From Clostridia bacterium (lineage in GTDB: Bacteria; Bacillota; Clostridia; Christensenellales; Borkfalkiaceae), in NCBI GenBank assembly GCA_021204625.1, contig JAJPZA010000025.1:1-64000 (forward strand): 64,000 nt of DNA, given 5' to 3'. Of this stretch, positions 1 through 64,000 are shown piece by piece. A program made the translations under genes and the position numbers. Each line of letters begins with the position of its first letter. The first letter of the stretch is position 1. The notes under the pieces were generated by a model. That model was not told where the DNA came from. It made no database searches and saw only the letters and a program-made list of their open reading frames with translations.

Positions 1-762
1 GTTTGAGAACCGTGTAATTCCGATGGGGTATCAACCTGAGGCAAAGAAGGTGTCCGAAGCAGATCTGTTTGAGAACCGTGTAATTCCGATGGGGTATCAA
101 CCCACGGCGCGTGGAAACAGGCCCGCATAAGGGTTTGAGAACCGTGTAATTCCGATGGGGTATCAACCACAATGCGTCCAGCTCTTCCATTTATACCTGT
201 TTGAGAACCGTGTAATTCCGATGGGGTATCAACCCGAACACGGCGGCGGAGTACACTAACCAGTGTTTGAGAACCGTGTAATTCCGATGGGGTATCAACC
301 TAAAACAGCGTTCACGGCTCTGCGGCACATGTTTGAGAACCGTGTAATTCCGATGGGGTATCAACCACGTGGACGGCGACAATAAGAACGGTGAGAGTTT
401 GAGAACCGTGTAATTCCGATGGGGTATCAACCTACGTCATGGAGAGCGCTCCGGCGGCATCTGTTTGAGAACCGTGTAATTCCGATGGGGTATCAACCCC
501 ATTCGCAAAATATGCAAGCGTAATGTCTGTTTGAGAACCGTGTAATTCCGATGGGGTATCAACCTCAGAAGAAGAACTTATTGTATCATAAAGGGTTTGA
601 GAACCGTGTAATTCCGATGGGGTATCAACCTTATCAGCCGTTTGCTCAGCAGATTATAGTGTTTGAGAACCGTGTAATTCCGATGGGGTATCAACCGCGT
701 GGTGATGATTTGAATTGGGCATATATGTTTGAGAACCGTGTAATTCCGATGGGGTATCAACC
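1..762 (+). CRISPR. CRISPR array, 12 repeats of GTTTGAGAACCGTGTAATTCCGATGGGGTATCAACC (36 nt), 11 spacers of exactly 30 nt; truncated at window start
   Basis: Identical 36-nt repeats start at 1,67,133,199,265,331,397,463,529,595,661,727 (66-nt period); spacers all differ. 36/30 geometry and GTTTGAGA start are compatible with type II, but no cas genes are in the window. Confidence 0.98.
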
Positions 763-810
763 CTTATTTTCTCAACATATGTGCATTTTAGGACCGTTAG
801 GTTGATACCA

Positions 811-846
811 AAAACACCTGGACACTGTTTTGTGTCCAGGTGTTTT
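811..846. terminator. Bidirectional intrinsic terminator between CRISPR array and ispDF
   Basis: Perfect 15-bp stem AAAACACCTGGACAC / GTGTCCAGGTGTTTT with T-runs on both strands. Confidence 0.85.
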
Positions 847-911
847 ACATTTGCGATAAATTAATCAAACTGTTGCTGTTTAAGGTTGTTGAAGCACCGG
901 CTATCGCTGGA

Positions 912-2072
912 TTACTTATTCACCCTCTTAACAAGCACGGAGCAGTATGCTGCAATCCCCAGTCCTTGGCCTACGAATCCTAGGCCCTCGCAAGTGCCTG
1001 CGGCTATGGCAATGTTTTGAATGGGAGTGGCGGTAAGCTGCGCGAGGCGCTCGCGCATGGCGTCTATGTGAGGGGCCAGTCTGGGCTGTTCGGCCTGTAT
1101 AGTTATAGAGAAATTCTCCGGCACGAATCCTGTAGCCCGGACTATGTCCAGGGTCTTCTTAAGAAGTTCAGTGGAATCCGCTCCGCGGAAGATGTCTTCG
1201 CTGGACGGAAAATACGATCCAATATCTTTTAATCCTGCTGCAGAGAATAGCGCATCAATTACCGCATGAAGGACTACGTCTCCATCGGAATGAGCATCGA
1301 GAGATCCGTCACTCGGGATCTTCACACCGCATAAGATTACATGGTCACCGTCGGTGAACGGGTGGACGTCAATTCCAATGCCCACACGCATATCACCATG
1401 AGCGTCACGCGGCAGGACGGCCGGAGGCATCTCGCGGAGGTAGTCGCCCTTGTATGTGAGCTTAACGTTCTCGGGATCTCCTTCAACTATGCGGGGTGCT
1501 TCGATGTATTTGGCGTAGAGAGAACTGTCATCAGAGAAGGTCTCACCGTCCTGCATCATCTTGCAGGCTTTGCGGAACTTGTCCGTCAAGAATCCCTGTG
1601 GAGTCTGGAGGGTGTAGAGGTCATCACGGTTAAGACGCCTGCGGATATTGCCGTTTTTTACAGTGACCGTAGTGTCTGTGAAGTGCACTGCGCAAACTCC
1701 GGATCCATACTTCTTAACGGATTCGATCACGTCACAAATGAGGTCATGCGTTACGAAAGGACGGGCGCCATCATGGATAAGGACTATGTCGCCTGTAACG
1801 TTCTTTAAGGCATGCTTAACACTTTCCGTGCGTGTCTTGCCACCCTGTACCACAGTATAACCGAAGGGAGCCGCCAGTATTTCAATGTCTTTCATGTCCT
1901 TTTTGTTGGCGGCAACGATGACTTCGTTAACCTCAGGGATATCGAACTTGCGGAAGGTATGAAGTATGGCTGGAACACCGTACAGGGGGGCGAGGAGTTT
2001 GTTTTTTCCGAATCCGGCCCTTTTGCCTTCTCCGGCGGCGCATATGATTACACTTACTTTTTGATTGGGCAT
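912..2072 (-). CDS. ispDF: Bifunctional 2-C-methyl-D-erythritol 4-phosphate cytidylyltransferase / 2,4-cyclodiphosphate synthase
   Basis: N-terminal IspD motif (AAGEGKRAGFGKNK) fused to IspF (MRVGIGIDVHPF...LDAHSDGDVVLHAVIDAL). Confidence 0.95.
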   Translation of the reverse strand: MPNQKVSVIICAAGEGKRAGFGKNKLLAPLYGVPAILHTFRKFDIPEVNEVIVAANKKDMKDIEILAAPFGYTVVQGGKTRTESVKHALKNVTGDIVLIHDGARPFVTHDLICDVIESVKKYGSGVCAVHFTDTTVTVKNGNIRRRLNRDDLYTLQTPQGFLTDKFRKACKMMQDGETFSDDSSLYAKYIEAPRIVEGDPENVKLTYKGDYLREMPPAVLPRDAHGDMRVGIGIDVHPFTDGDHVILCGVKIPSDGSLDAHSDGDVVLHAVIDALFSAAGLKDIGSYFPSSEDIFRGADSTELLKKTLDIVRATGFVPENFSITIQAEQPRLAPHIDAMRERLAQLTATPIQNIAIAAGTCEGLGFVGQGLGIAAYCSVLVKRVNK

Positions 2073-2099
2073 AATTGTAGATTCAGTCCTTTAAAAAGA

Positions 2100-3341
2100 T
2101 TATAGATTATCCGTGTGGGCTTCCAGGTCTGGAGCAGCGGAGGGGGTGTCCGTTACTGGAGCCGCAGAGTCTTGTGCCTGGCCTGCTTCGCCAGCGACAG
2201 GGGGAGCCGCTACATCTGCAGATTCTGTAGTAGGTGAAGCCGTTTCCGGACTGGTGTTTGCTGGATTCATGAATAGTTCATTTGTGGTTACAGGCTCCTG
2301 ACCGTTTGCAGCCAGTTCTGTATTAGCAGCAGCCAGGACTGCTGCTTTTATTTTTGCATCCTTTTCAGCTTGTGCCTTAAGTCGCTGTGCCTTATCTAAC
2401 CTTTTACTGTTCTTGATAGAGGTTCCAAACACATCCGATATGTCCCACACCGTTACGAAGGCGTTGCTGTCATATTGGGAGACTATGGCATGGAGTCTAG
2501 CAACCTGGAAACGGTTAACCACACAGTATATGACCTTCTTATCCTGTTTGGAGTAATATCCCTTGCCGTCCAGCACGGTAAGCCCTCTGCCGAACTCTGC
2601 GGACAGGGCCTCGGCTACGGCCGCATAATTACCTGGCGTTGGGATAATCAGTGCTCCCTTTGCTTTGTCGAGGCCTTCGGATATAAAGTCCACGGCCATT
2701 CCGTTGATAACATAGGCTACAATAGAATATAGGGGGATCTGGAAGGTGTATCCAGAGGGGGACATGCCGGCGCAGATGTATGTGATGCCTATTATGATAT
2801 ACAATATGACGTTGAAGATAAGCACGAAGTTGCCAACGGACAAGTTTATACGCTTTGCGAAAATCACCGCCAGGGTTTCTATTCCATCCATTGTTCCGCC
2901 ATATCTGATGGTTAATCCACTGCCCACTCCGGACAGAAGACCGCCGAAAACTGCCGCCAAGAACATGTCATCTCCGACAAGGGGTGAACCGTTGTCGAAG
3001 AATCCCGGGAATAGGCCCGGAATAAGCGTCTGGAACACCAGGGCGATTAATGAGTACATTATAATCGCAAAAAGTGAATATATTGTGAAACTGGCCCCCT
3101 GTTTTTTGAAGCCAAAGATAAATATAGGAACGTTAATTACAACCAGGAACAATGCGAGGGGGAGATAACTGGGGGTCAGGTTTCCGAGGAACATGGAAAG
3201 TCCGGAGACTCCGCTGTCATACAGCTCCAAGGGTGACAGAAGGAGAGTGACTCCCACGGCATTTATAATTCCTGCCACTATTAGCCATATGAAGTTGTTT
3301 ACTGAGAACTTGGCTGCTTTGAAGGATTCTTTAATTGTCAT
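2100..3341 (-). CDS. YitT family membrane protein (DUF161/DUF2179) with Ala/Thr/Pro-rich C-terminal tail
   Basis: Multi-TM N-terminal region (GGTMDGIETLAVIFAKR...) followed by DUF2179-like domain (GKGYYSKQDKKVIYCVVNRFQVARL). Confidence 0.85.
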   Translation of the reverse strand: MTIKESFKAAKFSVNNFIWLIVAGIINAVGVTLLLSPLELYDSGVSGLSMFLGNLTPSYLPLALFLVVINVPIFIFGFKKQGASFTIYSLFAIIMYSLIALVFQTLIPGLFPGFFDNGSPLVGDDMFLAAVFGGLLSGVGSGLTIRYGGTMDGIETLAVIFAKRINLSVGNFVLIFNVILYIIIGITYICAGMSPSGYTFQIPLYSIVAYVINGMAVDFISEGLDKAKGALIIPTPGNYAAVAEALSAEFGRGLTVLDGKGYYSKQDKKVIYCVVNRFQVARLHAIVSQYDSNAFVTVWDISDVFGTSIKNSKRLDKAQRLKAQAEKDAKIKAAVLAAANTELAANGQEPVTTNELFMNPANTSPETASPTTESADVAAPPVAGEAGQAQDSAAPVTDTPSAAPDLEAHTDNL

Positions 3342-3589
3342 TCGTTGTCTCCCAGAAGCTCATACATAGTGTCTGCCTCGTCCTTTTTAACATTTTCCAG
3401 TATTTTCTTTACACGAAACTTAACTGTGCCGCTTGCGAAGGCTATCTCAACAACATCCCCTTCCTTGATCTGCTTGCCAGGCTTGGCAGGTTGTCCGTTA
3501 ACCATGACCTTGCCGTTCTCACATGCCTCTTCCGCCAGGGTCCTGCGCTTTAATACTCGGGAAACTTTCAAAAATTTATCTATTCTCAT
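3338..3589 (-). CDS. rqcP: S4-domain RNA-binding protein, RqcP/YabO type
   Basis: MRIDKFLKVSRVLKRRTLAEEACENGKVMVNGQPAKPGKQIKEGDVVEI; 4-nt overlap with downstream gene. Confidence 0.85.
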   Translation of the reverse strand: MRIDKFLKVSRVLKRRTLAEEACENGKVMVNGQPAKPGKQIKEGDVVEIAFASGTVKFRVKKILENVKKDEADTMYELLGDNE

Positions 3590-4522
3590 ATAAACATTAT
3601 CTTGCTCTAAGCTTTCATACGTCGGCCATCCTAAGCCGGTCTATTGTAGTGCACGGTTTATTCATTCCAATATCTGGCCGTATATCTGTCTCGTCATATG
3701 CCGTCCAATCCATGTGTCTCCGCAATGGTGGGAGAGCAGACACAGGTTCTTTTCTGCAACATTATATATTATACCATATCCACAAGGCAAGTGTCCAAAA
3801 TATTGGTGTCTAATGTGAATATTGTGGAATTTAACATTTCTTAAAATTGGCCGAAAATGGCAATCAAAAACGCTTGACTAGCTTGACGGAGCGTGATATC
3901 ATATTAAAATGTCATAAAATGGATTAGTGTCAGCCTTTCGTTAGAATTGCATATTTCGTGCTCCCCATAGGACAACGGAATATGAGATTTTAAGCCTTAA
4001 ATCCCCTAAATTATACTCTATGTAATGGGGCTTGTAAAGAATCGAAGCCTCTAAAATCCAGATTTCAGCTAAATTTCAAAATTAACTTGTCAAGCCCACG
4101 GAAGAAAAATTTTTTCTGTTTTCCGGCTCAAAAAGGCTCTGCAAAAAACCTTTATATAGTTTTTGCACGGATCCGTTAGAGTCCGGAAAGATGGCACAAA
4201 TGCTGTCTTAGTGAACAAAGGCAATCCTGTGGAAATAGAGTTGAAATGGATGAAAGAGCCCCGTATATGGCACAAAGAAAGGCAGAGGCGGAAGAATCCA
4301 GAGATAAGACAAGAACAGTATAGCTTGTATTTCCAGTTTTTTCCAGCAATAGACAGGTGATAAGTAGGATCGTTTAGATACTGTCGGGGAAAAAACGAAG
4401 TACACCGATTGTTTCCGGTGAAGAGATATATACGGATAATCGCCAGACCAGGCTGTGGGGAAGACCCGCTGTCAGAAGTGAATACACAGGCCCCAACAAG
4501 GCCGCAAGGAGTTCTGGTTTAT

Positions 4523-7500
4523 ATGGAAACAACAGAAACAAAAACTTTGACAGATGAGCTGTCTAGCGCCGCTCACAAGCACACGTATGGCAAGACGGAG
4601 CGTATCAAGTTTGGCAATATCAATGAGGTGATCGATATTCCGGACCTGGTTGCCATACAAAAAGAAAGTTATAATTCCTTCATCAATGAAGGAATTATGG
4701 ATGTCTTCGATGATTTCAATCCTATTTGCGACTATAGCGACCGCTATGAGCTCTATTTCCTTTACTTTTATTTCAACGATGAACCGAAATATTCCATAAA
4801 GGAGTGTCGCGACAGAGATGCAACATACGCTAAATCCATGCATGTCCGCGTGCGCCTTATTAATAAGGTTACAGGGCAGCCCATGGAGCAGGATGTCTTC
4901 ATGGGAGACATCCCCCTTATGACTGATTCCGGATCGTTCATCATCAACGGCGCAGAGCGAGTAGTAGTCTCCCAGCTTGTCCGCTCTCCCGGAGTGTACA
5001 ATGCAAGCTCCAGGGACAAGACGGGCAAGGAAATGTTCGCCACAACGGTCATCCCATCAAGAGGAGCATGGCTGGAGTTTGAGCAGGATGCGCAGGGAGT
5101 TCTCTGGGTCCATGTGGACAGGAAGAGAAAGATATGCGCGACAGTTCTTTTAAGGGCATTGGGTTACGGTTCGGACAGGGTTATCCGCGATTTATTCCCT
5201 GGCGATGCCATGATTGAGAATACCATCGCAAAGGATTCCACCAAGTCCGAGTCAGACGGTCTCGTTGAGCTGTACCGCCGTCTCCGCCCGGGCGAGATTC
5301 CCACAGAGGCATCCGTAAAGCAGCATCTCAACAATCTCTTCTATGACCCCCGCAGATATGACGTAGTGAAGGTGGGCCGTTATAAGTTTAATAAGAAGCT
5401 CAACCTTGCATACCGTCTTCCCGGCTGCAAGATTGCGGATGATATCGCAGACCCCGATACAGGCGAAATCATAATCCACTCCGGCGAGATATGCACGGAG
5501 GAGCAGGCCCTGGCAATGGAGGACTGCGGCATTAACGCCGTGGACGTCCTTGTATCAGACTCTGTCAAGGGCGAGATTCGTCACAGAATAATAGCCAACC
5601 ATTCCGTACGCTGGTCTTCACTGTCCAACAAGCCGCACAAGATGTTCGGCCTTCTGCCCAGAGTTTATTATCCCAATTTTGAGTTCATGCGTCTAATCGC
5701 AGCAGAGTGCGGGACCATGAGCGAAGAGGACGTTGCGGACAAGTATATAAAGGAAATCAACGACCTCTACTATGTTGAGGAGACTCCCGAGTCTGCTGAC
5801 GAGAAGCCCGAGGACAGAAAGAACAGGGAGAGAAGGAAGGACACGAGGATCCGTTTTGTACAGGCGTGCAAGCTCTTTAACGAACTCCTTGGCTCCGACA
5901 AGACGTCGTTAGATGATGAAGAAAGAAAGACCATAAAGCCCATCGTGGAGAAGCTTGCGTACAAGCACATAACCCGCGATGACATCGTGGCATCCATCTC
6001 AACGAACCTGGATCTCCAGTACGGAATCGGTACGATAGACAATATAGACCATCTGGGAAACAGGCGCGTCCGTTCCGTGGGAGAGCTGCTTACAAACCAG
6101 CTCCGCATAGGAATCGCAAGGCTGGAAAAGCTCATAAAGGAGCGCATGGCCACGCAGGACGCAACGGAGGTAACTCCTTCAGGCCTTGTGAACGTAAGGC
6201 CCGTATCCGCCGTCATACGTGAGTTCTTCGGATCCTCGCAGCTGTCACAGTTCATGGACCAGACCAACCCCGCGGCAGAGCTTACGCACAAGAGAAAGCT
6301 CTCCGCCCTCGGCCCCGGAGGACTGAACAGGGACAGGGCCACGTTCGAAGTGCGTGACGTGCACCATTCGCATTACGGCAGGCTGTGCCCTATAGAGACC
6401 CCGGAAGGACAGAACATAGGACTCATATCATCCCTTGCGACGTTTGCGAAGGTCAACGAGTACGGATTCATAATGAGCCCGTACAGGAAGGTCGTGAAGG
6501 ATGAGAACGGCGTGCCCACCGTAACGGACCACGTGGACTATCTCACCGCGGACGAAGAGGACCGCTACACAGTAGCGCAGGCGAACGAGCCCCTGGATGA
6601 GAACAACCACTTCATGAACAGCCACGTGGGATGCAGGAAGATGGACCTCATCACGCAGCAGCCTCCTGAGAAGATAGACTACATGGACGTCTCCCCGAAG
6701 CAGCTGGTATCCGTAGCCACGGCCCTCATTCCCTTCCTTGAGAACGACGACACCAACCGCGCCCTCATGGGCTCCAACATGCAGCGCCAGGCAGTGCCTC
6801 TCATGAAGACGGAGTCCGCCGTTGTGGCAACAGGCATAGAGGCAGCGATAGCGCGCGATTCCGGCGTGCTTGTGAACGCAAAGAATGCCGGAGAGGTTGT
6901 AGGGGCCTCATCCGACTGCATCCGCATAAAAGAGGATATAAGCGGGCTTACCACCGAATACAATCTCAAGAAGTTTGAACGCTCCAACCAGGGCACATGC
7001 CTCAACCAGCGCCCCATAGTCCATACCGGAGACCATGTGGAGGCCGGCGAGATAATCGCGGACGGCCCCGCAACCTCCGACGGAGAGCTTGCCCTCGGCA
7101 AGAACATCCTTGTGGGATATATGGAGTGGGAAGGATACAACTTCGAGGACGCAATCCTGATATCCGAAAAGATAGTGCAGGATGACGTCTTCACGTCCAT
7201 ACATATAGAGGAGCATGAGACGGAGGCCAGGGACACGAAGCTCGGCCCCGAAGAGATTACCCGCGACATACCCAACGTTTCCGATGACGCCCTGAAGGAT
7301 CTGGACAAGGACGGCATAATACGCATAGGCGCCGAGGTCCAGCCGGGAGACATCCTGGTAGGAAAGGTTACCCCGAAGGGCGAGACGGAGCTCACTCCGG
7401 AAGAGCGCCTGCTCCGCGCGATCTTCGGCGAGAAGGCCAGAGAAGTCCGCGACACGTCTTTAAAGGTTCCCCACGGAGAGGGGGGCATTGTTGTGGACGT

Positions 7501-8617
7501 GAAGATATTCACCCGCGAGAACAAGGACGAGCTTGCGCCCGGCGTCACCAAGCTTGTGCGCGTGTACATAGCGCAGAAGAGGAAGGTGCAGGTGGGAGAC
7601 AAGATGGCCGGCCGCCACGGAAACAAGGGCGTAATATCCCGTGTCCTTCCCCAGGCGGACATGCCTTTCCTTGAGGACGGCACTCCCCTTGAGATAGTTC
7701 TCAACCCCCTGGGCGTGCCCTCTCGAATGAACATAGGCCAGGTGCTTGAAGTGCACTTAGGCTACATATGCAAGCTCCTTGGATGGAAGATAGCGACGCC
7801 CGTATTCGACGGCGCCCGCGAGTCCGACATAAAGCAGCTCTTCCTTGAAAACGGCATACTTTCCCCCGAAGGAAAGGTGGACGGCAAGATCCAGGTATAC
7901 GACGGCCGCACCGGCGAGCCCTTTGAAAACCGCGTCACGGTGGGCGTGCAGTACATGATAAAGCTCATCCACCTGGTAGACGACAAGATCCACGCGCGCT
8001 CCATTGGCCCGTACTCACTGGTCACCCAGCAGCCGCTCGGCGGCAAGGCGCAGTTCGGCGGGCAGCGTTTCGGAGAGATGGAAGTGTGGGCGCTGGAGGC
8101 ATACGGCGCGGCGCACATCCTGCAGGAGATACTGACCGTAAAGTCGGATGACGTGGTGGGCAGAGTCAAGACGTACGAGTCCATAGTAAAGGGAGACAAC
8201 ATCTCGGAGCCCGGCATCCCGGAGGCCTTCAAGGTGCTCCTGAAGGAAATGCAGTCTCTCGCCCTGGACGTAAAGGTCCTCACCGAGACGGGCGAGGAGC
8301 TGGAAATCCGCGAGCTGGACGACGAGGACGACGCAATCCCCAACGCAAAATCCAGGGATCTGGACCGCATCGAGATGCTGCGTCCGGACGCCGAAGTTTC
8401 CCTTCCCGGCCTCGGAGAGCCGGACGAGGAGGAGAGCGACACATTCTCGCTCTTCGACGAGGACAGCGAGGATTACGCCTCCGACGACCTCTTCTCTTCC
8501 GATGACGGCGAGGATGAGGACGCCGTGCACATCCTGGACGACGAAGACGAGGACGACGCAACGGACCCGCTCTTCGGAGACCTGTTCGGCGATGACGACG
8601 ATGACAAGGACGAGTGA
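4523..8617 (+). CDS. rpoB: DNA-directed RNA polymerase subunit beta with long acidic C-terminal tail
   Basis: Full RpoB motifs; start METTETKTL chosen at 4523 with upstream AAGGAG rather than the ORF-track start at 4409. Confidence 0.97.
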
Positions 8618-8632
8618 CGGAGGGCTACAGGC

Positions 8633-11600
8633 ATGTTTGAATTAAACGATTTCAATTCCATAAAGATCGGCGTGGCTTCCCCGGAGAAGATAAGGCAGCT
8701 CTCCCACGGCGAGGTCACAAAGCCGGAGACAATAAACTACAGGACGCAGAAGCCTGAGAAGGACGGCCTTTTCTGCGAGCGCATTTTCGGGCCGATGAAG
8801 GACTGGGAGTGCCACTGCGGAAAGTACAAGAGGATCCGCTACAAGGGCATCATATGCGAGAAGTGCGGCGTTGAGGTCACGAGGGCCATCGTGCGCCGCG
8901 AGCGCATGGGCCACATAGAGCTTGCCGCTCCCGTCTCCCACATCTGGTATTTCAGGGGCGTCCCCTCACGCATAGGCCTTGTCCTGGACATGAGCCCCAA
9001 GGCCCTGGAGCAGGTGATATACTTTGCCGCGTACGTTGTGACAGACCCCGGCAAAGTGCCCACGCTTGAATACAAGCAGGTAATAAACGACGTGGACCTC
9101 CGCGAAATAGAGCGCCAGTACGGCCCCTCCGAGGCCACCGGCCTCAAGGTAGGGATGGGCGCCGAAGCCATCCGCGAGCTGCTGCAGGCGGTTGACCTGG
9201 ACAAGGAGTGCGACGAGTGCCGCAAGATAATCGAGTCCTCCAACGCAAGCCAGAAGAGGCTCAAGGCGGTAAAGCGCATCGAAGTTCTCGAGTCATTCAG
9301 AAAGCAGAACGCGCGCCCCGAATGGATGATACTCACCGTCCTTCCCGTTCTTCCCCCGGACCTTAGACCCATGGTCCAGCTGGACGGAGGGCGCTTCGCG
9401 TCCTCAGATCTGAACGATCTGTACAGGCGCGTCATAAACAGAAACAACCGTCTCAAGAGAATGCTGGAGCTGGGCGCTCCGGACATGATCGTGAAGAACG
9501 AAAAGCGCATGCTGCAGGAAGCAGTAGATGCCCTGATAGACAACGGCAAGCGCGGCAAGGCCATCTCCGGCCCTTCCAACAGGGACCTCAAGTCCCTGTC
9601 CGGAATGCTCCGCGGAAAGAGCGGCCGCTTCCGCCAGAACCTTTTAGGCAAGCGAGTTGACTACTCCGGCCGTTCCGTAATTGTCGTCGGCCCTGAGCTC
9701 AAGCTCTACCAGTGCGGACTGCCCAAGGAGATGGCGATAGAGCTCTTCAAGCCCTTCATCATGAAGCGCCTCGTAGAGGAGGGCCAGGCCCACAACATCA
9801 AGACAGCGAAGAAGATGGTGGAGAAGGCGAAGTCCTTCGTATGGGACGTTCTCGAGGACGTAATAAAGGAGCACCCGGTTCTTCTGAACCGCGCCCCGAC
9901 GCTTCACCGTCTTTCCATACAGGCGTTCGAGCCCATCCTTATCGAGGGCCGCGCCATAAAGATTCATCCTCTGGTCTGCACTGCGTTCAACGCGGACTTC
10001 GACGGAGACCAGATGGCCGTGCACGTTCCTCTTTCCATAGAGGCGCAGGCAGAGGCCAGATATCTCATGCTCTCCTGCAACAACATCTTAAAGCTTTCGG
10101 ACGGCAAGCCCGTTATGCAGCCTTCGCAGGACATGGTAATGGGCGCGTACTATCTCACGATAATACGCCGCGAGGAAGGCAAGTGGTACCGCTGGAGCGG
10201 GGACCGCTACTATGAGTGCCTTGAGACGGACGAGGGGGCTGAGCAGTACATGCCCGGCTATTACATCTCCGAGGAAGAGGCCCTCATGGCATACCAGCTC
10301 AAGTACGTCCACATGCAGGATGAAATCTACGTCCGCAGGAAGGTGACGATCTGCGACCCCGAGTCCCCCTATGACGGAGACATCGTGCGCGGGCGCATAA
10401 AGACCACCGTAGGGCGCATAATATTCAACGAAAAGATCCCCCAGAACCTCGGATTCGTAGAGCGCAATACGAAAGAGGACTACCTCAAGTACGAGGCCTC
10501 ATACGAGCTCATAGGCTCAAACATAGCCCTCGGAAAGAAGCAGCTCGGAAAAATCGTTGAGCGCTGCTTCAAGAAGGGCGGGGCGCCCATGGCGGCCGAC
10601 GTTCTGGACTACATAAAGACGATAGGCTACAAGTACTCCACGATAGGCGCCATAACGACGTCCGTCTTCGACATGCACATCCCTGAGCAGAAGAGGATCA
10701 TCCTTGCGGATACGGACGACAAGGTGCTCAAGATTGAGAAGAAGTTCCAGCGCGGGCTCCTCCGCGAAGAGGAGCGCTACAACGCAGTCATCCAGGCGTG
10801 GGACGAGGCCACGGAGGAAGTGACGGACGCCCTGAAAAACTCCCTGGACAAGTTCAACCCCATATGGATGATGGCAAACTCCGGCGCGCGCGGCTCCATT
10901 GACCAGATGAAGCAGCTTTCCGGAATGCGCGGGCTCATGGTCAACCCGCAGGGCAGAAAGATAGAGATACCGGTAAAGTCCTGCTTCCGCGAAGGCCTCA
11001 GCGTTTTGGAGTACTTCATCTCCTCGCACGGCGGAAGAAAGGGCCTTGCCGACACCGCCCTGAAGACCGCAGACTCCGGCTATCTCACCCGCCGTCTTGT
11101 GGACGTCTCCCAGGACGTGATAGTCCGCGAGGACGACTGCATGGCAGGCTCCAAGAAGCCGAGAGGCATGATAGTGAAGGCCATAATAGGCCCGAACGGC
11201 GAAACGATAGAGGGGCTTGAGGACCGCGTCCAGGGCCGCTTCGTGGCCGAGGACGTGCGCGACAAGCGCGGCAACCTGATTGTGGGCATGAACGAGTTCG
11301 TGACGGACGACATCGCCAAAAAGATAGTTGATGCCGGCATAGAGCAGGTATCCATCCGTTCCGTCTTCACATGCAACTCGCGCTACGGCGTATGCGCCAA
11401 GTGCTACGGCAAGAACATGGCCACCAACACCCCCGTGCAGGTGGGCGAGGCGGTCGGCGTAATAGCTGCCCAGTCCATAGGCGAGCCCGGCACGCAGCTT
11501 ACGATGCGCACATTCCATACCGGCGGCATAGCGGCCACCGGCGACATCACGCAGGGCCTTCCGCGTGTCGAAGAGCTCTTCGAGGCAAGAAAGCCCAAGG

Positions 11601-12334
11601 GCTGCTCGACGCTTTGCGAAGTGTCCGGCGTCGTACACCTTGACGACCGTGACAACCTGAAGCACGTCATAATCCGCGACCCCGAAACGGGCGCCACGAA
11701 GAAAGAGTACACTCTCTCCTTCAACGCCGCCCTCCTTGTGAAGGAAGGGGAAAGAATCGAGCCCGGCACCGTCCTGAACATAGGCTCCGTATATCCGCAG
11801 GACATCCTGCGCATCTCGGGCGTAAAGGGAGTGCAGGACTACATCCTGGAGCAGGTCCAGTCCGTATACCGCTCCCAGGGCGTTGACATCAACGACAAGC
11901 ATGTCGAGATCATCGTCCGCCAGATGCTGCGCAAGGTGCGCATCGAGAACGCAGGCTCCACAGACCTTCTTCCCGGCGAGACGGTGGACATGTTCGAGGT
12001 AGAGGACCAGAACCAGAAGGCCATCGAGGCCGGCGGCACCCCGGCCCTCCAGAAGCGCATTCTTCTCGGCATCACCAAGGCCGCCCTTTCCACAGACTCC
12101 TTCCTGTCCGCAGCCTCCTTCCAGGAGACCGCCCGCGTCCTCACAGACGCCGCCATCAAGGGCAAGACAGACCCTCTCATGGGCCTCAAGGAGAACGTCA
12201 TCATCGGCAAGCTCATCCCTGCCGGCACCGGCGCAAAGGAGTACAAGAACATGTCTCCCATGATCGTGCCCGGCTACTCCAGCCTCAACGCCATGGACAA
12301 CTCCTTCATCATCGGCCGCCGCAACAACTTCTAA
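8633..12334 (+). CDS. rpoC: DNA-directed RNA polymerase subunit beta'
   Basis: Zn-finger [38 protein letters not shown] active site. Confidence 0.98.
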
Positions 12335-12429
12335 AATCAGAAGCTGCTGCCATAGCCCAAAACAGTATCCGGCCTCCGGCCGGCCGGCATAACCTGTCCG
12401 GGTCCGGAAACCCGCACATAACGAATCCC

Positions 12430-12456
12430 AGCCATCCCGAAAGAGATGGCTGTTTT
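12430..12456 (+). terminator. Intrinsic terminator downstream of rpoC
   Basis: CAGCCATC CCGAAAGA GATGGCTG TTTT. Confidence 0.7.
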
Positions 12457-12812
12457 CATTCCGCGAACGCGCTTTCCGGCTGCCCGCCCAGCTGTCCGTA
12501 AAACCAAATTTTGCGCAGGCGCATCCGGGGCAGACACTTTACTGCGGTACCGTGCCAAAGTGAATGAGCAAAAGTACGAACAACAGTTTCTAAACGAACC
12601 CGTTCTCACACCGGAAAGTCCGGGAGGGCAGGGGAGGAAGTGCAGTCCTGAATTCCGGCTGCGAGTCCCCTCAAGTCCAATCAAATCCGAGGAAAAATCT
12701 CAATGCCTCTGCAGCGTGAAAATCACCGTTATCCTCACATATTCCGCCATTTTTGCCCACATGAAAGGAGCCTTTAACAGGCCCCTGGTCCAAATCCAAG
12801 ACTACATTAAAC

Positions 12813-12834
12813 CAGCCGCCCTTATGGGCGGCTG
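12813..12834. terminator. Hairpin between rpoC region and convergent DUF368 gene
   Basis: CAGCCGCCC TTAT GGGCGGCTG. Confidence 0.5.
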
Positions 12835-12837
12835 TTG

Positions 12838-13845
12838 TCATTTCGCATGATGCGTGGCGTGTTTTTTCTTTTTTGTGATCTCAGCATCCGTTGCGGCGGG
12901 CACGGACTGGATGTTCCCCTCTTGTGCGTCCGTCTGGGACTTCATTTTTTCCAGCTTTGCCTTCTTTGCCGGAAGCAGGGGATTTTCTTTCCATCTGCTT
13001 GCATAGAAGGTGAGCAGGAATCCTCCCACGGCGCCGACGAGGAGCAGTGCTATTCCGCATGATACCTGGGTAAGGTCATATACGACGTCCGGATAGCTGG
13101 ACGGGAAGATTAAGAACATGGTGGCTATTGAGCCTACTATGAATCCCGTTATTGCCCAGTATGATCCTCTGGGGAAACGGTCCAGGAAAAACTTCATGAG
13201 CCTTGCCACGCAGAAGAATCCGACTATTGCTCCGCAGGCCAGAATCACGAGAACCAGGATGCAGTGTCCGACAGTTCCTTCCGCTCCTATGAACAGGTCC
13301 AGAATGGGGGAGTAGTATCCGAAGATGAAGAGCATCATGGAGCCGCTCACGCCGGGAACCACGAAAGCCGCGGCAGCGAGGATTCCCATGCCGAAGACTG
13401 CGAAGTACTGCCATGTGGGCATTTCCGCAGACAGGTCTGCAGAGCCCATTCCGGGGATGAATCCTATGCCGACTATGATGGCCGCCGGGATGAGGATGGA
13501 GAGCACATACTGCGGCTTGAAGCCTGCGTGGAATCCGTCCTTGAACTGGAACGGAAGGGTTCCAACGATGAGGCCTGCGAACAGCATGACAGTGGGGAAC
13601 GGGGCGTACTCCAAGGCGTATTTTATGGGGAAGTATACAATCACGAGGCCGGCGACAAGTCCTATGAGCACAGGCAAAAGGAACATAAAGCTCTTCCTGA
13701 AATTCTTGAAAAGATTGCTTATGTTCTCAATTATGTCCGAGTATATCCTCGTGATGACGGCAATAGACCCGCCGGACATTCCCGGAACTATTATCGCAAC
13801 GCCGATTCCCGCGCCGCACAAAAGGTTCCTTATAAACTGTTTCAT
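12838..13845 (-). CDS. DUF368 domain-containing membrane protein (PopT-like polyprenyl-phosphate transporter family)
   Basis: MKQFIRNLLCGAGIGVAIIVPGMSGGSIAVITRIYSDII, typical DUF368 N-terminus. Confidence 0.9.
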   Translation of the reverse strand: MKQFIRNLLCGAGIGVAIIVPGMSGGSIAVITRIYSDIIENISNLFKNFRKSFMFLLPVLIGLVAGLVIVYFPIKYALEYAPFPTVMLFAGLIVGTLPFQFKDGFHAGFKPQYVLSILIPAAIIVGIGFIPGMGSADLSAEMPTWQYFAVFGMGILAAAAFVVPGVSGSMMLFIFGYYSPILDLFIGAEGTVGHCILVLVILACGAIVGFFCVARLMKFFLDRFPRGSYWAITGFIVGSIATMFLIFPSSYPDVVYDLTQVSCGIALLLVGAVGGFLLTFYASRWKENPLLPAKKAKLEKMKSQTDAQEGNIQSVPAATDAEITKKKKHATHHAK

Positions 13846-13972
13846 CTCACTCCCGCATCTTCGCCTAAAATTATAAACGCCAATGGGATTCAAGTCAAGA
13901 TTGATTGCATATATTTGGATTTATTGCAAGATACTCAGTGATATATGGCGTTGGGGATTACAGCTCAGGAAT

Positions 13973-13998
13973 AAAAAAAAGACCCCGGAAAGGGGTCT
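13973..13998 (-). terminator. Intrinsic terminator for minus-strand antitoxin gene
   Basis: AGACCCC TTTCC GGGGTCT followed by TTTTTTTT on the minus strand. Confidence 0.85.
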
Positions 13999-14040
13999 TG
14001 TTGCCGGCTGGCTGCTTATGCATTTTATCTGCAGAAGGCT

Positions 14041-14343
14041 TCATATGCCGTACTTCTCTTCCAGAATCCTGTGAAATTCCTCCTTGGTGTACTCCTTGTC
14101 ATTCTTGTATGATTTAAGCCTTTCCGCAATGATAGCGGCCAGATCCTCGTCTGTGAGTCCGTCTGCGTATATGACCGTCTTAGGTTTGCGGACCTCAAAC
14201 GGAAGGCCCTGGGTAAGCACTATCTGCCTGTACACCATCTGGATAAGGGAAGAGGGGGTCACCCCGAGATCTGCCAGGACGGCCTCAGCCTGATCCTTGA
14301 GTTCACTGTCTATTCTTGCGTATACAACGGCTGTTTTGCTCAT
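14041..14343 (-). CDS. RelB/DinJ family antitoxin (no adjacent toxin)
   Basis: MSKTAVVYARIDSELKDQAEAVLADLGVTPSSLIQMVYRQIVLTQGLPFEVRKP, RelB/DinJ pattern. Confidence 0.85.
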   Translation of the reverse strand: MSKTAVVYARIDSELKDQAEAVLADLGVTPSSLIQMVYRQIVLTQGLPFEVRKPKTVIYADGLTDEDLAAIIAERLKSYKNDKEYTKEEFHRILEEKYGI

Positions 14344-14514
14344 AGTAATCCTCCGTGGATACTCTTCCAAGCTTCATTATAACCCTATGTGCTTACGAAA
14401 TGCAAGCAATTGCAAGTATAATCTCAATTATACATCCAGTTCCATACTCCGCATGCCCTCCTGCATGCCAATGCTGTATAATACACACATTGTGCATCAA
14501 GAGGAGAGAATATC

Positions 14515-15537
14515 ATGAAAATCACGGAATGGATGAACCGCTGGCTGGAAGAGTGCAGCACAAGGCTTAAATGGAGCACGATAATCCGTTACTCGGAGAA
14601 CAGCAAATGCCACATATGCCCCATGCTTGGAGACAAGGATCTGGAAGATCTGTCTGCAGACACCCTGCAGGATTTCATCCGGACCCTGGAAGGCAAGGGC
14701 CTAGCATACAACACCATAGCCAGCATAGTCTCCACATTGAAGATGGCCCTGCAGGAGGCAATGCGCACAGGCGTAACGAAGGTTAGCAACACCGGGAGCA
14801 TGCGCCTGCCGGAGCATACGGAAAAGGAAGCGGAATGTTTCACCGTCCAGGAGCAGAAGAAGATCATAAAGGCCGTAATCCGCAGCGTGGACCTCCGGCT
14901 GTACGGCATTCTCATATCTGCCGGCATGGGATTGAGAATAGGGGAGCTCCTGGCTCTCACATGGGATGACGTCAATCTCCATTCCAAAACCATACGGATC
15001 TGCAAAACTTCATATTACGCCAAGGACAGAAACGGAGTGTATGGCAGGATAGTGACCTCTCCCAAGACACACAAGTCCGCAAGGGCCATTCCAATACCGG
15101 ACATCCTGTATCCGTACATAAAGGAACTGTATGAGAACAGAGACTGCAAGCACGTAATAAGCTGGAAAGGGAAGCCGGTAAAGATGAGGACATACCAGGC
15201 TTTGTTTTCAAGGCTTCTCTCACAGCTTGGCATCCGGCACAGAGGATTCCATGCTCTGAGGCACACGTTTGCAACCCGCGCCTTGGAGTGCGGGATAGAT
15301 GTGAAGACCACGTCCGAGATCCTGGGTCACAGCAACATAAACATAACCCTCCAGCGGTACACACATGTCCTCATGGAGCACATGCGCAAAGAGCTGGGAA
15401 AGATGGAGATGTTCTTCATGGAGCATGACCTGGGGATTCCGGTCTCTTCATACATCCAGAGCACTATGAATATAAGCTATCCTGCGGCATGTACAGCACA
15501 TGACATCCACAGGAACACCCTAGGATTTTTCCCGTAA
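14515..15537 (+). CDS. Tyrosine recombinase / phage-type integrase
   Basis: SAM-like N-terminal domain plus catalytic GLRIGELLALTWDDV, HALRHTFATRALECG, LGHSNINITLQRYTHV. Confidence 0.93.
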   Translation: MKITEWMNRWLEECSTRLKWSTIIRYSENSKCHICPMLGDKDLEDLSADTLQDFIRTLEGKGLAYNTIASIVSTLKMALQEAMRTGVTKVSNTGSMRLPEHTEKEAECFTVQEQKKIIKAVIRSVDLRLYGILISAGMGLRIGELLALTWDDVNLHSKTIRICKTSYYAKDRNGVYGRIVTSPKTHKSARAIPIPDILYPYIKELYENRDCKHVISWKGKPVKMRTYQALFSRLLSQLGIRHRGFHALRHTFATRALECGIDVKTTSEILGHSNINITLQRYTHVLMEHMRKELGKMEMFFMEHDLGIPVSSYIQSTMNISYPAACTAHDIHRNTLGFFP

Positions 15538-15716
15538 ACCATATCGAAATACCGGAGGGACAGGACAGGCACACAGAGGCACCAAAATAACTGCAGAATT
15601 CAAGTATGAAGCTTTTTTATAGAAGGGCTCTTTTGGAATGTCCTGTGGAGGCAGGTTTCATGCAAGCAAAAACACAGGCGGCATGAGACCGTCTGTGCAG
15701 TATAGGCATGATGACA

Positions 15717-15753
15717 GTAAAGTGCGTGGATTGGCTTAATCCACGCACTTTAC
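15717..15753. other. 16-bp perfect inverted repeat
   Basis: GTAAAGTGCGTGGATT GGCTT AATCCACGCACTTTAC. Confidence 0.85.
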
Positions 15754-15850
15754 GCTATTATTCTAGCATGAAGATAGGGCTGTTTCAATAGGAAAATCAA
15801 CATAATATCTATTATTGCTTGCGATTTTAACTATTTTTGCCCTTCATTGA

Positions 15851-15871
15851 AGCAATACATATTGCTTTTTT
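15851..15871 (+). terminator. Possible weak intrinsic terminator
   Basis: AGCAAT ACAT ATTGCT TTTTT. Confidence 0.45.
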
Positions 15872-16068
15872 GGAACACATGGAAATCGGGATTCCATGTA
15901 TTAAGCCAATACATGCAGATGGAGTATTATGACCGCTACAGGCCAGTGCAACCATATTTTAAAATCCTCTTATGGGGCATATATGAGACTGTTCAGTTCT
16001 CTTGGCATAAACAGGTTTGCCTATAGCGTTTATAATGTTTTATTGAATTAAAAAACGGGGTATGTTTA

Positions 16069-16509
16069 ATGTCTGGTTTTGTATCCCTCATCATTGCAAT
16101 AGTACTGGTGATTGTGGTTCTGTTCGTTGTTCGCTTTCTTTCCCGGCTGATGATGGAACACGGCGGAATGGCGCTTATGATTGTACATGACATTATAGCG
16201 GTTGTGCTTGGGGCTGGAGCGCTGGTTGTATCCTGCTACATGTATTCTGTAGAGGACGGAGCATGGGGCATGATCTGCTGGTACTTTCTGCTGGTCTTTA
16301 CATCTATCTACTGGTACAATTCCTGGATAAGGTCACAGAATATTGGGTTCTTCCGTGTGATATGGTCATCGATTGTTTTCGCAGCGATTGTTACCTTGAT
16401 AGCCGCTTTAATCGGTGTCTTCGCAGGCGGATATGCTTGGATTGTTTCAATCGTATATCTGGTTTGGCTTATTTTTGATATAGTAAGATATCTAGTCCGC
16501 AACAGATAG
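16069..16509 (+). CDS. Hypothetical multi-TM membrane protein
   Basis: Hydrophobic 146-aa ORF, no family recognised. Confidence 0.65.
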   Translation: MSGFVSLIIAIVLVIVVLFVVRFLSRLMMEHGGMALMIVHDIIAVVLGAGALVVSCYMYSVEDGAWGMICWYFLLVFTSIYWYNSWIRSQNIGFFRVIWSSIVFAAIVTLIAALIGVFAGGYAWIVSIVYLVWLIFDIVRYLVRNR

Positions 16510-16629
16510 CTGAATCTTACTGACACAGTTTGAAATGTCTGAATCCTGAACGCACTGTTTGCGGATGACGGCAATCAAAATATACTATGGAAGACTGTCA
16601 TAAAGGCAGGACGGAAAGGAGATACTCTA

Positions 16630-17598
16630 ATGTTTGGTTTTGGGGGGAATGTCAACAAGATTGACAAGTACTACAAAAAAGCCAAGAAAGGCGATCCTGA
16701 AGCTATGTACCAGGTTGGTCTTTGCTATTTATACGGAGACAGCGTGGCAGAAGACCTGGGGGAAGCAGTAGCTTGGCTTAATAATGCTGCCTGCAAAGGG
16801 CATATGGAAGCTCAAGCCATATTAGGGAACCTGTATCATAATGGAGAAGGTGTGCAGCGTGATTATGCTATGGCCGCAAAATGGTATGAGAGAGCTGCTG
16901 CGCAGGGACATGCAGGTGCTCTTAATGCCCTTGGCCGCGCCTACTCTGAAGGATGGGGTGTTCCTGTAAACGAAGCAAAGGCGGCAGATCTTTTTGCAAA
17001 GGCAGTTGAAAGAGGGAATATCGCTGCATTGTACAACCTTGGATACTGCTATGAAAATGGGGAGGGTGTTGCCCAAGACGTAGCCAGGGCGTTCAATCTT
17101 TATGCTCAGGGTGCGAAAAAAGGCGATGGCTCTTGCGAAAATGCCCTTGGAGAGTGCTATTTTTTAGGCGTAGGTACAGCTAAGGACTATAAGCAGGCAT
17201 ACAATTGGTTAACAAAGGCAGCATCACAGAACCACCCCGGCGCGCAATCCAATTTGGGATATATGTACGAAGCCGGGGAAGGTGTTAAGCAAAACTATGG
17301 TACTGCTGCAAAATGGTATGAGAAAGCTGCAAATCAAGGGAGTGCTAGTGCACAGAATGCTCTGGGCAATTTCTACATGGAAGGCAAAGGTGTCCGCCAG
17401 AACTATTCCAAGGCTGCAGAGTATTACAGAGAAGCAGCAGAGCAGGGGCATCCTGCGGGCCAGTTTAATCTAGCTCTCTGCTATGAAAAGGGTTTGGGAA
17501 TTATTCAGGATCTTGACAGTGCATACGAGTGGTTCTCACGTGCTGCTGAACAGGGTGACGAGGACGCAGTAGAGGCCCTTAAAAGATTCAGGGGATAG
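16630..17598 (+). CDS. Sel1-repeat (TPR-like) protein, about 8 repeats
   Basis: Repeated 36-aa units G.....A...LG..Y..G.GV..D...A..WY..AA.QG. Confidence 0.93.
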   Translation: MFGFGGNVNKIDKYYKKAKKGDPEAMYQVGLCYLYGDSVAEDLGEAVAWLNNAACKGHMEAQAILGNLYHNGEGVQRDYAMAAKWYERAAAQGHAGALNALGRAYSEGWGVPVNEAKAADLFAKAVERGNIAALYNLGYCYENGEGVAQDVARAFNLYAQGAKKGDGSCENALGECYFLGVGTAKDYKQAYNWLTKAASQNHPGAQSNLGYMYEAGEGVKQNYGTAAKWYEKAANQGSASAQNALGNFYMEGKGVRQNYSKAAEYYREAAEQGHPAGQFNLALCYEKGLGIIQDLDSAYEWFSRAAEQGDEDAVEALKRFRG

Positions 17599-17672
17599 AG
17601 CCACAAGGTTCACACAGTAAGAAAGGCCATGATATGAGGCTATCTATAGAGGACAACAGTTCATATAAAAAC

Positions 17673-17700
17673 AAATCCGGGAGACCATCTCCCGGATTTT
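17673..17700 (+). terminator. Intrinsic terminator downstream of Sel1 gene
   Basis: AAATCCGGGAG ACCAT CTCCCGGATTTT. Confidence 0.85.
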
Positions 17701-17802
17701 AATGTGGCCAGGCCACTTCATTATGTCTAAGATACATAAAATTGATATCGTTCGCAATTGGCAGTTTTTTTAAAACATTTGCAAAGCATTTGCAAAGCGT
17801 TC

Positions 17803-18176
17803 GGTGTAGCACCTTATATGCAGCAGTGCCCCGTGGGGTATGTTAAAGTCCGCAGGTTCTCCACGCCGCACATTCACGAAGAGAATCTCGTGGAGCTGTT
17901 CGGGAAAGCAGTCTCCCTCTTAAGCGGCTTTGAAAGTGCGGCCGCAGAGCTGGCTTTGCTTCTTGCGCCGTTCGTCGGCAGCGCAGAGGCGGTGGAAGCA
18001 GACTTAAGGGCAAGCCGGGATATTCCGACTGGCTGTGCCGGAATATCCTTAAAAAGGCTGTGGCGAACGCAGACTTCTCCGTGACCTTCTCATTTATTAA
18101 TGGTGAAGAGATAACGGAGCTTCTGGACAAGGAACGGTACGGGAACTCCAGCAAGGAAATCGGATACCTTGGCTAA
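17803..18176 (+). pseudogene. Frameshifted C-terminal remnant of a large serine recombinase
   Basis: Frame A YVKVRRFSTPHIHEENLVELFGKAVSLL (recombinase zinc-ribbon C-terminus pattern TPHI.EE) continues in another frame as PGYSDWLCRNILKKAVANADFSVTFSFINGEEITELLDKERYGNSSKEIGYLG*. Confidence 0.6.
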
Positions 18177-18184
18177 GGCAAAGA

Positions 18185-18216
18185 AAAGACCGCTCACTTA
18201 GGTGGGCGGTCTTTTT
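18185..18216 (+). terminator. Intrinsic terminator
   Basis: AAGACCGCTCAC TTAG GTGGGCGGTCTTTTT. Confidence 0.8.
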
Positions 18217-18421
18217 ATCGTGCTCCGTTTTGGAAGATCAGGTCCAGATGGCTGTTCTTTTTCCTTTTCCTTCTGTTCTTTTTCCTGCTTTTTCTTTTTC
18301 TTCTCTGCCTTTTCCTCCAGTATCCTCTCTCTGTGGCCAATCGTGTTTCTGCTTTCCGGTTCATTATTACCGGTATGACAGAGCGACTGAAATCTTTAGT
18401 GTTTCTGGTAACGATACAGAA

Positions 18422-18451
18422 ACAGCCCGGATTTCCATCCGGGCTGTTTTT
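18422..18451. terminator. Intrinsic terminator, likely for feoB (minus) and the plus-strand remnant
   Basis: ACAGCCCGGAT TTCC ATCCGGGCTGT TTTT. Confidence 0.75.
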
Positions 18452-18491
18452 ATGGAGTTATGCAGGAGAATGAGCAGTGTGCGCTTGAGCA

Positions 18492-20587
18492 TCAGGCGGG
18501 TATCCACCACAGGATTCCCCAGTTGAGGACGAGGCATGTTGCTATGGCGCAGACAGTGGGGATGAGGACGGAGAGTCCGGCCCATTTCCAGCTGTTGAGC
18601 TCATTTTTGATGGTCAGGATTGTTGTGGCGCAGGGCCAGTGAAGGAGGGAGAAGACCATCACTGAGATGCAGGTCTTCCAGGTCATGCCGGCGGATACGA
18701 GATACTCGGCAATGGTTGCGTCTCCCATCTCTGTGACCATGCCGGTGTAGCCGCCTGCTGCGTACATGGTAATTATCATAATGGCGATGGGAATCACTAT
18801 TTCATTGGCCGGTATGCCGAGAATAAAGGCCACAATCAGGGTGCCGCCGAGTATGCCTCCCCAGGCCATTGTGCCGCCGAAGCCTAATGCCGTGCCCAAG
18901 GGGTTGAGCCATTCGGCTATGTGCACTATGAGCGAGTTGCCGTCACTTAAGGTTATGAGGGACAGAATGCAGATAATGAGGCCTGCCGGAGCCGCTACAA
19001 CTACGGCCCTTGAAAGAACCTTTATTGTTCTGTCCCATATGGAACGGCCTATGACCTTCAGAACCTGCGGCTTTCTGTACGGAGGGAGCTCCAGGACGAA
19101 GGATGAGGGCTCGCCTTTCAGAAGCGTCTTTGACAGGAACTTGGATATGCCCACGGTGTACAGGATGCCTATGACAATCACCACTGTGAGCACAACGGCG
19201 GAGATAAGCGATGAGAGCACCACGTTCATGCTGGCCATGAGCGTGTCCTCAAGCAGCACGCTGATAACCAGTGTTATGGTGGGGAAGCGGCCGTTGCAGG
19301 GGACGAAGTTGTTTGTAAGTATCGCTATCTTGCGCTCGCGCGGAGAGTCTATGATCCTGCAGCCCACAACGCCTGCCGCGTTGCAGCCGAAGCCCATGCA
19401 CATCGTAAGGGACTGCTTGCCGCATGCTCCGCACTTGCGGAATGTGTTGTCCAGACGGAAGGCAACTCTCGGGAGATAACCGAAGTCTTCCAGGAGAGTG
19501 AAGATGGGAAAGAAGATTGCCATGGGAGGCAGCATTACGGCAATTACTTTGGTTGCTATTACATAAACACCGTCAATTAGGACAGTGGTTATGTAATACC
19601 ATCCGGACCAGTTTGTCTGCCCCGCCAGCACCATGAGGTATGAAAGCCCCATGCCCGTGTCGTCATTCCAGCAGTATATCTTGTTGAAGCACCACTGGAG
19701 AGGGTCTGTGAGAAGGTCCGCCCCGAAGAGCGTGAACCAGAAGATGAAGAACAACAGGACAATCATGATGGGGATGCCGAGCTTTCCCATGATGAGCTTG
19801 TCCATGATTCTCTGGCGCTTGATGGAAGGAGTCTCTCCGCTCTCGCGCACGGCGCCCGCGGAAAGCCTTTCCGCTCTGTGCACGAATTTTGCGGCAGTCT
19901 CGTCTGATTCCTGCTCACTGGTTCCGCGCATCATCTCCATGCACTTTTCGCCGGGTTCGTCACCTGTGCAGATTGTTCTGCGGCAATGGCATTCTATCGT
20001 TCCCTCGCAGACGCCTTCTATTGTCTTTCTCAGATCATCCATGCCCCAGCCGGGGCCTGCCGCAGTAAGCAGGACGGGCACGCCCAAAGCTTCGGAAAGC
20101 ACGGATGAATCTACGGTTATGCCGTGCCTCTTGGCCTCGTCCATGAGGTTCAGGCAGACTATCACCTTGTCATGAAGCTCCATTATCTGCTGCACAAGCA
20201 CCAGGTTTCTTTCAAGGCACACGGACTCGCATACAACCACAACGCATTCCGCGCCGCCGTTTATGACAAAGTCCGCTGCGACTTCCTCTTCCTGTGAACG
20301 GCTCAAAAGGGAATAGGTGCCGGGCAGGTCCACCAGGACGAATCCCTTGCCGTCATATTCGTATCTTCCTTCAGCGGTCGCTACTGTCTTTCCGGGCCAG
20401 TTGCCCGTATGCTGGTGCATTCCCGTCAGGGCGTTGAACGTTGTGCTCTTGCCCGTGTTGGGGTGCCTGCCAAAGCTATGATGTGGTCATCAGGCTTCAG
20501 CTTGTTTCCTTTAAGAGTGGTGGCTGCGGTATCCTTCTTTTTCTTTGTATCTTCTTCACCGCAAGCGCGCCCGCAAATGAATCCCAC
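18492..20587 (-). CDS. feoB: Ferrous iron transport protein B, interrupted by an apparent 1-nt deletion in the G1 (Walker A) motif
   Basis: Frame 1 VGFICGRACGEEDTKKKKDTAATTLKGNKLKPDDHIIALAG then frame 2 PNTGKSTTFNALTGMHQHTGNWPGKTVATAEG...; FeoB Gate/core motifs downstream. Confidence 0.88.
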
Positions 20588-20998
20588 GGCTTCATCCTCC
20601 TTTCTTAGCGAAATCTTTCCCGGGCGCTCCGCCAGTCTGTCCGTATGCCGGCAACTTAAGCTGCCTTGCTGCGGGAGGGCCCTTGCATCACCTTATTCCT
20701 TTCGAAATTGCGGAAATATCGTTATAAAATTGCGCATCCCCGATATTTGGGCAGGAAGGAGCGGCCTCCCTGTTGCGCTGTGGTTATGATTCATTGACAG
20801 CCTTGCATACTGTCATGTCAACCAGATTCCGTTTTAAAGCAATATCTCTACATCAGTTGTAAATTTCAATATCTTTAAATCATGAGCCGGATTGCTCACA
20901 TGAAGCCGGAGCCGGAAGGCTGAGGCTGAAGGTAAGGCCAAAACATGGTGATTTTTGCACCATGGCCCACCAGCATGCGCATTTGCGAAATGTTCTAT

Positions 20999-21379
20999 TT
21001 ATGCCATTGCGCTGGCAACGGCTTCTTCAGGCATGTATGCAGAGGATGCCCTTTCTGCTTCTTGGTTCTGACTGGGTGCCGGATTGTAGTCTGCGGGAGC
21101 CTTTGTGGTCACACGTATAAGCTCCGAGTCCGCTTTGCGGATGGCAACCGTTGCGCCTCTCACGAGGTATGCCTTGGGGTTGCCGGAGGGAGCCATCTGC
21201 TTGCACAGAATCCTTGTTCCATTAATGATGCCAAGATCCTGAAGCCTGCGCCTCATGTTGGGGTCTTCCACATCTACGGAAGTTACCCATACGGTCTGGC
21301 CGACCTTGACTTCATAGAGAGTGGTGGGGTTTTCGCTGATGCCTTTTCTGGCATTCCGCTTTTCTCTGTTGAATCTCAA
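20999..21379 (-). CDS. feoA: FeoA domain protein
   Basis: LYEVKVGQTVWVTSVDVEDPNMRRRLQDLGIINGTRILCKQMAPSGNPKAYLVRGATVAIRKADSELI; probable TTG start preceded by GGAGGTG. Confidence 0.85.
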   Translation of the reverse strand: MRFNREKRNARKGISENPTTLYEVKVGQTVWVTSVDVEDPNMRRRLQDLGIINGTRILCKQMAPSGNPKAYLVRGATVAIRKADSELIRVTTKAPADYNPAPSQNQEAERASSAYMPEEAVASAMA

Positions 21380-21677
21380 ATCATTCACCTCCGATAAAAA
21401 ATATAAAAAAAATGCGGTCAATCATCTCAACCGCATCATAAAACATATTCAAAACCGCCACAATAAAGCAAGGCACATTCAGTGCCCGGGCGAAACGCAT
21501 ATTCCTCTTCGCGAAGAATCAGGACATAACCAGCACATCAGTCCCTGAACCGTTCCTCCGTGCCGTTGCCAGCCATATTCCTATAAAGGCCTGGATGCCC
21601 ATACGCGTCGTCCATTACCTCTCCTTTGTCGCAATTTGTCGTACACCTTTGATGCGGTGTCTTATTTGATTTTGAGC

Positions 21678-21747
21678 AGCATATCATCTCTGGCTATCCG
21701 GGGCATGTCGCCATGCTTTGGAGAGCATATCATCTCTGGCTATCCGG
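21678..21747. repeat. 24-bp direct repeat, two copies 46 bp apart
   Basis: AGCATATCATCTCTGGCTATCCGG at 21678-21701 and 21724-21747. Confidence 0.9.
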
Positions 21748-21912
21748 AGAGGTTTATACTTCTCTGTATCTCCCGCAGGCATTGTCTGTTGCCTACGGAA
21801 TACGTATATCACTCATCTGACACCGCAGTTTTACTATTTTTGTCCGGAAAAGTCAAATGATTGGAGGCATTTTTTGCCTTATTGTCTGAAAATTTTCTGC
21901 AAAATCCCCGGT

Positions 21913-21993
21913 CCTTGCGGCTGTTGCTGCAGCGCGGACAGAAAAAACACCCGGATTAATCCGGGCCAAACCCCTGTGTCCGCAGCCGCAAGG
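21913..21993. other. Nested inverted repeats / putative structured RNA
   Basis: CCTTGCGGCTG (21913-21923) pairs CAGCCGCAAGG (21983-21993); GCGGACA (21934-21940) pairs TGTCCGC (21977-21983); inner palindrome CCCGGATTAATCCGGG (21950-21965). Confidence 0.7.
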
Positions 21994-22171
21994 CGCTGAT
22001 TCATATGCAGCGGGGCAGAGGGGTACAAACGCGCGCGACAAGATGATTTGCAGATTGAAAATTGACATAATCCCGGGCCTGGAATTTGTTCTTGTTTCTG
22101 CCGGAAAATCAAGGGATTCAGCTTAAAACTGATGCAATATTATGGAAAATACCGCCGGAATAACAAAAGAA

Positions 22172-22196
22172 AGACGTATCAAAGATACGTCTTTTT
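22172..22196. terminator. Intrinsic terminator downstream of tRNA-Leu
   Basis: AGACGTATC / GATACGTCT stem with flanking T/A runs. Confidence 0.75.
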
Positions 22197-22197
22197 G

Positions 22198-22282
22198 TGG
22201 TGCCTCCAAACGGACTCGAACCGTTATGGATCACTCCGCTGGATCCTAAATCCAGTGCGTCTGCCAATTTCGCCATGGAGGC
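22198..22282 (-). tRNA. tRNA-Leu (anticodon UAG), CCA encoded
   Basis: Minus strand GCCTCCATGGCGAAATTGGCAGACGCACTGGATTTAGGATCCAGC...GGTTCGAGTCCGTTTGGAGGCACCA; anticodon loop TTTAGGA. Confidence 0.95.
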
Positions 22283-22561
22283 AAATGGATTCATGTATAT
22301 ATACTGTAATTTTCATCCCGGTCAGGTGTGTGTTTCAAAGGCATTACAGCAGTTTTTTGGACATTTTATGGCGCGTTTTTGGCGCGATTTTAACCTGGTT
22401 TTAACATGTCTGCCATGCAAGAGATGTACAATGAAAATATGCGGCACGTATGACGGTTACGCGGATATTGTAAAGGATTGAAGGCAAAAAGTCAAACCGG
22501 AATGATTGTGCTTTTTGCCTGCGTGTGGTAAAATGGCTGGGAAGAAGGGGCCGGGCGCGTC

Positions 22562-23464
22562 ATGTATAACGGAAAAACAATAGAAGCAGCAACGCAGATA
22601 GATATCAAAGTCCACAAGGCAATCACGAAGAGGACGTACGTAACCTCCCTCGTGATTTTTATCGTCGGGCTGGCCGGGTTCATAGGGTCCTTTATTCCGT
22701 ACATGATGCTGGATGACATAGATTACCTTCTCATAGTGGTGGAGGTCTGCGTAGTGCTGGCCATCATCGGCGGCATGATGGTCATGAGGCTTCGCTCCGC
22801 ATACCGGAACACGGCATCCCAAGGGTCTGCCCTGCAGACGTTCTCATTCTACAAGGACGGGGTCGTTGTAACCGTCCTGTTCCCGGGAGCCGCCCAGACT
22901 CCGTATCCCAAGATATATTACAGGCATGCAAAGAAAGCGCGCCTGTGCGGAAAGAAAAAGGAATATCTTGTGTTCAACAACGGCCGCATGATGTATCCCG
23001 TGTATCTGGCATGCCTTACCGAGATGGAAAAATACACACTCCTGTCGCTGTTCGGCAAGAAGGATAAGTGGATCCGCAAGCGCGTGAAGTATGCCGGCCC
23101 GGCTCTGAAGCTGGAAGGCGGCCAGGCGTACAGGGCCGTTTCCGCGGATGACATCTTCGAAATGAACCAGCCCCCGGAGGATGACGTCTTTGACCTCGGC
23201 TCCGGCAAGAAGGACACGCAGGCTGCAAAGAAGACAGAGAAGGCCCCTGAGGCCAAGCCTGAGGCCAAGCCTGCGGCCAAGCCTGCGGGAAATCCTGCGG
23301 CCAAGCCTGCGGAGAAGGAAGATGATTTCTTCAAGGACCATTACTGGGACAGCCCGGCCGGGGAAGAGGATGATCCTTTTGACTTTGATGCCCCTGATGG
23401 GCTGGGCCAGAATGATGCCGGAAAATCCGCAGACGGAGAGGCCGGGGATGACAGAAAAGAGTGA
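22562..23464 (+). CDS. YcxB-like membrane protein with Lys/Ala/Pro repeat tail
   Basis: Two TM segments followed by YcxB-like region (FYKDGVVVTV...YPKIYYRHAKKARLCGKKKEYLVFNNGRMMYPVYL) and EAKPEAKPAAKPAGNPAAKPAEK tail. Confidence 0.6.
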   Translation: MYNGKTIEAATQIDIKVHKAITKRTYVTSLVIFIVGLAGFIGSFIPYMMLDDIDYLLIVVEVCVVLAIIGGMMVMRLRSAYRNTASQGSALQTFSFYKDGVVVTVLFPGAAQTPYPKIYYRHAKKARLCGKKKEYLVFNNGRMMYPVYLACLTEMEKYTLLSLFGKKDKWIRKRVKYAGPALKLEGGQAYRAVSADDIFEMNQPPEDDVFDLGSGKKDTQAAKKTEKAPEAKPEAKPAAKPAGNPAAKPAEKEDDFFKDHYWDSPAGEEDDPFDFDAPDGLGQNDAGKSADGEAGDDRKE

Positions 23465-23595
23465 GGGCTCAAGAGCCCTTTTCTTTTCGCTTGGGTGTGC
23501 TGTTCTTTTGCATGAAATTTGCGATATTGCTTGACTTTTAACATGCAAAGCCACTAAAATTCATTGGATTGATGGATTGTATAATGAATGAATAG

Positions 23596-24363
23596 GTGAG
23601 AGAGATGAGCAAGAAGAGCATGAGCGATGAGACCGTATTGAGCCCGGAAGATCTGGAGGGCAGGGGGTATCTCTCGCTTCGCGGAGTAGGCAAGCAGTAC
23701 GTCACCGGAGACATTGTCGTGGACGCGCTGAAGGACGTCACCTTTGATCTGGACAACGGCCAGTTCGTCGTGGTCCTCGGGTCATCGGGAGCCGGGAAGA
23801 CAACGCTTTTGAATCTGCTCGGAGAAATGGACAACGCCACGTCCGGCGACATTGTGCTGGACGGGAAAGACATAACAAAGCTGGACCGCAAGGGCCTCAC
23901 TTACTTCCGGCGCAGCGACGTGGGCTTTGTCTTCCAGTTCTATAACCTCATGCCGAACCTTACAGCCCTTGAGAACGTTGAGATTGCGGTGGAGATATGC
24001 GAAGATCATTATGACCCCAGGTCCGTGCTCACAAAGGTGGGCCTTGAGGACAGGCTGAACAATTTCCCGGCGCAGCTCTCCGGCGGGGAGCAGCAGCGTG
24101 TCTCAATAGCCAGGGCAATCGCGAAGAACCCTAAACTGCTTCTTTGCGACGAGCCGACGGGCGCACTGGATTACAAGACAGGAAAGAACATACTGGAGCT
24201 TCTGTACAACATTTCAAAGCAGCACAAGAAGCTCGTTGTGGTTGTGACGCACAATTCCGCCATCAAGGAGATTGCGGACAAGGTGATACGCATAAAGAGC
24301 GGGCGGATAGAGTCCATAGAGGACAATCCCAGCCCCATGCCCGTGGAGCAGCTGGAGTGGTGA
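23596..24363 (+). CDS. ABC transporter ATP-binding protein (MacB/LolD type), module 1
   Basis: [65 protein letters not shown]. Confidence 0.95.
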
Positions 24364-24373
24364 GGAAGACGGC

Positions 24374-26350
24374 ATGAAAACATACTTCAAAATGTTCGGC
24401 CGCATGTTCAAAAAGCATGTCACCAGGCTTCTCTCGCTGATCCTGATGGTGCTTATTTCGGTCGGATTCATAGCGGGCGTGGGCTCGGCCGCGGACAGGA
24501 TATACATATCCATGTCGGACTACTACGGAACGCAGAACGTCAGCGACTTCATTGCCAAGAGCACGGCGGACTCCGGTTTCACTCCGGAGCAGGTGCAGGC
24601 AGTGAAGGATCTGGGAGTCTTTTCCTGCGTGGAGACAGGCGCCTCTGTGGACGTGTATCTCACCGAGGAGGATGAGACTAATGAGACTCCCACGCGTCTC
24701 TATTTTCTGGACAGCCTGAACAGCGGCCTTTCCGCTGAGAACATAACAGTCAACACGCCTGTGGTGGAGACGGTTTTTGACACCGCCGGGGATGAAGTCA
24801 ACCCCGTTGCCTGCGAAATCGGGGACAACAAGATTGCAAGCTTTGATGAGCCGGAAACCATAGAGCTGGACTTCGTGGACATACTGGAGCAGCTTGCGGA
24901 CCAGGGAGGGCAGGAGCTGGAGTCCGGCCAGAAGGCCATGATGGAGCTCATGCGCTCATCCCTCACCGTTACCGTTACCGTAACGCAGGTCTGGTCCTCG
25001 CCCCTTACGTTCGCAATGGACGGAGAGCCCAGTTATCTCAACGGGGAGGACGTGGAGACTCCGGACACCGTCAATGCCGTAAATGCACTCATAAATCTGA
25101 AGAACGTTCTGTACATCCCTTCAAATCTTATTCCGACGCTTCTCGGAACCCCGCTTCTCGGTACAATGGACATGCAGATTTCCCTTGCGGACAGGAGCCT
25201 GTTCAATGCCTTCAGCAGCGCGTATGACAAGGAGATAACGGCAGAGAAAGCAGCCCTTTCGGAAGCGCTGGGCTCAGACGCGGAGCTTCTGACACTGTAT
25301 GAGAACTACTCATTCCTTGCGCTCAAGAGCTATGCGGACGACGTCCTTTACATAGGATACCTTCTCATGGTTATCTTCCTGCTCGTGACCGTCCTCGTGG
25401 TCCTTTCCACGATGTCCAGGATGGTGGAGGAGGAGAGAAGCCAGATAGCCTGCCTCAAGACCCTCGGATACTCTTCCGGCCTGATAATATTAAAGTACGT
25501 TCTCTTCGCCATTGTGGCCATGATTGTGGGGGCCATAGTCGGGTACTTCGTCGGGATGGGCGTGTCTTCGCTCTTCTACTACGTCTTCAACTACACATTC
25601 CTCATGCCTCCCATGACGCCGAAGACAGGCATAACCTTCTTCATAATAACGGTTGCCGTAATCCTTGCTGCCATGCTGGCCGGCACAGTATGGGCGGGCG
25701 TGAAGGAGACCAGGGAGAAGCCTGCGGAACTGCTGAAATCCAAGCCCCCCAAAGCCGGCAAAAAGGTGTTCCTGGAGCGCATACCCTTCATCTGGAACAG
25801 GCTTTCCTTCAAATACAAATCCACATTCCGCAACGTCCTGCGATACCTGCCGCGGTTCATCATGACGGTAGTCTCGGTGGCCATAGCCACGGCCCTTGTG
25901 AACGTAGGCCTGGCCTTAATGGACCTGTGCCTCTTCGGAGGGATATCTTCCGCTTCGGTCACGGCCATAGGCGTAGTGGTGGTCATCTTCGCAGCCCTTC
26001 TGGCCATACTCGTCGTATACACGCTTACAAACATCAACATCAGCGAGCGTGAGAAAGAGCTTGCCACCCTCAAGGTCCTCGGCTACACGGACGGCGAAGT
26101 ATGCAGCTACATATACAGGGAAGTGTACATAGACGCAGTCGTGGGCATCATCTTCGGCCTGCCGCTCTCGCTTCCCATAGACCTTATCCTGTTCGCCATC
26201 CTCGGCATGGGCACAATCCTCGGCGTCACCTGGTTCTGGTGGATAGTTGGCGTGGCTCTTATCCTTCTCTTCACATGGCTGGTCACCATGATGCTGAGCC
26301 GCAAGATGGTCAAAATAGACATGAACGAGAGCCTCAAGGCAGTGGAGTAA
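24374..26350 (+). CDS. FtsX-type ABC transporter permease, module 1
   Basis: N-terminal TM, about 280-aa extracytoplasmic domain, two FtsX TM blocks. Confidence 0.92.
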   Translation: MKTYFKMFGRMFKKHVTRLLSLILMVLISVGFIAGVGSAADRIYISMSDYYGTQNVSDFIAKSTADSGFTPEQVQAVKDLGVFSCVETGASVDVYLTEEDETNETPTRLYFLDSLNSGLSAENITVNTPVVETVFDTAGDEVNPVACEIGDNKIASFDEPETIELDFVDILEQLADQGGQELESGQKAMMELMRSSLTVTVTVTQVWSSPLTFAMDGEPSYLNGEDVETPDTVNAVNALINLKNVLYIPSNLIPTLLGTPLLGTMDMQISLADRSLFNAFSSAYDKEITAEKAALSEALGSDAELLTLYENYSFLALKSYADDVLYIGYLLMVIFLLVTVLVVLSTMSRMVEEERSQIACLKTLGYSSGLIILKYVLFAIVAMIVGAIVGYFVGMGVSSLFYYVFNYTFLMPPMTPKTGITFFIITVAVILAAMLAGTVWAGVKETREKPAELLKSKPPKAGKKVFLERIPFIWNRLSFKYKSTFRNVLRYLPRFIMTVVSVAIATALVNVGLALMDLCLFGGISSASVTAIGVVVVIFAALLAILVVYTLTNINISEREKELATLKVLGYTDGEVCSYIYREVYIDAVVGIIFGLPLSLPIDLILFAILGMGTILGVTWFWWIVGVALILLFTWLVTMMLSRKMVKIDMNESLKAVE

Positions 26351-26400
26351 GGATTCCCACAGGGCAAACTGGGCAAATCCGGTGCAATATCATGAATTTA

Positions 26401-26424
26401 AGGCGGCATCCCTGCGGTGCCGCC
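26401..26424 (+). terminator. Hairpin downstream of ABC module 1
   Basis: GGCGGCA TCCCTGCGG TGCCGCC. Confidence 0.6.
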
Positions 26425-26580
26425 ACTAAAATCCCTGCTTTTTGCACACTTCAAGAACACATGAACGCAAAATGAGAAACATATGTTCGTATTCGACGGT
26501 TCGTCCGCACCGGTGCGCCTGCACCTGCCGGCCCGGAAGGGAAGGGATGAGACGGGAGCCCCTGCCGGTTTCCCGGCTGC

Positions 26581-26607
26581 AAAAAAGCGGCATCTCATGA
26601 TGCCGCC
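26581..26607 (-). terminator. Intrinsic terminator for the carbamoyltransferase-like gene
   Basis: Minus strand GGCGGCATCATGAGATGCCGCTTTTTT. Confidence 0.8.
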
Positions 26608-26638
26608 TGCATATTCTGTTTCTGTCTTTCTGCGCGGG

Positions 26639-27580
26639 TTATTTGACCAGCATTACGAGGACTGCCTTTACCACGTGCAGTTTGTTGTACGCCTGGTCCA
26701 GGACTATGCTGTGCGGGCCGTCTATTACGCTTTCCGTAACCTCCAGGCCGCGGTTGGCGGGAAGGGCGTGCATGAAGAAGGCGCCGCGGTTGGCTTCCCT
26801 CATGAGATCCGTATTTATCTGGTACGGGGCGAGGCATTTCCTGTCCTCTTCGGAGACGGGGGTGTGGTATGAGTAGCAGTCCGTGTATACTATGTCCGCA
26901 TTCGCCACGGCCTCGTGAGGGTCCGTCGTTATATGGATGGGCCCGTACTGCATCGCCTGGCGGATCTTCTCCTGCTTGATGGGATACTGGGGAGGTGTGG
27001 CCACGGAGACCTGCATTCCGCACTTTATTGCTCCGGAAATGAGGGAGGCCGCATTGTTCTCGCCCTTGCCCACGTAGGCGAGCTTCACGTCCTCCAGGCA
27101 TCCGCATTTCTCCCAGATGGTGAAGAGGTCGCAGAGGGTCTGCAGGGGTATTTCGTCCGCGTTGGATGAGTTTATGATGGGTATCTTTGAGATGGCGCAG
27201 TAAGACATGAGGTCTTTTTCCGATATGCCCCTGGTTATTATGGCTCCCACGCCGTATCCGTACAGAACGTCCGCTATGTCCTTTATGTTCTCGCCGGCCT
27301 CCATGTCCCCCTCGCTGTACGGAAGGTTAATGGAGTATCCGCCGAGCTGGTTTATGCCAATCTCTATTGCGGACCTTGTGCGGATGGAAGTGTCTCCGAA
27401 GATGAGGGCGATGGTGGTGCCCTTCAGAATGCTTGCCGTGCTCTCATGGGCGATGAACTTCGCCTTCATGGACTTGATGGCGAAGAGAAGCTCGAAGATC
27501 TCCTCCGTGGAATAGTCCGTGAGCTTCACTATGTGCTTGCGGCTGATGTGGTACGCCGGCGTGTACAGGTTAATGTCCAT
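26639..27580 (-). CDS. Aspartate/ornithine carbamoyltransferase superfamily protein, atypical active-site motifs
   Basis: Overall OTCase-like pattern (GDTSIRTRSAIEIGINQLGG, ...FMHALPANRGLEVTESVIDGPHSIVLDQAYNKLHVVKAVL) with changes in HPxQ, SMG and HCLP signatures; start MDINLYTPAYH with GGAG-type RBS. Confidence 0.85.
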   Translation of the reverse strand: MDINLYTPAYHISRKHIVKLTDYSTEEIFELLFAIKSMKAKFIAHESTASILKGTTIALIFGDTSIRTRSAIEIGINQLGGYSINLPYSEGDMEAGENIKDIADVLYGYGVGAIITRGISEKDLMSYCAISKIPIINSSNADEIPLQTLCDLFTIWEKCGCLEDVKLAYVGKGENNAASLISGAIKCGMQVSVATPPQYPIKQEKIRQAMQYGPIHITTDPHEAVANADIVYTDCYSYHTPVSEEDRKCLAPYQINTDLMREANRGAFFMHALPANRGLEVTESVIDGPHSIVLDQAYNKLHVVKAVLVMLVK

Positions 27581-27724
27581 ACAATTCCTTTCTCCTTGTT
27601 TCTGTTTCCTGCGGCTCTGATTTCCGGGGCTTTTCCCTGCCCCTTTTCTTTTATATGCCGGCACGGCGGAGCGCCGCCGTCCGGCGTACTTTCATAAACT
27701 GCAACCATAATATACCCAAAAAGG

Positions 27725-28324
27725 CTAATTATCAACAGATTTTTCCATGGAAAAGACGCATCCGCAGTAATTCTGCCTGTACAGATGATACTTTTCGGAC
27801 AGCCGTATGCTCTCCAGATACCCGTCCTTCTTCTTGAAGTCAGACGGCAGCCATTTTGCCGCCCCGCCTTGCGCGGCCCTTTCGCCAATCTCATTTATAG
27901 CCTCTGCGTTCTTCAGGGGGCTAAGCGTCAGGGTGGTGGTGAAGTAATCATATCCGCCGGCATTTGCCAGCTCCGCGGTCTTTTTTAGGCGGAGCTCAAA
28001 GCACTTCATGCACCTTTTTCCGCCCTCCGGCTCATTCTCAAGGCCTTTCACGGCATCATAATAATCTTTGGGGTCGCTGTCGCAGTCCATGATGTCCGCC
28101 CATCCGGTCTCATGTATGAGCCTGATCAACTCATTCTTCCTGTGGGTGTATTCCGGGTCTTCTATGTTGGGGTTGTAAAACAGGACGGTTATCTTAAAAT
28201 ACTCATTGAGCCTTTCCAGGCATGCGGAAGAGCACGGGGCGCAGCAGCAGTGCAAAAGGAGCCTTTTGCCTTTCTGCTCCATGGCGGTCTTCATGCATAT
28301 CTCATTGTAATTGGGCCTGTTCAT
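27725..28324 (-). CDS. queH: Epoxyqueuosine reductase QueH
   Basis: LLLHCCCAPCSSACLERL, FYNPNIEDPEYTHRKNELIRL, RCMKCFELRLKKTAELA, YCGCVFS. Confidence 0.92.
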   Translation of the reverse strand: MNRPNYNEICMKTAMEQKGKRLLLHCCCAPCSSACLERLNEYFKITVLFYNPNIEDPEYTHRKNELIRLIHETGWADIMDCDSDPKDYYDAVKGLENEPEGGKRCMKCFELRLKKTAELANAGGYDYFTTTLTLSPLKNAEAINEIGERAAQGGAAKWLPSDFKKKDGYLESIRLSEKYHLYRQNYCGCVFSMEKSVDN

Positions 28325-28576
28325 GCATATACTATACCACACGGCTCTCATAAAATACAACCTGAAGTTGCATAACTGGAAGATAGGTTAACCTGTGCGG
28401 CGGGAGACCTGCGGATATGCCGTTGCTGCGGACAAATTCTGCCGCAAAAAAAAGGAAATCCCGGCAAAAAGCGGTATAATATAGTGTAAGCCAATTAATG
28501 AATCCGGGGAGCGTAGAATCCGGAAAAGCTGAGACAGCCAGAGGCGGAAGAAAAAGACAAGGAGGGAAGATATGAA

Positions 28577-28966
28577 ATGAAAGCTGTCGTGTACTGCAAG
28601 CTTGCGGGCAAGGGAACGCAGGCATACTATGTAAAGGTTAACGGCAAGAGCTACTATCTGTTCAAGCCCAGATACAGGGTATCCAACAGGGACATCTTCA
28701 AATCCGGGATGAGGCTGGACAAGGTCAATGACTTCTCCTCAACGCACAGCACGTCCGTGAAGAAGACCAAGGAAAAGCTCTCCGCATATCTCTCTTTCAT
28801 AGAGAAGGAATATGGCGTAGTCATATACAGCAACAGGGCAAGAAAGCATGAGATGGGAAACAGATGCAGGTACAACCGGAGCAAGGTCATGAACAAAAGG
28901 GAGATCCTTGAAGAGGAGGATGAAGCGGACCTTCCTGCAGACGAGACCCATGAAGAAGACGCCTAG
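28577..28966 (+). CDS. Hypothetical protein
   Basis: 129-aa ORF with GGAGG-type RBS upstream; no family recognised. Confidence 0.6.
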   Translation: MKAVVYCKLAGKGTQAYYVKVNGKSYYLFKPRYRVSNRDIFKSGMRLDKVNDFSSTHSTSVKKTKEKLSAYLSFIEKEYGVVIYSNRARKHEMGNRCRYNRSKVMNKREILEEEDEADLPADETHEEDA

Positions 28967-29096
28967 CCCGGGACTGCAAATCCCGGCTGTTATTCTGTGG
29001 AAATCAACGTCGGAGACGATGCCATAATAGCCAACGGAGACCCGTTCTAACCGTCTCCGCAAAGGCAGCTCATACGGTAAGCAGCAAAACAACAGG

Positions 29097-29129
29097 ACAG
29101 CCCTGGCACATGCATTGTGCCGGGGCTGT
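29097..29129. terminator. Intrinsic terminator-like hairpin
   Basis: ACAGCCCTGGCACA TGCAT TGTGCCGGGGCTGT. Confidence 0.65.
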
Positions 29130-29730
29130 TGTCATATTCCAAAGAGTGCTGGCAGATTTTTTTGAGTGGCGTTTTGGGACAAACAAGTGGCGAATGTCGT
29201 TTTTGGTTGCCGGCCGTCCGTAAAATGGCGCCAGAACTTAAGGCGAGGCAAGACCTGTGCAAGACCCGGCAATAACAAACCGGCATAATGCATGCCATAT
29301 GGCGCAAGCCCTGCAGAATCCGCGGGCTTTATGCATGGTAAAACAGGGGACAACACACAGGGGAACTGCTTGCGAAGCGTCCTTCCGTTTCAGGTGATTT
29401 GTGTCAGATATAATCAGATATAATATAATATCATGACATTTTGTGATTGTTTGTAACTTGCTACAATTACAAAGTGCACATACAATCAGCAGTGTAGAAA
29501 ATGCGCGGATTATGCCAATGCAAGGCACGTAAAAGGAGTCGTGCCCGCACAGGGGCCGGAATGCGGGATACCGCTGGATGAAGCCTTTGGATTGCACGGA
29601 ACAGAGACTGGCGCCGCGCGGGGAAAGACAAGGGATTGCAAGTGAATCGCCTGCTATGGGGATGCGAAGTGAGAGCCGGCGGAAGGTCATTAAGGCCGGA
29701 TATGATGGGAAAACAGGAGCAGGTTGGAAG

Positions 29731-30501
29731 ATGGCAAAGAGCAGAAAAAATCAGGATGCGGAGAGCCTGAATCAGAAGCAGGCTCAGGATATGGAAGGGA
29801 GAGGTTTTCTCTCGCTCCGGGGCGTGGGGAAGCAGTACGTCACCGGAGATATTGTGGTGGACGCTTTGAAGGACGTCACCTTTGATCTGGAGAACGGCCA
29901 GTTTGTTGTAGTGCTCGGCTCCTCGGGAGCCGGGAAGACAACGCTTTTGAACCTCCTCGGAGGCATGGACAACGCCACGTCCGGAGACATAGTGCTGGAC
30001 GGGAAGGATGTGACCGGGCTGGACAGAAAAGGGCTTACTTACTTTCGGCGCAATGACGTTGGGTTCGTGTTCCAGTTCTACAACCTCATGCCCAACCTCA
30101 CGGCCTTGGAGAACGTGGAGATTGCGGTTGAGATATGCAAGGATCACCTCGATCCCAAAGAGGTCCTTGAAAACGTCGGCCTTGGGGACAGGCTCAACAA
30201 TTTCCCGGCGCAGCTTTCCGGCGGGGAGCAGCAGAGAGTCTCAATCGCCCGGGCAATCGCCAAGAACCCCAAACTGCTTCTTTGCGACGAGCCTACGGGC
30301 GCACTGGATTACAGGACGGGCAAGAACATACTGGAGCTTCTGTACAACATTTCAAAGCAGCACAAGAAGCTCGTCGTGGTTGTGACGCACAATTCCGCAA
30401 TCCGCGAGATAGCGGACAAGGTGATACGCATAAAGAGCGGGCGGATTGAGTCCATAGAGGACAATCCCAATCCCATGCCCGTGGACCAGCTGGAATGGTA
30501 A
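29731..30501 (+). CDS. ABC transporter ATP-binding protein (MacB/LolD type), module 2 (paralogue of 23596-24363)
   Basis: Near-identical core to module 1; start MAKSRKNQ with AGGAG upstream. Confidence 0.95.
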
Positions 30502-30514
30502 AAGGAGGGACGGC

Positions 30515-32560
30515 ATGAAGACATATCTCAAGACGCTTGCTCGCATGTTCAAAAAGCATGCCGCCAGGTTTGTTTCCGTAATCCTTATCGTGCTCATAGC
30601 AGTAGGGTTCATATCCGGTCTGGGTTCCGCGGGGACAAAGATGACCACCGCAATGACCTCATATTACAATTCCCAGAATGTAAGCGACGTCATTGTCAAG
30701 AGCACCGCGGACTCCGGTTTTGCAGAGGCCCAGATCCAGGCAGTAAAGGATATGGACGTTTTCTCAAACGTGGAAACAGGGGCGTCCATAGACGTTTACA
30801 TTGGCAAGACGGACGAAAACCCGCGCGGAACGCTCACCCGCCTGTATTTTTTGGACAGCCTCAATGACGGCCTTTTGGCAGAGAACATAACTGTGAACAC
30901 CCCTGAAGTTGAGGCTGTGTATGAGGCCGCAGGGGCTGCGGAGAACCCGGTTGCCTTCGAGGCGGCGGACAATGTCATCATAGGATACAGTGCTCTTGAA
31001 ACGGTGCATCTGGACTTCGTGGACATCCTGGACCAGCTTGCAAGGCAGAACAGAGGCTCCGCTGAGGGGCTGGATGAGACATCAAAAGAATATCTGGGGC
31101 AGCTATTGACATACACAGAGCTGGATGTCACGGCAACGCAGGAGTGGGCATCGCCCCTCACGTTCGCCCTGGACGGCGAGCCCAGCTATCTGAACGGCGA
31201 GGATGCAGAGACTCCGGTTTCCACAACCGCAGCCAATGACCTCATAGACCTTGAGAACATCCTGTACCTTCCTTCCGGCTATATCCCGGAGATCTCGTTT
31301 GACGGATACAGCGCTGCGATGCAGCAGATTATAACAGGCCTCACCGGCCTGTCCGCAGGGCCGCTTTTAGGCACCATGGACATGTACGCCACTTTGCAGG
31401 ACCGTGCCGTCTTTGACGCTTTCAGCAGCGAGTATGAGAATGAAATAGATGCGGATACGGCAGCCCTTTCCGCGGCTCTTGGGGAGGATGTCCAGTTCAT
31501 TACCCTGTATGAAAACTATTCCTTCCTTTCCATGTACACGTATGCCAAGGACGTGAAGGGAATAGGGTACATCATGATGGTTGTCTTCCTGCTTGTAACC
31601 GTTCTCATCGTGCTTTCCACAATGTCCAGGCTGGTGGAGGAGGAAAGAAGCCAGACGGCATGCCTCAAGACTCTCGGATACTCTTCGTGGAACATCATCT
31701 CCAAATACATCCTGTTCGCAGTCATTGCCCTGGCAATAGGGGTTGTAGGAGGGTATTTCGTTGGCATGGGCCTTTCATCCCTCATATACTTCATCTTCAA
31801 TTACTGCCTTGTCATGCCTGCCATGACCGTATACTCCGGAATACTCTTCTTCATCATAACGGCCGCCGTAATCGTTGTGGCCACGCTTGCCGGCACCATC
31901 TGGGCCGGGCTGAAGGAAACCCGCGAGAAGCCGGCGGACCTCTTAAGACCCAAGCCGCCCAAAGCCGGCAGGAAAGTTGTCCTGGAGCAGTTCCCGTTCA
32001 TCTGGAACAGGCTTTCATTCAATCAGAAGTCCACGATACGCAATGTGATGCGCTATCCCTTGCGTTTCACCATGACCATAGTCTCGGTAGCCATAGCCAC
32101 AGCACTTGTCATGGTCGGCCTTGCCCTTCTGGACCTGTGCCTGTTCGGAGGCATAGCGTCAGCTGCCATCACGGGCGTATCCATAGTCGTTGTGTTCTTC
32201 GCAGGATTCCTGTCCATCCTGGTGGTGTATACGCTCACATACATAAACGTCAGCGAGAGGGAGAGGGAACTTGCCACACTGGACGTCCTCGGCTATGTAG
32301 ACTATGAAGTCTGCAACTACATATACAGGGAAGTGTACATAGACACAACCGTGGGCATCATTTTCGGCGTTCCTCTGTCCGTTCCCCTTATGCTCATCCT
32401 GTTCTCCGTCATCGGCATGGGAACACTGGCAGGCTTTACCTGGTTCTGGTGGCTGGTAGGCATGGCCCTGCCCCTTGCTTTCACAAGCATCGTAACCCTC
32501 ATGCTGGGCAAAAAGATAACATGCGTGGACATGAACAAGAGCCTCAAGGCCGTGGAGTAA
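30515..32560 (+). CDS. FtsX-type ABC transporter permease, module 2 (paralogue of 24374-26350)
   Basis: Colinear, clearly homologous to module 1 permease throughout. Confidence 0.93.
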   Translation: MKTYLKTLARMFKKHAARFVSVILIVLIAVGFISGLGSAGTKMTTAMTSYYNSQNVSDVIVKSTADSGFAEAQIQAVKDMDVFSNVETGASIDVYIGKTDENPRGTLTRLYFLDSLNDGLLAENITVNTPEVEAVYEAAGAAENPVAFEAADNVIIGYSALETVHLDFVDILDQLARQNRGSAEGLDETSKEYLGQLLTYTELDVTATQEWASPLTFALDGEPSYLNGEDAETPVSTTAANDLIDLENILYLPSGYIPEISFDGYSAAMQQIITGLTGLSAGPLLGTMDMYATLQDRAVFDAFSSEYENEIDADTAALSAALGEDVQFITLYENYSFLSMYTYAKDVKGIGYIMMVVFLLVTVLIVLSTMSRLVEEERSQTACLKTLGYSSWNIISKYILFAVIALAIGVVGGYFVGMGLSSLIYFIFNYCLVMPAMTVYSGILFFIITAAVIVVATLAGTIWAGLKETREKPADLLRPKPPKAGRKVVLEQFPFIWNRLSFNQKSTIRNVMRYPLRFTMTIVSVAIATALVMVGLALLDLCLFGGIASAAITGVSIVVVFFAGFLSILVVYTLTYINVSERERELATLDVLGYVDYEVCNYIYREVYIDTTVGIIFGVPLSVPLMLILFSVIGMGTLAGFTWFWWLVGMALPLAFTSIVTLMLGKKITCVDMNKSLKAVE

Positions 32561-32618
32561 CGGTCTGCGGCCGGGCAAATCCGGCCTGTCATCTCAAAAC
32601 CGGACATCTCATCTTCCG

Positions 32619-32642
32619 GGCGGCATCTCACGGTGCCGCCCA
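32619..32642 (+). terminator. Hairpin downstream of ABC module 2
   Basis: GGGCGGCA TCTCACGG TGCCGCCC; same layout as the hairpin after module 1. Confidence 0.65.
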
Positions 32643-32921
32643 TAATTTATGCATGCGGCAAGGCATATGCCGGAAATTATGCATTCTGTCTCCTGCGATC
32701 CCGGAACGCCGGCAAGATTGGCAAGGGCAATGCACTTTGAACAGGCACCATTGCAACCATTATATTGTAAGACCGGCAAAGCATGTAGAGCTGCCCGGGT
32801 GAAATGAAATTTTGCTCCGGCCGGCAATTTATATGTAAAAGGGGGCTCTAAAATGTGGTCAAAAGGAAAGTTTTGTGGTATCATGCTATTATAGCTATTC
32901 TTGCAAGTAAGAGGTTCAGGT

Positions 32922-34175
32922 ATGAGCAGTCTCAAGCTTACTTCGGTCAACAAGATTTTCCCCTCCGGGGTGCCCGCGCTCACGGACATCAATTTTGAGA
33001 TGGATGACCATGAGTTCATCGTGGTCGTAGGTCAGGAGAAGAGCGGCAAGTCCACGCTTGTCCGCACCATATGCGGCCTGGAGGATTCGTCCTCCGGCAC
33101 GATAGAAATGGACGGAAAGGACATCACGGGATCAGAGCCCAAGACAAGGGACATGGCCGTTGTGTTCAGGGGAGACAGCCTCTTCCCCGGCGACACAATC
33201 TTTGACAACCTCGGATACGGGTTAAAGGTAAGGAAGGCCCCCCAGACGCTCATAGAGGAGAAGGTCAAGGTGGTGTCCCAGGTTCTCGGAATCACGGATC
33301 TGCTGTACAAGAAGCCCAAGAACCTCACGGCGGCCGAAAAGCTCAAGGTGTCCATGGGCAGAGCCCTTGTGAGAGAGCCCAGGATATATCTTTTTGACGA
33401 GCCCCTCAACGGCCTGGACTCCAAGCTCCGCGCGGACATGCTCAACCTCATAATCAACCTGCAGGTCAGGACCAAAGGGTCATTCATATACGCCACAAGG
33501 AACCTGCAGGATGCCCTGGCGATTGGCACAAGGCTTGTGGTCATGCGCGAGGGATTCATTCAGCAGATAGACACTCCGGCAAACCTCTATGATTATCCCG
33601 CAAACACGTACGTGGCCTTCTATATAGGCGAGCCCACCATGAATCTCATATTCGGCGCCCAGCTGGTTTCCACAGAGGACGGCGGAGTGGCCGTGAAAGG
33701 AGACTTCGGCAGCATCCCCGTAAGCGCAAAGACAAAGGCAAGGATAGAAAACCTCAAGGATTACCTGGACAAGGGTAGGAAAGTTGTTTTAGGCATCCGT
33801 CCGGAGGACACGCAGATAGTGGAAGAGGGAGGCTATTTCTCCGGCAAGGTCAGCGAGAACAATTACGCCGGAAACGCCATATACACTGAGATCAATGCAG
33901 GACGCAGCGTGCTGCTTGTGAAGTTCAAGGAAGTGGGAACGGACTGGAACGGAGACATTACGGACGGCACTCCCGTGAAGGACCATGACGTGCAGGTTAA
34001 AGCTGACACGGATCATCTGTATCTTTTTGACGGCGAGACAAGGCTCACAATCCTCGCAAAGGATGAAGGGTACCAGAAGACTTCCCACAAGGACGCGGAC
34101 AGGATGCCAAAGTCCTACCTCGAGGAGCGCGAGATATTGAAGGAGCTTGCTCCCAAGAAGAAAAAGAAGAAGTGA
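32922..34175 (+). CDS. MsmK/UgpC-like ABC ATPase with degenerate catalytic motifs
   Basis: Walker A GQEKSGKST, Walker B IYLFDEPLNGLD retained; C-terminal regulatory domain present; Q-loop VFRG, signature LTAAEKLKV, H-loop ATRNLQDA. Confidence 0.9.
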   Translation: MSSLKLTSVNKIFPSGVPALTDINFEMDDHEFIVVVGQEKSGKSTLVRTICGLEDSSSGTIEMDGKDITGSEPKTRDMAVVFRGDSLFPGDTIFDNLGYGLKVRKAPQTLIEEKVKVVSQVLGITDLLYKKPKNLTAAEKLKVSMGRALVREPRIYLFDEPLNGLDSKLRADMLNLIINLQVRTKGSFIYATRNLQDALAIGTRLVVMREGFIQQIDTPANLYDYPANTYVAFYIGEPTMNLIFGAQLVSTEDGGVAVKGDFGSIPVSAKTKARIENLKDYLDKGRKVVLGIRPEDTQIVEEGGYFSGKVSENNYAGNAIYTEINAGRSVLLVKFKEVGTDWNGDITDGTPVKDHDVQVKADTDHLYLFDGETRLTILAKDEGYQKTSHKDADRMPKSYLEEREILKELAPKKKKKK

Positions 34176-34278
34176 TTCTTTCCCGCAGTGAAACAGCGGG
34201 AGAAAACAGATAATTTGGTTTCAATCCGGCTGCAGCATCATATTCCTCTTGTTGTATCGCCGGATTTTTCATGAACGG

Positions 34279-35142
34279 ATGGAAATTTTCACGGATTCGC
34301 TGCTGGACACGGTGAACGTCCTGCCATTTCTATTTGTGGTGTACATACTCATTGAGATAATAGAGAACAGGACAGCCCTTCTTAGCAGCAGGAAAGTCAT
34401 GCAGGGATACATAGCTCCCGTCGTAGGAGCCGCCACAGGCCTTGTGCCTCAGTGCGGCTTTTCTGTCATGGCCGCAAAACTGTATGACTCCGGCATCATC
34501 CGCACCGGCACCATCCTTGCCGTATTCATCTCGACCTCAGACGAGGCCCTCGTGGTCCTTTTGGGGGACAGCGAGGGAGCAAAAGCCGTCCTGCCGCTGC
34601 TTGCAGTGAAGTTTGTCTTCGCCCTCATAGTGGGCTACGCCGCCAACTTCATCCTCCGCAAGGAGACCCTGCAGGAGATGCCGGTAGAGCATTTCGTGCA
34701 TCCCCGCCTCACAGCAGAGCCGGATGAAGGGAATGTGTACAATTATCTGGTCACGCCTCTGTGGCAGGCCGTAAAGATTGCCTTCTGGCTGCTTGTTGTG
34801 AACATCGCCTTCGGCTACATAATCCAGGCAATAGGGGAGGAGACCATAGCCTCGTCCTTCATAGGAGGCCCGTACGTCCAGCCAATAGTCACCGCCCTCG
34901 TAGGCCTGATCCCCACATGCGCTTCCAGCGTAATAATTACCGGAGCGTACGTGAACGGGGGGATACTTTTCGGCTCCATGGTAGCAGGCCTCTGCTGCAA
35001 CGCCGGGCTCGGTCTTGTGGTCCTTTTATCCAACGGCAAGAAGATCCGCAGGAACATAATCTTAATCGTAATCCTGTACATTACGGCCATCCTGGCGGGT
35101 ATCATAGTGAACGCCATAATGGTGGCCGCAGGCTGGGCATAA
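34279..35142 (+). CDS. Putative metal exporter / ArsP_2-like 10-TM permease
   Basis: VVGAATGLVPQCGFSVMAAKLYDSGIIRTGTILAVFISTSDEALVVLL...ALVGLIPTCASSVIITGAYV duplicated-half architecture. Confidence 0.75.
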   Translation: MEIFTDSLLDTVNVLPFLFVVYILIEIIENRTALLSSRKVMQGYIAPVVGAATGLVPQCGFSVMAAKLYDSGIIRTGTILAVFISTSDEALVVLLGDSEGAKAVLPLLAVKFVFALIVGYAANFILRKETLQEMPVEHFVHPRLTAEPDEGNVYNYLVTPLWQAVKIAFWLLVVNIAFGYIIQAIGEETIASSFIGGPYVQPIVTALVGLIPTCASSVIITGAYVNGGILFGSMVAGLCCNAGLGLVVLLSNGKKIRRNIILIVILYITAILAGIIVNAIMVAAGWA

Positions 35143-35151
35143 TCCCAAAAC

Positions 35152-35580
35152 ATGCCGCATATGCAAGATCCAGCGCCCACGGCAAACTCCATACTGATAT
35201 CCATACGCCCGGAATACCTCCGGGCTGTTTTAAACGGCACAAAGGCCTGCGAGCACCGGCACACAGCGCCAAAAAAGCCTGCATCCCGGGAGACGTCTCC
35301 GGCAAAACGCGTAGCTGGGGAAGCAGAGATAACTGAGATCCTGGAGCTTTCCGTGCAGAAGCTGTGGGAGAAGACGAAGGATATTGGGGGCCTATCGGAG
35401 GCTGCATATCTGCAGTATTTCCACGGCAGGACTACCGGATATGCCATAATGCTGGGAAAGGTTACGGCATACATGGAGCCTGTCCCACTAGAGAGCTTAG
35501 GGGTAGCCAGGATCCCGCAGTCCTGGATGTATTTGGGAGCACCGGCCGATTGCAAGGTGTACATTGCAATTAGCCGCTAA
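35152..35580 (+). CDS. ASCH/PUA-like domain protein
   Basis: ILISIRPEYLRAVLNGTKACEHRH...VAGEAEITEILELSVQKLWEKTKDIGGLSEAAYLQYFHGRTTGYAIMLGKVTAYMEP. Confidence 0.75.
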   Translation: MPHMQDPAPTANSILISIRPEYLRAVLNGTKACEHRHTAPKKPASRETSPAKRVAGEAEITEILELSVQKLWEKTKDIGGLSEAAYLQYFHGRTTGYAIMLGKVTAYMEPVPLESLGVARIPQSWMYLGAPADCKVYIAISR

Positions 35581-35693
35581 GACATATAATCTGGTTATAG
35601 CTGGCACATATACAGCTCTTTTCTCGGCGGCCGGATTTGCCGGTAGGAGGGAACGGAGGCATCTGCGTCATTAAGGGGCGTGCGGAGGGGATT

Positions 35694-36889
35694 ATGTACA
35701 CTATACTGATAGTAATCATAAATCTCACGTTCATAAGCCTGGGGCTCCCGGACACACTGCTTGGCAGCGCGTGGTCTGTAATGTGCGGGGACCTTGCGGT
35801 GCCTCTGTCATATATGGGCATCATAACCATGATAATCTCTGCCGGGACGGTCATATCCAGCCTGTTTGCAGGGGTGGTTGTTAGGAAGGCTGGCACCAGA
35901 GGAGTGGTGGCCATTAGCGTCTTTCTAACCGCTGTGGCTATGTTTGGCTTCGCCTTCTCCGGGGCATTCTGGCACCTGTGCCTGTGGGCAATCCCGTACG
36001 GCTTCGGAGCAGGGGCCATAGACTCCGCCCTCAACAATTACGTGGCCTTGCATTACTCCTCACGGCATATGAGCTGGCTGCACTGCTTCTGGGGAGTGGG
36101 GACCATAATTAGCCCCATCATAATGAGCTGGAGCCTCACCATCTCATCCTGGCACGGCGGGTACTTCATTGTGGCCCTCATACAGTCCGTTATAGTCATT
36201 GTGCTTCTATGCAGCATAAGGCTGTGGAAGGGCAAAAAGAAGCCGGTCGCAGAAGATAAGACGGAAGAGCAGGAAGATCTCAAGCCCAACGGCCTTTTAA
36301 AGGCCATCCGGAGCAAAGGGGCCATTGCGGTGTCTCTTGCTTTCTTTGTATACAGCGCCGTGGAGAGCACGGCAGGATATTGGGCAAGCAGCTATCTCGT
36401 GTCCTTTCGCGGAGTGGAAGTGGAGACAGCGGCCGCGTGCGCCTCGCTGTATTACATAGGCATAACTGTAGGCCGTTTCATATCCGGCTTCATTGCCAAC
36501 AAGATTGGGGACCGCAACTTCGTGCAGATTGGCATAGGAATCAAGGCCGCAGGCCTTGTCCTGCTGTTAATTCCCGTTGGCCCGTTCTACTGCCCTGCGC
36601 AGGACTTGTAATATTAGGCCTTGGAAGCGCGCCCGTATATCCTTGCATCACCCACGAGACCCCGGACAATTTTGGCAGGAAGAACTCACAGTCCATGATA
36701 TCCATCCAGGTTGCCGTGGCCTATGTGGGGACAACCTTCATGCCGCTTCTGTTCGGTTTCATAGCAAACGGCATAAGCATGGGCCTGTACCCTCTGTACA
36801 TGCTGCTCTTTACAGTCCTTCTGCTCCTTTTCATGGAGCTTGTAAACAGGGCATACAGGAAGAGGAAGAGCACGCTGGGGCTGCAATAG
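35694..36889 (+). CDS. MFS transporter, interrupted by an apparent frameshift near 36585-36605
   Basis: Frame 1 (35694-36611) ends ...LLLIPVGPFYCPAQDL*; homologous continuation in another frame CAGLVILGLGSAPVYPCITHETPDNFGRKNSQSMISIQVAVAYVGTTFMPLLFGF... Confidence 0.8.
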
Positions 36890-37052
36890 GGTCTGCAAGA
36901 CTGCATAACCGGCTTGTTTTGCAATTTAAGACTGTAAAGAAAAGAACCTGCCCTGCAATAGTGGACAGGTTTTTGAGTTGTTGGTCTGTATCATGCGGAG
37001 TCAGGTTTTGGCTGTAATGTACGGCTTGTAATTTTCCACAATTCCTCACAAA

Positions 37053-37160
37053 TCATTATTTTTCATAGCTTTTCATAAAGGATTAAAATTCATTATAATC
37101 ACTCATAATTCCTCATAATTTATCATATTTTCTCATAATTGCTCATAATATCTCATAATT
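37053..37160. repeat. Helically phased 10-bp repeat array, consensus NCTCATAATT
   Basis: 37101-37160: ACTCATAATT CCTCATAATT TATCATATTT TCTCATAATT GCTCATAATA TCTCATAATT; TCAT also in the same 10-bp register at 37053, 37063, 37073. Confidence 0.95.
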
Positions 37161-37163
37161 TAA

Positions 37164-37197
37164 TTGACAAATGTAATTTTGTTTTATAAAATTCATG
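37164..37197 (+). promoter_or_regulatory. Candidate sigma-70-type promoter directly downstream of the 10-bp array
   Basis: TTGACA (37164-37169), 17-bp spacer, TAAAAT; ends just upstream of ATG at 37215. Confidence 0.65.
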
Positions 37198-37214
37198 TCA
37201 AAGAGGGCTGAATA

Positions 37215-38582
37215 ATGATAGAATCTGAACAAGTTGAATTAAAGCGGCAGTATGTGGACGATATAAAGAATGAAGCCATTGGCTTTTTGAATACCAATGG
37301 CGGAGCAATTTATGTAGGGATAGATGATGATGGAACCGTAGTGGGAGTCGATAACTGTGAGAAGGTAATGGACCAGGTCAGATCGTCATTGCGCAATTCA
37401 ATCAGTCCTGACTGCGGTCTTTTTGTCACAATCTGCAGTGAGGAGATTGAGGGCAAGAACGTTGTGGTCATCAAAATCAATAAAGGCAGCCGCACACCAT
37501 ATTATATCAAGAGTATAGGACCTAAACCTTCTGGTGTATACATCAGGATTGGTTTTTCTTCAGTGCAGGCCCAGGAAGGTGAGATCCTCAAACTTATATA
37601 CAATAACTTTGTAAGCAATTATGAGACAGAACCTTCATTTGAAACTGATTTGACATTCGTTACATGCGGGAAGGCATTTGAAGAGGAAAAAGTTGATTTT
37701 TCTGATCCTAAAAAAACATCCCTTGGGATGATTAATCCTGTAACCGGAGAATATACAAATCTTGCCTACTTGTTTTCTGATCAATGCAGGTTTTCAATTA
37801 AGTGCACAGTCTTTCAGGGCAGCAATCATTCTGCTGTGCTTGACATGCAGGAGTTTAAAGGTTCTGTTCTTGATCAGATTGAAAATACATTCGCATTCGT
37901 CAAGTTATGCAACAGGAACAGATATGAGATTAAAGATACAAGAAGGATAGATCATTTTGATTACCCTGCGGAAGCTATACGCGAAGCGATAATCAATGCT
38001 GTGGCCCACCGCGAATATGGCATAATGGGTAGCAATTCTGTCAAGGTTTTCAGCGACAGGATAGAAGTTATGTCATTGGGCAACGTTGTTCCCGGCAATA
38101 CGGCTGATTTAATGAAGCATGGCCAGTCCATTCAGCGCAATCCGGGTATATGCAATGTTTTGCACAGACTTCATATGATTGAGGCTTTTGGCACAGGCAT
38201 ACCTAAAATCTTTGACATGTATGAAGAATCCGAGCGCAAACCGGAGCTTCAGTTCCTTAACGGCGGGTTCCTGATTGTTTTGCCAAATCAAAATGCGGAT
38301 TCGACAGATTCAATCCGGCAGGATGATCAGCCCTATAACCATCCGACAGGGCCTTCCGCACGGGCAGATGCCGCATCCAAAGTCAAATCGCGTGATGATA
38401 TATTGCTTGATTATTTGGCCAGTCATGACGGGATTACAAAGGAAGATGCTGCCGGTTTGTTTGCGGTAAAGCCTGCCAGAGCTTATCAGATTCTTGAAGA
38501 AATGAAGGGAACAGCACTTATAGAGAGCAGGAAAGTCGGGAACAGGAAAGTTTATTATCGCAAAACTGAACCGCAAAACTGA
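37215..38582 (+). CDS. Schlafen/AlbA_2-type putative DNA-binding, ATP-binding transcriptional regulator
   Basis: ESEQVELKRQYVDDIKNEAIGFLNTNGGAIYVGIDDDGTVVGV and HREYGIMGSNSVKVFSDRIEVMSLGNVVPG...IEAFGTGIPKI, plus C-terminal wHTH-like region. Confidence 0.88.
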   Translation: MIESEQVELKRQYVDDIKNEAIGFLNTNGGAIYVGIDDDGTVVGVDNCEKVMDQVRSSLRNSISPDCGLFVTICSEEIEGKNVVVIKINKGSRTPYYIKSIGPKPSGVYIRIGFSSVQAQEGEILKLIYNNFVSNYETEPSFETDLTFVTCGKAFEEEKVDFSDPKKTSLGMINPVTGEYTNLAYLFSDQCRFSIKCTVFQGSNHSAVLDMQEFKGSVLDQIENTFAFVKLCNRNRYEIKDTRRIDHFDYPAEAIREAIINAVAHREYGIMGSNSVKVFSDRIEVMSLGNVVPGNTADLMKHGQSIQRNPGICNVLHRLHMIEAFGTGIPKIFDMYEESERKPELQFLNGGFLIVLPNQNADSTDSIRQDDQPYNHPTGPSARADAASKVKSRDDILLDYLASHDGITKEDAAGLFAVKPARAYQILEEMKGTALIESRKVGNRKVYYRKTEPQN

Positions 38583-38785
38583 TTAAAGAAGCCGGAAAAA
38601 CGGCAATTATGTGTCATCATTTCCTTTGACTGTCCGTTTTTGCTGCTGAAAAAGGAATGGGATGCGTCACAGATAAAGGCATAAGAAGAACCTGCCCCGG
38701 ATGGGACAGGCTCTTTTTATGAGGTGATCTATGGTAATATTTCTGGGTTGGAAGGAGAAGGATCCGGGCCCTGCGTGCGCAGGTG

Positions 38786-40507
38786 TCAGGCCTTTATGAT
38801 CTCCTTTACGGCTGCCTGCATCCTTTCAAGGGCTGCCTCGGCGTCTGCCTTGTTGTTGGCCTTTACGGAGAAGTATATCTTGAGTTTGGGCTCCGTGCCG
38901 GAAGGACGGACGCAGATGAAGCTGCCGTTCTCAAGCTCGTAGTATACGCAGTTTGTAAGGGGAGAGCCGATTTCGGTCTTCTCGCCGGTTGCAAGGTCCG
39001 TGCGGATGTTCTTGGAGTAGTCGCGGACTGCGGAGACGTTGTAGATGTCGAACTTCGTGATGGGCTCGCCTTTCAGGGAATCCACTAAGGCGTTCATCTC
39101 CTTCATGGCGTTGAGACCCTTGAAGGGGATGGAAATGTTGCAGTCCAGAACGTATCCGTATGTTGCGTATATCTCCTGCAGGCGCTGGGAGACGGTCTTG
39201 CCGATGTACGTGTAGTAGCATACCATCTCGGCGAAGAGCATGGAGGCAACCACGGCGTCCTTGTCCCTTGCATGGGTTCCGCGCAGGTATCCGCAGGACT
39301 CCTCAAATCCGAAGACGTACGTGTACTTGCCGTCCTTTTCCCACTGCTTGATCTTCTCGCCTATGAACTTGAAGCCTACGGGAACCTCGAAGAGGGTTAC
39401 GCCGAATTTTGCGCATATGGCCTTGGCCATTCCGGTGGTTACGAAGGATTTAACAACCGCTGCGTTTGCGGGGAGCTCGTTCTCATCCTTGAGTCTGTTG
39501 AGTATGTAGTCCAGAAGAAGGATTCCCACCTGGTTTCCGGAGAGGGACTCGAACTCGCCGGCCTTGTTCTTTACAACGACTCCGAGACGGTCGCAGTCCG
39601 GGTCCGTGCCGAACACTGCATCCGCGCCGATGCGCTTCGCATACTCTATGCCCATTGAAAGGGTTTCCTTGAACTCGGGGTTGGGAACGGCAACAGTGGA
39701 GAACTCCGTGTCCGGATCTTTCTGCTCCTCAACAACCGTCACGTTGAGGCCTATCTTTGAAAGGATAGTGGTTACGGGAATGTAGCCGGAGCCGTGGACG
39801 GGAGTGTATACGATGGAAAGGTCCTTGCCGCAGGCTTTCACTGCCTTCTTGGAAAGGGTGAGCTTTGTGAGCTCCTTGTAATATGCCTTGTCCACCTTGG
39901 CGGGCATCTCCTTGACGAACTCTGCCTTCTGCTCCGGAGTGGGAACGGGGGCTCCAAGGAAGTCTGTCTGCTTTTTGATGAAGTCCACAACGACGGCCGT
40001 GTCCTCCGGGCTCATCTGGGCGCCGTCCTCGCCGTACACCTTGTATCCGTTGTAGATCTTGGGGTTGTGGGAGGCCGTGACCATAATGCCAGCTATGGTT
40101 CCCATATAGCGGACTGAGAAGGAGAGCATGGGAACGGGATGAACGACGTCAAAGACATAGGACGTGATGCCGTTTGCGGCCAGAACGTCCGCGGCGGCGC
40201 GGGCGAACACTTCGCTCTTGCGCCTTGTATCGTATGAGATGGCGACGCCCCTTTCCATGGCCTCGGGGCCGAGTGTCTTGATGAACTGGGCAAGGCCCTG
40301 CGTGGCTCTCATCACGGTATAGATGTTCATCTTGTTGGTGCCGTATCCGATGACTCCTCTCATTCCTGCCGTGCCGAACTCCAGCTCCGCTCCGAAGCTG
40401 TATTCTATTTCGCTCTCATTGTCCTTGATGCTTTCCAGTTCCTGTCTTCCCTCTTCATTGAGGCGCTTGTCATTAAGCCAGGACTCATATGTGTCTTTGT
40501 AACTCAT
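38786..40507 (-). CDS. Phosphoglucomutase/phosphomannomutase family (phospho-sugar mutase)
   Basis: ELEFGTAGMRGVIGYGTNKMN, GIMVTASHNPKIYNGYKVYG, GTDPDCDRLGVV, CVRPSGTEPKLKIYFSV; start MSYKDTYESW. Confidence 0.95.
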   Translation of the reverse strand: MSYKDTYESWLNDKRLNEEGRQELESIKDNESEIEYSFGAELEFGTAGMRGVIGYGTNKMNIYTVMRATQGLAQFIKTLGPEAMERGVAISYDTRRKSEVFARAAADVLAANGITSYVFDVVHPVPMLSFSVRYMGTIAGIMVTASHNPKIYNGYKVYGEDGAQMSPEDTAVVVDFIKKQTDFLGAPVPTPEQKAEFVKEMPAKVDKAYYKELTKLTLSKKAVKACGKDLSIVYTPVHGSGYIPVTTILSKIGLNVTVVEEQKDPDTEFSTVAVPNPEFKETLSMGIEYAKRIGADAVFGTDPDCDRLGVVVKNKAGEFESLSGNQVGILLLDYILNRLKDENELPANAAVVKSFVTTGMAKAICAKFGVTLFEVPVGFKFIGEKIKQWEKDGKYTYVFGFEESCGYLRGTHARDKDAVVASMLFAEMVCYYTYIGKTVSQRLQEIYATYGYVLDCNISIPFKGLNAMKEMNALVDSLKGEPITKFDIYNVSAVRDYSKNIRTDLATGEKTEIGSPLTNCVYYELENGSFICVRPSGTEPKLKIYFSVKANNKADAEAALERMQAAVKEIIKA

Positions 40508-40910
40508 CACATGCTCCTTTATATGCATAACTTTCATAACGCCGGCATGCGCCTGCCTTTCCGGCAGCCGTACATCAGCCCGCGTTCCAGAGCTTGCGCA
40601 GCCGTAACACACGGCTGCGGGACATTTTCCTGCCCACGGAACACAGCCTACATTATAATGAGAAAACGGGGTTTTGTAAAGGACATGCGCTGGAATTCAA
40701 GCCGGATTTCATGCCATTTTTACAATTTCGTGACAATTGCCCCAAGCCCGAAGCCCGCAATCTCTTGTAAAACAGTTTCCCCGCATGGTATAATATTCCC
40801 AATAGGCGCCCCTGCGGAACGGCTTGATTCCAGACCGCACAGCGGTGCGCATGAAGGGAAGAGTGGTGCAAAACAAAAGCAGGGCCGTTTTTGAGGGCCT
40901 TGGGAGAGAC

Positions 40911-41774
40911 ATGGAAAAGAAGAGAATAGAAGGGCAGCGCTTCGGCGAGGAGAGAGCCCTGTACAACATGACAGGCCTGGACCTGTACAAATGCTCATTT
41001 GAAGGGGAGGAGGACGGAGAGTCTGCCATAAAGGAATGCACGGCCGTCACGGCCGAGGAATGCACATTTCTGCTCCGCTATCCCCTGTGGCACACAGACG
41101 GCATGACCCTGGACAAATGCTGCATGTCCAGGGACTGCAGGGCCGCCATCTGGTACAGCAGCGGCATCCGCATCACGGACACGAAGATGTACGGCATAAA
41201 GGCAGTCCGCGAGTGCAGGGACATTTACCTTTCCGGATGCGACATCATCTCCCCGGAGTTCGGTTGGAGAAGCGGGCCATTCACCGTTGAGAACTGCTCA
41301 ATAGATTCGGAATATGCCTTTTTCGAGGCCTGGGACGTGCATGCCAAAGGCTTAAAGCTCACGGGCAAATACACCTTCCAGTACGTGAAGGGCGGAGAGT
41401 TCTCAAACTGTTTCTTTGACACCAAGGACGCCTTCTGGCACTCCGAGGGCCTCACCGTCCGGGACAGCGTCATAAAGGGCGAATACCTCGGCTGGTATTC
41501 CAAAAATCTCACGCTCATAAACTGCGACATAGAGGGCACCCAGCCCCTTTGCTACTGCCAGGGTCTGAGACTCATCAACTGCCGCATGAAGGGCTGCGAC
41601 TTCACCTTTGAATACAGCGAAGTGGAGGCGGATGTCCGGGGCGAGATCCTGTCCGTGAAGAACGTAATCTCCGGCACCGTTACCGCGGACGGATACGGCG
41701 AAGTGATGCGCACGGAGGACTCCAAATACGAGCCCAGGGCTAAAATCATAATCCGGGGCAAAGGGGAAGTGTAA
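40911..41774 (+). CDS. DUF3737 family right-handed beta-helix-like protein
   Basis: QRFGEERALYNMTGLDLYKCSFEGEEDGESAIKE...LRYPLWHTDGMTLDKC. Confidence 0.85.
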   Translation: MEKKRIEGQRFGEERALYNMTGLDLYKCSFEGEEDGESAIKECTAVTAEECTFLLRYPLWHTDGMTLDKCCMSRDCRAAIWYSSGIRITDTKMYGIKAVRECRDIYLSGCDIISPEFGWRSGPFTVENCSIDSEYAFFEAWDVHAKGLKLTGKYTFQYVKGGEFSNCFFDTKDAFWHSEGLTVRDSVIKGEYLGWYSKNLTLINCDIEGTQPLCYCQGLRLINCRMKGCDFTFEYSEVEADVRGEILSVKNVISGTVTADGYGEVMRTEDSKYEPRAKIIIRGKGEV

Positions 41775-41902
41775 TCCCGTCCGGACCGACACACGGAGGA
41801 CCGGCCCAGAACTGAAACGGCCCAAACAGATCACACGCGTGAAACATAAAAGGCTCTGCCATATGGCGGAGCCTTTTGGATTTTCCGTGTTTTTTGCAAG
41901 CT

Positions 41903-42895
41903 TTATCTGGTGTGGTCATCTCCGTGGTCTTCCTCGCCGCGGAAGAACTCCTCCTTGGTGGGAACATGCTCTTTCTTGTACTCTATCATTGAATCCGGGC
42001 CTATGGAGTAGGTTATGCGCTCGCGGTCATGGTATGCGACCATCTGGAAGCAGAGCAGAAAAACGTAGCTCCCGGGGATTGTGATGAGGAGCCCTACGCC
42101 GAGGGTTGAGATGGCGGCCAGGACGTTGACGCTGAAGATGATGAGCACGATTATGACATAGTTCGCAAGCATGTTCATTGTCTGCTTGTTCTTTCTGGAG
42201 AAGGTGTACTTGATGGCTTCGCGCTGGTTCATGGTGCCTCTTGTGAGGGAGGGAATCCAGTCCGAAGAGAATGTCATCTGGACGGCTATGGCGAATACAA
42301 GGACGGCCGTGAAGATGAAGATTGCCAGAAGAAGAGGAAGAACGCTGTTCACCACAAGCAAGTACAGGAGCCAGAACATTACGGCGGACACGAGGATTTC
42401 ATAGATGAATGAAAGCGGCACGTATATCAGGCTGTATATGGCGGACTTGCGGAAGCAGCGGATGGTGGTGGCAAAGAAATGGTCGTCCACGCGCATGGAC
42501 ATCTTGTCCGCAATGCACTGGCCGGCGCCGTAATTGCAGAGGGAGGTTATCCACTTGGATATGAGATGGACGACGGCTATGAGAACCGCGGTGAGGACTA
42601 TGTTGCCTACAGAGCTGGTCAGAAGTTCCATGAAGTCCGAATAAGCCGTCTTGATGGCTTCCACGATGTCCGGCATGCTGGAGATGTCTCCGGAGAATAT
42701 GGCGTTGAATATGTCCTTTATGTACTGGATGATTTCCGTGAGGGCGTCCGACTGCAGCAGCTTGGCGACGGCGGGGTACACGCAGAAATAGTATAAGACG
42801 CCGAAAATCACCCATATGACAATCCTGAACAGCAGCTGCTTGAATATCAGCGAGAAGTTGTCCACCAGAACGTGGCACGAGTGCTTGAATTTCAT
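41903..42895 (-). CDS. Hypothetical multi-TM membrane protein
   Basis: 330-aa ORF, 5-6 hydrophobic segments, no recognised family. Confidence 0.75.
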   Translation of the reverse strand: MKFKHSCHVLVDNFSLIFKQLLFRIVIWVIFGVLYYFCVYPAVAKLLQSDALTEIIQYIKDIFNAIFSGDISSMPDIVEAIKTAYSDFMELLTSSVGNIVLTAVLIAVVHLISKWITSLCNYGAGQCIADKMSMRVDDHFFATTIRCFRKSAIYSLIYVPLSFIYEILVSAVMFWLLYLLVVNSVLPLLLAIFIFTAVLVFAIAVQMTFSSDWIPSLTRGTMNQREAIKYTFSRKNKQTMNMLANYVIIVLIIFSVNVLAAISTLGVGLLITIPGSYVFLLCFQMVAYHDRERITYSIGPDSMIEYKKEHVPTKEEFFRGEEDHGDDHTR

Positions 42896-42906
42896 ACTTT
42901 CCTCAA

Positions 42907-43380
42907 TTAAACGTAAACTACCTTGAAGACGGCCTTGTCTCCGTTCACCACGAGATACCCGTAGCTGGGGTCCGCCGCCGAGCGGTTCAGGGTGCCGGGG
43001 TTGAAGACCTCGATGCCTTCGATTTCCTCGTCCTGCGCCCTGTGCGTGTGGCCGTACATCAGAGCCTGGCAGCCCAGCTCCTTGGCCCTGTCTATCATCT
43101 TGAATGGGCCGCTCCTTGCGGAGTACAGGTGCCCGTGCGTGGCGAAAATCCTTGCTCCCTCAATCTCTATGACAAGCTCGTTCTCCCCGAACTTCTGCCC
43201 GTCGCAGTTGCCGTTCAGAAGGTACACCTTCTTCCCGGGATATTTCTGCATGACATACGTTCCGTCCAAAGACGTGTCTCCGAGATGGATTATCATGTCC
43301 GCCTCGGACAGCACCGTATCCAGCCTGTCCATCGCCTTCCTGTACCCGTGGGTGTCGGAAAGAATCGCGCATGTAGTCAT
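42907..43380 (-). CDS. YfcE/MJ0936-family phosphodiesterase (calcineurin-like)
   Basis: ILSDTHGYRKAMDRL, IIHLGDTSLDG, VYLLNGNCDG, IFATHGHLY, LMYGHTHRAQ. Confidence 0.92.
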   Translation of the reverse strand: MTTCAILSDTHGYRKAMDRLDTVLSEADMIIHLGDTSLDGTYVMQKYPGKKVYLLNGNCDGQKFGENELVIEIEGARIFATHGHLYSARSGPFKMIDRAKELGCQALMYGHTHRAQDEEIEGIEVFNPGTLNRSAADPSYGYLVVNGDKAVFKVVYV

Positions 43381-43508
43381 AAAATCACCAATGCCATCAT
43401 AGCGCAAACACGCCATAATCGGCCCGTTTCGTCAATTCCTGCAGCATAGATTGCAGAACCGCAATCGTTTTCAGCCTCGTCTCAGGCGGCTCCGGAGCAA
43501 AGCCCGGA

Positions 43509-44087
43509 TTATAGCCTTGCCAGCTTGTCCGCCAGATCCTGCAGGGCCCTGGCCCTGTGGGAGACGGAATTCTTTTCCTCGTCCGTGGCCACGCCGAAAC
43601 TCTTCTTAAGGTCCATGGACCAGAAGAGGGGGTCGTAGCCGAATCCGTTCGTTCCTATCTCTTCATACAGTATGCGCCCGTACGTTCGCCCGGAGCCGTA
43701 CAGCGTCTTCCCGTCCGGGAAGCAGAGGCATACGTTGCACTCAAAGTACGCCGCCCTGTCCGTAAGATCATTCATTCTCTTCAAAAGAAGAGCCCTGTTG
43801 GCCGCAGGCCCTTCTCCGGAAAAGCGTGCGGAATATATGCCGGGAGCCCCGTCCAGAGAATACACGCACAGGCCGGAATCATCCGCAAGAGCGGGGAGCC
43901 TGTACTTTGCGCAGATTGTGCTTGCCTTTATGTAAGCGTTCTCCTTGAAGCTCCCGCCGGTCTCCGGGATCTCTTCATTGAACCCCAGGTCCTTAAGGCT
44001 CACAATCTCCGTGCCGGAGAATATTTCCTTTATCTCCTTGACCTTGCCCGCATTGGAGCTGGCGACAATCACCTTTTCCAGTTTCAT
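43509..44087 (-). CDS. rdgB: Non-canonical purine NTP pyrophosphatase, RdgB/HAM1
   Basis: VIVASSNAGKVKEIKEIF, ADDSGLCVYSLDGAPGIYSARFSG, GTNGFGYDPLF, SVSHRARAL. Confidence 0.95.
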   Translation of the reverse strand: MKLEKVIVASSNAGKVKEIKEIFSGTEIVSLKDLGFNEEIPETGGSFKENAYIKASTICAKYRLPALADDSGLCVYSLDGAPGIYSARFSGEGPAANRALLLKRMNDLTDRAAYFECNVCLCFPDGKTLYGSGRTYGRILYEEIGTNGFGYDPLFWSMDLKKSFGVATDEEKNSVSHRARALQDLADKLARL

Positions 44088-44232
44088 GTCAATTATTATA
44101 ATGTATGCGAAGGGAATTGTAAAGGCAAATTGGCTTAAGTGGCGTTTTCTTAACTCACATTGCGCAACACATACGGCGATTTTGCCTGTTATACCGTACG
44201 CCGTTCCAAACTTGTCCGGCTCTTGATTCTTT

Positions 44233-44727
44233 TCAGTCCCACGTGGACTCATGCAGCTGCCCCTGCAGCCGGAAGTCCCTGAACCCGTCCTGCCTCAAAG
44301 CTTCATACACGGCTATAGCCACGGAGTTGGAGAGGTTGAGGCTCCGTGTGTCGCCTACCATTGGGATTCGCAGGCACTGCTCCCTGTTGGCCTTCAGAAG
44401 GCTCTCCGGAAGGCCCCGTGTCTCCTTGCCGAAGACCAGAAAATCCCCGTCATGAAAAGGCGCCTCCGAATATACCTTGAGGCCTTTGGTTGTAAAGTAC
44501 CAGAATGTCCCGTCCGGGAATTTCTCCCGGAGCTCCTCAAAGGAGTCATAGTATGAGATCTTTGCCTCGGACCAGTAATCCAGCCCGGCCCTTTTGAGGT
44601 ACCGGTCATCCGTGGAGAATCCTAAGGGGCGCACCAGATGCAGGGCGCATCCCGTGGCCACGCATGTGCGCACTATGTTGCCGGTGTTCTGGGGAATCTC
44701 CGGCTCTACGAGAACTATATTGTACAT
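44233..44727 (-). CDS. trmL: tRNA (cytidine(34)-2'-O)-methyltransferase TrmL
   Basis: MYNIVLVEPEIPQNTGNIVRTCVATGCALHLVRPLGF, LVFGKETRGLPE, SLNLSNSVAIAVYEALRQ. Confidence 0.94.
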   Translation of the reverse strand: MYNIVLVEPEIPQNTGNIVRTCVATGCALHLVRPLGFSTDDRYLKRAGLDYWSEAKISYYDSFEELREKFPDGTFWYFTTKGLKVYSEAPFHDGDFLVFGKETRGLPESLLKANREQCLRIPMVGDTRSLNLSNSVAIAVYEALRQDGFRDFRLQGQLHESTWD

Positions 44728-44864
44728 TTCATTATCCTTCTGCATATGACCCTGCAGCGTGTTTGCGGGGAGCAGGTATACAAGCGCCTGTATGCCGGAA
44801 TTGTACTACAACTGCGGGAAAAAAGCAAATGTCAGGTGATTTAAATATGATTAAATATGCATGT

Positions 44865-44888
44865 AAATGATTACAGATTATATCATTT
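44865..44888. promoter_or_regulatory. Candidate operator inverted repeat upstream of TA operon
   Basis: AAATGAT TACAGATTAT ATCATTT; AT-rich promoter region follows (TATAAT, AAGGAGG RBS). Confidence 0.4.
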
Positions 44889-44976
44889 ATACTATTTTAA
44901 GAATTATTTTATACAAATACTTGCAATTGTAATGTAAATATAATATAATGATTACACTACAAGGAGGTAAACAATT

Positions 44977-45267
44977 ATGGCAGGCACACTTGTACAATTT
45001 CGTCTTGATAATGAAATGAAAGATGAAGCAGACTATATTTGCAAACAGCTTGGCTTGGATCTTCCATCATATCTTAAGATGTGTGTTTCAAGACTTATAT
45101 CAGAAAATGGTATACCATTCAGTATGAAAAATGTTTATTCTAGTTATGATCTAATGAGCATACTTAGGACAACAAGCCAGATTGCCGCACAAAACGGCAC
45201 GGCCGATATGACGCTGGACGAAATTAATGAGGAAATAGCAGAGGCTAGGAAGGCTAGGTTAAAATAA
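44977..45267 (+). CDS. RelB/DinJ-family antitoxin
   Basis: TLVQFRLDNEMKDEADYICKQLGLDLPSYLKMCVSRLISENGIPF, RHH pattern; AAGGAGG RBS. Confidence 0.85.
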   Translation: MAGTLVQFRLDNEMKDEADYICKQLGLDLPSYLKMCVSRLISENGIPFSMKNVYSSYDLMSILRTTSQIAAQNGTADMTLDEINEEIAEARKARLK

Positions 45268-45270
45268 GAC

Positions 45271-45750
45271 ATGGATAAATATTATGCTGTTATTGATACT
45301 AATGTCATTGTGTCAGCTGTCTTAAAGATGGGGTCTGATTCGATAAGCAATCCTGTGCTTTCATTTGAAGCATTAACAGCTCCGGCAAAAATTATAAATC
45401 TTGTCCAGCGCAATAAGATTGTTCCGATTGTTAGCACGGAAATAATTGCAGAGTATCGAGATGTATTGTCACGTAGCAAGTTCAAATTTCCAGCAACGGT
45501 TGTAACCCAATTCATCAATATCATTCTGGAACATGCAGCATTTGTGTCTCCTGTAAGGCAGGATGTCAAATTGCCTGATCCGAAGGATGCTATCTTCTAT
45601 GAGATAACAATGAGTGCACGAACTGACAGTGATGCTTATCTCGTGACTGGTAATTTAAAAGATTTTCCTATAAAACCATTTATTGTTACCCCTCATCAAA
45701 TGCTTGAAATAATCAATTCAGATGGCGGCAGTTGTTATGTGAATGAATAG
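45271..45750 (+). CDS. PIN-domain toxin (COG1569-like)
   Basis: YYAVIDTNVIVSAVLK, ...VSTEIIAEYRDVLSRSKF, KLPDPKDAIFYEI, TDSDAYLVTGNLKDFP. Confidence 0.9.
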   Translation: MDKYYAVIDTNVIVSAVLKMGSDSISNPVLSFEALTAPAKIINLVQRNKIVPIVSTEIIAEYRDVLSRSKFKFPATVVTQFINIILEHAAFVSPVRQDVKLPDPKDAIFYEITMSARTDSDAYLVTGNLKDFPIKPFIVTPHQMLEIINSDGGSCYVNE

Positions 45751-46056
45751 GGAGACTCAGAGGAATAAAACGTATGAAGCGCATGCGGGCAACTGCATGC
45801 GTTTTCTGCAATACAGCCCCATTGTGGGAGTTCCATTTGTGAAATTAACGACGGCCCGGGAGAAGGAAGGGAGAGCGGATTTATGCTTTGGACGCGTCAT
45901 AAGTCGCTTCTAACGATGTTTAAGCCGGAATGAGGGGGAGCGGAGCGGGCGTCATGCGCTCATAAAAGTGTTTGACATTATATCCTTTCAGCTGTTACAA
46001 TGTTAGACAGCGGCCCGCCGTACAGGAGTGCCGCAATATGTTCCAGAGAGACGTAT

Positions 46057-47811
46057 ATGGCGCTATCGCTCTTAGATGCCGTTAGTCTGAACGTTGAAGA
46101 CGTCCTGACGATAGTCAACAATCTCCTCCTGATGCTCGGAGGAGTGGCGGCATTCATAATCGGCATGAACATGATGGGCAACGGCCTCGAGAAGGCCGCC
46201 GGAAAGCCTATACGCAGGCTCATGGGCAAGGCCACAAAGAACAGGTTCCTGGGAATCGTGACGGGCGCTGCCGTCACGGCCATAGTCACCAGTTCTTCGG
46301 CGACAACAGTCATGATAGTGGGCTTCGTAAACGTGGGCCTCATGACGCTGGCGCAGGCGACCTCGCTTATCATGGGTGCAAACATAGGCACGACCATCAC
46401 TGCGTTCATATCCGCTATATCCACGACAGGAGGCACCCTTGAGATAACCTCCATTTTTGCGTTCATAGCGTTCGTGGGAGCTCTCATGACCATGATCTCA
46501 AAGAACGAGAAGGTCAAAAGAGTCGGCGTCATTCTGGAAGGATTAGGGCTTATTTTCGTGGGCATGAACACTATGTCATCGTCCATGGCAACCCTTATTA
46601 AGGACACGGACTCCAATGTCTCCATAGCCATACAGAACCTCTTCGTGGCGATAGGAGCGGGCAAGGACACCTTAACGTGGGAAATTATAGTCCTGTTCCT
46701 TTTGGGAGCCCTTATCACGGGCCTTGTGCAGTCCTCGGCGGCTGTGACGGCAATAGTCATTTCCCTGGCGTCGGCGAATCTCATAACCTTCCCGATGGCC
46801 ATGTTCATAATCCTGGGCACCAACGTCGGAACGACGGTCACGGCGATGCTCTCCTCGATAGGCACAAGCGTCAACGCAAGGCGAACGGCCATGGTGCATC
46901 TGATGTTCAACATCATAGGCTCGGTCATCTTCATGATAGTCCTGGCCTTCACGAGCAAATACGTGTCGGCCTTCCTGGACAAAGCCATAGGCATCGTTTC
47001 GTGGGAGATAGCCATATTCCATATGTGCTTCAACATCCTCACGACCCTCATTCTCGTGCCCTTCATCAAATACCTGGTCAAGCTCGCCTGCATCATCGTC
47101 CGCGAGAAGAAAGGCAAGCCGGAGGAGACGGCAGAGCCTCTGGATTCCCGTATCCTCAAGACTCCGGCCATTGCCGTGGGGCAGACCAGAAAAGAGTTCT
47201 GCCGCGTGATGGACGACACGTACAGCAACTACAGGCTTGCCCTGGACATGCTCACATCCCGCAACGCTTCCGAGAAGGAGAAGTTCACGGAAGAGAAGAA
47301 GAGGATAGACGGCATCTGCGAATATCTCACCAAATTCCTTGTCAAGCTTTCCTTAAGCGAGCTGTCCGAAGTGGACGAGAACAAGGTATCCTCGTTCTAC
47401 CACGTGGCCTCGGATATCGGGCGAATAGGCGATTATTCTGAAAACATAGCGAACTATGCGGAAAAGATGGCGGACGACGACCTCAACTTCTCTGAGCACG
47501 CATGGGACGAAGTGAGGGAGATGGACACCCTCATATCCCGTCTGTACAATTACGCCGAGAAGGCCTTCGGAGGGATAGACGTAAGCTACCTGTCCAACGC
47601 TGAATTCGTGGAGAAGGATATAGACAAAATGAGTGACCAAATGAGGGAGAGCCACCTGAGGCGAACCGCTGAGAACCGGTGCACGCCCGAGGCAGGAGCC
47701 ATCTTCCTGGAGCTCACGATAAGCATGGAGCGCATAGGCGGCCATCTCAAGAACATAGCGGACTCCATCCGCATGTATGCTGGAACCTCCAGCCTCGCCA
47801 CAGCGAAATGA
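46057..47811 (+). CDS. Na/Pi cotransporter family protein with PhoU-like C-terminal domain
   Basis: TAIVTSSSATTVMIVGFVNVGLM, IMGANIGTTITA, GLVQSSAAVTAIVISLA, GTNVGTTVTAML. Confidence 0.94.
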   Translation: MALSLLDAVSLNVEDVLTIVNNLLLMLGGVAAFIIGMNMMGNGLEKAAGKPIRRLMGKATKNRFLGIVTGAAVTAIVTSSSATTVMIVGFVNVGLMTLAQATSLIMGANIGTTITAFISAISTTGGTLEITSIFAFIAFVGALMTMISKNEKVKRVGVILEGLGLIFVGMNTMSSSMATLIKDTDSNVSIAIQNLFVAIGAGKDTLTWEIIVLFLLGALITGLVQSSAAVTAIVISLASANLITFPMAMFIILGTNVGTTVTAMLSSIGTSVNARRTAMVHLMFNIIGSVIFMIVLAFTSKYVSAFLDKAIGIVSWEIAIFHMCFNILTTLILVPFIKYLVKLACIIVREKKGKPEETAEPLDSRILKTPAIAVGQTRKEFCRVMDDTYSNYRLALDMLTSRNASEKEKFTEEKKRIDGICEYLTKFLVKLSLSELSEVDENKVSSFYHVASDIGRIGDYSENIANYAEKMADDDLNFSEHAWDEVREMDTLISRLYNYAEKAFGGIDVSYLSNAEFVEKDIDKMSDQMRESHLRRTAENRCTPEAGAIFLELTISMERIGGHLKNIADSIRMYAGTSSLATAK

Positions 47812-48203
47812 CCCACAGAAACACCAAGCAGAAAAAAATCATAATGGACGCACTGCTCTCGGCGGACCATCCCACTGCCACGGAGCTTTGCGAGATAGTG
47901 CAGGAGCGATGCCCCAGCATAAGCCGGGCCACGGTCTTCAGGGACCTCGGCATGTTCGCGGACGAAGGGTCCGTCCAGAAAGTCACCCTTTCGGACGGCG
48001 AAGCCCGTTTCGACGCCAACACCAAGCCCCACGCCCACGCCAAATGCGTCTGCTGCGGACGCATCTATGACGTCTTCGAGAACAAGGTCTCATGCCTTCT
48101 CGGGGACGAGGATTTGGGAGGCTTCGAGATATACTCGGCCACCTTGGAGCTGTCCGTCAAATGCCCCGCCTGCATAGAGGCGGAAAAGGCACTCACAAGC
48201 TAG
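47808..48203 (+). CDS. Fur-family transcriptional regulator (PerR-like)
   Basis: TKQKKIIMDALLSADHPTATELCEIVQERCPSISRATVFRDLGMFADEG, HAHAKCVCCGRIYDV, CPACIEAEK; ATGA overlap with upstream gene. Confidence 0.92.
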   Translation: MTHRNTKQKKIIMDALLSADHPTATELCEIVQERCPSISRATVFRDLGMFADEGSVQKVTLSDGEARFDANTKPHAHAKCVCCGRIYDVFENKVSCLLGDEDLGGFEIYSATLELSVKCPACIEAEKALTS

Positions 48204-48267
48204 CCCGCAGCAAAAAAAAGCCGGATTCAAACCCCGCAAAATCCGGCAAAAATCAGCAAAAACCCAG

Positions 48268-48289
48268 GCAGGCCGCCGGCCTGCTTTTT
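48268..48289 (+). terminator. Intrinsic terminator after Fur-like gene
   Basis: GCAGGCC GCC GGCCTGC TTTTT. Confidence 0.85.
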
Positions 48290-48637
48290 GTTTGGACTAA
48301 TAACGAACAAATGTTTGTGAAATCGGCCATTCAGAAATTTCTGCAATATTTACATGTGAAAAATTGATGAAATATTATTTTACTTCCCGAAATATGTTTA
48401 AAGGCATGCAAAAAGGTTTATAATTATAATGTGGGATAATTTCTTTTTACTGTACTGCAAATAGTTTCTTTTGGAGTGAATATGGAAAAGAGTGTTATGA
48501 GCAAGGAGGAAAGGCTTGCCAGATGGAAGAGCCTTTCAGATGAGATTGCTGATGTTCCTGATTAGGCGGTTGAGAAATCTGTGGGGGTAGGGCAGCTTGC
48601 GGACAGGATTGAGGTTATTTTCAGTATTATAACAATT

Positions 48638-48695
48638 GGAACTCCGTGACCGGTGGCCAAATAACTGGAATCCCGAGGCCGGTGGCCAAACAACT
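48638..48695. repeat. Two tandem 29-bp imperfect repeats
   Basis: GGAACTCCGTGACCGGTGGCCAAATAACT / GGAATCCCGAGGCCGGTGGCCAAACAACT. Confidence 0.8.
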
Positions 48696-48878
48696 GAAAT
48701 CCCTTGAACGGGAAGGTGTACAGGCCTTCGCATTGACTTGCGGAGGATTCTGCCCGAAGCGGATGTGCTCTTTCTTAAGGCTTATGGAAGCATAGGCCAA
48801 AAAAAGCATGGGAGAGATTCCATCCCAAATGCTGTTCAGGCGGGAAGCATGCTTCCATGAAATATACAAAAGGAGAAT

Positions 48879-49571
48879 ATGAAAATGAACGGCAAGAGTT
48901 TGGAAAAGGGGCCCGGGGGCACTGTGCGCATCGTTTCAGCGAACGGAAAGGAAGTTCCCCCGGATGTCCGCAAGTCTGCTGAGTCCTTGGCCGCGGTCAT
49001 TGCCTGGATGTCCAGGCAGAAGGATATGCGCGCGAAGAAGCCTGTGAAGGCATATACCACCAAGAACTGCAGCAGCAAGGAAATGTCTGACAAAATGAAG
49101 ACAATCATAGAAGTCATGACCCCGCCCGGCGTCATGAGCGTGAGGGATTATATGCTTTCCATGAACGCCGACTATGAGCTGGACGTGATGTCATACAGTT
49201 TCCTTACCGTGGAGGAGGTCTACTTCGCCAACCTCGTCTTTAAGAACGAGGCTTTGCGGCGTGACGTCATCGTCACTATGACCGGCAGCGGCGAGGCCTT
49301 TCCCGGCAACATTGAGGACATGCAGCGGTTCCTGCCCTGGTATGACTGTTCCGGGGACTGCTGCTACGGAAATCCGGCGATCGGCATCGTCATATGCGAT
49401 GACATGGCTTCCCCCGGGGTGGCGTACGTCTTCTCAGACAGGGAGGACCCCTTGCACAGCCCTGTATACAGGAGCACGGCAGACCTTCCGGAAGAGTTCC
49501 GCCCGGTCCTGCCGGACGCAGAAAAGCTTCTCAGCCTTCCCGGGCTCGGAGGAATTGCAATCCCTGGATGA
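48879..49571 (+). CDS. Hypothetical protein
   Basis: 230-aa ORF; no recognised family. Confidence 0.6.
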   Translation: MKMNGKSLEKGPGGTVRIVSANGKEVPPDVRKSAESLAAVIAWMSRQKDMRAKKPVKAYTTKNCSSKEMSDKMKTIIEVMTPPGVMSVRDYMLSMNADYELDVMSYSFLTVEEVYFANLVFKNEALRRDVIVTMTGSGEAFPGNIEDMQRFLPWYDCSGDCCYGNPAIGIVICDDMASPGVAYVFSDREDPLHSPVYRSTADLPEEFRPVLPDAEKLLSLPGLGGIAIPG

Positions 49572-49766
49572 CACAGCCGTCAGGCCAAATAATGCCCGCA
49601 GGCATCTCCTGTGTGTTTCATAAGGGATACAGCAGCTTTCAGTTCGCGGATATCCTCAGATGACATTCCGCTCACAGCACCGGAACGGCCGCATGGGCGG
49701 CATGATTTTGCAGCAGAAAAGGCAGCCTCTTGGCTGCCTTGGATATTCTATAGAATTCTGTTGCTG

Positions 49767-51257
49767 TTACGCAGAATCTTCAGCGTCTTCGGTGAAGATC
49801 TCGGCGGCGTTTTCAAGGGCCTCGTCCCCGGGGGCGTCCGGTGCGGGGTTCATGAAGGTTCCCCTGCGGTTAATGAAACGCTTGTGGCAGTAGGAGAACA
49901 GGTAGTACAGGCCGTTGAAGGTGTAGAAGATTGCCACATAGAAAAGGTAAAGGAAGATAAGGTAGAAGAGGTTGAACTCGTATTTCCAGATGGTGAACGG
50001 GATGTTCGGCGGATTGTAGATGGGCAGAGGGTCTATCTGCGTGAATGAGTAGTTCGGAACAATGAGCTCGTCTTCAGTGAGGTACACGCCGTTGTAGCTT
50101 AAGGTCATGGAGTAGGAGGTTATCACGCCGCTCACAACCGTGGCGAGGATAATGAACACCAGGTAATATATGAGAGGAATTACGGCGTCCTTCGGGCGCC
50201 ATTTGTAAAGGCCCAGGGCTGCAGGCATCACGCAGAGCACGAAGAGCCATGCGTGGGTCACAACAAGGTATACCGTGGTGTAGCTGCAGAATATGCCGTA
50301 GTTGGACATCTCGGGCCGGCCGAAGTAAACGAACATGGTGAGGGCTCCGGCGGCGTGTATGAAGAAGGCCATGGAGAGGAAGACTCTTTTTTTGGTGAAT
50401 ACGGCAATGAGGGCTATGAAGACGCCTATGTTGCATATATAGAGCGGGAAAGCCGTGAATATGGTATGGTATACGTTGTAGCCGTCTCCCATGAGCATGG
50501 AGTTACGGCTGCAGTACTGCCAGACCATGACAAGGGCTAAGTAGCGCAGAATGTCCCATTTGTCCTTTTCGCTCCTGTGTTTAAGCAGATAATACACTCC
50601 AATGGTGAGCCCGGCCAGGTACAGAAGGGCAAGGAAATGCCAGATTGTGAAGCTGCCGAAGTTGAGGATGCTGTCCGAGGCTATGGAGCCGGCGTCGTAG
50701 AAATTCTCGAAGATGTTGAGCGGCATCATGAGAATCATGGTCACGGGAGCGAGGATGAATGAGCGGGGATATATCTTGTATCCGTCACGCACGAAGAGGC
50801 CCACGCAGAGTATGGCCATGAGGCCGTTCTCCAGGTAGTACAGCATGCGGACCACCCATTCCGGCATGAACTCGTTTATGCCTGCGTAGATCATCGTGGC
50901 GGCCGAGGCGCCCTCTGTGGCCATTGTAACAGAGAAGAAGTCTCCGTACAGGAAGGCCGAGATTACGATAAAAATGGGCAGGAAATACTTGGCCACGTCT
51001 GCGGCGGACCGCCTGTTCAAAAAAATAGCCATGGGGAAGAGCACATAGCCGCACTTCTTGACCCACTGGCTTATTATGAACGATTTGTAGAACTCGCCGA
51101 AGCGGTTGAAAATGTAATAGTCCGAAACTGTGAGCGTGGACAAAAAACCGCAAACCAGAAGGATTACGGTGCACGCTTTCAAAGCCCGGTTCAAGCCGGC
51201 CTTCAGAATCTTGTCCCTTTCAGGGGCCTCAGACAGTTTAACATTCTCCACGGGCAT
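49767..51257 (-). CDS. Multi-TM membrane protein, possibly YwaF/TMEM164-like
   Basis: about 10 hydrophobic segments; LPLYICNIGVFIALI...SYTTVYLVVTHAWLFVLCV resembles YwaF family pattern. Confidence 0.6.
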   Translation of the reverse strand: MPVENVKLSEAPERDKILKAGLNRALKACTVILLVCGFLSTLTVSDYYIFNRFGEFYKSFIISQWVKKCGYVLFPMAIFLNRRSAADVAKYFLPIFIVISAFLYGDFFSVTMATEGASAATMIYAGINEFMPEWVVRMLYYLENGLMAILCVGLFVRDGYKIYPRSFILAPVTMILMMPLNIFENFYDAGSIASDSILNFGSFTIWHFLALLYLAGLTIGVYYLLKHRSEKDKWDILRYLALVMVWQYCSRNSMLMGDGYNVYHTIFTAFPLYICNIGVFIALIAVFTKKRVFLSMAFFIHAAGALTMFVYFGRPEMSNYGIFCSYTTVYLVVTHAWLFVLCVMPAALGLYKWRPKDAVIPLIYYLVFIILATVVSGVITSYSMTLSYNGVYLTEDELIVPNYSFTQIDPLPIYNPPNIPFTIWKYEFNLFYLIFLYLFYVAIFYTFNGLYYLFSYCHKRFINRRGTFMNPAPDAPGDEALENAAEIFTEDAEDSA

Positions 51258-51634
51258 GATTTTAACCTATAAACTTTGAAATTGTCAACAGAATGACGCG
51301 CATCTTTGCCACATAACAGCGCATTTTGGTCCCGCCATTTTGGTCCGCTTTGGCCCGCTGAAGAAACGGATTGCGGAATCTGCATGCTCCGGCCATTCCG
51401 CCGGCGGTTTTTCTGCCCCCAGGCCGTTTTCGCGCATCTGTTCCGGTCCGGAATGCAGCCGCAATTTTTTTACAGACGGCGGAAATTAAGATTTTGAGGA
51501 AATAGGACAGCAAGTATTGCAAAAAGACGTCCGTTTTGCTATTCTTTTATGAGCAGAACATGAGCAAAAGAGAGAGAAGAGAGGATGGCGCGCACTGGCG
51601 CGCGAGGCCGTGAGAGAGCGGCGCATCCGACAGA

Positions 51635-53311
51635 GTGTCCGGAATGAAACTGATAAGGAAGCTGTTTACAAAAATCACAAGGCCGAGCCTGTACGCAACC
51701 TGCATGATAGTGCTCATTTTTGTTGCCCTGGGACTTTTCACGATTTTCGCCTTCCTGTCCGGCGCTCCCGTCTCAGGGCTCATACTGCTCTTCCTTGCGG
51801 CCATTTTTTTAGGTTACGGCGCATACGCCATAATCGTACTCATACTGAAGAACTGGCCCAGGCTGGAGAAATGGTCCGAGGGCCGCAGGTTCTTCAACAG
51901 GTTCGTGATGAGCTACGACTTCCGCACCATCTGCACCACGATCCTCACCATGACCGTTAACATCGGGTTCGCCGTCTTCAACGCGGTGTACGGCTTCATG
52001 TACATGGAGTGGTGGTGCGTCTCCCTGTTCGTGTATTACCTCATGCTCATTGTCATGCGCTCCAGCATTTCCGCCAGGGCGCTGAGGGTCTCAAGGCGCT
52101 TTGATGACACAGACCGCGAGGACGCACAGCTCCGCGTGTACCAGATGGCCGCCATTATGCTCCTGGTCTTCACGCTGGCCCTCAATTTCCTTTTATGGGA
52201 GCTTCTGTCGCAGGAGGACTTCGGCTTCAGGAACCATGTGCTCATATCCATTGTAACGGGCATATACGTGGTCATAAAAGTCATCCTCGCAGTGTCCAAC
52301 CTCATATACACGAGAGGCCGCCATGACAAGGTCACCCACGCTGTCCGCAACATCAACATGGCGGACGCCCTTGTTTCCGTCATGACCCTTCTCATGACAT
52401 TCCTCACAAGGTTCTCGGACAGCCACACGGCCGTGGTCACCGTCCGCGTCCTCGGAACCATCATATGCCTCTACGTCGCGGCCATGGCCATATTCATGCT
52501 CGTAAACTCCGTCGTGAAAATCAAGAGGAACAGGCGCACCCTCTACGAGATGCTCATGGACAGCCTCAACGAGGATTTTGAGAACTCCCTTGAAGAGCCC
52601 GCCTGGGAGGCCGTGTATGCCGCAGCCTGCATCGGCTCCGTTGAATACACCATAGGCCCCGTCCTTGCCGAAGAGGAAAAGGACGCCAGCATCTCGGACG
52701 GCGTACTGGATCAGACGGAAGCCACTGCCGGAGCCCATGACCCCGTCCTCATTCCCGCAGAGGAGCATGATCCGGGCTTTTACAAAAAGATGTACGCCAT
52801 AGCCGGCATGGACCCCGGAGACATCCCTGCCATGACAGAGGTACCGGACGCCGGACCCGTCTCCGGCGCGGATGAAGATGAAGAAGAGGAGCCCACCCCG
52901 CTGCCAGCCTCCTGGACCTATCATAGCCAGGACGATGAAGACGGCCTGGATGATGATGCCGCAGAGGATCTTGCCGGGAATTGCGGTCTGGATGAAGATT
53001 ATGTTCCCGGCGGGCCCGCAGAGCCTGCAAACTCCCTGGATTCCGCGGAAGCTGCAGCGCTGGAGATTGCAGGGGATGAAATCCGGGAGCCTGCAGATGC
53101 AGAGCCTGCAGAGGCAGCGGGAGAGCCAGCGGAGCCGGAGGAGAAGGAAGAGCCCGCGGCCTCAGATGGGCCGGAGGAGAATGAAGAGCCGGGGCAGGCG
53201 CCCGCGGCCTCAGATGAGCCGGAACCTGCGGAAGAGGCTCCGGAAGAGGATATTCCGGCAGAGCCTGCGGAGACTTCTCCGGATACGGAAAGCCAGGAGG
53301 ATTTGGAATAG
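51635..53311 (+). CDS. Membrane protein with long acidic Glu/Pro/Ala-rich C-terminal tail
   Basis: About 7 N-terminal TM segments then low-complexity PAEPAEAAGEPAEPEEKEE tail. Confidence 0.75.
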   Translation: MSGMKLIRKLFTKITRPSLYATCMIVLIFVALGLFTIFAFLSGAPVSGLILLFLAAIFLGYGAYAIIVLILKNWPRLEKWSEGRRFFNRFVMSYDFRTICTTILTMTVNIGFAVFNAVYGFMYMEWWCVSLFVYYLMLIVMRSSISARALRVSRRFDDTDREDAQLRVYQMAAIMLLVFTLALNFLLWELLSQEDFGFRNHVLISIVTGIYVVIKVILAVSNLIYTRGRHDKVTHAVRNINMADALVSVMTLLMTFLTRFSDSHTAVVTVRVLGTIICLYVAAMAIFMLVNSVVKIKRNRRTLYEMLMDSLNEDFENSLEEPAWEAVYAAACIGSVEYTIGPVLAEEEKDASISDGVLDQTEATAGAHDPVLIPAEEHDPGFYKKMYAIAGMDPGDIPAMTEVPDAGPVSGADEDEEEEPTPLPASWTYHSQDDEDGLDDDAAEDLAGNCGLDEDYVPGGPAEPANSLDSAEAAALEIAGDEIREPADAEPAEAAGEPAEPEEKEEPAASDGPEENEEPGQAPAASDEPEPAEEAPEEDIPAEPAETSPDTESQEDLE

Positions 53312-53593
53312 CGGCAGGCGGGGCGGACTGTATATCTGACGTATATGTGAACTTTTGTGCATAATCTAAGAAGGAAAGACGGCGGGAGCCGTCTTTTTGA
53401 GCAGTGAAAAAGATTGCAAGGAAATGGCTCCGGGATTGCAGTTTTTTTAAGATTTGCCTCGAATAAGTGAAAATTTGTGCTGACAGTGCAGCCAGATGTT
53501 GCATTTTTACAAAATGGTTTGTATAATCTAGACACTTGAATGATAAGGGGGCTGTGCGCCCTTTTTGCGATTGCCTGATGTTTCCTGCGCACG

Positions 53594-55219
53594 ATGCCCT
53601 TGGAGAAGAACCGCCGGGTTCTCTCCGTTATATGGGATGATGATATGGAAAATGCGAAAACGTATGATGAGGCGGAGCAGGCCGGCCTGATCCAGGTCCG
53701 GGATCCGCTGCCCATCAAAAAAATCTGGATAGACAAGCGCACGGGCTGGAAAGGACTGGGGTCGGTTTTTTTCTTAGTCGCCCAGTGCGCTGTTTGGGTT
53801 GCGATTTACATCACGCTGGTGTATTTCTACTCCTGGTTCTTTTATTTCTGCCTGGCGGTGAACGCGGTTGTGTGCATATGCGCCATGTTCTTTGAAAAGG
53901 ACGCGCAGTGCAGGATAAGCTGGCTCGTCCTGTTCATACTTTCCTGCGGATGCGGCTTCATCATGTATTTTATGGCGGACAAGCGCGTCTGCTACGGAGG
54001 CCAGAAGAAGAAGTTCAAGGAAATCAGGGAGCGCACGGACTGCTGTCTCGCAAGCTATGACCTGAAGGACGCAAAGCCGGCCGTTTCAAATGACATAACG
54101 TACCTCAACAAAGCCGCAGGATTCGTTCCGTACCAGAATACGAAGATACAGTACTACCGTGAAGGCAGCGTGGTTTTCGGCGAGATAGTGGACACCATCT
54201 CCGAGGCGCAGGACTTCGTGTTCATGGAGTATTTCATGGTATCGGACGGAACCCTTCTGGACGAGCTCATTGAAGTTTTCCGGAAGATCTGCTCCAGGGG
54301 CGTGAAGGTCCGTTTCCTGTATGATGACCAGGGCAGCTCCGGAGCTCTCAGGACTGAGACCATAAAGCGCATAAGGGCCGCAGGGGTTGAGTTCGAGGCT
54401 TTCTCAAAAATGTTCGCCGTGGCCAACTTCGGACTTAACTTCAGGGACCACAGGAAGATTGTCGTGGTGGACGGCAAGACCGGATTCGTGGCGGGCTGCA
54501 ATCTCACGGACAACTGCGTGAACAGGAACAATATGGAAGGGTACTGGAAGGATGCCGGCGTCCGCTTTGAGGGCGAAGCCGTGGACGGGCTTTCCATATG
54601 CTTCATGCGCCAGTGGGAGATAGCCACAGGCCGCAGGCTGGACTTCAATGAATACCTGCGCCATTATGACAAGTATGAGAGCAGCTCATACGTAATGCCG
54701 TACGCCGGCGGCCCGGAAAACAGCACGGACCTCTGCAGGGGCGTGTACGTCTCTCTCATTTCCGGAGCTCATGAGAGGCTCTGGATGTCTTCCCCGTATC
54801 TTCTCCCGGACGAGGCTTTCCTGGACAGAATCATTGAGAAGGCCCAGGCAGGCGTGGACGTGCGCATAGTGCTGCCCTCCGTTCCGGATTACGCATACAT
54901 CCACAGGCTTACCAAGTTCCATGCGGAGAAGGTCATAAAGGCCGGCGCCAAAGTGTATTACATGGACGGCGCATTCGTCCATATGAAAGTCATGCTCACG
55001 GAGAACGCCATGACGGTAGGCTCCACGAACCTCGACATGCGCGCCTTCTTTGAAGAGCTGGACAACGGCGTGTACACCAACGACCCCGGATGCATGAGGG
55101 GCGCAGAGGAAGACTTCATGCAGATTTTCCGCGAGAACAACGTTGCGGACATAGAGGAGCATTCCCTCGGGGACAAGATGTACACGGATATCTGCCGTCT
55201 CATCTCGCCGCTCCTTTGA
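53594..55219 (+). CDS. cls: Cardiolipin synthase (phospholipase D superfamily)
   Basis: Two TM segments, HKD motif 1 DHRKIVVVDGKTGFVAGCNL, motif 2 HMKVMLTENAMTVGSTNLDMR. Confidence 0.92.
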   Translation: MPLEKNRRVLSVIWDDDMENAKTYDEAEQAGLIQVRDPLPIKKIWIDKRTGWKGLGSVFFLVAQCAVWVAIYITLVYFYSWFFYFCLAVNAVVCICAMFFEKDAQCRISWLVLFILSCGCGFIMYFMADKRVCYGGQKKKFKEIRERTDCCLASYDLKDAKPAVSNDITYLNKAAGFVPYQNTKIQYYREGSVVFGEIVDTISEAQDFVFMEYFMVSDGTLLDELIEVFRKICSRGVKVRFLYDDQGSSGALRTETIKRIRAAGVEFEAFSKMFAVANFGLNFRDHRKIVVVDGKTGFVAGCNLTDNCVNRNNMEGYWKDAGVRFEGEAVDGLSICFMRQWEIATGRRLDFNEYLRHYDKYESSSYVMPYAGGPENSTDLCRGVYVSLISGAHERLWMSSPYLLPDEAFLDRIIEKAQAGVDVRIVLPSVPDYAYIHRLTKFHAEKVIKAGAKVYYMDGAFVHMKVMLTENAMTVGSTNLDMRAFFEELDNGVYTNDPGCMRGAEEDFMQIFRENNVADIEEHSLGDKMYTDICRLISPLL

Positions 55220-55612
55220 TTCGTCCGGTTCATCCTTACCCTTCCCGGATCTTTTTCCGGACGGATCTGCAGATTCAATATGGCATCACAAGGCGCCCCG
55301 TTTATGCAGCGGAGCGCTTTTTGCGCCCCGGACCGCATGCGGCGCGCGCTTTGCGCCTGTCTCCGGATCATGCAGGCCGGCCCGTTCTGGCCGGATTCGG
55401 ACGGCTCAGTGAAGATTGTGCAGGGTGTGAGACTAATTTTTACAGTTTTATGAAATAGTGCAAAACGCTTGAAAACACGCTGAAGCCGTGATATTATACA
55501 TGGGATTAAAGAAAAGATTATACATGCCTTTCGGCTGCGGAGGAGAGGATAAGCCGCGGCTGAGGGCGTTTTCAGATATATTGAGGCCCGTCTTATTGAG
55601 CGGGCGCTGCAT

Positions 55613-55696
55613 GGCCCCTAGGGGGGCGCGTCACAGAACAGTCCGCAGCGTGTGCGGACACAGCGCCGGGATGGCGCAACCTGCCGCAGGGGCAGG
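55613..55696 (+). ncRNA. Putative structured 5' leader element (four consecutive hairpins)
   Basis: GCCCC TA GGGGGC; GTCCGCA...TGCGGAC (55641-55659); GCGCC...GGCGC (55663-55677); CCTGCC...GGCAGG (55680-55696), ending 32 nt before ATG. Confidence 0.45.
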
Positions 55697-55728
55697 AATA
55701 TAAAGAAATTACGGAGGAAGTATACAGC

Positions 55729-56337
55729 ATGTCCGTTGCGGATTGGATAGCCCTGGCGATTTTGCTTGTCAGCCTGGTAATAGGCGCTGTCGCCGGCTGC
55801 GGGAAAGTCCTCAAGTTCTTTACAAGCGGCATATTTGGCTTCATAATCTCCGTCTTCGCATGTTACTGCTTAGGCGGCCTTATCCTCGGAATTCCTGCGA
55901 TAGGAAACCTTTTGGACAAGTTTGCGGCTCTGTGGGAAGGGAGCGCTTTCCTCACGACCATACACCTTGAAGTGATCGTTTATTACATTGTGCTCTTCAT
56001 AATCATAACGGTCATTCGCATAATCATAGTCAGGATTCTCAAGAGCATCCTTGAGATCAATTTCATTCTCGTCAAGATCATCAACAGGATTGTCGGCGCA
56101 ATTCTTCTCGCCGCCATCGTGGTTGTCATCGCCCTGTTCGTGTTCCAGATTCTGTACTGGATATACGGCGCGGACGGAAACCCGGCGCTGGTGGAAGCCC
56201 TGTCCGGCGTGCTCAATCTGGACAAGCTCTACCTCAACAACCCCATGAACTATCTCACAACGATAGGCAAGGCGGTGGAGGAGGTTCCGGAAGACGCCGT
56301 CGCGGCCGCTGTCTCCCAGCTGGCCTGCATGATATAG
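55729..56337 (+). CDS. CvpA-like membrane protein
   Basis: DWIALAILLVSLVIGAVAGCGKVLKFFTSGIFGFIISVFACYCLGG...; GGAGG RBS. Confidence 0.65.
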   Translation: MSVADWIALAILLVSLVIGAVAGCGKVLKFFTSGIFGFIISVFACYCLGGLILGIPAIGNLLDKFAALWEGSAFLTTIHLEVIVYYIVLFIIITVIRIIIVRILKSILEINFILVKIINRIVGAILLAAIVVVIALFVFQILYWIYGADGNPALVEALSGVLNLDKLYLNNPMNYLTTIGKAVEEVPEDAVAAAVSQLACMI

Positions 56338-56723
56338 GCCATTTCAAACCAGGCGGCCTTTTGGCCGCATAAGACGCTCGCAAGCAAAAGGCGGCAAGGC
56401 ATTCGGCCCGGCCGCCTTTTATCTCCCTGCATGAACAGGCTGTGGCGTGTACGTCCCAGGGCATGCGAATCCCAAGGCAGCAGAGCATCTGCTTTTCCGC
56501 AGACAGGTGCGCGCCGTCTTTGGCATGTTTCCTGTGTGTATTTTGTTTTCGCTTGATTTTGCGGCGGATTTTTGAGTGCCGGAGCCGTTGGACGCCGGAT
56601 ATGCCGGAATAAAAGAGACAGGCGGATTGTGTTCAATTGTATTCAATGCGGTCAACGGGCGGCGCGTCCGTTGACTTTCTGCCCCGGTTATGATAAAGTT
56701 AAAGGGCATGGAAGAGGAGTTGT

Positions 56724-59700
56724 ATGAAATCAAGCAAGCTGGTTTTTGCCACATGCCTCAAAGATGAGGAGATGGAAGACCTCAGGGCGTTCCTTGGGGA
56801 GATAACAGGTTTAATAGAGAAGCATTGCCGCTTCACGCATGATGTGGAGTTTATTGGCTTGCAGGATATTTCCTGCGATGGCATGAAAGAGGCGGACTGG
56901 ACCTTCCTTGTAATGTCTTCAAGGCCGTCCCGCGCGTGCGTCTCCTTTCTCGCAGAGCAGGCGGGAAAGTACAGGTCTGCGGACCAGGGGTTCGGAGACC
57001 GGCTCACATCGTATGCGGCAGACAGGGTCATAGGCAAGCAGTTCAGGGCCAGGATAAAGGATTACAGGTCCCTCCAGGGCTTTTCCTCCATGGAGGATTT
57101 GAAGCTCCAGCTGTATTATGACATATGCGCGCTTACGGATCTCGGCGGGCTTTCAACAGCCTCCTCATGCGCATCCGGAAAGGTCAGCATAGACGGAGAG
57201 GAGCTTGAGACCGTGGACGCGTGCGCCGCTGCGGTATTTGCGGGAAATGAAGAGTATCTTCAGGCCAAGGCAAAGGCGGATAATCTGGCCGGGCCGTATG
57301 AGGAACTCAAGGCGCAGCATGAGGACAGGAAAGGGGATTCCGGCTTTCTGAAGGAGTACAGGGAGGCTTTCATGAACTGGCTCAAGGCGGACGCGGAATG
57401 CAAGGCCAGGGCCGGGTGCGTCTCTGACATCCTGTGCATGACTTCCCAGCTCCGCGTGCTGGGTGCCCTTTCAGATGATTACAGAGCAGGGTATGCGCAT
57501 TTCATCAGGGGGGATTTTGTAAGCGCGTACAAGGCCCTTGAGCGCTGGCAAGGCCTTGTCCTTCATGACTTGCCGTACGCGCGCTTCAATGAATACACGG
57601 CGGCCCGGCTGTATCTGGAGATAAAAATTCTGCCTCTGCTTCCCAAACCGCTGTACATAAACGGCAGGTCTTTGCCGGTGGATCCGGAAAGGGAGGCGGA
57701 GTATCTCATGAACGGCATGTACAGAAACGTGTCCGGAGACCCCGCCATATTCCCGCTCACGTTCTTCTGGCTTGTGCAGCGCTCAAAAGACTCCTCGGAC
57801 AAATCGTTCAGGGATCAGGTCAAGAAGCAGCTGGACTCTTTCAAGAAGGCGGAAGGGGACACGAGACTCCCGCGCTACAGGCTCTGCATGATGCTTGCCA
57901 ATTATTACCTGGATGAGTATAACGGCAGGTACACGAAGATGTATCTGGACAAGGCCCTGCCTCTCATCCAGGAACTTTCCAAAGAGTACGGCGGCATATA
58001 TGACATGTACGTGGGAGACACGTACGTCACGTACGCGGTGCATTATTCCCGGAAGCACATGTATGAGGAGATGCAGGACAGCATGTTCTGCGCCACGGAC
58101 AGATACAAAAACTGCCTTGCGGCAAATCCTGGGAACAGGGACTCATGCTACAGGCTGGCGAGCGCTTACAGGTCCCTTGCGCAGAATTACGCCGCCGCGG
58201 GCGAGATGCAGTATGCAAGGGATTACATGGGGAAGGCTGAGGACTGGTTTGAGAAACTTTATTCCATGGACAAGTTCACCGCCCTGGAGAACATCGCGGA
58301 GATGAGCGAGCAGTTCGCGGAAGTTGTGAAGCCGGACGAGGGCGTGCAGGATGTGGGAGAGACGGAGGACTGCCTTCTCCGCGCATTGAAGGCGTACAAG
58401 GAGCTTGCATTCCTCAACCCCGTAGATTACATTGTTCATCCCGGCATCATGTATGACAAACTGGGATGCGTTTTCCGCAGGGCCGGCGAATACGACGAAG
58501 GCATGGATTACTTCCGCAGCGCCGAGGCGGAGTACAGGACGGTCATAGAGGTTTTGGGGGACATATACAATCCCCTGCTCGCCAAGTGCTACGTGAGCAT
58601 GTTCGCGGAGCCCGAGGCCAGGGATCTGAGCGAGGCTTTGGAAAAGCTGCAGTGGGCCGCGGACGAGTTCGGCAAGGCGGCGGAGCAGGATGCCGGATTC
58701 TATACGCCGGAGGCGGCAGGAGCCTGGAGAATGCTTGCCCGCGCCAAGATGTGCGGAAAGGACATTGAGGGGGCCATAGAAGCCCACAAGAGGGCAATAG
58801 AGCTCTTTGACAAGTGCGACGAAACGGATGCGGAATCCTGTTACGTCTCAGACCTTGCCGCGGAGCTCTCGGACGTCGCGGAGCTTTATGACAAGCTTGC
58901 GGAAGAGGACGAGACAAAGAAAGACATGGCGGAAAGGTACCACCTTGAGGCCATAGGCACGGCATACTGCGGCGAGGCGGTGCAGCTGCCGGACATGGGA
59001 AACACGATGCAGAGCGTCACCTCGTCATATGTCTTTTCCCTGCTTCATCCCGGATTCAACGCATTCCTTGCCCTTCTGTACAGATACATAAGCAACACCA
59101 CAGGGGATGACTCGCAGGCGCTCGCGGAAAAAGCCGCGGACTTCAGCGATACCTCTCCGGACATGGAGGCGGAGGACGACCACGTTCTCTCCCAGATGCT
59201 GGAGGCCATGGAGAGGACCAGAAAGCGCGCCAGAACGGATCCGGACTCGATCCTTCTGCTTCTCGGCTCATACTGTGCCGTTTCATCCCAGTACGGGAGC
59301 ATGCAGAACGAGAAAGAGGCCAAAAAGTATGACCGCAAGGCCAGGAAGCTGTTCAACGAGGAGTTCGCCCCCCGCGAGGAAGACTGGGACTATGATCCGG
59401 ACGAAGATGAGACGGACATAAAGGACATCCTCGGCGAAGAGCTGTACACAAAGCTCATGGAAATCATCGAAACCCTTCCACAGGGCAGGAATGAAGTTCC
59501 GGAATCCTTTGGCGAAGCCGCGGAAGAGATTTCGGATGAGCCGGAGGACGGGGAGACAGAGGATTTTGCGGCGGACGCGCCGGATGGCTGGCCGGATGGC
59601 GGGCCGGACGAAAGACCCGGCAGAAAAACGGGCAAACCGCGCATTACGGACGAAGAGCTTACGGATATCTTCCGCGGCCTGCTGGACGGCAAGGATGAGG

Positions 59701-59804
59701 AAGAGAGGGAAAAGGAGCGCCAGAAGAGCAATGTGGAGGATTTTATAAAGAGCCTGGAAGAGGACCCCAACCCGGATGACACAGACCCCGGAGGCCTTTC
59801 ATGA
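56724..59804 (+). CDS. 1026-aa TPR/alpha-helical repeat protein with unknown N-terminal domain and acidic C-terminus
   Basis: Long ORF, GAGGAG RBS, TPR-like segments (SCYRLASAYRSLAQNYAAAGEMQYARDYMGKAEDWF); ATGA overlap with folC. Confidence 0.8.
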   Translation: MKSSKLVFATCLKDEEMEDLRAFLGEITGLIEKHCRFTHDVEFIGLQDISCDGMKEADWTFLVMSSRPSRACVSFLAEQAGKYRSADQGFGDRLTSYAADRVIGKQFRARIKDYRSLQGFSSMEDLKLQLYYDICALTDLGGLSTASSCASGKVSIDGEELETVDACAAAVFAGNEEYLQAKAKADNLAGPYEELKAQHEDRKGDSGFLKEYREAFMNWLKADAECKARAGCVSDILCMTSQLRVLGALSDDYRAGYAHFIRGDFVSAYKALERWQGLVLHDLPYARFNEYTAARLYLEIKILPLLPKPLYINGRSLPVDPEREAEYLMNGMYRNVSGDPAIFPLTFFWLVQRSKDSSDKSFRDQVKKQLDSFKKAEGDTRLPRYRLCMMLANYYLDEYNGRYTKMYLDKALPLIQELSKEYGGIYDMYVGDTYVTYAVHYSRKHMYEEMQDSMFCATDRYKNCLAANPGNRDSCYRLASAYRSLAQNYAAAGEMQYARDYMGKAEDWFEKLYSMDKFTALENIAEMSEQFAEVVKPDEGVQDVGETEDCLLRALKAYKELAFLNPVDYIVHPGIMYDKLGCVFRRAGEYDEGMDYFRSAEAEYRTVIEVLGDIYNPLLAKCYVSMFAEPEARDLSEALEKLQWAADEFGKAAEQDAGFYTPEAAGAWRMLARAKMCGKDIEGAIEAHKRAIELFDKCDETDAESCYVSDLAAELSDVAELYDKLAEEDETKKDMAERYHLEAIGTAYCGEAVQLPDMGNTMQSVTSSYVFSLLHPGFNAFLALLYRYISNTTGDDSQALAEKAADFSDTSPDMEAEDDHVLSQMLEAMERTRKRARTDPDSILLLLGSYCAVSSQYGSMQNEKEAKKYDRKARKLFNEEFAPREEDWDYDPDEDETDIKDILGEELYTKLMEIIETLPQGRNEVPESFGEAAEEISDEPEDGETEDFAADAPDGWPDGGPDERPGRKTGKPRITDEELTDIFRGLLDGKDEEEREKERQKSNVEDFIKSLEEDPNPDDTDPGGLS

Positions 59805-61012
59805 CGCCTCTTCAGTCCCCGTACATAACGCCGGGAATGGTCTTCGGCACCGAAACGGAGAGGCGCCTTCTGGACGCTCTCGGCTCCCCGGATGACAGCC
59901 TCAAGATAGTCCACATAGCCGGCACCAACGGCAAGGGCAGCACGGCCATATTCCTTTCCAGCATCCTGCATGAAGCCGGAAAGCTAGTCGGGACTTTCAC
60001 ATCCCCCCAGATATACGTGTATGAGGACATGTTCCAGCTGGACTGCCGTCCAGCGGATGAGGACACACTCAAGGCCGTCATGCAGGAAGTCATATCCTGC
60101 ATGGAGCAGCATGATATCCACGCCACGCAGTTTGAAGTGGAGACGGCCGCTGCCATCCTGCTTTTCAAAGAGCAGGGCTGTGAATACGCAGTCCTGGAGT
60201 GCGGGATGGGCGGAACGGATGACGCCACCAATGCCGTGCATAAAAAGAAGCTGGCCATTATAACCTCCATATCCCTGGAGCATACCAAGTTCCTTGGCAA
60301 GACTATCACGGAAATCTGTGATGCCAAGGCGGGCATCATAAAGGACTGCCCGGCAATAATCTCCGCAGACCAGACGGAGGAGGCCTTAGAGTATTTCTAC
60401 CCTCTTTGGCAGGAAGGCAACATCCTCATGCACAATCCCGTCAAGATCAAAAACATCCTGGATGAGGAAGACGGGTTAAAGTTCAAGTACAACTATACCT
60501 GGTACAAGACTCATGCGCACGGATGGACGCAGGCGGGAAACGCATCCCTTGCCGTGCAGGCCGCGAGGAAGCTGGGAGTGCACGGGGAGGCAATAGCCAA
60601 AGGCCTGGAAAACGCATATATCCCGGGGCGCATAGAGGTAATTCGCAAAGGACGGCGTGAGATAATCCTGGACGGCGCCCACAATCCGGACGCCTTTGAC
60701 ACCCTGTACATATACCTTCTTGGCAAGGAAGACATACGCATAATATACGGGTGCCTTTCAGACAAGGACGCAGACGGATGCATGGAAGCCCTAAGCAAGC
60801 TTCCCGCCAAAATATCCGTTGTGCAGCCGCCAAGCCCAAGGGCAATGAAAGAAGGGAAGATATACGGCATTTGTTCCAAATATTTCAATGACGTAACCGT
60901 ATACAAGACGGTCACGGAGGCACTGGAAGCTTCCACGGAGAAGACAACGGCGGTTTGCGGCACATTCACATATCTTGCGGAGGCGCTCAAGTGGACAGAG
61001 AGAAGGCAATAA
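59801..61012 (+). CDS. folC: Bifunctional folylpolyglutamate synthase / dihydrofolate synthase
   Basis: VHIAGTNGKGSTAIFLSSIL, LECGMGGTDDATNAV, SLEHTKFLGKTITEICDAKAGIIK, LDGAHNPDAFDTL. Confidence 0.94.
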   Translation: MTPLQSPYITPGMVFGTETERRLLDALGSPDDSLKIVHIAGTNGKGSTAIFLSSILHEAGKLVGTFTSPQIYVYEDMFQLDCRPADEDTLKAVMQEVISCMEQHDIHATQFEVETAAAILLFKEQGCEYAVLECGMGGTDDATNAVHKKKLAIITSISLEHTKFLGKTITEICDAKAGIIKDCPAIISADQTEEALEYFYPLWQEGNILMHNPVKIKNILDEEDGLKFKYNYTWYKTHAHGWTQAGNASLAVQAARKLGVHGEAIAKGLENAYIPGRIEVIRKGRREIILDGAHNPDAFDTLYIYLLGKEDIRIIYGCLSDKDADGCMEALSKLPAKISVVQPPSPRAMKEGKIYGICSKYFNDVTVYKTVTEALEASTEKTTAVCGTFTYLAEALKWTERRQ

Positions 61013-61551
61013 AGGCGATACAGGACTTATTGGACGCCCTTGGAGAAGACAAGGACAGAGAGGGCCTAAGGGACACTCCAAGGCGCGTTGCGGATGCGTA
61101 TGCGGAGATGCTCGCAGGCGAGGGGCAGGATGCTACAGAGCATTTGTCCCGCACATTTGAAGACACATCCGGCGGAATGGTGGTGGAGAGCGGAATCTCC
61201 TTTTCCTCTCTTTGCGAGCATCATATGATGCCGTTCTTCGGCACTGTATGCATAGCCTATATCCCGGACGGGAAAGTGGTGGGCCTGTCCAAACTCGCCA
61301 GGACCGTGGATGTCTTTGCCAAACGCCTGCAGATCCAGGAACGCATGACCCAGCAGATAGCGGATGAAATCATGCGTGTCCTTTCTCCCAATGGGGTCAT
61401 GGTTGTCTGCGAAGCGGAGCACACCTGCATGACGTGCAGAGGCGTCAAGCGCCCCGGCACCAAGACCACAACCGTGGCCGTCTCCGGCTCTTTCCCGGAT
61501 GATGCCCGCAGGGAGGTCTTCGCCCGCATGGCCCTTGCAAAGCAGCAGTAA
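60991..61551 (+). CDS. folE: GTP cyclohydrolase I (probable GTG start)
   Basis: REGLRDTPRRVADAYAEML, FSSLCEHHMMPFFGTVCIAYIPDGKVVGLSKLAR, EAEHTCMTCRGVKRPG. Confidence 0.95.
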   Translation: MDREKAIKAIQDLLDALGEDKDREGLRDTPRRVADAYAEMLAGEGQDATEHLSRTFEDTSGGMVVESGISFSSLCEHHMMPFFGTVCIAYIPDGKVVGLSKLARTVDVFAKRLQIQERMTQQIADEIMRVLSPNGVMVVCEAEHTCMTCRGVKRPGTKTTTVAVSGSFPDDARREVFARMALAKQQ

Positions 61552-61674
61552 CAAAGGTGCCTTTAACAGGCCGCAGGCCGTAAAAAGGCCTTCAAAGCTG
61601 CATAAGCACTGCATTTCGCAAATCCGGGGGATGAAGGACGAGGAAAAACACACAGGAAAGAGCGGACCAGACAT

Positions 61675-62466
61675 ATGATAATACGAGACAGGAAATTCGA
61701 AGGCTACACTTATGTGATGGCTATAATAAACCTCACGCCGGACAGTTTCTGGAAAGGCAGCAGGGTGGAAGCAAGCGATGCCCTGTTCGCTGTGGAAAAG
61801 GCAATCCGTGACGGCGCGGCCGTCATAGACATAGGAGCGCAGAGCACCAGGCCGGGCTACACGGAAGTTTCCGCGGATGAAGAGATACGGCGTTTTGAGG
61901 AGCCCTTAAGGCTCATCCGGGAGCGTTTTGACATCCCCATCTCCGTGGACACCTATTTTGAAAAAAGCGCCAGGGCGGCTTTGGACCTCGGCGCGGACAT
62001 GATAAACGACATCTGGGGCCTCTCCCATGACGAAGGCATGGCAAAGGCCATAGCAGACTATGACGCCGCAGTCTGCATAATGCACAACTCTTTGGCAGAG
62101 GTCCAAAACCTTTGGACGGAAGTTCCGGCCTTTCTGCAAAAGAGCGCGGAGAAGGCCTTGGCGGCGGGCATATCCAGGGACAAAATCATCCTGGACGGCG
62201 GCATTGGGTTTGCAAAGACAATGGAGCAGAACAGGGAGCTCATGATGAATTATGACCGGCTTTCATCCCTGGGATATCCGCTCCTTTTAGGCACAAGCAG
62301 GAAGAGGCTGTTCGGCGGCAATGTGGAGGACAGGCTGCCGCAGACGGTTGAATCCAGCATGCGGGCCGCAAAGCATGGCATCCTGTTTGTGCGGGTTCAT
62401 GACGTGAAAGAAAATGCGGAGGGCATTGAGAAAGCATATGGATACAGTATTCATTCAAGGTCTTAA
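61675..62466 (+). CDS. folP: Dihydropteroate synthase
   Basis: YVMAIINLTPDSFWKGSR, VIDIGAQSTRPGYTEVSADEEIRR, ISVDTYF, MINDIWGL. Confidence 0.94.
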   Translation: MIIRDRKFEGYTYVMAIINLTPDSFWKGSRVEASDALFAVEKAIRDGAAVIDIGAQSTRPGYTEVSADEEIRRFEEPLRLIRERFDIPISVDTYFEKSARAALDLGADMINDIWGLSHDEGMAKAIADYDAAVCIMHNSLAEVQNLWTEVPAFLQKSAEKALAAGISRDKIILDGGIGFAKTMEQNRELMMNYDRLSSLGYPLLLGTSRKRLFGGNVEDRLPQTVESSMRAAKHGILFVRVHDVKENAEGIEKAYGYSIHSRS

Positions 62467-63250
62467 GATAGACGCCTGCCACGGCGTCAATGACGAAGAG
62501 AAGATTTTCCCGCAGCCGTTCGTCATAGACATGAAGATCGGCTATGACATGACGGACGCAGTGCGCTCGGACGCCATAGAGCTTGCCGTCAGCTACTCAT
62601 CCGTCTGCAAGATACTCACGGACGTGGTGAAAAACAACAAGTTCAATCTTCTTGAAAAGCTTGCCACAGAGTGCGCGTACACTGTGATGGACAAGCTCCC
62701 GGCCGTGCAGACAATCACCATTACCGTGAAGAAGCCCAAGGCTCCCGTCAAGGGCGCAGTCTTTGAGGCCGTTGGCGTCACCCGCCAGTTCGAGCGCGTT
62801 ACGGCATACCTTGCTCTTGGCTCCAGCCTCGGGGACCGCAAGGCCTATCTGGATCTCGGAGTCCGCAAGCTCACTGAGACCCGCGGCATAGCGGTAAAGC
62901 GCCGTTCCACATACATCGAATCAGACCCGTACGGCGGCGTGGCCAAAGGCAAATTCCTCAATGCGGCCGTTGAGATAACCACATATCTCACGCCCCACAC
63001 TCTTCTCACAGAGATCAACCGCATCGAAGCGGAGTGCGGCCGCATGCGCACCATAAAGTGGGGGGACAGGACCCTGGACATTGACATCATCTTCTACGGA
63101 GACGAGGTAGTCCGTGACAAGGACCTCACTATCCCTCATCCGGAGTACATGAAGCGCGACTTCGTCCTCGCTCCCTTGAAGGCCATAGCCGGCGATTACT
63201 TCTGCCCGCTTCTCAACAAGCGCGTCCGGGACATAACCATCCAGAAGTAA
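62438..63250 (+). CDS. folBK: Fused dihydroneopterin aldolase / HPPK
   Basis: FolB: IDACHGVNDEEKIFPQPFVIDMKI; FolK: AYLALGSSLGDRKAYL...WGDRTLDIDIIFYGDEVVRDKDLTIPHPEYMKRDFVLAPL. Confidence 0.93.
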   Translation: MDTVFIQGLKIDACHGVNDEEKIFPQPFVIDMKIGYDMTDAVRSDAIELAVSYSSVCKILTDVVKNNKFNLLEKLATECAYTVMDKLPAVQTITITVKKPKAPVKGAVFEAVGVTRQFERVTAYLALGSSLGDRKAYLDLGVRKLTETRGIAVKRRSTYIESDPYGGVAKGKFLNAAVEITTYLTPHTLLTEINRIEAECGRMRTIKWGDRTLDIDIIFYGDEVVRDKDLTIPHPEYMKRDFVLAPLKAIAGDYFCPLLNKRVRDITIQK

Positions 63251-63283
63251 CCCTTATCCACAGCAGAATCATACAGAAAACAC

Positions 63284-63316
63284 AGGGCACCCGATTTAGA
63301 AGCGGATGCCCTTTTG
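63284..63316 (+). terminator. Intrinsic terminator after fol operon
   Basis: GGGCACCCG ATTTAGAAG CGGATGCCC TTTT. Confidence 0.7.
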
Positions 63317-63397
63317 GCTGGATTCTTAAGGTTTGCGGAAACTACATGACATGGCATGCTTGAATAACGATACAGACCGGAGTATAATTGTAGCATT

Positions 63398-64000
63398 ATG
63401 ATTAGCCAGTATAACTGCGTGGCGCTTGCGCCTGCGCTGGAACAGCTCAAGAGAACGGTCAAGGAAGATAAAGACAAGAATCGTACTTTGATATTCTGCG
63501 ACAGTGGATTCATTCAGAACATAGAGAAGGCCGTCTGTGATGCCGTGGGCGGCACTTTTGATGTGAAAGTAAACACCCTTAACGGCTTCATAATGAAGCA
63601 CGGGAAACGGAACAGAGAGCTTCTTTCGGACCAGCAGTCCCTTATGACAGTCTTGAGTCTCATTCAAGAGGCCTGGGATGATCTCAATATCAACAAGATG
63701 TCAGGAGGAAAGCTTCATTCCACGGAGGCTTCCGGCCCAATGCATGACGCCATATCACGTATGATATGCTCCGGGATTTTGCCTGAAGATTTGGAAGGAT
63801 TGAAATTGGATCCAGTCAGGGATGAACTACTGTACAGGAAAGTTCAGGATATAGCCAGGATATACCGCATGTATCTGGACTGCCTGAACGGAGTCAGAGA
63901 CGGAAAGATGCGTGCGGATTCCGGCACTTGCCTTAAAGACATGCCTGCATGTCTTGGTAGCGATAGGGTTCAGGCAGAGAAGACAAGGATTGTATTCTTC
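63398..64000 (+). CDS. N-terminal part of a possible ATP-dependent nuclease subunit B (AddB/RexB-like), truncated by window end
   Basis: Open frame from ATG 63398 to window end (MISQYNCVALAPALEQLKRTVKEDKDKNRTLIFCDSGFIQNIEKAV...FDVKVNTLNGFIMKHGKRNRELLSDQQSLMTVLSLIQE); not in ORF track because no stop. Confidence 0.5.
   Translation, partial: MISQYNCVALAPALEQLKRTVKEDKDKNRTLIFCDSGFIQNIEKAVCDAVGGTFDVKVNTLNGFIMKHGKRNRELLSDQQSLMTVLSLIQEAWDDLNINKMSGGKLHSTEASGPMHDAISRMICSGILPEDLEGLKLDPVRDELLYRKVQDIARIYRMYLDCLNGVRDGKMRADSGTCLKDMPACLGSDRVQAEKTRIVFF

What the first reader, a model, noticed from the sequence alone, without database searches (positions are those of the whole stretch)
37053..37200. Helically phased 10-bp TCATAATT repeat array abutting the promoter of a Schlafen/AlbA_2-type regulator
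The sequence shows six contiguous 10-bp units (consensus NCTCATAATT, 37101-37160) and further TCAT cores in the same 10-bp register at 37053, 37063 and 37073, ending 3 bp before a TTGACA-17-TAAAAT promoter. Exact helical phasing puts every unit on one face of the DNA, which suggests cooperative binding of one protein (perhaps the AlbA_2 product itself) or intrinsic curvature. The unit is too short and regular for a CRISPR or plasmid iteron array.
Basis: partly seen in the sequence, partly recalled or inferred. Interest (0 to 1): 0.75.

Follow-up and report, generated by a model that had tools for sequence, protein, structure and literature searches.

The report
Self-operator array of a Schlafen regulator
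A row of 10-letter DNA repeats spaced one helical turn apart sits at the promoter of a bacterial Schlafen-type gene; relatives of this gene carry arrays with other letters but similar spacing, and the letters change together with the protein's DNA-reading domain, so the array is most likely the switch by which the protein controls its own gene.

Summary
The array is real: six contiguous 10-bp units (consensus NCTCATAATT, 37101-37160), weaker in-register copies back to 37053, then a 3-bp gap and TTGACA-17-TAAAAT. Lag-10 self-similarity scores 44; the best of 1000 shuffles over all lags was 17. The gene 37215-38582 encodes SLFN_AlbA_2, a GHKL ATPase and a C-terminal winged helix.

Homologues do not share TCATAATT. 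63% of 79 close homologues have short tandem repeats of their own at the promoter, against 12% of 57 neighbouring-gene controls. Same-strand spacing is mostly 9-12 bp, with a 5-bp class. Unit sequence follows the winged-helix domain (semi-partial r about 0.27, p 0.001-0.003) and not the Schlafen, middle or ATPase domains. DNA curvature is not conserved. More distant Schlafen subfamilies lack arrays.

Best explanation: a self-operator, read by the protein's own winged helix one subunit per turn, for autoregulation, more likely repression. No description was found in the searchable literature. No binding has been measured.

The parts
37101..37160 (+). Core array: six contiguous 10-bp units, consensus NCTCATAATT
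37051..37100 (+). Degenerate in-register extension: TCAT cores at 37053, 37063, 37073; decayed units at 37083 and 37093
37164..37192 (+). Promoter TTGACA-17-TAAAAT directly downstream of the last unit
37211..37220 (-). Weak inverted unit (TATCATTATT, score 7.8 of 13.9) in the same register, overlapping the start codon; best site in 36890-37240 outside the array
37215..38582 (+). Gene for a 455-aa SLFN_AlbA_2 / GHKL ATPase / winged-helix protein
37221..37571 (+). SLFN_AlbA_2 domain (aa 3-119); E3 and E8 invariant, align with the catalytic E205/E210 of SLFN13
38037..38279 (+). HATPase_c_4 / GHKL ATPase match (aa 275-355); the N-box E257/N261 lies just upstream
38388..38564 (+). C-terminal winged helix-turn-helix (aa 392-450), the inferred reader of the array
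37617..37626 (-). Perfect inverted copy TCTCATAATT inside the gene, the only perfect site in the 64-kb window outside the array; possible auxiliary operator, unproven

Best explanation
The array is a self-operator. The C-terminal winged helix of the adjacent Schlafen-GHKL-winged-helix protein binds each unit; because units lie one helical turn apart, several subunits line up head-to-tail on one face and bind cooperatively, touching the -35 element and so controlling the gene's own transcription, more likely repressing it. Each lineage has its own unit sequence, which co-diverges with its winged helix, while roughly one-turn spacing and position at the promoter are kept. Shown by computation: the array, its recurrence with other sequences at homologous promoters, and covariation with the winged helix alone. 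Inferred: actual binding, cooperativity, the sign of regulation, and the purpose (keeping a potentially toxic RNase scarce until a signal, perhaps through the ATPase domain, releases it).
For: Significant promoter repeats in 63% of 79 close homologues versus 12% of 57 AT-rich neighbouring-gene upstreams, Mann-Whitney p 8e-12. Same-strand spacings at 9, 10, 11, 12 bp: 27, 36, 21, 8 cases; a 5-bp class of 20. Unit-motif similarity correlates with winged-helix similarity (rho 0.37; semi-partial 0.27, p 0.001) and not with the other three domains (semi-partial 0.00-0.04, p 0.21-0.46); this holds for five of six settings. In L013, L052 and L055 the upstream array is joined by an inverted copy in the -35/-10 spacer, always 29 bp from the last unit; in other clades the units cover the core promoter. 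Nearest homologue L011 has CTCATAT units, also inverted in the spacer. The C-terminus folds as a winged helix. Neighbourhoods vary and no partner recurs, so the gene itself is the only constant target.
Against: No binding or expression data. About a third of close homologues have no significant array by this test. The window's own promoter lacks a clear inverted copy in the spacer, so repression by occlusion is less certain here and activation is possible. The winged-helix covariation disappears in the 132 most divergent pairs, and homologues are not independent samples. Distant Schlafen subfamilies have a winged helix but no array.
Confidence: 0.76

Rival explanations
1. The array works by intrinsic DNA curvature: phased AATT tracts bend the DNA upstream of the -35 and raise promoter strength without a dedicated protein.
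For: The window units contain AATT at 10-bp phase; a wedge model gives the 65-bp array a curvature ratio of 1.14 against 1.03 (sd 0.02) in shuffles.
Against: Over 110 bp the window is only 1.6 sd above shuffles, and only 4 of 33 significant homologue arrays exceed 2 sd; many units (GTTAGAATG, NAATC, CAACTCTTC) have no A-tracts. Curvature does not predict covariation with the winged helix. Wedge parameters were recalled from memory.
Confidence: 0.07
2. The array is bound by a different regulator, such as a nucleoid protein or a global repressor, not by the adjacent gene product.
For: No direct binding evidence for the gene product; not every homologue has an array.
Against: Unit sequences change with the winged helix of the same gene; tandem units are unique to this locus in the genome, which a global regulator would not predict.
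Confidence: 0.1
3. The array is a positive autoregulation site: bound subunits contact RNA polymerase at the -35 and activate. (This shares the self-operator core of the best explanation and differs only in sign; its confidence overlaps with it.)
For: In the window the units end 3 bp upstream of the -35 and none overlaps the core promoter strongly, a position typical of activators.
Against: The window promoter is near consensus (11 of 12) and needs little help; in many homologues the units lie over the -35 to start codon or have an inverted copy in the spacer, positions typical of repressors.
Confidence: 0.2
4. A neutral minisatellite made by replication slippage, without function.
For: Unit number varies between homologues (L013 and L055).
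Against: Homologues have arrays of unrelated sequence at the same place, with inverted copies that slippage does not make; neighbouring genes mostly lack them; covariation with one protein domain.
Confidence: 0.03

Closest known systems
Schlafen-family RNase fused to a minimal histidine kinase and wHTH, linked to BREX (PMC12839542, Nucleic Acids Res. 2026, gkag035)
   Same: Same three-part architecture as the window protein.
   Different: The paper treats it as a backup effector RNase, and its main text has no occurrence of operator, direct repeat or autoregulation. No BREX gene was seen beside the window gene.
OmpR/PhoB-type winged-helix regulators on head-to-tail boxes of about 11 bp (own knowledge)
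   Same: Winged helices that line up one per helical turn on direct repeats next to a -35.
   Different: No receiver domain; here a Schlafen and a GHKL ATPase domain; the target is apparently only the gene itself and unit sequence differs in each lineage.
Plasmid partition arrays (ParR/parC, TubR/tubC, omega heptads; own knowledge)
   Same: Short tandem units bound cooperatively, which often also autoregulate.
   Different: Single gene in a long chromosomal-type contig, no ParM/TubZ/ParA partner and no replication gene beside it.
Corynebacterium DIP2311 structure 3lmm and NMR structure 2kyy (RecG-related)
   Same: Best structural relatives of the whole protein and of its N-terminal domain.
   Different: No function or operator is attached to these entries in the results seen.

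Membership tests
Schlafen-GHKL-wHTH (COG2865-like) proteins | SLFN_AlbA_2 domain | tested here: met
   Pfam E 1.7e-18; family profile matches SLFN11, 12, 14 structures
Schlafen-GHKL-wHTH (COG2865-like) proteins | HATPase_c_4 / GHKL ATPase domain | tested here: met
   Pfam E 2.4e-15; E257, N261, G326, G328 invariant; Foldseek histidine-kinase matches
Schlafen-GHKL-wHTH (COG2865-like) proteins | C-terminal winged helix | tested here: met
   H393-403, H409-416, H420-432 and two strands at pLDDT about 80; PapI 2htj Foldseek probability 1.00
Active Schlafen RNase | Two pivotal glutamates (E205, E210 of SLFN13) | tested here: met
   E3 and E8 invariant in 38 sequences and aligned with the Schlafen E-x4-E
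Active Schlafen RNase | Third acid (D248 of SLFN13) | tested here: inconclusive
   D38 in the window aligns by position, but homologues have D, N, K or G there
Active Schlafen RNase | tRNA or rRNA cleavage | not testable with these tools
   needs a biochemical assay
Autoregulatory operator | Site overlaps or abuts the gene's own promoter in homologues | tested here: met
Autoregulatory operator | Site sequence covaries with the DNA-binding domain | tested here: met
   except in the most divergent pairs
Autoregulatory operator | Direct binding and effect on expression | not testable with these tools
   needs gel shift, footprint, reporter
CRISPR array | Repeats of about 23-50 bp with unique spacers | tested here: not met
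   10-bp contiguous units without spacers; the CRISPR-like array is at 1-763
Phased A-tract curved promoter | Conserved intrinsic curvature | tested here: not met
   4 of 33 arrays above 2 sd

The most novel reading that the evidence does not exclude
The array is more than a switch: it is an assembly platform on which the Schlafen-GHKL protein polymerises and is held inactive, so that the operator DNA acts as a built-in antitoxin, and each lineage has privatised its operator sequence to avoid cross-talk between homologues in the same cell.
Probability: 0.1. Interest if true: 0.85.

Novelty: new variant of a known kind. Interest (0 to 1): 0.62.

Why it matters
Close relatives of this Schlafen-GHKL-winged-helix gene are found in about 5% of the order-, class- and phylum-level genomes sampled and this architecture is a proposed antiviral RNase effector, but how it is kept in check is not described in the library searched. 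The finding gives a concrete, sequence-level answer and a natural data set of protein-operator pairs with fast-changing specificity and fixed helical spacing, useful both for decoding winged-helix recognition and for testing how these effectors are released.

Tried and rejected
Searching for TCATAATT itself in 301 family genomes: only scattered degenerate hits, so the unit is not shared. A crude k-mer measure of operator similarity gave a weak signal that did not separate the domains well; motif matrices did. Curvature as the conserved property: rejected. Conserved neighbour as regulated target: none found; some loci have restriction or other defence genes, most do not. Intragenic copies as a general second operator: weak tendency only (mean rank 0.37, composition not excluded), left open. 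Proteins without a winged helix as natural control: only one true case (L064/L068, no array), the others are frameshifts or contig ends. Single-protein scans of viral contigs found nothing; a pattern scan of viral contigs gave no answer twice. Literature on COG2865, AlbA_2 and HATPase_c_4: no paper on such arrays seen.

Full report
OBSERVATION. Six contiguous 10-bp units lie at 37101-37160 (ACTCATAATT, CCTCATAATT, TATCATATTT, TCTCATAATT, GCTCATAATA, TCTCATAATT), with in-register TCAT cores at 37053, 37063 and 37073 and decayed registers at 37083 and 37093. Three bases later comes TTGACA-17-TAAAAT, and the gene starts at 37215. The lag-10 self-alignment score is 44, with 32 and 29 at lags 20 and 30; 1000 dinucleotide-preserving shuffles of 36890-37214 never exceeded 17 at any lag from 5 to 30. 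In the whole genome no other tandem pair of the unit exists within one mismatch.

THE GENE. The 455-aa product has SLFN_AlbA_2 (E 1.7e-18), HATPase_c_4 (E 2.4e-15) and a weak PadR-like C-terminal match. An AlphaFold2 model from a shallow alignment is poor overall (mean pLDDT 64; residues 1-29 and 90-146 mostly below 50), but residues 391-450 are modelled at about 80 as helix-helix-helix-strand-strand, a winged helix. Foldseek hits include PapI (a winged helix) and histidine-kinase ATPase domains; the best overall match is 3lmm. A family profile matches human and animal Schlafens. Glutamates E3 and E8 are invariant in 38 family members and fall on the E-x4-E of Schlafens, whose E205 and E210 in SLFN13 are the pivotal catalytic residues (PMC5862951); the third acid (D248) is less conserved here. 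A 2026 comparative study describes this architecture, Schlafen RNase plus minimal histidine kinase plus wHTH, as widely linked to BREX systems, where it is proposed as a backup suicidal effector (PMC12839542).

HOMOLOGUES HAVE ARRAYS OF THEIR OWN. Homologues were collected from family, order, class and phylum genomes plus plasmid, phage and viral records. None close has TCATAATT arrays, but most have short repeats at their own promoters: TCTCTATTTT-like units upstream of the -35 (L013, L052, L055), CAACTCTTC/CATCTCTTC (L053), GTTAGAATG over the core promoter (L067, L080, L086, L098), TGTATTAGAA (L095), CGATAGAA (L020), TGACAAGAA woven into -35 and -10 (L072), GTGAAaATTCAC palindromes at 20 bp (L014, L090), and 5-bp NAATC arrays (L017, L019, L022). 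Viral contigs L127-L131 show GAGAAAGAAA repeats. Against shuffles, 63% of 79 close homologues are significant at p<=0.05, against 12% of 57 AT-rich upstreams of other genes in the same loci. Same-strand spacings pile up at 9-12 bp (92 cases) and 5 bp (20), with almost none at 6-8 and 13-17. Thus the conserved property is about one helical turn, not exactly 10 bp. Unit number varies at constant phase (five units in L055, three in L013, which share the same N-terminus), and the distance from the last upstream unit to the inverted copy in the -35/-10 spacer is 29 bp in L013, L052 and L055. Distant Schlafen subfamilies (tblastn below 200 bits), many with a winged helix, lack arrays.

WHICH DOMAIN READS THE ARRAY. 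Motif matrices were built from the repeated units of 46 homologues (44 in the repeats of the test). Motif similarity correlates with winged-helix similarity (rho 0.37) more than with Schlafen (0.21), middle (0.19) or ATPase (0.23) similarity. With the other three as covariates, only the winged helix keeps a signal: semi-partial 0.27, permutation p 0.001; the others 0.00-0.04, p 0.21-0.46. Five of six variations of threshold and flank agree; restricted to the 132 most divergent pairs the signal is gone. The window's unit is closest to those of L052 and L011, and its winged helix is closest to L013, L055, L011 and L052. L011, the nearest homologue (45% identity), has CTCATAT units, including an inverted one between -35 and -10.

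MECHANISM. The simplest reading is autoregulation: the protein's winged helices occupy successive units on one face of the DNA, head-to-tail, beside or over the promoter of their own gene. In many homologues the units cover the core promoter or an inverted copy sits in the spacer, which favours repression. In the window the strong sites stop just before the -35; a weak in-register inverted site overlaps the start codon (37211-37220), and one perfect inverted unit lies inside the gene at 37617-37626. Repression by contact or by a loop is therefore possible, but activation is not excluded. Genome neighbourhoods of 20 homologues show no recurring partner, and the sister locus L009 has lost gene and array together, leaving a 30-codon 3' remnant next to the same phosphomannomutase gene, so gene and array were lost as one unit. 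A function in keeping a toxic RNase scarce until needed is inference.

ALTERNATIVES. Curvature: the window array is mildly curved in a wedge model (parameters recalled from memory), but only 4 of 33 arrays exceed 2 sd. A foreign regulator or neutral slippage do not explain the covariation with one domain of the adjacent protein nor the inverted copies.

LIMITS. Start codons of homologues were assigned by rule; sequences are related, and permutation of labels does not remove all effects of the tree; motif finding favoured sequences with strong repeats; promoter elements of homologues were placed by eye; no experiment supports binding. The library searched holds open-access papers only, and the bacterial Schlafen preprint cited by PMC12839542 was not available.

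Noticed in passing
window 37617-37626 (-): The only perfect TCTCATAATT in the 64-kb window outside the array lies inverted inside the Schlafen gene, about 400 bp downstream of its start; across homologues own-motif copies inside the gene score slightly higher than expected.
   Followed up: partly
L009 1500-3100: Sister locus in Clostridia MAG JAJPYR010000048.1: the Schlafen gene and array are gone except 30 codons, and an AAA_14/DUF4143 ATPase gene stands there between two copies of a terminator-like repeat.
   Followed up: partly
window 35637-36889: MFS transporter gene split over two reading frames near 36600, apparently frameshifted.
   Followed up: partly
window 44977-45750: RelB-type antitoxin followed by a PIN-domain toxin gene.
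   Followed up: yes
window 1-763: CRISPR-like array with 36-bp repeats GTTTGAGAACCGTGTAATTCCGATGGGGTATCAACC, cut by the window edge.
   Followed up: no
L120 2459-3808: In Mesomycoplasma hyorhinis the homologue is annotated as two genes, 'ATP-binding protein' and 'DeoR family transcriptional regulator', as if the winged helix were split off.
   Followed up: no
L017 promoter (upstream of L017:1498) and relatives L015, L018, L019, L022, L023, L062: One clade uses 5-bp NAATC arrays, half a helical turn, instead of one-turn units; why is unexplained.
   Followed up: partly
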